From: a virus
IMG/VR virus record: IMGVR_UViG_3300007775_000021
Coordinates: 1 to 31,525 of that record
DNA: 31,525 bases
Direction: 5' to 3' (one strand)
The notes beneath the pieces are model-generated. The model saw only the letters and a program-made list of their open reading frames with translations, was not told where the DNA came from and made no database searches. The translations under genes were made by a program, and so were the position numbers. Shown here in pieces: positions 1 to 31,525 of this stretch (position 1 is the first letter of the stretch; each line of letters opens with the position of its first letter).

Positions 1-81
1 CCTGGTGGCCCTGGGGGCGGTCCTGGCGGTCATTACCCTGGCTCGGGTGGCCCTGGTGGCCCTGGGGGCGGTCCTGGCGGT
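1..81 (+). repeat. Perfect 30-bp direct repeat inside the Gly/Pro-rich coding region
   Basis: Bases 1-30 and 52-81 are identical. The 51-base offset is a multiple of three, so the repeat encodes the same Gly/Pro decapeptide twice. Shorter CCTGGCGG units continue after it. This is a microsatellite-like in-frame repeat that could change linker length by slippage. Confidence 0.85.
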
Positions 82-252
82 CCTGGCGGGTATCAGCCGC
101 CTAATGGCCCGGATAGGGGCTTCACTCAACCGCCGGCGAAATATTGGGTAAATGGCCAGCTGTATGACAAGCAACAGCTGTTGCAATGGGGATATACTGA
201 GGCCCAAATAGCCCAACTTCCGCCTGATACGGGTAAAGATGTACCGTTCTGA
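1..252 (+). CDS. C-terminal part of a Gly/Pro-rich protein with an SSB-like tip (5' truncated)
   Basis: Frame 1 is open from the window edge to a TGA at 250-252, giving 83 residues without a start. The first 30 or so residues are almost entirely Gly and Pro with a few His/Tyr/Ser. A short ordered stretch follows (WVNGQLYDKQQLLQWGYTEA), and the protein ends in KDVPF. A flexible Gly-rich linker closed by an acidic-hydrophobic D-[IV]-P-F tip is how bacterial and many phage single-stranded DNA-binding proteins end; the tip recruits replication proteins. The last 14 bases overlap the start of the DNA polymerase gene, which suggests translational coupling and a replication role. The DNA-binding domain is outside the window, so the assignment is inference. 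Another Gly-rich phage protein remains possible. Confidence 0.6.
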   Translation, partial: PGGPGGGPGGHYPGSGGPGGPGGGPGGPGGYQPPNGPDRGFTQPPAKYWVNGQLYDKQQLLQWGYTEAQIAQLPPDTGKDVPF

Positions 253-2494
253 TTACCAAAAGGTCCCGGCCGGCCTTAGATATGCAACCATCCTCCCGGA
301 TATGGATTTCGAAACATATTCAGAGGCCGGCTATCAATGGACAGGTAAAAAATGGGGTCCCCTTCGGGGGGCCACAAAAACCGGTATTTCGGCCGTCGGA
401 TCCGCCATCTATACAGAGCATCCGACTTTCGAAGTTCTCTTACTGGCTTACAATCTAAAGGACGGATTCGGGGAAAGATTATGGTTTCCCGGAATGCCAT
501 ACCCGGAAGATCTTTTCAGGCACATAATTTTAGACGGCCTCATTGAAGCTTTTAATTGCCTTTTTGAGTTCCGGGCCTGGCATAACTATTGCCATAAAAA
601 GCTAGGCTGGCCGCCCCTCAATCTTTTTCAGCTTCGGGACGCCCAGGCCAAAAGCATGGCAAACGCCTGGCCCCGGGATCTTGAAAACGCCGCTTTGGTA
701 TCAGGCGCCGAATCCCTCAAGGATCCGGACGGCGGCCGCTTGATAAAGATTTTTTCTATTCCCCAGAAACCAACAAAGGCCAATGGTAATAAGCTCCGGG
801 TCCACCCGGCCGATCGCCCGGAAGAGTTCCTAAAATTCGGGAATTATTGCGTCAAGGATATAAGGGCGGAAGCTGCACTTTCAGCCCGTTGCCCCGACCT
901 ATCCCCGGAAGAGCTCGAATTGTGGCAATATACGCTATTGAGCAACGTTCGAGGCATGGCCCTCGATATGGAAACCATACGGGCGGCAATCAAGATCCTG
1001 AATGATGCTTTGGAGCATTACAATTCAGAGCTCGAGCATATAACGGGCGGCGCCATTTCAAAAGCTTCCGAAACGCAAAAAATTACAACCTGGTTACGCG
1101 GCCAGGGAATCCACACGGATTCCATTGATTCCGATCACCTGGAAAAGATCCTCAAAAGAAAAGACTTATCGCCCCTGGTTCGCCGGGTCCTCGAGATTAG
1201 GCAACGGGTAGGATCCGCCGGCGTAAAGAAGCTCTATGCAATGGAGCGAATGAGCGGGGCGGACGGCCGGGCGCATGATTTAACCGTTTATCATGCGGCC
1301 CGTACCGGCAGGGACGCCGGCCAGGATATCCAAACACAGAACCTTGTAAAAGACGGCCCAGAGCTCTATTTTTGCGCCTGGTGCTCAAAGCCGTACGGGC
1401 GCCATGTTTCCTATTGCCCGTATTGTGGTTGCCCCAGCGATACCGCCCGTAAGGCTAAATGGGGCTTCGAGGCCGTAGAGTATACAATACCTGTCATTCG
1501 CACCGGTTCATTATATGAGGTAGAGCGTATTTACGGGGACGCCGTTTTAACGCTTTGCGGCTGTTTGCGGTCTATGTTCGTCGCCGGCGAAGGTAAAGAG
1601 CTCATTTGCTCCGATTATTCATCGATCGAGGCCGTTGTAACGGCTGTTCTTTCCGGCGAACAATGGCGAATCGAGGCCTTTAGGCGGAAGGAAGATATTT
1701 ATTTACACTCCGCAAGCCGTACAACAGGCATCCCCTTTGAAGATTATATCCGGTACCAAAAAGAGAATGGAACAAAGCATCCGGATCGATCGAAGATAGG
1801 CAAGCCCCAGGAATTAGCGCTCGGGTTCGGGGGCTGGTACAATGCATGGTTGCAATTCGATGATTCCGGCACATTTACAGAGGAAGAGATAAAAAAGAAT
1901 ATTATAGCCTGGCGGGAAGCCTCGCCAATGATCCCGGAACTATGGGGGGGCCAGGTAAGGGGTAAACCTTGGGATCCGATAAAATTCGAATACTACGGCC
2001 TCGAGGGGGCCGCAATTCAGGCTGTACAGAATCCCGGCCAGGTCTATGAATACAATGGGATAAAATACGCGGTACACGGGGATATTCTTTACTGCCGGTT
2101 ACTTTCCGGGCGCTTCCTGACCTATCACCGGCCGCGGCTTTCTCCCTCGCTCAAATGGCCCGGGCAACTTGCCCTTTCTTTTGAAGGGTGGAATAGCAAC
2201 CCGCTTGCCGGCCCCGTCGGGTGGGTCCGCATGTTTACCTATGGCGGAAAATTAACCGAAAACGTTGTACAAGCGACGGCTCGAGATATTATGATGTACT
2301 CAATACCGCGGCTCGAGCGGGCCGGGTATGCTGTGGTCTTACGTGTGCATGATGAAATTGTGACCGAAGTTTTAATTGGCTTCGGGTCCGTTGAGGAAGT
2401 CGAAGCAATAATGGGTACCCTTCCAACCTGGGCAAAAGGCTGGCCGATCAGGGCCGCCGGCGGATGGCGGGGCAAAAGATACCGGAAAGAATAG
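239..2494 (+). CDS. Family A (Pol I-type) phage DNA polymerase with 3'-5' exonuclease domain and zinc-ribbon insertion
   Basis: This 751-residue protein should replicate phage DNA in the cytoplasm. The proofreading domain shows Exo I (D23-x-E25), Exo II (N106 to E110) and Exo III (Y203-x3-D207). The polymerase domain shows motif A (D459-Y-S-S-I-E464), a motif B helix containing K522 and the run ELALGFGG, and motif C (H704-D705-E706). In motif B the usual Arg four residues before the Lys appears shifted by one (R517, then S518). Between the thumb/TGR region and motif A sits a CxxC-x10-CxxC knuckle (C379, C382, C393, C396), probably zinc binding. No 5'-nuclease domain is present, as is usual for phage members. 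The ATG overlaps the upstream gene by 14 bases. The family assignment is secure; the finger's role is not known to me. Confidence 0.95.
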   Translation: MYRSDYQKVPAGLRYATILPDMDFETYSEAGYQWTGKKWGPLRGATKTGISAVGSAIYTEHPTFEVLLLAYNLKDGFGERLWFPGMPYPEDLFRHIILDGLIEAFNCLFEFRAWHNYCHKKLGWPPLNLFQLRDAQAKSMANAWPRDLENAALVSGAESLKDPDGGRLIKIFSIPQKPTKANGNKLRVHPADRPEEFLKFGNYCVKDIRAEAALSARCPDLSPEELELWQYTLLSNVRGMALDMETIRAAIKILNDALEHYNSELEHITGGAISKASETQKITTWLRGQGIHTDSIDSDHLEKILKRKDLSPLVRRVLEIRQRVGSAGVKKLYAMERMSGADGRAHDLTVYHAARTGRDAGQDIQTQNLVKDGPELYFCAWCSKPYGRHVSYCPYCGCPSDTARKAKWGFEAVEYTIPVIRTGSLYEVERIYGDAVLTLCGCLRSMFVAGEGKELICSDYSSIEAVVTAVLSGEQWRIEAFRRKEDIYLHSASRTTGIPFEDYIRYQKENGTKHPDRSKIGKPQELALGFGGWYNAWLQFDDSGTFTEEEIKKNIIAWREASPMIPELWGGQVRGKPWDPIKFEYYGLEGAAIQAVQNPGQVYEYNGIKYAVHGDILYCRLLSGRFLTYHRPRLSPSLKWPGQLALSFEGWNSNPLAGPVGWVRMFTYGGKLTENVVQATARDIMMYSIPRLERAGYAVVLRVHDEIVTEVLIGFGSVEEVEAIMGTLPTWAKGWPIRAAGGWRGKRYRKE

Positions 2495-2535
2495 CAATAG
2501 TGCTATCTATCAACCAAGTAAAGAGGGGTGTTGAA

Positions 2536-3114
2536 ATGTCGATCGAAGAAAAACGTTTTTGTCAAAATTGCGGCCAGCTGCGAGAAAGTCTGAATAAGGA
2601 TAATATCTGTGTGGTCTGTTGTCCTGGGGAATATATACCGGATTATTGCCATAAAGTCACAATGCCCGGGGGCCAGGTACTTGCCGGCCGTACCATCCAG
2701 GGCGCCCCGAGTTCGGCGCCGGCGGCAATGAATAATACTCTTTTCATGAAAAGCCCGGCCCCCATGAAAAGCGGGGATTGCTGGAATGAAAGGTCAATAT
2801 CAGTAAGGGACGGGTACGAACCGCTTTTCAGGGTATTGGCTGAAGCCCTTGACCAAGCCCAGGCGGGCAAAGGAAGGGAACGACACGCCAACGGCCGGCC
2901 ATTCATGGAACAACCTATCATAAAAGAAGCGGAAGAGTCCGGAGTCGGTTTTTTGTGCGGTCAGGTACGGAAAAAGATACTCGAGGCGAAAAATTGCCCG
3001 GATCTTGAAAGGGCAAAACGGGATATACTGGGATCGATCGTTTATGCTTCGGCTATGGTGCTCTTCATAGAGCGTGAAGCCGGCAAACTGGCGGCGCCGG
3101 TTCACAGGGTTTAA
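2536..3114 (+). CDS. Cys-rich N-terminal knuckle plus helical C-terminal domain, function unknown
   Basis: I start this gene at the ATG at 2536, which has a GAGGGG ribosome site eight bases upstream. An earlier in-frame ATG at 2464 lies inside the polymerase gene. The product is 192 residues. Near the N-terminus there is CxxC, then a second pair CVVC-C about 13 residues on, consistent with a zinc ribbon. The middle is low-complexity and Met/Pro-rich. The C-terminal 70 residues contain RHANGRPFMEQPI and a helical segment with GQVRKKILEA and ILGSIVYASAMVLFIER. That pattern reminds me of small phage all-alpha proteins of the MazG/dNTP-pyrophosphohydrolase kind found near polymerases, but I cannot confirm it. 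It follows the polymerase by 41 bases and probably belongs to the same transcript. It ends convergently with the late operon. Confidence 0.75.
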   Translation: MSIEEKRFCQNCGQLRESLNKDNICVVCCPGEYIPDYCHKVTMPGGQVLAGRTIQGAPSSAPAAMNNTLFMKSPAPMKSGDCWNERSISVRDGYEPLFRVLAEALDQAQAGKGRERHANGRPFMEQPIIKEAEESGVGFLCGQVRKKILEAKNCPDLERAKRDILGSIVYASAMVLFIEREAGKLAAPVHRV

Positions 3115-3298
3115 GCTTTAAATTGCTCGAGGGGCAATTACTAATGAAAGCATCAATCATTTCTCTGAAGCCCTTTAATTGGTAATTGTCCTTTGAGATA
3201 TATTCGGAATCATTAATCCAAATAAAATGGCCCTTGCACTTGTCGCAACCCTTGATACACTTTCCGGGCGCCCGTTTGAGCATGTAATTTAGTACCAT
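3065..3298 (-). CDS. Small Cys-containing protein, last gene of the late (lysis) operon
   Basis: This is a 77-residue protein. Its ATG is preceded by a strong GGAGGA site (3306-3311 on the complement) that lies within the last codons of the upstream gene, with seven bases of spacing. That is good evidence for translation. The N-terminal half contains C-x3-C-x2-C (KCIKGCDKCKG), possibly metal binding, and the C-terminal tail is Pro/Cys-rich. No family is recognised. It has no obvious membrane segment, so a holin role is unlikely. Its last 50 bases overlap, tail to tail, the end of the rightward replication operon at 3114. Confidence 0.6.
   Translation of the reverse strand: MVLNYMLKRAPGKCIKGCDKCKGHFIWINDSEYISKDNYQLKGFREMIDAFISNCPSSNLKLKPCEPAPPVCRLHAL
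3121..3139. terminator. Weak inverted repeat between convergent operons
   Basis: AATTGC and GCAATT form a six-base-pair stem around a seven-base loop immediately after the rightward stop at 3114. No clear T run follows on either strand. It may be a weak or factor-assisted terminator for the converging transcripts, or chance. Confidence 0.2.
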
Positions 3299-3302
3299 TT
3301 TT

Positions 3303-3734
3303 CTATCCTCCGGATAAAATGTTTTTCTTGCTCATTTCCTCCTTTATCGTTCTGACGATAAGATCTTGTATATTCGTTTCCTTTGGTTCCCTGTTTACAA
3401 CCGCAACAAGGTTGCCTATATGTAAAATTATCTTTCGCTCGAGGCCGTCTATCTTTTCATCGATCTTTGTATCTAAGGTTGAAATACGCGCCTCGAATTT
3501 ATCAAATTGTTTATCTCCAATGCCCAGGTCTTTGAATATTTCAGCCCGGCAATCCTTACGGTTTTCTTTACATTGGATAATAGCAACGGCCTTGCGCTTC
3601 CATAATATTCGGTGTTCGATATATGTCTTGACCATTACAAAAGTCATTGAAGCACACCAGGCAATTAGATACTTCCACTCTTTGATATAGCCGTAAAGAT
3701 TACTTATTGCCGAATTATCATTCATTGGATCCAT
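3303..3734 (-). CDS. Single-TM protein with C-terminal coiled coil, lysis cassette
   Basis: A 143-residue protein with one hydrophobic segment at about residues 23-40 (around YLIAWCASMTFVMV), then a basic stretch (WKRK) and a heptad-like region at about 73-110. The positive residues after the segment argue for a cytoplasmic C-terminus. That orientation is opposite to a classical inner-membrane spanin. The start lies six bases after the endolysin stop, with an AAGGGCGA ribosome site; a second ATG three codons on is possible. The position directly after the endolysin fits a lysis accessory protein (holin, antiholin or spanin-like). No family is recognised. Confidence 0.7.
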   Translation of the reverse strand: MDPMNDNSAISNLYGYIKEWKYLIAWCASMTFVMVKTYIEHRILWKRKAVAIIQCKENRKDCRAEIFKDLGIGDKQFDKFEARISTLDTKIDEKIDGLERKIILHIGNLVAVVNREPKETNIQDLIVRTIKEEMSKKNILSGG

Positions 3735-3740
3735 TCGCCC

Positions 3741-4121
3741 TTACTCTCTATAAAAATCATGGCCGCCGATACTGGCAATAAATTTCATCTTTGCCGCCCA
3801 TTTCGGCTTTACAAGGGCCGGGTTAAAATAGTGCGTCGCGCCGGAAAGGTCATTTCCTGAAAGTCGATCGAGTAAGAAATCCTGGACAACATCGATACAA
3901 GCAATAAAGGCGTTGTAATCCTCAATGGCGGGAAACTTGTTTCCGTTATGCCACGAAAATTGATAATCCTGAAGTATAACATCTTCAACGGTAAGATGCT
4001 TTTTTAAGGCCCGGTTCAAACAAACATGAGCAACCGCTATCATTCCCTCTTTACATTCCCCCCGGGCTTCATGATAAATATTGATCGCAAGCCATGTTTT
4101 AAGGCGGCTCAATTTCTCCAT
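3741..4121 (-). CDS. SleB/CwlJ-type cell wall hydrolase (endolysin)
   Basis: This 126-residue protein matches the Hydrolase_2 (SleB) lytic transglycosylase-like domain through its whole length. It shows IYHEARGE with presumed catalytic E18, then GMIAVAHVCLNRA, a QFSW motif and a closing ATHYFNP segment. It should cut peptidoglycan at the end of infection. I start it at the ATG at 4121, preceded by GAGGAAG. A longer frame from 4190 would add a hydrophobic stretch encoded inside the upstream gene and lacks support. With the short start there is no signal peptide or SAR segment, so export needs a holin. It overlaps the phospholipase-like gene by 23 bases. Confidence 0.9.
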   Translation of the reverse strand: MEKLSRLKTWLAINIYHEARGECKEGMIAVAHVCLNRALKKHLTVEDVILQDYQFSWHNGNKFPAIEDYNAFIACIDVVQDFLLDRLSGNDLSGATHYFNPALVKPKWAAKMKFIASIGGHDFYRE

Positions 4122-4554
4122 TTTCTTCCTCTTTGTGGTAATATTTATTCCCGAATAAGTGCACCATATCAAACATAATATTAGCAACAATCGGGTGGTT
4201 TGAATCGCTTACACAATGCCACAATGCATAATCCGCCATCGCCTTGGTAATACCTACACTATAGCCGTGTTGGTAATCAAAGTCATGCTGCAAACAGCAT
4301 GCCCCCCAGTTTTTAACAAAAAATATACTGGCGGCTTTGCTTACTATCCATGGGCTTGAGCAACCGTCGGTAATCTGAAGCGTTTTCTTATAGTCGGCTA
4401 TTGCCTGGGGGGAATTAAGAGCGGAATATACTGAAGATGGTAAAAGGGCTTGCTTTGTTGGGGCACATCCGGAAGCCCCGGCAATTACCAACAAAAGGAT
4501 AATTGCCGGGGGCAAAAAGTTACTCGAGGCCCATTTATACGCCGTTCTTTTCAT
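4099..4554 (-). CDS. Phospholipase A2-like lipoprotein in the lysis cassette
   Basis: This 151-residue protein has a lipoprotein signal: a basic N-terminus, hydrophobic residues 13-27, and the lipobox-like ASGC with C30. The mature part has the marks of the secretory phospholipase A2 fold. These are an early DGC (C65), then CC-x2-H-D (C86, C87, H90, D91) followed by Y94 and an HG turn, and then AD-x2-L-x2-C (D108, C114). In phospholipase A2 the HD pair and the later Asp form the catalytic and calcium site, with the Cys residues in disulfides; I infer the same here. It would sit in the periplasm, lipid-anchored in the inner or outer membrane, and could attack membrane phospholipids during lysis. 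It lies just upstream of the endolysin gene and overlaps it. Enzymatic activity is not proven from sequence. Confidence 0.75.
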   Translation of the reverse strand: MKRTAYKWASSNFLPPAIILLLVIAGASGCAPTKQALLPSSVYSALNSPQAIADYKKTLQITDGCSSPWIVSKAASIFFVKNWGACCLQHDFDYQHGYSVGITKAMADYALWHCVSDSNHPIVANIMFDMVHLFGNKYYHKEEENGEIEPP

Positions 4555-5020
4555 CTATAATGCCCATTCTTCGGCCGGCATCAACTTTGATTCGCTCTAT
4601 CACCTGGCGAAGTATTACCCGCCTTTGTGGCGAATTGTCGGGAAGGACGCCTACAACCTGCACAATATTTGCTTTAACCAGGGTTACCAGGTCCATAAAG
4701 CTTTCTTGTAAGAGGGGGTCAACGCCCCTTTTTACAAGCTGATCCTTAATTAAGGAATCGATCAAAGTCGGCTGTACCGTTGCGGTATCATCCGAAGGAA
4801 TAATTAACAGCAGATCTTTTGCAACTTCATAGGAAAGCGGTATCAATTCCGGCCTTGCCATGAAAGCGCCCCCAACCGCTACGTCAAGCGCCGCCTGTTC
4901 AACCGGATCAAATACCCCATTGCCCAAAGTAGTTTGCATTTTCCCGTCGGGGCCTTGCCCTGCACAACCGGCAATGAAAAGGACCATTGAAAGAAAGATT
5001 AAAGAGGTAAGTTTTTTCAT
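4535..5020 (-). CDS. Phage lipoprotein, lysis cassette
   Basis: A 161-residue lipoprotein starting at the ATG at 5020, preceded by AAGGGTGAT. An alternative start five codons upstream at 5035 forms an ATGA overlap with the preceding gene. The signal peptide ends in the lipobox IAGC (C19). The mature protein is predicted mainly helical, with AALDVAVGGAFMARPEL and a long helix containing FMDLVTLVKANIVQVV. Similar helical lipoproteins sit next to holin genes in many prophages, but I know no proven function. An outer-membrane spanin role is possible; however, mature o-spanins are usually shorter and Pro-rich. It overlaps the phospholipase-like gene by 20 bases. Confidence 0.8.
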   Translation of the reverse strand: MKKLTSLIFLSMVLFIAGCAGQGPDGKMQTTLGNGVFDPVEQAALDVAVGGAFMARPELIPLSYEVAKDLLLIIPSDDTATVQPTLIDSLIKDQLVKRGVDPLLQESFMDLVTLVKANIVQVVGVLPDNSPQRRVILRQVIERIKVDAGRRMGIIDEKNGV

Positions 5021-5031
5021 GCTATCACCCT

Positions 5032-5223
5032 TCATTTTTCGGACGCCTTAAAAAAGAGCCCTTGTATTAATGTTACCAGAGTATATAGACCGATTGCAAT
5101 CTCTACAATCGCGCCCTGATATTCTGGCGATACAGTATGCCCCAAGGCGCCGGCCAAAAGCGCCCCCGCCTTAACATACTTTGCTATTTGTTCCCTGTTT
5201 GCAATTGTCTTATTTCTTGCCAT
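5032..5223 (-). CDS. Small membrane protein, putative holin
   Basis: I start this 63-residue protein at the ATG at 5223 because GGAGGG lies seven bases upstream (complement of 5231-5236). The frame extends 15 codons further without ribosome-site support. After a charged N-terminus there are two hydrophobic stretches: a weak one around KAGALLAGALG and a stronger one around AIVEIAIGLYTLVTLIQGLFF. They are separated by a short polar turn, and the tail is KASEK. Size, topology and position at the head of the lysis genes fit a small class II-type holin that would release the endolysin. No family signature is visible, so this is inference from context. Confidence 0.6.
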   Translation of the reverse strand: MARNKTIANREQIAKYVKAGALLAGALGHTVSPEYQGAIVEIAIGLYTLVTLIQGLFFKASEK

Positions 5224-5249
5224 AATATTGCCCTCCATTTGGCTTTGCT

Positions 5250-6941
5250 TTATATCCGGAATAGCCACAACTCAATACTGGTGCCGGCGGTAATTGTGGT
5301 TTCCCCAACGTTCCTGATTGTTACTTCAACGGCCCCAGATTCGGAAACCGAAATATCATTCAGTGATACATTTATAGAGCTCGATTTAGAGAGTATCATC
5401 CATACCGGGTAATTTTGATCCGCTAAAATATGATAAAATTTGAACTGTTCGAAGCCGCCAACAACTATATTGGCCGACGCGGTAACCGTTATCGGTTGCT
5501 CATTCCTGTAGAGCATATCGCCGCCGTTAAAAGTTGCTAGTATGTCAGCAACTCCAACACAGGCAACCGCTGAAGCGTAAGTACTCCGGGCTTTCCATTT
5601 TACTGTCATTGCGGTAAGTAAATTATCCGCCAGGTGGTCTTGGGTGAAGGGCCTAGCCGCGGAAGCATCGAGGCGCCCGTTTACCCATTTTCCGATTGCA
5701 AGCTGTGTCGGGGTGCCGGCGTCGAAGCCATTTCCCCCTAGCCAGGACCTAACCCAGCACTCAAAACGCGGGATAGCAACGCCCGTTTGGTTATTGAGCA
5801 AGGCGCCCCCACCGTTTACAAAATCGATCGCCAAAACATACAGCCCGAGGCCGTCATTATGGGACGCCGCGCCGTCGAACAGAACGGCGTTGATAGTATT
5901 TGTAATAAAGTTTCCGTAAACGGCACAACCTTGGATTACATCATCGACAAAAGCTGAATGGTAATTAACAGCTGTGGTACAACCGGAAATCGCGTTAAAA
6001 TTTACTCTCGTATCGAGAACCGTTGAAGCCGAACCACTGGCGCCGGAAGAAAATTTAATAGCCGTTCCAACGGTATTAAACTGATCGACAAATATTTCAG
6101 CCAGGTTGCAACGAACCTCGAGGCCTATCCCGGTAAAATTTGAAAGAGTCGGTATTCGGTATTGCCCTATCATGTTTCCGTTCGGGAATAATACCGCGTC
6201 AGCCAGGCCGCCGAAAGGAACAAAGCCGCAATGCCCTTTTGCTTCAATGATCGAGTTTGTCGGCACTTGTACCCGGGTACCGATTCCGTATTGTGCCGCG
6301 GTCATTATGCAAGGTTTCCGCCAATCCGCGGAAGCTTGCCAAGCCGCTTGAATTGAATTGTAATCGTTCGCCGCGGCCCCGGTCCCCAGGGCGCCGGCCA
6401 TCTCCGGAGTTACCCAGGGAATCACACTTACCCAGCAACCAGTACCGACGCCCGTGCCTTGCGTGGAAAGATACGTCGGCAGGGTGCTAACAGTCCCGTC
6501 AAAGCCGCCGGCTACGCTCGGGTCGATAACGCTTATACCGTCCGCAACGGCTTTGTTGACGGTAGAATCCCACCGTAGGGCATTGAAGCCCTTATCAGAT
6601 CCGCCGGGGAAGAAAGAAAGAACCGTGACAAATTTTCGATCCGCTGAAGCTATGTCGATAAGTTCTTTCATACTGGCAACGGATTGGCCCATCAGGAAGA
6701 ACATGGCCCGCAGGTATTGAGATTCCAAAGCGGTATCAGCATTTCCCGACGGGGTAACACCGGCTTTACTCAACAGGGCTTGTTGAAACCCGAAAACGTC
6801 ATTGGCCCGGCCCTCAAAATACGGGGTACCATCTCCGACGCCTGGCGCCGTTTCGTTTTTAGAGCTACCATAAGGATACGCCGCAGTCGGGGCGGTTATC
6901 CTTCCGGACATAGTCGAATTAGTACTTGGGTTAAGAGCCAT
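5250..6941 (-). CDS. Tail fibre protein
   Basis: A 563-residue protein. The N-terminal 100 residues follow a pattern common in phage tail fibres: YPYGSSKNETAPG, GTPYFEGRANDVFGFQQALL and AGVTPSGNADTALESQYLRAM, presumably the baseplate-attachment part. The rest is rich in Gly, Ser, Thr, Asn and Val with many short beta segments, consistent with a trimeric beta-structured fibre or beta-helix, and it should bind the cell surface. It sits downstream of the gp48-like baseplate gene, where fibre genes normally lie, with an AAGGGAG site about ten bases before the ATG. No tail-fibre assembly chaperone gene follows it. Confidence 0.85.
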   Translation of the reverse strand: MALNPSTNSTMSGRITAPTAAYPYGSSKNETAPGVGDGTPYFEGRANDVFGFQQALLSKAGVTPSGNADTALESQYLRAMFFLMGQSVASMKELIDIASADRKFVTVLSFFPGGSDKGFNALRWDSTVNKAVADGISVIDPSVAGGFDGTVSTLPTYLSTQGTGVGTGCWVSVIPWVTPEMAGALGTGAAANDYNSIQAAWQASADWRKPCIMTAAQYGIGTRVQVPTNSIIEAKGHCGFVPFGGLADAVLFPNGNMIGQYRIPTLSNFTGIGLEVRCNLAEIFVDQFNTVGTAIKFSSGASGSASTVLDTRVNFNAISGCTTAVNYHSAFVDDVIQGCAVYGNFITNTINAVLFDGAASHNDGLGLYVLAIDFVNGGGALLNNQTGVAIPRFECWVRSWLGGNGFDAGTPTQLAIGKWVNGRLDASAARPFTQDHLADNLLTAMTVKWKARSTYASAVACVGVADILATFNGGDMLYRNEQPITVTASANIVVGGFEQFKFYHILADQNYPVWMILSKSSSINVSLNDISVSESGAVEVTIRNVGETTITAGTSIELWLFRI

Positions 6942-6955
6942 TTTTATTTACTCCC

Positions 6956-7726
6956 TTAGATATAATTTACTAAAATTCCTAGCCATTTTCCGGTAGGACA
7001 TATTTTTAAGCATAAATCCTCGAATTCGTCCCGCCGGTTTTCCGGCACTTCCGCTTTATCCGGAAACGACGCCGCTCCGATATAAATATAATGCGGGTAG
7101 GTATCCGCGTCCGGGGGCATTATGTATTGTTTCCTGGTTCGAAAAATTATTACTAAGCCGTCCATTGCATTGTCCCCGCCGTCCAGCATCTTCGGCGCCC
7201 CGTCGCAGATATAGCGGTTATAGGTCAAGGGGATCTTATTTACAAGCGGATAGCCGGCCGGGTTCTCTGTTGCCCCGTCCATCGCCTGGGCGCCGCCGTC
7301 CTGGGCATCTTCGGTACCGTCGCCCATGATGTAAGGTAGCCCGCCGGTTCCGTCGTCAAGATATGTAAAAGGGCTTCGGGTTAGTACCCCATCCCACCAT
7401 TCATGTATATAAACGTCAAAACCGGCCGCTCTTAGCGTGTTCTGTATATACCCGGGTGATTGGCCGCCTAAAGCTTTCCATGCAGCGTCAAGGCGTGCCC
7501 GGCGCTCTTCCTCGCTTATATTTGCGCCGGGTAATGCGAACTGAAATTCCCAGCTTTCGAGCGTTCGAGTTCGGGCGGGGTCAATATCGGTAAAAATGAG
7601 GTCGAAATATTCCCTGATATCCGCCGGCAAGCTGGCCAGGCCCAGAATAAGCCGCCTCAAGCTCTTATCTATTGTGATATTCCAGGCTCGAGCCCTGGGC
7701 AATAGGTGTTTAAATATGTTTATCAT
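6956..7726 (-). CDS. Baseplate/tail protein of the Mu gp48 type (DUF2313, YmfQ-like)
   Basis: A 256-residue protein. The first 110 residues match the DUF2313 pattern: KHLLPRARAWN, helical region, and SEEERRARLDAAWKALGGQSPGY. The C-terminus has the usual ending around PHYIYIGA and CLKICPTGKWLGI. In Mu-like baseplates this protein caps the wedge and links it to the fibre. Residues 123-190 contain an unusual Gly/Asp-rich segment (MGDG, QDGGAQAMDG and LDGGDNAMDG) related to segments in the two neighbouring wedge proteins. Its ATG overlaps the gp47-like stop as ATGA. Confidence 0.9.
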   Translation of the reverse strand: MINIFKHLLPRARAWNITIDKSLRRLILGLASLPADIREYFDLIFTDIDPARTRTLESWEFQFALPGANISEEERRARLDAAWKALGGQSPGYIQNTLRAAGFDVYIHEWWDGVLTRSPFTYLDDGTGGLPYIMGDGTEDAQDGGAQAMDGATENPAGYPLVNKIPLTYNRYICDGAPKMLDGGDNAMDGLVIIFRTRKQYIMPPDADTYPHYIYIGAASFPDKAEVPENRRDEFEDLCLKICPTGKWLGILVNYI

Positions 7727-8925
7727 AAGAAAATAATATTGCTCATTTTTGCCCGTTCACCTTCGCCCATGGTATACTCACCCAGGGTGCCCGATCCGCC
7801 CTCGAGAACGAAAAGAAGAGCCGAAAAAGTAGCATTCGCGGCCGTTGTGATATCCTCAACAATAGCGCTCATTTGCGTGCGGGTTATCGTGTCACGCCGG
7901 GGCGGTACCGAAAGCCCGGAAATATATGGCTCAATCGTTGAAAAGTATTCGTTCAGGGCGGTTTCTATATCATCCCGTACCGTGTCAAGATCTGAAACCG
8001 GGGAAATTCCGATTACTGTAACGTCAAACCCTACCCGGGAAATGGGAAAAGTAAAAACACGGGTACCGGCCGGCCGCCTGGTGGCCAGGCCGTCAACATC
8101 GAGCTCGATCAAGTCCAGGGCCGCGGCCAGCTGGGCCGCCGTCGGAATCCCGTCAGCTGATCCCGAACTTTCGGGAGTTGCCTCGAGATACACGTTTACT
8201 TCCCCAGGATCCCCCGTATATGGGTAAGCGTTAATGATCCCGGGCGCCTCTTCGGCCCACTCTTCATAGTCCGCGTAAGCCCCGCCCTGGGGCCGTTTTT
8301 GAAACTTATCAAGCACTCTTTGTCGGTAGGCCGTTTCACTTTCAGAATCCGAAGCTGTATTCACAATCCCAGAAACAACGGTATTTTTCGCAACATTCGC
8401 CGGCGTACTCGAGAAATAAACAACCGATCCAACCTCGAGATTTCCTATCGCCCCGAGGCCGCCCCCGCCGGCCTGATCAGCAACGGCTCTTACCTGGGCG
8501 GTAATAACTGAGTCATTAAGGGTAACGGTACCAAGTAACGCATATGTTACGCCGTTTGAGGCCCCGAGCAAAAGCGTTCCCGAGGGAATAGAGCCGCTTT
8601 GCGTAATGACTGAAATGGTTATTTCCAATTCCGCCCCGGTTGCCGGTACCGGATCCCCGATCCCAACCAGGCGCCCCCAGAAAACCAAGGGGCTAAATGT
8701 TTTTCCCAAAATTGAAGTGGTTCTAATGCTCGCGGTCTGAACGAAAATTTGCAAGAACATCCAACCGCCATATTTGTATAGCAAAATAAAAACGCCGGAA
8801 AGGGCCTTTGCCAGTACCCTGACGAATGCTTTCGGAAGGATTGGTACTGTCTGACCGATCGCCGCTTCAATCTGGGCTATCAGATTTGTATAAATCTCTG
8901 TAGTTGTCGGCGTTGTAAGGCTCAT
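7723..8925 (-). CDS. Baseplate J-like protein (Mu gp47 family)
   Basis: A 400-residue baseplate wedge protein. The N-terminus has the typical TTTEIYTNLIAQIE start and helical lead-in. The middle beta region (SGTLLLGASNGVTYALL, ADQAGGGGLGAIGNL) and the helix SDSESETAYRQRVLDKFQ followed by GGAYADYEEWAEEAPGI are hallmarks of the Baseplate_J family. It should assemble with the gp46- and gp48-like proteins around the hub. The last 30 residues carry LEGGSGTLGEYTMGEGER, a Gly-rich motif (374-391) that recurs in gp48-like residues 123-140. The ATG has an AAAGGGGGC site and follows the spike gene by ten bases. Confidence 0.95.
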   Translation of the reverse strand: MSLTTPTTTEIYTNLIAQIEAAIGQTVPILPKAFVRVLAKALSGVFILLYKYGGWMFLQIFVQTASIRTTSILGKTFSPLVFWGRLVGIGDPVPATGAELEITISVITQSGSIPSGTLLLGASNGVTYALLGTVTLNDSVITAQVRAVADQAGGGGLGAIGNLEVGSVVYFSSTPANVAKNTVVSGIVNTASDSESETAYRQRVLDKFQKRPQGGAYADYEEWAEEAPGIINAYPYTGDPGEVNVYLEATPESSGSADGIPTAAQLAAALDLIELDVDGLATRRPAGTRVFTFPISRVGFDVTVIGISPVSDLDTVRDDIETALNEYFSTIEPYISGLSVPPRRDTITRTQMSAIVEDITTAANATFSALLFVLEGGSGTLGEYTMGEGERAKMSNIIFL

Positions 8926-8935
8926 ATTGCCCCCT

Positions 8936-10957
8936 TTAATTCGCTATATAAGAACCGGAAACATAGATAATATTATTTGAGCCCGGGGTAACATTCGTTG
9001 TGTCAAGGGTAACCGCGGAAGCGCCGCTCTTTATGCCCTGCAGGGTCAAATAGTCCCCACCTTTTGCCAATTTTGCCGATATAAAAGCCGAACTGGCGGG
9101 CCAGATAACATTACTATTTACTATAGCCGTGTAGTAAGTCGGGGGCGCCCCGGCCCTGTTCGAGGCCGTAAAGGGTAGCGGTATTCGCAATTCCCCGGAC
9201 GCGGTCCCGAGCGTAGGGTCGAAAGAAAGAGAAATTTTAAAGTAAACGAGTTTTTCCTTTGCATTATAGACATAGTCGGCCGCCTGGGCCGCATAGCTTA
9301 CCGAAAGGGTGCCAGGCGTTGCAAAGGTAATAGTCGGGGTAAAGGTATTGTACTCGATACCGTTTATTGTCCCATGCAAAACAACGGGATTGCCCGAAAC
9401 ATCAAAGGCCTTGTAATCCCCGGCCGCCGGTAAGCTGGTCGTTGTATTGTCCTTCACGGTTATTTTGCCGTCAAATCTGGCAACATCGAGGCCGGATTGT
9501 AAGCTTACATGGGGAATGTTCATTTCCCCCGCCAGGGTGAAGGATGAAGCGGGCGAAAATACCGTCGGGGTAGTGGTAGCGGATGGCAAATAAACGTCAA
9601 AGGCGGATATATCAACATCGACGGCGGATTCAACAACGGCTGTTGTCGAATTAACCAGATTCTCCCGCCATTTGAGGCCCTGAATAGTCAAATCGGTTAT
9701 ACCGGATTCCGCGGTAATCTTGAAATTGCTGTTCAAGGTCCCCGTAGTTTCCATGTGTAAATCAAGATCGTAGTCTCGAATATTTGAGCCGTCGGCATCA
9801 ATGACCACACCGCTGCCATTCAATACAGCAAGGTACCCATTGATTACCGTTACCCTCGAGGCCCGGATAAATCGAACCGCGTCCCCGCCGCCCATTTTGC
9901 GGAATCGAGTTTGTATAAAAACATGGCTTAAATTACTGACCGCCTGGGGCGAAGCCAGGGTAACCGTGAAATAATCGGATTGAACATTTTCAACGTTTAT
10001 ACCGTCATTCTCATAAGCCCAGGATGTAGCGGAATTATAGTCATTGCCCCATTCGCAACCGATATGAAATTCGCTTTCTGATCCGACGTTATAGGCGCCG
10101 GCTTGGGTAAAGGATCCTTTCGTACCGGAGTTATAAAAGCCGTTGAAAGAAGCCGTTGAACTGGTGCCCCGCCCGTACTGTAGGCCGATTTTAGGTATAT
10201 CCGTTGCATCCCCGTATATGTGCAGGTCGCTTAGTCGCATTCCCTGGGCGTTGAGAGCATCAACGCACACTTTACCGGTAGCATGGCAATCGATAACCGA
10301 ATCATTCCCCGCAATGCTCCAAAATCCCATTGAATCCGTAGAACCGCGGCGGATATCGGTAAAATTTAAGGAAGTATCGACACGGTACCTATCATAAGGA
10401 AAAACGATCGGGGGCGTTTTTTCTGAAGATGCAATAACAGCCCGCAGGGCCGCGGCCGCCGCATTTATAGCCGGGCCATTGTCCCCGGATTCCCCAAGGA
10501 CGGCGCCGAACTGCTTAACGTTTATGTGCCCCAGGGGCCGCAGGTTAACGGCAACCCGGCTACCGGAAACCGTAACATTTTCGAAGCCGTCCGGGCTGGC
10601 GCCAAAATCGGCCAAAGATTGGATAAAATAGATACCGGCGCCGCCATCCGCAACCGATAGCCGGCCCCGGGTAACATATACCTTACCGGTAACCAGGCTT
10701 GCCGAATTCTGAAGATCCGTAAGCGTATCGAAAGGGGATTCAACGCTTACAAAAAGGCCGTTGCCGGCAAGTACCGTTCCACCGTCGCCATTAAACTTGA
10801 TAATTGATAGCTTTTTGGCCGTCGAATCGTCGACCGCGACAAGGCCGTCTAAAGAACTTGCCGGCGTACCGAAGGGCGGATATAAAGAAATTTTTCCGGC
10901 CTGGGCCGTTGCCCCATAAAATAAAACAAGCAATAGTGCTAGTATCTTAACCTTCAT
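8936..10957 (-). CDS. Tail-spike-like beta-helix protein with an N-terminal Sec signal peptide
   Basis: A 673-residue protein from the ATG at 10957, which has GGGAGAAG upstream; an ATG seven codons earlier has no ribosome site. The first 20 residues form a textbook Sec signal: MKVK, hydrophobic residues 5-14, and ATAQA before a predicted cut ahead of G21. Next come a head region (GLVAVDDSTAKKLS), then VKQFGAVLGESGDNGPAINAA, the usual entry to pectate-lyase-like right-handed beta-helices of tail spikes. A long repetitive beta region follows, then a C-terminal beta-sandwich-like domain (about 530-673). The start codon lies 11 bases inside the gp46-like gene. Spikes normally lack export signals and sit after gp48, so both the signal and the location are odd. 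It could bind or degrade surface glycans. The enzymatic residues are not identifiable. Confidence 0.8.
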   Translation of the reverse strand: MKVKILALLLVLFYGATAQAGKISLYPPFGTPASSLDGLVAVDDSTAKKLSIIKFNGDGGTVLAGNGLFVSVESPFDTLTDLQNSASLVTGKVYVTRGRLSVADGGAGIYFIQSLADFGASPDGFENVTVSGSRVAVNLRPLGHINVKQFGAVLGESGDNGPAINAAAAALRAVIASSEKTPPIVFPYDRYRVDTSLNFTDIRRGSTDSMGFWSIAGNDSVIDCHATGKVCVDALNAQGMRLSDLHIYGDATDIPKIGLQYGRGTSSTASFNGFYNSGTKGSFTQAGAYNVGSESEFHIGCEWGNDYNSATSWAYENDGINVENVQSDYFTVTLASPQAVSNLSHVFIQTRFRKMGGGDAVRFIRASRVTVINGYLAVLNGSGVVIDADGSNIRDYDLDLHMETTGTLNSNFKITAESGITDLTIQGLKWRENLVNSTTAVVESAVDVDISAFDVYLPSATTTPTVFSPASSFTLAGEMNIPHVSLQSGLDVARFDGKITVKDNTTTSLPAAGDYKAFDVSGNPVVLHGTINGIEYNTFTPTITFATPGTLSVSYAAQAADYVYNAKEKLVYFKISLSFDPTLGTASGELRIPLPFTASNRAGAPPTYYTAIVNSNVIWPASSAFISAKLAKGGDYLTLQGIKSGASAVTLDTTNVTPGSNNIIYVSGSYIAN

Positions 10958-11444
10958 AGACTTCTTCTCCCAAGCCATCGAGCAGAACAGAACCTAAACC
11001 GTCCAATACTTTCCCAAGCAATACTATTTCCTGTATTGTGCCTTTATCACCGGAAAGCCCATAAACAAAGATAATATTATCGATCTGTACAACCAATTTG
11101 ATCCTATTTACCGCGGGAATTGTGGCTATTACGTTAAGCGTTTTCGCCTGAAACCATGCAAGATCCCTTTTTACCGCGTCCTCGAGGCGCCGAAGGTTCC
11201 GGGGTACCAGGGCCATGGATTGCAAAAGAAATTGTGTTTCGCTTCGGTATTGCCGGGCGGGATCCGTTTCGTCAATATTCCCCCACCAGGTAAGGGGATT
11301 ATCCCCCCGGCCGTCGTCTTCCTCATTGCCCCCGAAGAGCGAAAGATAAACGGCGGTTTCCGGCGTGTTCGTTAATTCCACAATCCCCGAAGTGAAATTA
11401 ATTTCGCCGTCGTCGTTCGATTGGTATAATAAAACGTCGCTCAT
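10947..11444 (-). CDS. Baseplate wedge protein of the Mu gp46 family
   Basis: A 165-residue protein in the GP46 family, the gpW/gp25-like wedge component. It shows LYQSNDDGEI near the start, SGIVELTNTPETAVYLSLFGG, the conserved DNPLTWWGN, and a helix with LVPRNLRRLEDAVKRDLAWF. The C-terminus is extended by a Gly/Asp-rich segment (147-160, LDGLGSVLLDGLGEE). Its ATG overlaps the stop of the gp45-like gene as ATGA. Its own end overlaps the start of the signal-peptide spike gene by 11 bases. Confidence 0.92.
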   Translation of the reverse strand: MSDVLLYQSNDDGEINFTSGIVELTNTPETAVYLSLFGGNEEDDGRGDNPLTWWGNIDETDPARQYRSETQFLLQSMALVPRNLRRLEDAVKRDLAWFQAKTLNVIATIPAVNRIKLVVQIDNIIFVYGLSGDKGTIQEIVLLGKVLDGLGSVLLDGLGEEVYEG

Positions 11445-12052
11445 GATGGTTGACTAGTCTCTTGTTGTGCGTCCCCGTCGGAGTCCGCGCCCTGGCTGTG
11501 TGTATGCGTCCCAAGGTGTTTATTGTTTGAACTTACCACTTCACCGGATGTTGTAATCCTCGCACCATTACATTGGAATTCCCCGCTTTCGGCCAGCAGA
11601 AAAGAACCGCCCCCATTCTGGCCCCCGATTGATCCGGACGCCGAAAGGGTGAAGGTACAGGCCCCGTTTTTCGATTCTATTTGCCCCGACGGCGAAAGGG
11701 TAACACTTCCGGCGGCGTTTGAAAGTACTGCTGTACCGTCTGACTTGAGCCATAGTTCAACGACGGAAGCGCCTTGGCTACCAGGGCGGGCATATATTCT
11801 TTTTTCGCCTGGGCCGGCTTTCTGGCCGTTCTGGGGGTCAATATAGCCGGCAACCATACCCCGGCGGGTCCCGCGGATCAGAATATATTGCACATAATCC
11901 CCGGGGATCGGGTAGGAATCATCACCAGGCGGGGAAAAATGAAGCGGGGAAACGATATCGACGCCCCCGCGGTCAACTACTGCCAAAGAAACATTTGCCC
12001 CGTTCCTTACGGCCCGCACAAAGCTTAATAACTTGGTAATCAAAGATCCCAT
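11441..12052 (-). CDS. Baseplate spike protein (Mu gp45 / P2 gpV type)
   Basis: A 203-residue membrane-piercing spike. The N-terminal OB-fold-like part (VSLAVVDRGGVDIVSPLHFSPPG) is followed by repeated beta strands of the triple-stranded helix (LKSDGTAVLSNAAGS, GSIGGQNGGG, ITTSGEV). Near the end H183-T-H185 gives the HxH motif that holds an iron ion at the tip of P2- and phi92-type spikes. A tail of 18 polar residues follows the HxH. It overlaps the hub gene by 13 bases upstream and the gp46-like gene by ATGA downstream. Confidence 0.92.
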   Translation of the reverse strand: MGSLITKLLSFVRAVRNGANVSLAVVDRGGVDIVSPLHFSPPGDDSYPIPGDYVQYILIRGTRRGMVAGYIDPQNGQKAGPGEKRIYARPGSQGASVVELWLKSDGTAVLSNAAGSVTLSPSGQIESKNGACTFTLSASGSIGGQNGGGSFLLAESGEFQCNGARITTSGEVVSSNNKHLGTHTHSQGADSDGDAQQETSQPS

Positions 12053-13248
12053 GGTAACGAATCCGGTATTTTTCCGTTGAATGAGCCCGGGATAACAAGG
12101 GATAAAGTTGCTATCTCAGTATCTATTACCCGCTCGAGCTCTACTGATCGGATCAAGAACTTATATTGATTATATACCATAGCGCCCGGCGCTTTTAAAG
12201 AAACAATCGTATCCGGGGACCATAGAGCGCCGGAAGGATCCCGCCAGGTGGGCAAAACAACCTCATACGATACCATATTGCCAAACATCCGGCCGGCTTT
12301 CGCTTTTGTTGCTTCACTTATCGTTGTTGTTTCCGAATCATCCGCATTAAAGATATAGGGCCGAAGGATCCCGGATAGAAAAGGATTTCTTACGGTAAAT
12401 TGTGAGCCCTCGAGGCCGACAAAAACCGGCTCGATTCCAGTAATATGACTGTAATACTCTTGCGGGCTGAAAAACGGGGTAACCTTTTCAAGTGGCGGGA
12501 TTCCCTCTTGCAGGACAACAACAGGATTACCCCCGTCTTTGGCTCGAAAGAATCGCAAGCTGCCGTCGTCAGTATTCGTCATTATCAAGTTTCGTTGCTG
12601 CGCCAGCTGGGCCAAAAAGTCAAATACCCGCGTTGTGGCGGTAAAGGAAACTTCCTCGAATACCGTATCGTCGGAAACATCGAATTGAATCGGGATACCA
12701 AAAGGCGTACAAATTGCCGTTGCTATCTGGCGTAGATTTTGCCCGGAATATTCCCGCTGATCTTCCGAAGACGGTACGGTACAATCCTGTAAAACGCCCG
12801 GGTTAGAATATGCGGAAACGGAAATTACCCGGCTTTCTCCGGAAAGGGACGGATTGACGGCAACCATGGTACCGGTAAAAAGAAGGGATCCGCCGACCGA
12901 TATCGATATTGGCAGAAAACTAAACGGCCTGAAAATCCTTTGTAATTCAGGATCAAAAGGGGCCGTGAATTCCACAATATCCATTGTATCAAGCGCCCGG
13001 ATAATTCGGACGGTCGACCAAAATCGAAATCTTTCTCCGTCGATCAGTATCGAAACCTCGTCGGGACCATTCGCCGGCGCCGGGGAGGATACTGCTCGAG
13101 GCGCCGACGGGGTATTAATGACTGTTCCGGCAATCAATGGCTCGGATACCCCAGGGTTCGCTTTGGCCAGCTTCGCGGCCTCGAGCTCTTTGCCGTACAC
13201 TTTCCGGGCAATCTTCGCCCAGGTATCCCCAGCAACGACTTTATACAT
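12040..13248 (-). CDS. Baseplate hub protein (Mu P / P2 gpD-like) with N-terminal LysM domain
   Basis: A 402-residue protein. Residues 1-46 form a LysM module (YKVVAGDTWAKIARKVYG, LAKANPGV, LIAGTVINTP), which usually binds peptidoglycan or acts in tail assembly. The rest follows the gp27/gpD-like hub pattern: VSILIDGERFRFW, PFSFLPISISVGG, the QNLRQIATAICTPFGI helix, DFLAQLAQQRNLIMTN and the closing beta domain. In Mu-like phages the hub is shorter at the N-terminus, and LysM is often on a separate small protein, so this is a fusion. The ATG overlaps the preceding stop by eight bases. Confidence 0.9.
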   Translation of the reverse strand: MYKVVAGDTWAKIARKVYGKELEAAKLAKANPGVSEPLIAGTVINTPSAPRAVSSPAPANGPDEVSILIDGERFRFWSTVRIIRALDTMDIVEFTAPFDPELQRIFRPFSFLPISISVGGSLLFTGTMVAVNPSLSGESRVISVSAYSNPGVLQDCTVPSSEDQREYSGQNLRQIATAICTPFGIPIQFDVSDDTVFEEVSFTATTRVFDFLAQLAQQRNLIMTNTDDGSLRFFRAKDGGNPVVVLQEGIPPLEKVTPFFSPQEYYSHITGIEPVFVGLEGSQFTVRNPFLSGILRPYIFNADDSETTTISEATKAKAGRMFGNMVSYEVVLPTWRDPSGALWSPDTIVSLKAPGAMVYNQYKFLIRSVELERVIDTEIATLSLVIPGSFNGKIPDSLPWDL

Positions 13249-14470
13249 AGTAAATTATTGTTTTTCCCGCCGGCAATTCGATAATCTCTTCACCGGTTAG
13301 ATTGTTCGAGGTAATGAGGAAATCAAGTTCAGAATCGACCGCCCCGAGCAATTCCGCGGAAAGGTCAATTATTGTGCGGTTACGATCGAGTACAATTTGC
13401 CTTTCTTGCTTCAGAGAAAAAGAGATTTCGACCAAAAAGCCGGCCGTCAAAGCAACAGCTTGTTGTATCTTCTGGTATGCGTCCCCGGGATCGATTTCGT
13501 CAAGCTCTTCGAAATATCCTTCCCGCCATACTGAAGCAATTTCGAATTGATTCAAGATATCTTCGGCCGCTTCAATGGCGTCCTTTTTAGTCACAAAGGA
13601 AGAGTTAACCGCGGATAAAATGGCGCCGGAAATGTAAGACGATATATAAAAATCGTAAACCCTAAACGCATTTTTCCGGGTATCCGCCCGCGTGCTGGTT
13701 TTTAAGATCGGGGTATTAATCAGATCTGACGCAAGGTTAAGATATGCGGATAGCCTGTCAATCGTCAATGACACGAATCGAGCCGGCGCTTGTATCAGGT
13801 TAAGCGTTTGTTGCGCCAGTACCAGGGGATCCGATACAAGCGTTTTGATTCCTAAATCAATCGAGTCTTTTATTTCGTTGAATTCGGTTTCCGCCCCGGT
13901 AATAAGATCTTGTGCTTTTGCCATGGCCCCATTGAGGCCCCCGACAACGCTTTCAAGATTAATTCGCTGTATAGCGCTTGTAACATCTACAAAGGATCCG
14001 AAATCATCAACAGCCGCCGCGTTATATTCGTCAACGGTTGCTATAACCTGACTGGCTCGGTCTGTTTGGGGCGTCGGATACACCAGGCCGATAGTCTGGA
14101 AAAATGTTACTTCAAAAACGGCCTGGTTAGCCTCAGTTTTGAGATTATCAACGCGGCGTATAGTACCGAAGGGTACAACGTCAAAAACACCAAATACCGG
14201 GTGCTCAAGCTTGCTTATACCCTGCTCGGAAAGCATGCTGAAAAGCAAGTCCGCTTCCTGGTCGTAATCATCCCCCCAAAGGAATATTCGAAGAGGGAAA
14301 CGACGCCCGGTTCGCCCGAGGTCCTGAACATAGGTTCCGTCGGCGTCCGGAAATTCAAAGGCGGACGTTTTACAGTCCATTTCCTGGGAAACGTCCTCGA
14401 AATCGAAAGCCAGTCGGGTGCCCCCCGGGGAAGTCAAAGCCGCTTCTCGTAGTCTGTCAATCCATGGCAT
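13241..14470 (-). CDS. DNA circulation/tail protein (Mu gpN, DNA_circ_N family)
   Basis: A 409-residue protein whose first 110 residues match the DNA_circ_N pattern: MPWIDRLREAAL, LAFDFEDVSQEM, DADGTYVQDLGRTGRRFPLR, LFSMLSEQG and LEHPVFGVFDVVP. Despite the family name, in Mu-like phages it is a baseplate or tail component next to the tape measure. The central and C-terminal parts are predicted alpha-helical. The ATG comes one base after the tape-measure stop. Its stop overlaps the hub start. Confidence 0.9.
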   Translation of the reverse strand: MPWIDRLREAALTSPGGTRLAFDFEDVSQEMDCKTSAFEFPDADGTYVQDLGRTGRRFPLRIFLWGDDYDQEADLLFSMLSEQGISKLEHPVFGVFDVVPFGTIRRVDNLKTEANQAVFEVTFFQTIGLVYPTPQTDRASQVIATVDEYNAAAVDDFGSFVDVTSAIQRINLESVVGGLNGAMAKAQDLITGAETEFNEIKDSIDLGIKTLVSDPLVLAQQTLNLIQAPARFVSLTIDRLSAYLNLASDLINTPILKTSTRADTRKNAFRVYDFYISSYISGAILSAVNSSFVTKKDAIEAAEDILNQFEIASVWREGYFEELDEIDPGDAYQKIQQAVALTAGFLVEISFSLKQERQIVLDRNRTIIDLSAELLGAVDSELDFLITSNNLTGEEIIELPAGKTIIYYV

Positions 14471-14471
14471 A

Positions 14472-16235
14472 TTAAAAGGCCCCGCTCGGTTTCATCATAA
14501 GGCCACGGCCCAGGCTTCCTTTTGTCACTTCGGCGGAAGTTCCCGGGGCGGCTTTCAGGGTAATTTCGGCCTGATTGGTCGATTTCGTTTCCCGCATGCT
14601 GTTGATAATCCTTTCGTGCCCGCTCATTACCTGGGGCTCGGGATTGGCGCCCCCGGATCCCCGTTGATACCATGGCGTTTGATCAACCGCCGGCGGTCTA
14701 AAAATTATGCTCGGGTCCCCTTGCCTAACGGAGTCATAAAGACGCTTTATTCGATCGATCGGGCCGGCCCAGCTTTTGAAAAAGTGGTCAAGTTTATTGG
14801 TGAATTGTTCAAAATGTCGATTGAGCAAAACAAAGAGCCCGATTGCTGTTGTAATAACCAAGATCAGAGGATTGGCGTTAGTCACCAAATTAAACAGCGT
14901 CATTGTGGCGGTCAGGGCTTTTAATACCGCATTGAGGCCCCAGAAAGCCGCCAGGCCTATGGCAACCCGCTCGATCCATGTTGCAATCTGTTTGAAGTTA
15001 TCCAGGATATACAAAAGCGTTTTACCGATTGGCGCCGCTATAGCGTTCTCATTCACCCTTACCCATTCCGTCATTCGGTCAATTGCCTGTTTCAAGGGTC
15101 CTTCCTGCAGTTTAAATATGCTGATCTTTACCCCTTCAATGGCCGATAGCAACCCGTCAAGGCTTCCTTTTACGTCGTTCCGGATGTAGGCCGCCACACG
15201 CTTGCTAGTACCCCCAGAATTCAAGAGCTCCGTTCGTAAGCGCCTCAAGGCCCCCGTATTATCATCGAGCAACTTTGAAGCCGCTGCAATGGGGATCTTC
15301 CCAAAAATGGCGTCAATTATTGCAACCCTTTTTACCTGACTGACGCCGGCAAGTTTCTTTCGAAGATCGTCTAATATATCGAACTGGTCCCGCAGGTTGC
15401 CGGTACTATCCGAAAGGCTGATACCCAACTTTTTGAAAGTTTTCGCCGCCTGGTTACCGACGCCGGCCAGGGCAAGGGTAATGTTTTTCGCCGCGGTACC
15501 GGCCTTGCTGGCTTTTATACCGCTACTGGCTAAAAATCCCATTGCGGCCGAAAACGTTTCGATACTGACACCGGCCTGTGCGGCAATCGGGGCGCCGTCC
15601 TGTACCGCCTCGAACAATTCCGAAACGCTTGTATTGGTCATATTAGCGGTCTTGCTCATAACGTCCATTACACGACGTAAGCCCGCCATTTTCTTGCCGA
15701 GGTCCTGGCTATCGAGGCCGAAAGCGCCTAATGCATCGCTCGCAATGTCCGCCGCTTCGGCGAAGTCCATTTCGGAAGCTGTGGCGAAGTCGACTATATC
15801 AGGAAGAGCGGCAATTGAGAATCGGGCGGAATAGCCCGCTTTTGCCAAAAAGTTTAAGCCCTGGGCGGCTTGGGTCGAAGTGTACTCGGTAGAGCGGCCG
15901 ACTTTCCGGGCAATGTCCTCGAGGTCCTTAAAGGCCTGAGTACCCCTTTCGATCTGATCCGGAAACTTTGCGGCCGCGGATCCGATAGCCCGGCCAAAAT
16001 CCGCCCCGGTACTAATGACGTTTCCCAGGGCGCCACCAATAAGAACCGCGGAAGCTGCGATAACAGCCGCCGCGGTTTTCATCTTACTGGATAAGGCATC
16101 AACGCGCCGGTTGATATTGTGAAGCCCTACTTGGGCGGATCGGGTAAAACGGCCTATTCGGTTCTGCATACGGCTTACCGGGGCGGACATTCTATCAACC
16201 GCTTTGAAAACTGCCGATACCGAAAACCTAGCCAT
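14472..16235 (-). CDS. Tail tape measure protein
   Basis: A 587-residue protein with the TP901-type tape-measure core. Signs are the coiled N-terminus, KMKTAAAVIAASAVLIGGALG, TGADFGRAIGSAAAKFPDQ, RSTEYTSTQAAQGLNFLAKAG and DLVDFATASEMDFAEAAD-like spacing (here PDIVDFATASEMD). There are hydrophobic segments at about 410-470 (IGLAAFWGLNAVL, PLILVITTAIGLFVLLN). It sets tail length. Using the usual rule of about 0.15 nm per residue, the tail would be near 85-90 nm, which is inference. The ATG is two bases after the chaperone-extension stop, with AAAGGA upstream. Confidence 0.93.
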   Translation of the reverse strand: MARFSVSAVFKAVDRMSAPVSRMQNRIGRFTRSAQVGLHNINRRVDALSSKMKTAAAVIAASAVLIGGALGNVISTGADFGRAIGSAAAKFPDQIERGTQAFKDLEDIARKVGRSTEYTSTQAAQGLNFLAKAGYSARFSIAALPDIVDFATASEMDFAEAADIASDALGAFGLDSQDLGKKMAGLRRVMDVMSKTANMTNTSVSELFEAVQDGAPIAAQAGVSIETFSAAMGFLASSGIKASKAGTAAKNITLALAGVGNQAAKTFKKLGISLSDSTGNLRDQFDILDDLRKKLAGVSQVKRVAIIDAIFGKIPIAAASKLLDDNTGALRRLRTELLNSGGTSKRVAAYIRNDVKGSLDGLLSAIEGVKISIFKLQEGPLKQAIDRMTEWVRVNENAIAAPIGKTLLYILDNFKQIATWIERVAIGLAAFWGLNAVLKALTATMTLFNLVTNANPLILVITTAIGLFVLLNRHFEQFTNKLDHFFKSWAGPIDRIKRLYDSVRQGDPSIIFRPPAVDQTPWYQRGSGGANPEPQVMSGHERIINSMRETKSTNQAEITLKAAPGTSAEVTKGSLGRGLMMKPSGAF

Positions 16236-16237
16236 TT

Positions 16238-16531
16238 TTATCTATCCTTTGGGCCTGTAAACCGCCTCAATTCGGGCCGTAATCCATCATAAAAGAAGCG
16301 TATTTCATGGGCTTTTAAAGTTCTATAGTCCGGTAATCCTTGATACTCTCGCATTATCTGGAGCAACATTTCCTTGTAAACAATAGCGAAGGTATTAAGC
16401 CCGCCGGGTAACCTTATATCTTCCCCGGCTCGAATTAGTTTTGCCCGAACTAGTCCATTAAAAGTGCAAAGATTGCCTCGCAGATTTTTATATCTTCGCC
16501 GACCATGGTTGCAAAATTCTTCGGCTGTATC
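16238..16531 (-). CDS. -1 frame extension of the tail assembly chaperone (gpG-T / P2 E+E' type)
   Basis: In the -1 frame relative to the chaperone gene the complement is open from just after a TAG at 16532-16534 to a TAA at 16238-16240, 97 codons. It has no usable start with a ribosome site. After the chaperone stop (16450) the frame encodes about 70 residues including LVRAKLIRAGEDIRLP, FAIVYKEMLLQIMREYQG and AHEIRFFYDGLRPEL. That ending is familiar from the second frame of tail chaperones in contractile-tailed phages. A programmed -1 shift between 16531 and 16450 would give a product of about 208 residues. The 212-base space before the tape measure is therefore coding. No classical X-XXY-YYZ heptamer is visible; the A5 run at 16485-16489 and CTTTTAA at 16458-16464 are candidate sites. 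Confidence 0.75.
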   Translation of the reverse strand, partial: DTAEEFCNHGRRRYKNLRGNLCTFNGLVRAKLIRAGEDIRLPGGLNTFAIVYKEMLLQIMREYQGLPDYRTLKAHEIRFFYDGLRPELRRFTGPKDR

Positions 16532-16866
16532 CTACACATCTCAGCCATAGCAGCATAGCCCTTAGAAATATCATGATCTTTCTTTTTACCGTCCATCACA
16601 ACAACGCTTGCGCCTGATCGTTCGTGAAAGGTAATCGGCTCTTTGTAAACACTTTTCGGATGTTGCGGGGTATAAACCGCTTCACCATCGTCGTTAATAA
16701 CCAAATGCCCGCGGCAAATGGCTCTTATGATACGCGCCCGGGTCTTTTGGTAGTTCGATTTGTCCTCAAGCTCCATATCGTTCGGGTCAATGAGTAGGTC
16801 CATTTGCTCGAGAAATCGGTCATACTCAACTTCCGCAACCTCTTTTGCTATCTTCAATTCTTTCAT
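16450..16866 (-). CDS. Tail assembly chaperone (Mu gp41 / P2 gpE-like)
   Basis: A 138-residue acidic helical protein lying between the tube and tape-measure genes, the invariant place of the tail chaperone. The N-terminus (KELKIAKEVAEVEYDRFLEQMDLL) and the later RARIIRAICRGHLVINDDGEAVY are in keeping with the family. The C-terminal half includes AMAEMCRIQPKNFATMVGEDIKICEAIFALL. It should coat the tape measure during tail assembly together with its frameshifted longer form. A ribosome site AAAAGGG lies about seven bases before the ATG. Confidence 0.82.
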   Translation of the reverse strand: MKELKIAKEVAEVEYDRFLEQMDLLIDPNDMELEDKSNYQKTRARIIRAICRGHLVINDDGEAVYTPQHPKSVYKEPITFHERSGASVVVMDGKKKDHDISKGYAAMAEMCRIQPKNFATMVGEDIKICEAIFALLMD

Positions 16867-16891
16867 GGCTTTGCCCTTTTAAAAGAAGGAA

Positions 16892-16938
16892 GCCGCGCCC
16901 CGCTTTCACGGGTACAGGGAAGGGCGGCCCCACGCGGC
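16892..16938 (-). terminator. GC-rich hairpin between tube and chaperone genes (attenuator-like)
   Basis: On the - strand GCCGCG and CGCGGC pair around a long interior with a further CCGC/GCGG pairing, and the hairpin is followed by TTCCTTCTTTT. It sits in the 93-base gap after the abundant tube protein. It could lower transcription into the chaperone and later genes or protect the tube message. The stem is interrupted, so termination would be partial. Confidence 0.4.
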
Positions 16939-16959
16939 ATAATTTGCCCTTTGGTTTTC

Positions 16960-17346
16960 TTACTGCTTGCTCAAGCCGCCGTCAACGGACATAAGATCAA
17001 AAGAAGCCGTTGCCTTTTGGCTACTCGAATTCAATTCCCCGGAAATAACCATCCGGCCGGAATAGACATTCCCGGAAGCATAGGTAATTGCTACCGCTTC
17101 ACCCGTCGAAGAGTCCGCAAAATTTTGTAAAAATTCATGGTCGCCCCGGTCGTCGTCGCACTCAACGACAACACCGCTAAGAGAACCAAGTACCCGGGAT
17201 TTTATAACCCGCCCGGTCCCGTTTCCGTTTGCTTCAACGTCATTTTCGAAGCCGCCCATTTTTCGGGATATATCCGCGTCCGCAGTAACCGGAAATTCCC
17301 GGCCGGCAATCGAAATACTTTCTACACTTCCGCCAATTGCACCCAT
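16960..17346 (-). CDS. Tail tube protein (Mu gpM-like)
   Basis: A 128-residue protein with the Mu-type tail tube pattern: GSVESISIAGREFPVTADADISRKMGG near the start, ENDVEANGNGTGR, a DDDRGDHEFLQNFAD segment and a closing GELNSSSQKATASFDLMS. It polymerises into the inner tube inside the sheath. It follows the sheath gene by 33 bases, with an AGGAGTG ribosome site before the ATG. Confidence 0.92.
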   Translation of the reverse strand: MGAIGGSVESISIAGREFPVTADADISRKMGGFENDVEANGNGTGRVIKSRVLGSLSGVVVECDDDRGDHEFLQNFADSSTGEAVAITYASGNVYSGRMVISGELNSSSQKATASFDLMSVDGGLSKQ

Positions 17347-17379
17347 TTTTCACACTCCTGTAATAAGGTTATCCCGATA

Positions 17380-18876
17380 TTATGCAATTACCGTCGGCGT
17401 ACCGAAGTAAAAGCCGAATTCGAAATCGATCGAAATAATATTCGTGTTACCGGAAAGCTTCACGGTAAAAACGATATTCAAACGCTTCGGATTCTGATTG
17501 TCAATCTCTGCTTGTATGCTTGCCTTGGTAAAATCCGGATCCGAAATAATGGCATTGAGCGCCAGGCTATCAACCAGGGCGGCAATAGCGGCTTTGGCCA
17601 TTTTGGGCTTTTTGGCGGCCCGGTTGAAAGTCGGCTGGTTATCCGGGATAAGCGGGGCGCCGTCCCATTCAGGCACCGCAAAAATAAGGTCAAGATTGAA
17701 AAGAATATTCTGGATCTTGACAATATCGCATACATATCGATACGCCGGGATCGGGTCCCCGCTCGGATGGTAAAAGGTAACAGTATCAGACAAATTGATC
17801 ACGCCGTCTTTTACCTGTATCGTACTCGATCCGGCCTTGACGGCCTGATCCCTTTGAACATAATTCCACTGGTCGCCATCATCCCCGGGGATCAATCCGG
17901 TTGCGTCCTGACTTCCATAATCCACCGGCGGGTTATTATTGGCAACAACAGCAATACGGGCCAGCTGCCGGGCGGCAACAACAAAGGGAAGATCGTTCGA
18001 TCCCGGGGCAACCAATTGGCAATTGATCTTATCAGTTTTCCGGGCGTCAGAAACAACAATCGCATTTGTAACCGTCGTTGCGGTATTGCCCGTAAATACC
18101 ACACAGGGCTTGCGGGTAAGGGCGCCGTATCTTCCATCTCCGAAGGTCTGGTATAGCCCGAGCGTAGTTGTATCGGAAATATTTAGGCAATTGAGTATCA
18201 GACTTTCCCAAACATCCCCGATCAGGGCCAGGGTATCGGTAATATCAGGATTGACCAACCCGCCCGTTGCTTGGGTAATGGCGAAGGATACGCCGGCATC
18301 CGTCGGCCCAGCAACTTCAACAACAATATCATTTGCCGAAATACCCTTCCATTTGCTTGTAAAATCAACAGCTGTTCCACCGTCAACCGCAATGATCGGC
18401 ATCTCGAGAACTGCATTTATGGCTGCAGTAATGGCCGCGGTCATATCGGCCACAACATCCCCGACCGAGATAACGAAAGTATTTGACGCAATGTTGTTAA
18501 CAAATACCGTATAGGCGCCGGCTTCGGTAGGCGTCCCGCTGGGGGTAATGTCACCGGCGGAAACAACGCCCGCGCCATCATCAACCAGGGGGTAAATAGT
18601 GACGGGGATAGTCCCGACGCCGTCCCCATTTGTCGGGAAAAGCTGGCGGGCGGCAAGATGCAAGGGGCTTCCGAATCCGAAAAGGTCCGCAACCTGGGCC
18701 GCGCTTGTTACCTGCACTTTATCAGCCGCATAGGTTGAAGCTGTGGCGCCCTGGCCTATTACCGCTATTCTTTGCGGCAAATTTAATACTGAATTGCCCC
18801 TTAGATCTTTGTAAACGGTTTTTATACCAAGTACCCGCGCCACGGCCGAAGCATCAACAGCAGTAGAAATAGTCAT
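17380..18876 (-). CDS. Contractile tail sheath protein (Mu gpL-like)
   Basis: A 498-residue protein resembling Mu-type sheaths: QRIAVIGQGATASTYAADK and VTSAAQVADLFGFGSPLHLAARQLFPTNGDG at the N-terminus, then a KPCVVFTGNTAT segment, DARKTDKINCQLVAPGSNDLPF and AARQLARIAVVANNNPPVDYG in the middle. The C-terminal domain has YVQRDQAVKAGSSTIQVKDGV and a beta-rich ending. It forms the contractile outer tube around the tube protein encoded next to it. Its ATG has GAGGTAA upstream. Confidence 0.95.
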   Translation of the reverse strand: MTISTAVDASAVARVLGIKTVYKDLRGNSVLNLPQRIAVIGQGATASTYAADKVQVTSAAQVADLFGFGSPLHLAARQLFPTNGDGVGTIPVTIYPLVDDGAGVVSAGDITPSGTPTEAGAYTVFVNNIASNTFVISVGDVVADMTAAITAAINAVLEMPIIAVDGGTAVDFTSKWKGISANDIVVEVAGPTDAGVSFAITQATGGLVNPDITDTLALIGDVWESLILNCLNISDTTTLGLYQTFGDGRYGALTRKPCVVFTGNTATTVTNAIVVSDARKTDKINCQLVAPGSNDLPFVVAARQLARIAVVANNNPPVDYGSQDATGLIPGDDGDQWNYVQRDQAVKAGSSTIQVKDGVINLSDTVTFYHPSGDPIPAYRYVCDIVKIQNILFNLDLIFAVPEWDGAPLIPDNQPTFNRAAKKPKMAKAAIAALVDSLALNAIISDPDFTKASIQAEIDNQNPKRLNIVFTVKLSGNTNIISIDFEFGFYFGTPTVIA

Positions 18877-18910
18877 GATTTTACCTCTTTTTTATTTTGT
18901 TATTGTCGGC

Positions 18911-19576
18911 TTATGGCGTAAAATCGTAATCCGCCTCGATTAATATTTCGCCGTCCTCCGCTCGAATTACATCAATCGAAATAAACTCGAGTGTATTCAA
19001 TACCACTTGCGGGCTGTATTCATTAAATGATACCGCCAGAGCCAGCCGGGAAGCAACAATATTCTGCACCGCTCGATTATCTTGCTCCGGTTGAAAGAAA
19101 CGGATTGACTGGGGCATTCTGCCGGTAACAACGCCCCTGAGTCCTAAATATGTATATTCGGCCGCCATCAATATATTGCGAACAAGCCGAAGCCCCCTTT
19201 GGCAATTTAAGGCGGCCAATTCATCCCCGGCCTTATGTCCGCCGGCGGGATTGTTTGCGCTTTTACCATACCCGTAAATATCAATATTCAAAATTCCCCG
19301 GGCTCTTTGTCTTTCTCCAACATTGCTTGAACTGAGGTCAAAATCTGTATTTTCGTACCAAACATTTACAAGCGGGCTTTCGTCTATGGTGGGATGTAAA
19401 AAAGCTTCCCAGGGATTGGCCCGCTCGATGTATATTCTAAGTTTCCATAAGTTGGGATCTTTCAAGGCCGCCGTTGCAAGTGTTTGTTGATTGGCTACCT
19501 CGAGAGCTAAAATTGCCGCTACCTGATCCCGGATAATTTCAAAATTGTCTTGTTTATCAATTAATGTTTCGATCAT
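18911..19576 (-). CDS. Neck or tail-completion protein upstream of the sheath gene
   Basis: I start this 221-residue protein at the ATG at 19576, which forms an ATGA overlap with the preceding stop. The frame could begin eight codons earlier at a TTG, with no support. The sequence is mixed alpha/beta, with WKLRIYIERANPWEAFL, WYENTDFD, GILNIDIYGYGKS and a C-terminal SRLALAVSFNEYSPQVV. The position directly before the sheath gene and after the connector genes is that of a tail terminator or neck protein. No diagnostic motif is visible, so the role rests on gene order. Confidence 0.75.
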   Translation of the reverse strand: MIETLIDKQDNFEIIRDQVAAILALEVANQQTLATAALKDPNLWKLRIYIERANPWEAFLHPTIDESPLVNVWYENTDFDLSSSNVGERQRARGILNIDIYGYGKSANNPAGGHKAGDELAALNCQRGLRLVRNILMAAEYTYLGLRGVVTGRMPQSIRFFQPEQDNRAVQNIVASRLALAVSFNEYSPQVVLNTLEFISIDVIRAEDGEILIEADYDFTP

Positions 19577-19962
19577 GGCGTATATTGCTCGAGAGTACAA
19601 TTGACAAAACCAATCCCTCGATCGGGGCTCGATTGAGCAACCTTAAAAGTGAAGGAATTACCATTGATATCATTGAAAGTCACAATCCAGGGCTTTTTGG
19701 TGTTGTCCTCTATTCCTTGTGGTATTCCCAGGCCCAGGGCCGAAAGTGCTGAAATGCGTATGCTTACGGTAGCCAGGCGCCCGCTTATTATCTGGCCCGT
19801 ATCCGGGTCAATTACCTGGGAAATATCCCCAGAGAGCCCGTAGAGCCCCGTTGACGCGGCGCCGCTGGGATCGGTAACCGTTATCGGCCAACGAGCCCCG
19901 GCTTTATCCGTTTCCATGATAAAGCCGAGGTCCTTTTGTACCAGATCACGTAAGCCAGTCAT
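19573..19962 (-). CDS. Head-tail connector/completion protein (lambda FII-like position)
   Basis: A 129-residue protein, predicted mostly beta. It has MTGLRDLVQKDLGFIMET at the N-terminus, then ITVTDPSGAASTGLYGLSGDISQVIDPDTGQIISGRLATVSI and FKVAQSSPDRGIGFVNCTLEQY. Short beta proteins of this pattern after the major capsid gene close the head and attach the tail. The order matches lambda FII. It starts two bases after the upstream stop with no strong ribosome site, so translational coupling is likely. Its stop overlaps the next ATG. Confidence 0.72.
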   Translation of the reverse strand: MTGLRDLVQKDLGFIMETDKAGARWPITVTDPSGAASTGLYGLSGDISQVIDPDTGQIISGRLATVSIRISALSALGLGIPQGIEDNTKKPWIVTFNDINGNSFTFKVAQSSPDRGIGFVNCTLEQYTP

Positions 19963-19964
19963 GA

Positions 19965-20471
19965 TTATTTTTCGAGAACAAAGCCGCGGCTTACAAGGTC
20001 GGTCAAGGTATCATCGCCATTTGCGAACCAGGCCGCCTTTACCTCTTCACCGTCGCTTTTTATGCCCCGTTTGGTGGTAATTGATTTACCCGGAGCAACC
20101 CGGAAGGGCGGCAACGCTTTTTCGGCCTTTGCTGCAAGGGCTTTTTCCGTTGCTTTCCGTTTTTCCCGGGCCTGGACGGCGGCATCCCTTTTATCATCCT
20201 TTGACTTTTGCTTGGCTTTGGCTTCAGCTTCGGCTTTGGCCGCCGCGTCAGCTTTCGCTTTATCGTCGGCCTTTGCCTGGGCTTCAGCTTCGGCTTTTGC
20301 CTTGGCTTTGGCTTCCTTTTCCTTCTTATCGAGGCCGGCGGTTTTCTTCTCATTTTCGGCCGCGGCCTGAAGATCGGCAAGAGTCTCTTGCAACTCTTTC
20401 GTTTCCATGCCCTCGAGATTGGCTTCGGGCATGAATTTTAAAATTGCCGCTCTTATTTCCTTGTCACTCAT
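19965..20471 (-). CDS. Ala/Lys/Glu-rich long-helix protein after the capsid gene (lambda FI-like position)
   Basis: A 168-residue protein in three parts. Residues 1-35 are ordered (EIRAAILKFMPEANLEGM, KELQETLADL). Residues 36-120 are almost only Ala, Lys, Glu, Asp and Gln, giving a long TolA-like single helix or coiled coil. Residues 121-168 form a small ordered domain (PFRVAPGKSITTKRGI, AAWFANGDDTLTDLVSRGFV). Lambda FI lies at the same place, between the capsid and FII genes, and also has an acidic/Ala-rich helical part, so a role at the packaging-completion step is plausible. AAAAAGGGGGC precedes the ATG. Confidence 0.75.
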   Translation of the reverse strand: MSDKEIRAAILKFMPEANLEGMETKELQETLADLQAAAENEKKTAGLDKKEKEAKAKAKAEAEAQAKADDKAKADAAAKAEAEAKAKQKSKDDKRDAAVQAREKRKATEKALAAKAEKALPPFRVAPGKSITTKRGIKSDGEEVKAAWFANGDDTLTDLVSRGFVLEK

Positions 20472-20523
20472 AACGCCCCCTTTTTATTGGGTTAATTCTT
20501 AGGTACCGGGTACCGGCCCAGTA

Positions 20524-21618
20524 TTACAGGCCGGTATCAAGGCAACCGTACGTATCGATTGCAGTCGGGATCAGCAACGGACGGGATCCGAGCCCGGCAA
20601 AGAACTGCTCACCATCGAGCGAAAGCCAGGTATTAAGCCATATATCCATTGAGCCGGCGCCGTTCTGCATGCGGCCAGGTAACTCGGTTAAACTAACGGG
20701 CCTTTGTACCCCGAGCAAACTTGCAATATTCGGGATGGCGCCAAAAGTAGCGTCAAGGCGTCCTGAACTGGCTCTCACAACAACTTTCTCGGGGGAAAGG
20801 TATTGTGTTGCGGTACCGGTTGCCGGGTCCTTATATCGGCCGCCATAGGTCCACATATCATATTTATAGTTGCCGATTTCTACGGATCCCCGATAGGTCC
20901 CACCGTTTCCGCGTTTTTCCATGGAAACCACGCGGCTACCCTCGAGGCGCCGAATATCCAAGCGGTTCTGGATATCGGTATCCTTAATAAATTCCTCGAA
21001 AGCATCGACGCCGAAATACAATTCATCCGGATCCGCCAGCCCGTCAGTCCTGACCTGTTCCGCCAGGCTGTCTATATCCGCGGCCGGCGTTGCGCCGGTC
21101 TGGCCCCAAACGGTCCCCGCCGTCGGAAAGTGGGAAGTTTTCGGCTTATAGTCGATCGAATACAGAGCGGTACCGTTGATATCGGTCAAGGTAACAACAC
21201 CGGTCTGCAAGATCTGGGAAGCTTGCATTTCGATCGAGCGGCGTATTTTCGCCTCGATTTTCTGGGCGCCGTTGAAAATTCGCTCGATAAGAGCGGCCCG
21301 GAAATCCGGATTCATAAATGGATCATTACCGGCGCTTCTTTTGAGCAGATCAAAAGCGTTAATCGGGAATGCTTCCTTAAATATGGGCGGTTTGAAGCTC
21401 TTGTTGGTTGCCGTGTCCAGGGTATTGTATCGATATCCGGCAGAAAGGCTTTGAACGACAATTGCTATGTCCTCTTCACTCCTGACGATATCGAGTTCAA
21501 CCTCTTCAGAATTATGAAAATTCTGGGGCGGGGATCCAAAGAGCCCGGAAAGAAAAGCCAAAGGGGCGGCGGTCTGCAGATATACCCGAAGCATTCGCCT
21601 TGTGATTAAGTCTGACAT
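20524..21618 (-). CDS. Major capsid protein (lambda gpE family, HK97 fold)
   Basis: A 364-residue protein of the size and pattern of lambda E. The N-terminus is LITRRMLRVYLQTAAPLAFLSGLFG, then SPPQNFHNSEEVELDIVRSEEDIAIVV, KPPIFKEAFPINAFDLLKR, and a helical spine region with RAALIERIFNGAQKIEAKIRRSIEMQASQIL. The later PDELYFGVDAFEEFIKD and the GNYKYDMWTYGGRYKD beta segment also fit the family. It builds the icosahedral shell. A GGAGG site precedes the ATG. It follows the decoration-protein gene, as in lambda. Confidence 0.95.
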   Translation of the reverse strand: MSDLITRRMLRVYLQTAAPLAFLSGLFGSPPQNFHNSEEVELDIVRSEEDIAIVVQSLSAGYRYNTLDTATNKSFKPPIFKEAFPINAFDLLKRSAGNDPFMNPDFRAALIERIFNGAQKIEAKIRRSIEMQASQILQTGVVTLTDINGTALYSIDYKPKTSHFPTAGTVWGQTGATPAADIDSLAEQVRTDGLADPDELYFGVDAFEEFIKDTDIQNRLDIRRLEGSRVVSMEKRGNGGTYRGSVEIGNYKYDMWTYGGRYKDPATGTATQYLSPEKVVVRASSGRLDATFGAIPNIASLLGVQRPVSLTELPGRMQNGAGSMDIWLNTWLSLDGEQFFAGLGSRPLLIPTAIDTYGCLDTGL

Positions 21619-21667
21619 TGTTGTTTTCCTCCAAATGATAGGGAAATGTTAATTTTTCTTCCGGTAA

Positions 21668-22069
21668 TTACGAGTTATCGGCAAGGCCTAAATCCGTTAC
21701 GCTTGCGGGCGTGATACCATAGGCCCGAAGCTGATCGAGTACCTTATTATCGACGTTACTATTGTCGCCGTCGGCATCGATTACAAGGCGCTCTTCCCGT
21801 ACTTCGCCGGCAATAAGCGCCCGGACGGGCACATCACCGGCGCCGGTAGAGGTAATCGGATATGTCAAAACAGCTTTCGGAATCCCGTTTTCATTGGTTG
21901 CCCCGCCTTTTACGAAAGGCACCAGTTTTAAGGATACAGAGTCCCGGGCTAAGATAGTACCCTCAAGAACTGTAACAGCCCCGCCCAGGGTTAAAAGATC
22001 GTCTTTGAATTCCCCGCCCTGAAGTATTATGCTGCCGTAATCAAGGGCGGTAATGGTCAAGTTTCCCAT
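21668..22069 (-). CDS. Head decoration protein (lambda gpD family)
   Basis: A 133-residue protein like lambda D: the open beta segment DYGSIILQGGEFKDDLLT, then GTILARDSVSLKLVPF, AVLTYPIT, and PVRALIAGEVREERLVI near the middle. It trimerises on the expanded capsid and stabilises it against DNA pressure. AAAAGGAG lies upstream of the ATG. Confidence 0.93.
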   Translation of the reverse strand: MGNLTITALDYGSIILQGGEFKDDLLTLGGAVTVLEGTILARDSVSLKLVPFVKGGATNENGIPKAVLTYPITSTGAGDVPVRALIAGEVREERLVIDADGDNSNVDNKVLDQLRAYGITPASVTDLGLADNS

Positions 22070-22083
22070 GGTCTAAACTCCTT

Positions 22084-22095
22084 TTCAAATTTGAA
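22084..22095. repeat. 12-bp perfect palindrome between protease/scaffold and decoration genes
   Basis: TTCAAATTTGAA reads the same on both strands and lies in the 51-base gap, about 15 bases before the decoration-protein start on the - strand. A CTGATCAG palindrome lies about 15 bases to its right. They may be protein-binding sites or chance AT-rich sequence; no terminator-like T run is linked to them. Confidence 0.3.
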
Positions 22096-22120
22096 TTTTT
22101 ACTGATCAGCTGGCGCCCTA

Positions 22121-22495
22121 TTACGCAACTTCAGAGATACCGAAACGGGCCTCGAGTTTTCCAACTACCTCTTCGGCTGTTTGATCGCCGGCGCCCTGGC
22201 CTTTATCGCCTTTCGGTTTACCCGCCTTGTCAATCTCTTCTTGATTTTCGTTAATGCGGGAATCAAGTTGTTGCTTATTGACGGCGGCCATTGTGTGTTG
22301 CATGCGTAAGGTTTCCGTCATCGGCTCACCCTTGAGCACCGCGTCAATTGCAACATCGATCAACCCGCTACCCTGGGCGGCTACAAGGTGGGCGCCTACC
22401 CGGTCACGTTCCTGGCTTTGGCCTTTTTCAATCCCTTCCAGTAAAATGGCCTGATACGTGTTGTAATGCTTGTCCTTCAATTCGTTCTTATCCAT
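22121..22495 (-). CDS. Nested in-frame scaffold protein (lambda Nu3-like)
   Basis: Inside the protease gene, codon 256 is an ATG (22493-22495) preceded by AAAGGAG (complement of 22504-22510) with eight bases of spacing, a stronger ribosome site than that of the full gene. Initiation there yields a 124-residue, charged, helical protein identical to the protease C-terminus, starting MDKNELKDKHYN. Lambda makes its Nu3 scaffold from the C gene in this way, so the same arrangement is very likely here. Confidence 0.8.
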   Translation of the reverse strand: MDKNELKDKHYNTYQAILLEGIEKGQSQERDRVGAHLVAAQGSGLIDVAIDAVLKGEPMTETLRMQHTMAAVNKQQLDSRINENQEEIDKAGKPKGDKGQGAGDQTAEEVVGKLEARFGISEVA

Positions 22496-23260
22496 TGCTT
22501 GCACTCCTTTCGATTGGTTCGCATTTTGGCCAACAAGGCCGTCTATCATCCCTCTTTTTACCGCCTCGTCGGCTAGAAACGTCGCGCCCTGGCCGAACTG
22601 AGTATTGACTTTTTCGGGATCAACACCACGGCCCGCGGCTATATATTCCACGAAAAGATCATGCATAGGGTCAATCTCTTCTCGAATCATAGCTTTGCCG
22701 GCGTCCGTTGTCGGGTCCGGGGCTTTCCTGGGGGCCTTTGTACTGGCTACAACTACTTCATTTTCGTCAACTTCGAATGAGGCCCGGACGCCTACCGATC
22801 CAATACGGGCCGCTCGATTTACAGCTTCAATCCGGTCGGCCTGGGCGGCCACGGCATAGGCCGCGGAAGCTGCAACGTTTTGTATAATAGCCCGGGTCGG
22901 CTTGGTGCCGGCTTTGATTGCATCGAGTACCTGAAAAAGTCCATCAAATTGGCCGCCGCCGCTTTCAATGCGGTAATCGATCTTCCTTACTTGCGGATCC
23001 TGTTCGGCTGAAGCAATGGCCGCCAGTATCTCCGAATAAGTGGTATTGCCCCCGCCAAAAAGGAAAGCCATGAAATTTGGTGCCTGAGTCATGACGCCAG
23101 TAATAAATATCTCCGCGGTATCCCCGGCCTTAGTCAATATCCTGGGGCTATCGTTGCCGGCTTCATCAATATAGCGGGCCTCGAATTCTGGGGATCCTTT
23201 AATCCCGGATATCATCCCGACGCGCATTGCTTCCATTACTTCCAATGAGATAAGCCACAT
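22121..23260 (-). CDS. Head maturation protease (S49/SppA-like, lambda gpC type) with C-terminal scaffold domain
   Basis: A 379-residue fusion of protease and scaffold. The N-terminal part has the ClpP/crotonase-type S49 fold: EIFITGVMTQ, IDYRIESGGGQFDGLFQVLDAI and NVAASAAYAVAAQADRIEA, with S132 the likely nucleophile. RIGSVGV follows, and K175 or K179 is the likely general base. The C-terminal 124 residues are charged and helical, typical of a scaffold, ending in LEARFGISEVA. It shapes the procapsid and cleaves the scaffold. GGGGG lies before the ATG. An internal ribosome site starts a separate scaffold form. Confidence 0.93.
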   Translation of the reverse strand: MWLISLEVMEAMRVGMISGIKGSPEFEARYIDEAGNDSPRILTKAGDTAEIFITGVMTQAPNFMAFLFGGGNTTYSEILAAIASAEQDPQVRKIDYRIESGGGQFDGLFQVLDAIKAGTKPTRAIIQNVAASAAYAVAAQADRIEAVNRAARIGSVGVRASFEVDENEVVVASTKAPRKAPDPTTDAGKAMIREEIDPMHDLFVEYIAAGRGVDPEKVNTQFGQGATFLADEAVKRGMIDGLVGQNANQSKGVQAMDKNELKDKHYNTYQAILLEGIEKGQSQERDRVGAHLVAAQGSGLIDVAIDAVLKGEPMTETLRMQHTMAAVNKQQLDSRINENQEEIDKAGKPKGDKGQGAGDQTAEEVVGKLEARFGISEVA

Positions 23261-23272
23261 ATCGGCCCCCAG

Positions 23273-23713
23273 TCAATTAAAGTGCAACAGCGTGACGGCT
23301 AGGCCGGCGCTGCCGATAGATTGTAATACATGCCCGATTTCCGCAAAATGCTTATCCGTCGAAAAAGGCGGCGAAGGAAACGGAATTGCGTTTGCTTGCC
23401 CGGTAACCGGGACGCTATCCGTTGAAAGCGGGGAAGCCGCCAACCAATCACGATTTACAGCCCCGGAATAATAAACTTCTGCAAGGCCGGCCATTACAAC
23501 CCAGGCCCGGGCGCCAACCTCAACGCCTGAATGAAGGAAAACTCCGAAACATTCCGGAATGTCAATTTGACAAAGTTCAACGGCTTTATCAACGCTCGGG
23601 GACGCGGCCGCCAGGTACCCTTTTACAGTCGGGGCGCCTGTGGCATTAATCAATGATACTGCAAAGCCGCCTAGCTCGGTAATCATCCCCGCACTTTGTC
23701 CGTTTCCTATCAT
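23273..23713 (-). CDS. Small virion-associated protein (DUF2190-like pattern)
   Basis: I start this 146-residue protein at the ATG at 23713, which overlaps the preceding stop as ATGA. A longer frame from 23752 lies within the upstream gene. The sequence is Gly/Ala/Ser-rich and predicted beta: GFAVSLINATGAPTVKGYLA, GVFLHSGVEVGARAWVVMAGLAEVYY and IGHVLQSIGSAGLAVTLLHF. This recalls DUF2190-type capsid-surface proteins encoded near the portal and protease, but the match is by pattern only. Confidence 0.7.
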   Translation of the reverse strand: MIGNGQSAGMITELGGFAVSLINATGAPTVKGYLAAASPSVDKAVELCQIDIPECFGVFLHSGVEVGARAWVVMAGLAEVYYSGAVNRDWLAASPLSTDSVPVTGQANAIPFPSPPFSTDKHFAEIGHVLQSIGSAGLAVTLLHFN

Positions 23714-23985
23714 ACGTCTACCCTTACCCGCCCCGCCGCATTTATCGGCCATACGTAAACATCAATCGGGGAATCGTTTCTTATAACTTCCAACTTTTCT
23801 TGATATCCGAATAACAAGGCCCCTTCTGATTTCAAAGTTGGCGCCGCTTCCCCAGTCAATCGAAAAGTTTGCAGGTATTTACCCGGGGCGTTGTCAAGCT
23901 TATGAATGACACCGGCCGTTACACCGGTTGCAACTAAATTCCACACACCTTTATTGCAGGTTATTACTTCCGGATTAGTTGACAA
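23710..23985 (-). CDS. Small beta-rich protein between portal and protease genes, TTG start
   Basis: A 91-residue protein starting at a TTG (23983-23985), with GGAG about ten bases upstream inside the end of the portal gene. No ATG is available early in the frame. Predicted beta strands alternate throughout (GVWNLVATGVTAGVI, YLQTFRLTGEA, LFGYQEKLEVI, DVYVWPINAAGRVRV). It is probably a head surface or stabilising protein. No family is recognised. It overlaps the portal gene by 11 bases and the next gene as ATGA. Confidence 0.65.
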   Translation of the reverse strand: MSTNPEVITCNKGVWNLVATGVTAGVIHKLDNAPGKYLQTFRLTGEAAPTLKSEGALLFGYQEKLEVIRNDSPIDVYVWPINAAGRVRVDV

Positions 23986-25639
23986 CGTTGTTATTCTCCA
24001 AAAGGGTTACAACAGCTTTATCAAGAGCCGATAGCGTTTTATCAATCGCGGCTTGTTGCCCGAATTCTTTCTTGATTTCCAGCAACGGACGCATGGCGCT
24101 TGCGAGCTCTTCATTTTCCCGAATTAACTTTCTGACATTTTTCGAATACTTAGTACCGGTCAATTCCCTGGCTTCCTTCGCCCGGGTCGAAAGGCCTTCA
24201 CTCAACAGGCCGGAAGATCCTTTGAAAGCTTTTAGCATATCAGTCGACGGCTTAATGCTGCCGTACCATTCGCATTGAAGCCAGGCGCCGAATATATCAT
24301 ACTTCGAGGTATCCCGGAAAGCGGCCAAAAGGCCGTTTGCCTTAATTTTGCCCTGCAATACTTCAGCTAAAAGCCATTCTTGATAGATCGGGCCGCAAAA
24401 ATCTTCCCCGAAGTTTTCCCGGCTCTTGTTCAGGAAAAGCTTGTACTCATTGATAGCCGCCTGACTTGCCGAATAGTTATTCGAAAAGGCAAGCTTCAAT
24501 ATTTCGGGCGGTATCTCATTTGCCCAGGCTACCGCCTGTATAATCGCTTCCTCAAATGGGCCAAAATTAACGTCTGTTCCTTCGCCGCCTTTTACAACCG
24601 GCTCTTCCCCTTCCTGTAATTCATCGAGGATTATGCCCGGAACAAATTTTGATACATTGAAAACGCGAGCGGCGCCCGTGACGGGATCCGTCCCGGTAAC
24701 CTGGCCCTTTGTCCTGGCGGCGCCAGTCATGGGCAAGGATCCGGGCTTATCCGTCGTTTTCTTTATGAACATTGCCAAAATCGAATTAATAACCGCTTTT
24801 CTCTGGGCGCTATCCCGGTATCGATCAATCTCTTTGAGGCTTTGCAAGACGATTGCAAGTAAGGGCATGCCCCGGCGCTCATTAAGCCGTTTGTCGGTAC
24901 CATAGATAAGCCAGGCTATACGCCGGCCGGATTTTTCGCCATAGGCCGGCATGCGGGCGAAATTACCGTCTTTCTGGCGAATCCAATAACCCGCCTCCCG
25001 GCCCTGGGCGTCAATCTCTACCCCATGTTCGATAGTATTTCCTTTGCGGATACTAAACCGGCTACCGAGCGGCGTTTGTACGTCGTTGCCGCTTATAATC
25101 TGTACTTGGGGCAACCGGGACGCCCGGCCGTATCGCATAACAACCAAAACGTCCCCGGTAATCAGGGCCTCGAGTTTTACGGCTTGTTGAGCCCGACCGA
25201 ATGAAAGCTTTTGATTGAAATCGAAAACAAGAGGATTTTTTCCGTAGATGGTAAACCGTGTTTCAACGGTTTCCGTCCAGTCATTCAGAGAGCCCGGGGC
25301 AAGCCCGAGGATTTCTTCATCCGGGCAAGATTCAAGAGTAAGGCCGGTGTTGATTTCGTTTGTTATCATCCGGCGAATGAGGCCGAGGGCGTACAAATTT
25401 TCTCGGAAAAGCTGGTCAGATCGCCGACGTAAGGACCAATAATCAATATCGCTTAGTTGGGTAGTGCCAAAGCCGCCCTCGAATTTCGAGCCGTCATAAA
25501 TAGAATACTCCCAGGGCGCCAATGAAGTTTGGCCCGCGTAGGTATAGGGGTCCAGGGAATCAACGTCAATAGTGGGCACTTGCTTTCTTGCCCATTTATC
25601 CGCGCCGTAGTACCACTTTTTTAATGCATTTATTACCAT
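23975..25639 (-). CDS. Portal protein (lambda gpB family)
   Basis: A 554-residue protein with the phage_portal_2 pattern: WSLRRRSDQLFRENLYALGLIRRMITNE, RFTIYGKNPLVFDFNQKLSF, ITGDVLVVMRYG, RRGMPLLAIVLQSLKEIDRYRDSAQRKAVIN, and the GPFEEAIIQAVAWANEIPPEILKLAFSNNYSASQAAINEYK segment that is highly typical. It forms the dodecameric DNA channel and docks the terminase and connector proteins. Its ATG overlaps the stop of the gpW-like gene by seven bases. Confidence 0.95.
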   Translation of the reverse strand: MVINALKKWYYGADKWARKQVPTIDVDSLDPYTYAGQTSLAPWEYSIYDGSKFEGGFGTTQLSDIDYWSLRRRSDQLFRENLYALGLIRRMITNEINTGLTLESCPDEEILGLAPGSLNDWTETVETRFTIYGKNPLVFDFNQKLSFGRAQQAVKLEALITGDVLVVMRYGRASRLPQVQIISGNDVQTPLGSRFSIRKGNTIEHGVEIDAQGREAGYWIRQKDGNFARMPAYGEKSGRRIAWLIYGTDKRLNERRGMPLLAIVLQSLKEIDRYRDSAQRKAVINSILAMFIKKTTDKPGSLPMTGAARTKGQVTGTDPVTGAARVFNVSKFVPGIILDELQEGEEPVVKGGEGTDVNFGPFEEAIIQAVAWANEIPPEILKLAFSNNYSASQAAINEYKLFLNKSRENFGEDFCGPIYQEWLLAEVLQGKIKANGLLAAFRDTSKYDIFGAWLQCEWYGSIKPSTDMLKAFKGSSGLLSEGLSTRAKEARELTGTKYSKNVRKLIRENEELASAMRPLLEIKKEFGQQAAIDKTLSALDKAVVTLLENNNVVN

Positions 25640-25893
25640 CCGGGCCGGGCCTGAGTAGAATTTCCGCCATTGAGCCGGTATTCAAGTATAGATAGCCGAT
25701 TATATAGGGAATCAATGGCTTTTGACAATGAGGAAATATTCGCTCTTGTGACGGTAACACGCCCTTGACCACTATCGAAAGTATACGATTCTATACCCTG
25801 GGCGTCGGCGGTCAAGGAAGTAAAAGCGCCCTCAAGATCGATAATTTGTTGTTTTGTGGCGGTTATCCTATCCGCCAAAAAAGAAGCGTCCAT
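25633..25893 (-). CDS. gpW-like head-tail joining protein
   Basis: I start this 86-residue protein at the ATG at 25893. A longer frame from 25959 adds a hydrophobic stretch that lies over a promoter and has no ribosome site. The pattern LADRITATKQQIIDLEGAF, then YTFDSGQGRVTVTRANI, then ISSLSKAIDSLYNRLSILEYRLNGG and a closing RPGW is common in the small gene between large terminase and portal in lambda-like heads. It probably joins head and tail. Here it is separated from the large terminase gene by the rightward island. Confidence 0.82.
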   Translation of the reverse strand: MDASFLADRITATKQQIIDLEGAFTSLTADAQGIESYTFDSGQGRVTVTRANISSLSKAIDSLYNRLSILEYRLNGGNSTQARPGW

Positions 25894-25946
25894 AAAAATT
25901 AAATCCCATATTTTTGAAAATAAGTCAATAAAAAAGCAAAATGGCG

Positions 25947-25975
25947 TTGACTTAGCCATTATAAAGGTATATACT
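25947..25975 (+). promoter_or_regulatory. Near-consensus sigma70 promoter for the rightward island
   Basis: TTGACT at 25947-25952 and TATACT at 25970-25975 are 17 bases apart, 64 bases before the first rightward ATG. This is a strong, activator-independent promoter by sequence. On the other strand a TATAAT (25958-25963) overlaps it, but without a good -35 element. Confidence 0.8.
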
Positions 25976-26038
25976 TTTATTCAGATAGGGAGAAAACCAA
26001 AAAGGGCCAGAAAAACCACAAACCAAAAGGGGCGAACC

Positions 26039-26602
26039 ATGAAAACAGAAAAAACCATCTCAAAAAACACCGCGAGAATTTACCAGGTCAAAAGAAATAC
26101 CCCCAACGAGAATATGATCAGGCTGTATAAATCATCCCCGGACGGCTTAACGTTCCAAATCCGCACACATAAGCCGATTACCGAAGCCGGCAACGGTACC
26201 CCCCGGGATATGATCGCGTCGGTACCGATCACTCTCGAGGAAATAAAAGCTCTTTACGAATACGCCCTCGAGGCTATGAGCCCGGCCGCCGTAATAAGAA
26301 AAAACGGCCTGTCAATAGAGGAATCCGTACACATAGCCCAAACGATCTGGGCCTCAACAAATTACTTTCTCGATAACATTGATACCCCCTCTAAACTCGA
26401 GAACCTGAAAGACGAATACAAAGAGCTCTTCCCGAGCGTGTCAATTCAAAACATCCGGGACGGCGTTTCCCTTCTGACTGATAAGGAAAGAGCCCTGTTA
26501 CTGGATAACTTGGAGCGGTTACATCCCGCGGTATATGACTTGCTCGGTCAACTCGAATATTCCCAGCTTCATAAAACTATTGAAAAAGTAATTTTACGTT
26601 AA
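26039..26602 (+). CDS. First gene of the rightward island, unknown function
   Basis: A 187-residue protein starting at 26039, preceded by AAAAGGGGCGAACC. The frame is open further upstream but only across the promoter. The N-terminal third is beta-like (ARIYQVKRNTPNENMIRLYK, LTFQIRTHK). The rest is helical and acidic (TLEEIKALYEYALEAM, IEESVHIAQTIWASTNYFLDNI, LTDKERALLLDNLERLHPAVYDLL). No membrane segment, signal or catalytic motif is visible and I recognise no family. As the promoter-proximal gene of a small island it could be a regulator, anti-defence or host-takeover protein; this is inference. Confidence 0.75.
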   Translation: MKTEKTISKNTARIYQVKRNTPNENMIRLYKSSPDGLTFQIRTHKPITEAGNGTPRDMIASVPITLEEIKALYEYALEAMSPAAVIRKNGLSIEESVHIAQTIWASTNYFLDNIDTPSKLENLKDEYKELFPSVSIQNIRDGVSLLTDKERALLLDNLERLHPAVYDLLGQLEYSQLHKTIEKVILR

Positions 26603-26609
26603 GACAAAA

Positions 26610-26629
26610 GCCCCCGTTCCGGCGGGGGC
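26610..26629. terminator. GC-rich hairpin between island genes 1 and 2
   Basis: GCCCCCG and CGGGGGC form a perfect seven-base-pair stem with a TTCCGG loop, eight bases after the first island stop. On the + strand it is followed by AAACAAAAAGG, not a T run. On the - strand it is followed by TTTTGTCTTAA. It therefore looks more like a terminator for leftward read-through than for the island, or an RNA-stability element. Confidence 0.5.
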
Positions 26630-26648
26630 AAACAAAAAGGGGCGAACC

Positions 26649-27161
26649 ATGAAAAACGTAATCGAAAAATTGATAGCGCCATTGAAAAAAGACGCCATCG
26701 AAAAAGCGGAAGAAAAAGCGCTCGAAATAATTCAAGACGTAAAGCAGCGCCTCGAGGCCGCCGGTAACGATTTACAAATTTGTGCTCCGTATGATCGGAA
26801 TTCAAGGAATAACAGGACATATAACCTGTATCGGTCCTTAGTAACCTGCCGGCAACCAACCCATAGAATGGGGGATCCTGTTATAGCGGATATAAATGAA
26901 AGAAAATGTGCCGTGTTCGTAGAAAATAGCAAAACCATTGCCGGGTTACAATACGATTACTTCATAGAAAAGCTGGTTATTAAGATCGGCCCGGTAAAGT
27001 CCGCAACTTTAACAGGTAATCATGTATGGAATTTTTCGATTTTAACTGTTGAAAAAGAAAACGGGGATATTGAAAAATGGAAAACTCAAATGATCGTCAA
27101 TGTGTCTAAATTAGGGACGCTTTTTAATCAATGGCCGACAAGAAAAATAAAAAGGGGCTAA
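26649..27161 (+). CDS. Island gene 2, unknown function
   Basis: A 170-residue protein with a ribosome site and start region identical to that of island gene 1. The first 40 residues form an amphipathic helix rich in Lys/Glu/Ala (EKLIAPLKKDAIEKAEEKAL). The remainder is mixed beta, with ADINERKCAVFVENS, YDYFIEKLVIKIGPVKSATLTG and FSILTVEKENGDIEKW. No family is recognised. It ends two bases before the next island start. Confidence 0.7.
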   Translation: MKNVIEKLIAPLKKDAIEKAEEKALEIIQDVKQRLEAAGNDLQICAPYDRNSRNNRTYNLYRSLVTCRQPTHRMGDPVIADINERKCAVFVENSKTIAGLQYDYFIEKLVIKIGPVKSATLTGNHVWNFSILTVEKENGDIEKWKTQMIVNVSKLGTLFNQWPTRKIKRG

Positions 27162-27163
27162 AT

Positions 27164-27322
27164 ATGAATGAATTCGCATTATTTGTAAGCGTGACAACAT
27201 TGTTATTCCTGGGCCTGGTTTCAATCTGGGCCGCCATAGCCGAATGGGCCAAAAACAAAAGAGGGAAAAAATGGGCCGGAAAAAGTTATCAGAGTCAGAC
27301 AAGAAGAAACAAAAGGGCATAA
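27164..27322 (+). CDS. Island gene 3, small single-TM protein
   Basis: A 52-residue protein starting at 27164 behind AAAAAGGGGCTAAAT; the frame continues 11 codons upstream but overlaps gene 2. Residues 5-25 (LFVSVTTLLFLGLVSIWAAI) form one transmembrane helix. The rest is very basic (KNKRGKKW, TRRNKRA), so the C-terminus should be cytoplasmic. It overlaps gene 4 by 52 bases. Possible roles are membrane anchoring or host interference; none can be read from sequence. Confidence 0.6.
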   Translation: MNEFALFVSVTTLLFLGLVSIWAAIAEWAKNKRGKKWAGKSYQSQTRRNKRA

Positions 27323-27447
27323 AATTTTCCCCCTGGTTCATTGACTTCCTTGAAAGCCGGAAGGAATCGAGCCGGGATTTAATCGAACGGGCCTGTGTGG
27401 CCTATTATCCAGAGCTAAAAGACTATAACAAAGGGGCTAAATCATGA
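27271..27447 (+). CDS. Island gene 4, small basic ribbon-helix-helix-like protein
   Basis: A 58-residue protein starting at 27271 behind GAGGGAAAAA; the frame is open nine codons further upstream. A lysine-rich start is followed by KGIKFSPWFIDFLESRKESSRDLIERACVAYY-type layout (strand, helix, turn at about 34-37, helix), the shape of Arc/CopG ribbon-helix-helix DNA-binding proteins. It could regulate the island promoter. The assignment is tentative. It overlaps genes 3 and 5. Confidence 0.55.
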   Translation: MGRKKLSESDKKKQKGIKFSPWFIDFLESRKESSRDLIERACVAYYPELKDYNKGAKS

Positions 27448-27776
27448 TGAAAGAAGAGTTTTTCAGAATTATCAATACTCGAACAAGCGATACCTGGGAA
27501 GAGAAAATCGGGGATCAAGATTATGAGAAAATAGAGGAAGTGTATCTTTTTTACCCGACAATAAACACTAAAGAGTTATTGGTAGAGCTCATAATCAATC
27601 ATGGCATGTTGATAATCGAGGATATGTTAGGTAGGGCCGGCCGAATCAAAGATCTTGAGGAAAAGCTAAAATCCGCCCAGCATTATGAACTGCAGTTAAA
27701 AGCCCAGATACTCCGCGAGTCAGGGAAGCCCCTGACGCCTTGCGGCCCCCCATACCCGCCGGATATCATCCGGTAG
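27444..27776 (+). CDS. Island gene 5, unknown helical protein
   Basis: A 110-residue acidic protein starting at an ATGATG that overlaps the previous stop, behind AAAGGGGCTAAATC. The N-terminal half has DTWEEKIGDQDYEKIEEVYLF and TKELLVELIINHGMLIIEDM. A likely coiled coil follows (IKDLEEKLKSAQHYELQLKAQIL), and the tail is Pro-rich. No family is recognised. It is the last gene of the island; a CCGGAT/ATCCGG repeat and the island terminator follow. Confidence 0.65.
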   Translation: MMKEEFFRIINTRTSDTWEEKIGDQDYEKIEEVYLFYPTINTKELLVELIINHGMLIIEDMLGRAGRIKDLEEKLKSAQHYELQLKAQILRESGKPLTPCGPPYPPDIIR

Positions 27777-27784
27777 GACCAAAC

Positions 27785-27821
27785 AGCCCGCCGGGGATCA
27801 CCTGGCGGGCTTTTCGCTTTT
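27785..27821 (+). terminator. Intrinsic terminator of the rightward island
   Basis: AGCCCGCC (27785-27792) pairs with GGCGGGCT (27804-27811), and the stem runs straight into TTTTCGCTTTTC. It lies between the last island gene and the convergent DUF2284-like gene, so it should stop rightward transcription. A weaker T stretch on the other strand could also slow leftward transcription. Confidence 0.85.
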
Positions 27822-28379
27822 CTATAACCTTGTACCAACAAGGGCAACGTGCCGGCATTTCTTCAATGTCCGGATCGGTTCGAGGATCAGGCCGGACGCC
27901 CGGGCCGTAGCATAGACATTCACCCCCATAGCTTCCGGGATCATGGTTGCCGCATTCAAGCCATGCATCCGCAGGGCTATTGCTATTCGTTCCTTCAATT
28001 GCTTCCGGCTTGTCCGTTGCCAGTACAGGACGCAACGACATTGCCTATCTGACCACTCCGGATGATTCGCTTTCATCTTGCTTTGGTGGTCCTCGAGGTC
28101 GAAATCGGAATGCACCAAAAAGAGCGGCTTGGAAAGATCAAAATATTTCGATACCGCCGGCGCCTTGGGTGGGCAACGATCAGCTTTGCCATAGTTCGGG
28201 CATCCCTTTGCGTGCCCGGGGTAGGGGATCTTGCACCATTCGCCGGTCTTTTCGTTCGTTACCAAATGACGCACCGGGTAAATGAATTCGGTTTTCTTAG
28301 GTTGCGAAAGACAACAGGCCGACGGCCGAATAAACCCCCGCTCTTTGCAGGATTCGCACAAAATAAATTTTTCTTTCAT
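27822..28379 (-). CDS. Cys-rich metal-binding protein resembling DUF2284
   Basis: A 185-residue protein. The N-terminus has C8-x2-C11 and C22-C23, a possible zinc knuckle. The core has C49, then GC60PNYGKADRC69PP, matching the CP-YG-CPP signature of DUF2284, a family of predicted iron-sulfur or metal-binding proteins in bacteria and archaea. C114 and C116 follow. The C-terminus (IPEAMGVNVYATARASGLIL) also fits the EAxGxDV ending of that family. Start: ATG at 28379 behind AAAGGGGCGAATC. It directly follows the large terminase gene and looks like accessory cargo. The biochemical role is unknown. Confidence 0.7.
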   Translation of the reverse strand: MKEKFILCESCKERGFIRPSACCLSQPKKTEFIYPVRHLVTNEKTGEWCKIPYPGHAKGCPNYGKADRCPPKAPAVSKYFDLSKPLFLVHSDFDLEDHQSKMKANHPEWSDRQCRCVLYWQRTSRKQLKERIAIALRMHGLNAATMIPEAMGVNVYATARASGLILEPIRTLKKCRHVALVGTRL

Positions 28380-28397
28380 GATTCGCCCCTTTCGTTT

Positions 28398-30383
28398 TTA
28401 TTCCCGGCCAAAATGGCCATCGTTTTCCGTAAGCTGGGCATATCTCCAAAATTCAACCCAGTCCACGGCCTCCATACCGTAAACCTTAATGCAAATTATC
28501 CAGGCTATTACCTCAACCGCGCAATAACCGTACCCGAGTAAATCCCACAATTCGTTACGGGCATTTCCGGGCCTATGCCAAAAGAAACTTACATTGCCGT
28601 GTTCGTCGACTTTCTTCACCCGCGTTTCAACCGTCAATTCCGCAAGCTGGGCTTCCGTAACATCAACCGGGGCGTTGAAATGATTTTCCTTTTGTACCCC
28701 AAACTCTTCAATCCATTCGCGGCGAAGTACCGGCGCCATCCGGTCCTTGTAATGGTCAACCACAATCCTGAAGCCCACAATTCCCGATTTCGTTTTGAAT
28801 TCCCCAAACTCTTCGATTTTCTGATTTTTGCTTGGGCGGTCCCGTCCTAAGATCGGATATACCCCATACTCATAACCCTTACAAAAAGTTGTTACGGTAT
28901 CGTTTGCGTATCCGGCATCGATGAAGGTAACCGCAATTCGATATCGATCTTCATAAACTTTTTCCTCTATGAGTTCTCGCAACCGGCCCCAAACGGAGCA
29001 AGATGTTTCTGTACAATTTACCTTTTCGGTAGCAAGCGGCTCATATCGAAAGTAATCGATCAGGTAGCATCGAGCAGAAACGCACCAACCTATAACGGCA
29101 ACGGCTAAAAAATCGTCGTGCACATCAACGGTACAGGTTAAGAAAAGGATCCTCGAGCCGCTGTATTTTTCGGCGTATTCGTTCGGTATTTGGCCGAAGC
29201 GGTACACAACCCGCCTATGCAATGATACCTGTTCCCGGGTTACTTTCGAGCCGCGTACCTCATAAGAGGCGGCCAGGATATTGTTGTAAAAGGTCTGGTG
29301 CTTGCCGATATCAATAACTCGTTCGGTTTCCGGATCGACCGCTTGTAAATAGTCCGATACGCATTTCGACCATGGCGCCATACCGATTGGAGAATAAAGC
29401 GCCGGCAAGTGATAAGATCGGATCCCATGTTCCGCCGGCTTGGCCGTCGGCTTCCAAACGGCGCCGGCTTCCGGGCTGAAAAGCCGTTCCTTGTCATATT
29501 CATAATGCGGCCGGCCGCACTCCTGGCAACAGTACCGAACCGATTCTAAAATCAAAGTACCGTCCTCGAGGTCCCATTGAAAGCCGCCAACAACACCGGT
29601 CTTTTTATCAACGGTTTTCCACCGTAGGACCTGGGGGAATCCGCAATGCTTACAACGGACGTAATAATAACGCTGATCCCCGCGCCTGAAATGAAAGTCG
29701 ATCTGTGAAATTCCCTTAATTAGGGGGGTACTTCCTCGAAAGATCTTTCGACGGTCCCAAAATCCCGAGCAACGATCGTCGGTCAGCTTCCCGGGGTCCC
29801 CGTCCTTGCCGACGGTCAGGGGCCAGGCGTCAATTTCATCTTTCAACATTACCGCAATAGAAGCTTGCCGCATTTTATCGGCATTTTTGGCGCCGTAAGG
29901 GGTAAGATACCCGCCGCCGGCAAACTGCAGTTGCTTTCTGCTTTTTCCGGTCTTGTGGCGATTACCAATATCGCTTGATTGGATTATGTGCGACATATCC
30001 GAATGTAAAAGCATGGGAAGGAAGTTATTTTCGATTCGGAAATCTGCCAATTCCTTATCGGCCGTGACATACATCATGGGCAAGCTTTTGACATATCCCA
30101 TGTAATAAAACGCGCCGCATTCAAGAGCCGTTGAATAGGTAATCTGTACCCCTTTTTTAAGGTTAACTTCCCTGACTTCGGAATCAATATCGAAGCAATC
30201 AACAATTTCTCGCATGAAGGGATTAACCGAAAATCTCAAGTACCCGGGGATGGCGGTTACTGACGCCGGCAAGTACCTTTTCCTTTCATTATATTCGGAC
30301 GGGGTAACGTGTATTATCTCTGTTGTAATTGCTCCGATCTGCTCGAGCAACCATTCGGCCCCTATGTTCTCGAGCTCCGTCAT
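28398..30383 (-). CDS. terL: Terminase large subunit (lambda gpA family)
   Basis: A 661-residue packaging motor and nuclease. The ATPase has a degenerate Walker A at 76-85 (KKGVQITYST), the form usual in GpA-type terminases, and Walker B at 177-185 (AVMLKDEID, with D182-E183). A zinc knuckle follows (C244, C247, C286, C289). The nuclease domain starts with LTCTVDVHDDFLAVAVIGW (D420 and D423), typical of the family, and runs to FIDAGYANDTVTTFC. It cuts concatemeric DNA and pumps it through the portal. Its ATG overlaps the preceding stop as ATGA. Membership suggests cos-type packaging. Confidence 0.95.
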   Translation of the reverse strand: MTELENIGAEWLLEQIGAITTEIIHVTPSEYNERKRYLPASVTAIPGYLRFSVNPFMREIVDCFDIDSEVREVNLKKGVQITYSTALECGAFYYMGYVKSLPMMYVTADKELADFRIENNFLPMLLHSDMSHIIQSSDIGNRHKTGKSRKQLQFAGGGYLTPYGAKNADKMRQASIAVMLKDEIDAWPLTVGKDGDPGKLTDDRCSGFWDRRKIFRGSTPLIKGISQIDFHFRRGDQRYYYVRCKHCGFPQVLRWKTVDKKTGVVGGFQWDLEDGTLILESVRYCCQECGRPHYEYDKERLFSPEAGAVWKPTAKPAEHGIRSYHLPALYSPIGMAPWSKCVSDYLQAVDPETERVIDIGKHQTFYNNILAASYEVRGSKVTREQVSLHRRVVYRFGQIPNEYAEKYSGSRILFLTCTVDVHDDFLAVAVIGWCVSARCYLIDYFRYEPLATEKVNCTETSCSVWGRLRELIEEKVYEDRYRIAVTFIDAGYANDTVTTFCKGYEYGVYPILGRDRPSKNQKIEEFGEFKTKSGIVGFRIVVDHYKDRMAPVLRREWIEEFGVQKENHFNAPVDVTEAQLAELTVETRVKKVDEHGNVSFFWHRPGNARNELWDLLGYGYCAVEVIAWIICIKVYGMEAVDWVEFWRYAQLTENDGHFGRE

Positions 30384-30676
30384 TGTTCCCGCCCTAATTT
30401 CAAGAAAATCTGAATTGTTTCCTGCAGGGTATACATGCAGTAAGTAGCCCTGCTACCGTACCAGCAACCGCCCACTTTCAAGCGGTACCTGGTGAGCCAA
30501 TATTCACGGCGTTTCATGCTCTGGAATGACGGAAGGGGATAAAAAGAACGGCTTCCGGGTTCCCATTTGCCCGCCCATAACCGCGCCGGGAATAGCTCAA
30601 TTTCAGCAACTTTTTTGCCCTGATTACCAGGCAAAAATTTTCTCCATGTTTCAATCCTTTGCCGTTTTTCGCTCAT
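30380..30676 (-). CDS. Small protein between the terminase genes, unknown
   Basis: A 98-residue basic protein with RRIETWRKFLP-like start (here KRQRIETWRKFLPG), IELFPARLWAGKWEPGSRSFYPLPSF, and a beta-rich end (REYWLTRYRLKVGGCWYGSRA). It begins two bases after the small terminase stop and ends in an ATGA overlap with the large terminase gene. Translation as part of the packaging operon is therefore well supported. No family is recognised. The place suggests a packaging accessory factor. Confidence 0.7.
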   Translation of the reverse strand: MSEKRQRIETWRKFLPGNQGKKVAEIELFPARLWAGKWEPGSRSFYPLPSFQSMKRREYWLTRYRLKVGGCWYGSRATYCMYTLQETIQIFLKLGREQ

Positions 30677-30678
30677 AA

Positions 30679-31338
30679 TTACACGCCTTTAATACCTCTT
30701 TTCATCTGTTCCTTGAGGGGATCCAAAACAGAGGTCAATTGATCAGTTATAAAGGATTCAACTTTTTCCTGGGAAGCTTCAGCCCGGATCATTGCAACAA
30801 TGCGGACGGCCAGGGTCCTTTTTACGTCGGTTAAAAGCCGGGTAAAGGCGCCGTCCAGGGGATCAATTACGCTTGATTTCACAAGTCGACGGCTAACCAG
30901 ATCGCCGGCGGTCTTTGCGTTCGCCAGATCGTTCCGGCGAATATCGGTAATTACCTTTCGGGCTGAAGCCCAAACTTTGAAACGGTCGTCAGTCCCGAAT
31001 ACCTGGCAAAGCTGGGAAAGAGTCATTCTTTCCAGATCCTCGAGGGGAATGTCCGGGGCAACGGGGGGTAAGCTGGCCAATTCATCGGAAGAAATGGGCG
31101 GGGCAAAAATATTGCTCAATGCTTGGGCATGCGGGGACGCCGGCGGGCCTGTTTTGGCGCCGATCGTTGAGGGGTCAACGCCCCTTTTTCTGATATACGC
31201 CTTGGCAACTTCGGAATCAAGATCGATTCTTTTACCGCAAAGCGCCCCCTCTAAATGGCCGCCGGGCTTTGTGGCTATCGTAATTGCGGTTCGGGAAAGC
31301 CCCAAAAGCTGGGAAAATTTGGCTTTTGAAACTAGCAT
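30679..31338 (-). CDS. terS: Terminase small subunit (Nu1-like)
   Basis: A 219-residue protein. The N-terminus has a winged helix-turn-helix-like start, VSKAKFSQLLGLSRTAITIAT, followed by GKRIDLDSEVAKAYIRKRG, as in lambda Nu1 and similar small terminases that bind the cos site. A Pro-rich linker follows, then a long helical C-terminus (VWASARKVITDIRRNDLANAKTAG, TRLLTDVKRTLAVRIVAMI) for oligomerisation and contact with the large subunit. It is first in the packaging operon. Its ATG lacks a good ribosome site of its own and overlaps the stop of a possible leader peptide. Confidence 0.82.
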   Translation of the reverse strand: MLVSKAKFSQLLGLSRTAITIATKPGGHLEGALCGKRIDLDSEVAKAYIRKRGVDPSTIGAKTGPPASPHAQALSNIFAPPISSDELASLPPVAPDIPLEDLERMTLSQLCQVFGTDDRFKVWASARKVITDIRRNDLANAKTAGDLVSRRLVKSSVIDPLDGAFTRLLTDVKRTLAVRIVAMIRAEASQEKVESFITDQLTSVLDPLKEQMKRGIKGV

Positions 31339-31379
31339 GCGTCGGCCGCCGGTCTTGTTGACAATTCTTTTTCTCGCAT
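31332..31379 (-). CDS. Possible 15-residue leader peptide coupled to the small terminase
   Basis: ATG at 31377-31379, preceded by AAAGGG with eight bases of spacing, opens a 15-codon frame (MREKELSTRPAADAC). Its TAG overlaps the small-terminase ATG (ATGCTAG). The terminase start itself has no clear ribosome site, so reinitiation after this leader would explain its translation. The frame is short and could be chance. Confidence 0.35.
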   Translation of the reverse strand: MREKELSTRPAADAC

Positions 31380-31469
31380 TTAACAGGCCCTTTGTCTTTC
31401 TTTTTTCTCGTTTTTTCCCGTATTTAATTACTCCGGTCTGTTCCCGGGCGTTTTTCTAATTCTGGGGAA

Positions 31470-31498
31470 ATTATAACCCCTTTACAAAAACTTAACAA
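31470..31498 (-). promoter_or_regulatory. Sigma70-type promoter of the leftward packaging/late operon
   Basis: On the - strand TTGTTA (31498-31493) and a perfect TATAAT (31475-31470) are separated by exactly 17 bases, about 130 bases before the small terminase start. The 187-base stretch from 31339 to the window end holds this promoter, the leader peptide and an A-rich purine leader on the transcript. No other gene is seen there. Confidence 0.7.
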
Positions 31499-31525
31499 GT
31501 CGATTTTGTGCGCGGGTCGGGCGGC

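Follow-up and report, generated by a model that had tools for sequence, protein, structure and literature searches.

The 31,525-nt viral DNA analysed here along its full length (IMG/VR record IMGVR_UViG_3300007775_000021, hereafter the window) carries in its lysis cassette a gene for a lipoprotein whose homology to phospholipase A2 (PLA2) is established at the level of sequence, and whose phospholipase activity is likely. The protein is a member of PHROG_6098 (E 6e-13), a family with no assigned function, and matches PHROG_1158 more weakly. As the best explanation, I propose that a late phage gene encodes a group XIV-type PLA2 lipoprotein which would be sorted to the outer membrane and act as a last-step lysis factor, instead of or together with a divergent spanin; I hold this reading to be evenly balanced between right and wrong. 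It builds on the homology, the conserved catalytic residues, the lipobox and the linkage to the cassette, and would entail calcium-dependent catalysis, an outer-membrane location, triggering and a role in lysis.

The plus strand of 4099-4554 is interrupted by many stops in translation, and the PLA2-like ORF, recognised by its reading frame, lipobox and PLA2 signature, lies on the minus strand (4554..4099; 151 aa). Its N-terminus has a signal peptide (MKR...) followed by the lipobox ASGC30 (codon of Cys30, 4465-4467) and a mature start of C-A-P-T. The core reads D63-G-C65-S ... C86-C87-x2-H90-D91-x2-Y94 ... A107-D108-x2-L111-x2-C114, with the sequence blocks TDGC65S, C86C87LQH90D91FDY94 and AD108YALWHC114 (minus-strand codons: C65, 4360-4362; H90, 4285-4287; D91, 4282-4284; D108, 4231-4233). 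Of the 122 window ORFs, this one alone contained the motif CC..HD..Y-(5-40)-D-x5-C, and the motif did not arise once when the protein was shuffled 200,000 times, which bears out the initial annotation's description of a lipobox protein with the CC-x2-HD...AD-x2-L-x2-C pattern of PLA2. The features of an outer-membrane lipoprotein, namely a signal peptide, a lipobox and no Asp at +2, are all present; since position +2 is Ala rather than Asp, sorting to the outer membrane is expected under the E. coli +2 rule. The mature proteins of lipid-anchored relatives begin with CSP, CAP or CSF.

Single-sequence searches of Pfam, NCBIfam and the PDB with the window protein gave no PLA2 match, and a family profile was needed to reveal the relationship. 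A pattern scan of viral contigs yielded 55 loci, and with those added by further scans the family came to 66 non-redundant members. Across 41 aligned members, C65, C86, C87, H90, D91, Y94, D108, C114 and G135 were invariant; the HD block had been specified in the pattern used for searching and its columns are hence partly fixed, while C65, D108 and C114 lay outside the pattern. The catalytic triplet H90/D91/D108, whose conservation among homologues the initial annotation had made a touchstone of its PLA2 reading, thus held in all 41 sequences. The D-x-C-[ST] start of the calcium loop appears as TDGCS in the window, and its Asp is substituted in some short members of the family; two disulfides are predicted in the core. 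When the family profile was compared with the PDB, the only sequences at E<=10 were four group XIII/XIV PLA2s of the Streptomyces/fungal type (1faz, 7ygk, 4aup and 8k1w; E 0.003-0.03), and the alignment ran over the entire core, V-x2-FG at the C-terminus included, with H90, D91 and D108 placed on the PLA2 catalytic residues. An hhalign comparison of the family with these PLA2s gave a probability of 96.2% (E 2e-9), against at most 4.8% for 100 column shuffles and 0.6% for the reversed profile, so that profile comparison also came out in favour of the original PLA2 claim. Pfam searches with the 41 members found PLA2G12 in 14 (best E 2e-4) and DUF1353 in 10 (best E 3e-4). PHROG_6098, functionally unassigned so far, gains from this a functional hypothesis and a link to DUF1353/TtaP enzymes.

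Two predicted models were all-alpha, with mean pLDDT values of 80.7 and 79.2. The comparison of predicted structure with PLA2 folds, which had also been suggested as a check, gave weaker results than the sequence: Foldseek of both models against the PDB retrieved no PLA2, while a viral model library returned DUF1353 proteins and several parvovirus VP1 proteins among the best matches, all of them weak (E 0.5 upwards). Parvovirus capsid proteins (VP1) carry a PLA2 domain.

The closest enzymatic counterparts differ from the phage family in size, anchoring and context. Group XIII/XIV secreted PLA2s (Streptomyces violaceoruber, 1faz/1it4/1kp4/1lwb; Tuber borchii, 4aup) have in common with it D-x-C-[ST], C-x2/3-HD-x2-Y, a second Asp and the C-terminal V-x2-FG, whereas the phage proteins are shorter, carry a CC pair before HD, are anchored by a lipid or a transmembrane (TM) segment, and are phage encoded. 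Their D-x5-C spacing is that of classical secretory PLA2, unlike in group XIII/XIV. For TtaP, a member of DUF1353, PLA2 activity has been proven biochemically: it cleaves PE/PG in E. coli lysates, with a His-Asp plus second Asp active site in which the catalytic Asp is required; its deletion had no envelope phenotype (PMC11525133). TtaP and other DUF1353 phage proteins share the His-Asp and Asp core and have prophage relatives, and the TtaP islet holds the muramidase TtsA; however, TtaP shows no obvious signal sequence, the four disulfide cysteines are missing from it, and lysis is not among its reported functions (PMC11525133). Tox-PLA2 domains share the motif DxC[ST], CxxHxxxY, C, and a Campylobacter phage is among their listed carriers, but they are described as toxin domains of bacterial conflict proteins (PMC3482391).

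The gene sits in a minus-strand cassette in the order holin-like protein, 161-aa lipoprotein, PLA2-like lipoprotein, SleB-type endolysin, TM plus coiled-coil protein and Cys-rich protein. Directly upstream of the cassette lies the tail fibre gene (5250..6941; PHROG_26525 tail fiber, E 6e-14). It is followed by a 63-aa holin-like small protein (5032..5223), called from its position and hydrophobic segments, with ATG 5223 behind a GGAGG site and no confident Pfam or PHROG family match. A second lipoprotein of 161 aa (4535..5020; lipobox IAGC, mature CAGQ) gave no match of note in Pfam, PHROG or NCBIfam and is a candidate outer-membrane partner. The statement that a putative holin and another lipoprotein precede the PLA2-like gene was therefore correct (5223..5032 and 5020..4535), and when all frames of the 31.5-kb window were scanned, its coding strand had only two credible lipoproteins, namely the PLA2-like protein and the adjacent 161-aa one. 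The SleB-type endolysin (Hydrolase_2; 3741..4121) matched Pfam PF07486 (E 8e-17) and PHROG_938 endolysin (E 3e-18), both with the longer form beginning at TTG-4190. Its start is most likely ATG 4121, which is preceded by the ribosome-binding site AAGAGGAAG; TTG-4190 was rejected on account of this good site, and in the protein begun at ATG-4121 no signal peptide is evident. The 3' end of the PLA2-like gene lies inside the endolysin gene, and the overlap that had been noted earlier amounts to 23 nt with the ATG-4121 start. Further downstream are a 143-aa protein with an N-terminal TM segment and then a coiled-coil-like region, read from the sequence as a candidate divergent i-spanin (3303..3734), and a 77-aa Cys-rich ferredoxin-like protein (3065..3298). 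The latter has counterparts in the cassettes of three related loci, L012, L014 and L018 (BLASTP E 0.001 to L018; hhalign E 3.5e-5 to an L012/L014/L018 profile).

Members of PHROG_6098 came in two architectures. The lipid-anchored form (about 130-150 aa; the window and L012-L019) makes up a small clade, all from IMG/VR contigs, while the short form (about 75-85 aa) has no signal peptide and ends in a hydrophobic C-terminal segment. C-terminal hydropathy was 0.79 in the window protein; it did not exceed 1.12 within the lipid-anchored clade and had a median of 1.72 in the short forms, and from this difference the lipid anchor seems to stand in for the C-terminal TM segment of the short forms. A search of genome contigs gave no match to the lipid-anchored clade and hence no named host. 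The named genomes that carry a short-form gene (Pseudomonas, Fulvimarina, Aureimonas, Bdellovibrionales and Oligoflexia) are all Gram-negative, as are the hosts of the phages closest to the window in terminase and sheath (Shewanella, Acinetobacter, Vibrio, Oceanospirillum and Aeromonas); judged from these sequences, the host of the window's phage is probably Gram-negative too.

Linkage of the lipid-anchored clade to lysis genes was well supported. An endolysin lay within 1.7 kb in the window and in all five non-redundant relatives that could be judged, compared to 8 of 49 short forms (Fisher P 0.0004, indicative rather than a clean test as the lysis queries were drawn partly from the same loci). 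The endolysins beside the clade are of unrelated types, SleB, M15 and PHROG_3108, M15 being a clear Pfam match in L016 (E 4e-7) and sub-threshold in L019. PHROG_3108 (L013:7147-7605 and L015:5266-5907) has no assigned function, and its position together with a sub-threshold Phage_lysozyme2 match in L015 suggests an endolysin. L012 and L013 hold near-identical cassettes in which the endolysin has been swapped at about 7144-7605 (SleB versus PHROG_3108 type), with the PLA2, holin-like, TM plus coiled-coil and Cys-rich genes kept across the swap. Among the short forms, the recognised neighbours were mostly tail genes (tail-fibre, sheath, baseplate V and PAAR), and two members adjoin a phage lysozyme (L021) or SleB (L027). 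Two short-form members with additional C-terminal hydrophobic segments are single-ORF fusions of the PLA2-like domain and TM segment with an endolysin domain, of Phage_lysozyme2 type in L048:5944-7065 (E 2e-18) and GH19-like in L049:5977-7113 (E 5e-5, narrowly missing the Pfam cut-off).

The initial annotation had also stated that no recognisable spanin pair is present. By homology this stood: the PLA2-like, 161-aa lipoprotein and TM plus coiled-coil ORFs of the window had no spanin PHROG match. It holds less firmly in terms of gene layout, as the cassette has both a TM plus coiled-coil gene and lipoprotein genes, the two gene kinds of a two-component spanin, and ORF 3734..3303 could form a divergent pair with the 161-aa lipoprotein. 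In L012, L014, L018, L016 and L019, the PLA2 was the only lipoprotein found near the endolysin with a strict filter that overlooks unusual lipoboxes, the one of L015 among them. AeroV_348, a relative of the window's phage, encodes next to its tail spike a lysozyme, a holin, an Rz-like spanin and what looks like a nested lipoprotein of Rz1 type; in three other relatives, SppYZU01, Scuro and PD0307, no spanin was annotated in the regions read. Replacement of spanins is favoured by the absence of a spanin match in the window, by the PLA2 being the sole lipoprotein found near the endolysin in those five loci, and by the Rz-like spanin of the AeroV_348 relative, and the PLA2-like lipoprotein is a plausible enzymatic substitute. 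A wider version, in which the whole family replaces spanins, was rejected: PHL101, which carries a short form after its tail fibre, encodes an annotated Rz-like spanin at a distance of 10 kb, and short forms mostly reside in tail modules. No identifiable spanin was present in about 13% of surveyed Gram-negative phage genomes (PMC6139136), and whether spanin-less phages use other outer-membrane disruptors is a stated open question (PMC12819732), for which a PLA2 in a lysis cassette with a predicted outer-membrane anchor is a concrete candidate.

In the proposed mechanism, a lipoprotein built on a compact PLA2 core of group XIV type (His90-Asp91, Asp108 and two predicted disulfides) would be made late and secreted, and export and lipidation would bring it to the outer membrane, where the PLA2 would face the phospholipid inner leaflet from the periplasm. 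Once the holin and the SleB endolysin had cleared the way through inner membrane and wall, the enzyme would hydrolyse sn-2 ester bonds, presumably in a calcium-dependent manner, and the resulting lysophospholipids and fatty acids would weaken the outer membrane until it ruptured, with the PLA2 acting as last-step lysis factor in place of spanins or alongside a divergent one. Premature damage may be avoided if the enzyme, like other PLA2s, depends on packing defects. Colicin lysis lipoproteins provide a precedent for phospholipase-assisted opening of the outer membrane (PMC9517006). The bolder claim that an outer-membrane-anchored PLA2 has replaced the spanin outright and breaches the outer membrane by phospholipid hydrolysis, as a third class of disruptor beside spanins and disruptins and with the endolysin fusions and a gokushovirus copy as parallel uses, is possible but decidedly tentative.

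Somewhat unlikely, but the most serious competitor, is a divergent two-component spanin that fuses the membranes, with the TM plus coiled-coil protein (3734..3303) as i-spanin, the 161-aa or the PLA2 lipoprotein as o-spanin, and the PLA2 domain in an assisting role, e.g. by producing fusion-prone lysolipids. The gene with the N-terminal TM and coiled coil adjoins the endolysin and lipoproteins are at hand in the cassette, genes of the same build adjoin the PLA2 in L012, L014 and L018 (homology of the window protein to theirs could not be demonstrated), and o-spanins diverge so that spanins are often missed (PMC6139136). Set against this, none of the candidates matched a spanin family, L015 and L016 had no TM plus coiled-coil gene in view near the PLA2, and an o-spanin would have no need of an invariant catalytic core. 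A catalytically dead PLA2-like scaffold is the least probable of the readings considered. In its favour, activity is so far a prediction and the calcium loop falls short of the length seen in classical secretory PLA2; against it stand the invariance of the His, both Asp, the Tyr and the cysteines, and the activity of TtaP, a distant relative.

Two further readings, which I consider improbable to the same degree, place the enzyme outside lysis. The family may be a tail- or virion-linked phospholipase whose lipoprotein clade retained the enzyme for entry or membrane remodelling, as the short forms adjoining tail-fibre, sheath, baseplate V and PAAR genes would suggest; however, a lipobox and signal peptide are ill-suited to a virion component, an endolysin is always near the lipid-anchored clade, and lysis genes are often found at the end of tail-fibre modules anyway. 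Receptor-blocking phage lipoproteins are known, and the protein could be a lipoprotein of the envelope that serves superinfection exclusion or host conversion and simply lies among lysis genes. Here, the overlap with the endolysin gene in the late region, the invariant catalytic residues and the lack of a recognisable integrase when the ORF list was read by eye argue against such a role.

Parts of this proposal have precedents: the PLA2 enzyme family itself, a PLA2 domain in a phage (PMC3482391), and a PLA2 proposed for lysis in the putative lytic cassette of phage WO, where a patatin-like enzyme is encoded beside a holin-like gene (PMC9203015). The phage WO enzyme belongs to the patatin family and is unrelated to the His/Asp PLA2 core (PMC9203015). 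Spanins (Rz/Rz1) and disruptins act on the same outer-membrane step, but they are fusogenic proteins or amphipathic peptides and have no enzyme core. Mycobacteriophage LysB, encoded in a lysis cassette, also attacks the outermost host layer enzymatically, but as a mycolyl-arabinogalactan esterase acting on the mycobacterial envelope (PMC5707550). In the literature searched, which took in a minority of the subscription journals, no paper was found that describes a PLA2 lipoprotein of secretory type within the lysis cassette of a phage.

Three other loci deserve mention. A short PLA2-like gene whose product has a hydrophobic segment at its C-terminus (L022:992-1213) is present in a gokushovirus-like microvirus of 4711 bases (IMGVR_UViG_3300017598_000480; Phage_F capsid, E 5e-153), where it is a candidate lysis gene of a very small genome; a search for further microviruses carrying such a gene returned the same contig only. 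In Pseudomonas phage nickie, a DUF1353-like protein (L007:3800-4213) is labelled 'tail assembly chaperone', as is PHROG_1158, and this label is probably wrong. In Pseudomonas phage ZRG1, the short PLA2-like gene (L002:3968-4204) lies between baseplate V and PAAR-repeat genes, suggesting a role at the tail tip.
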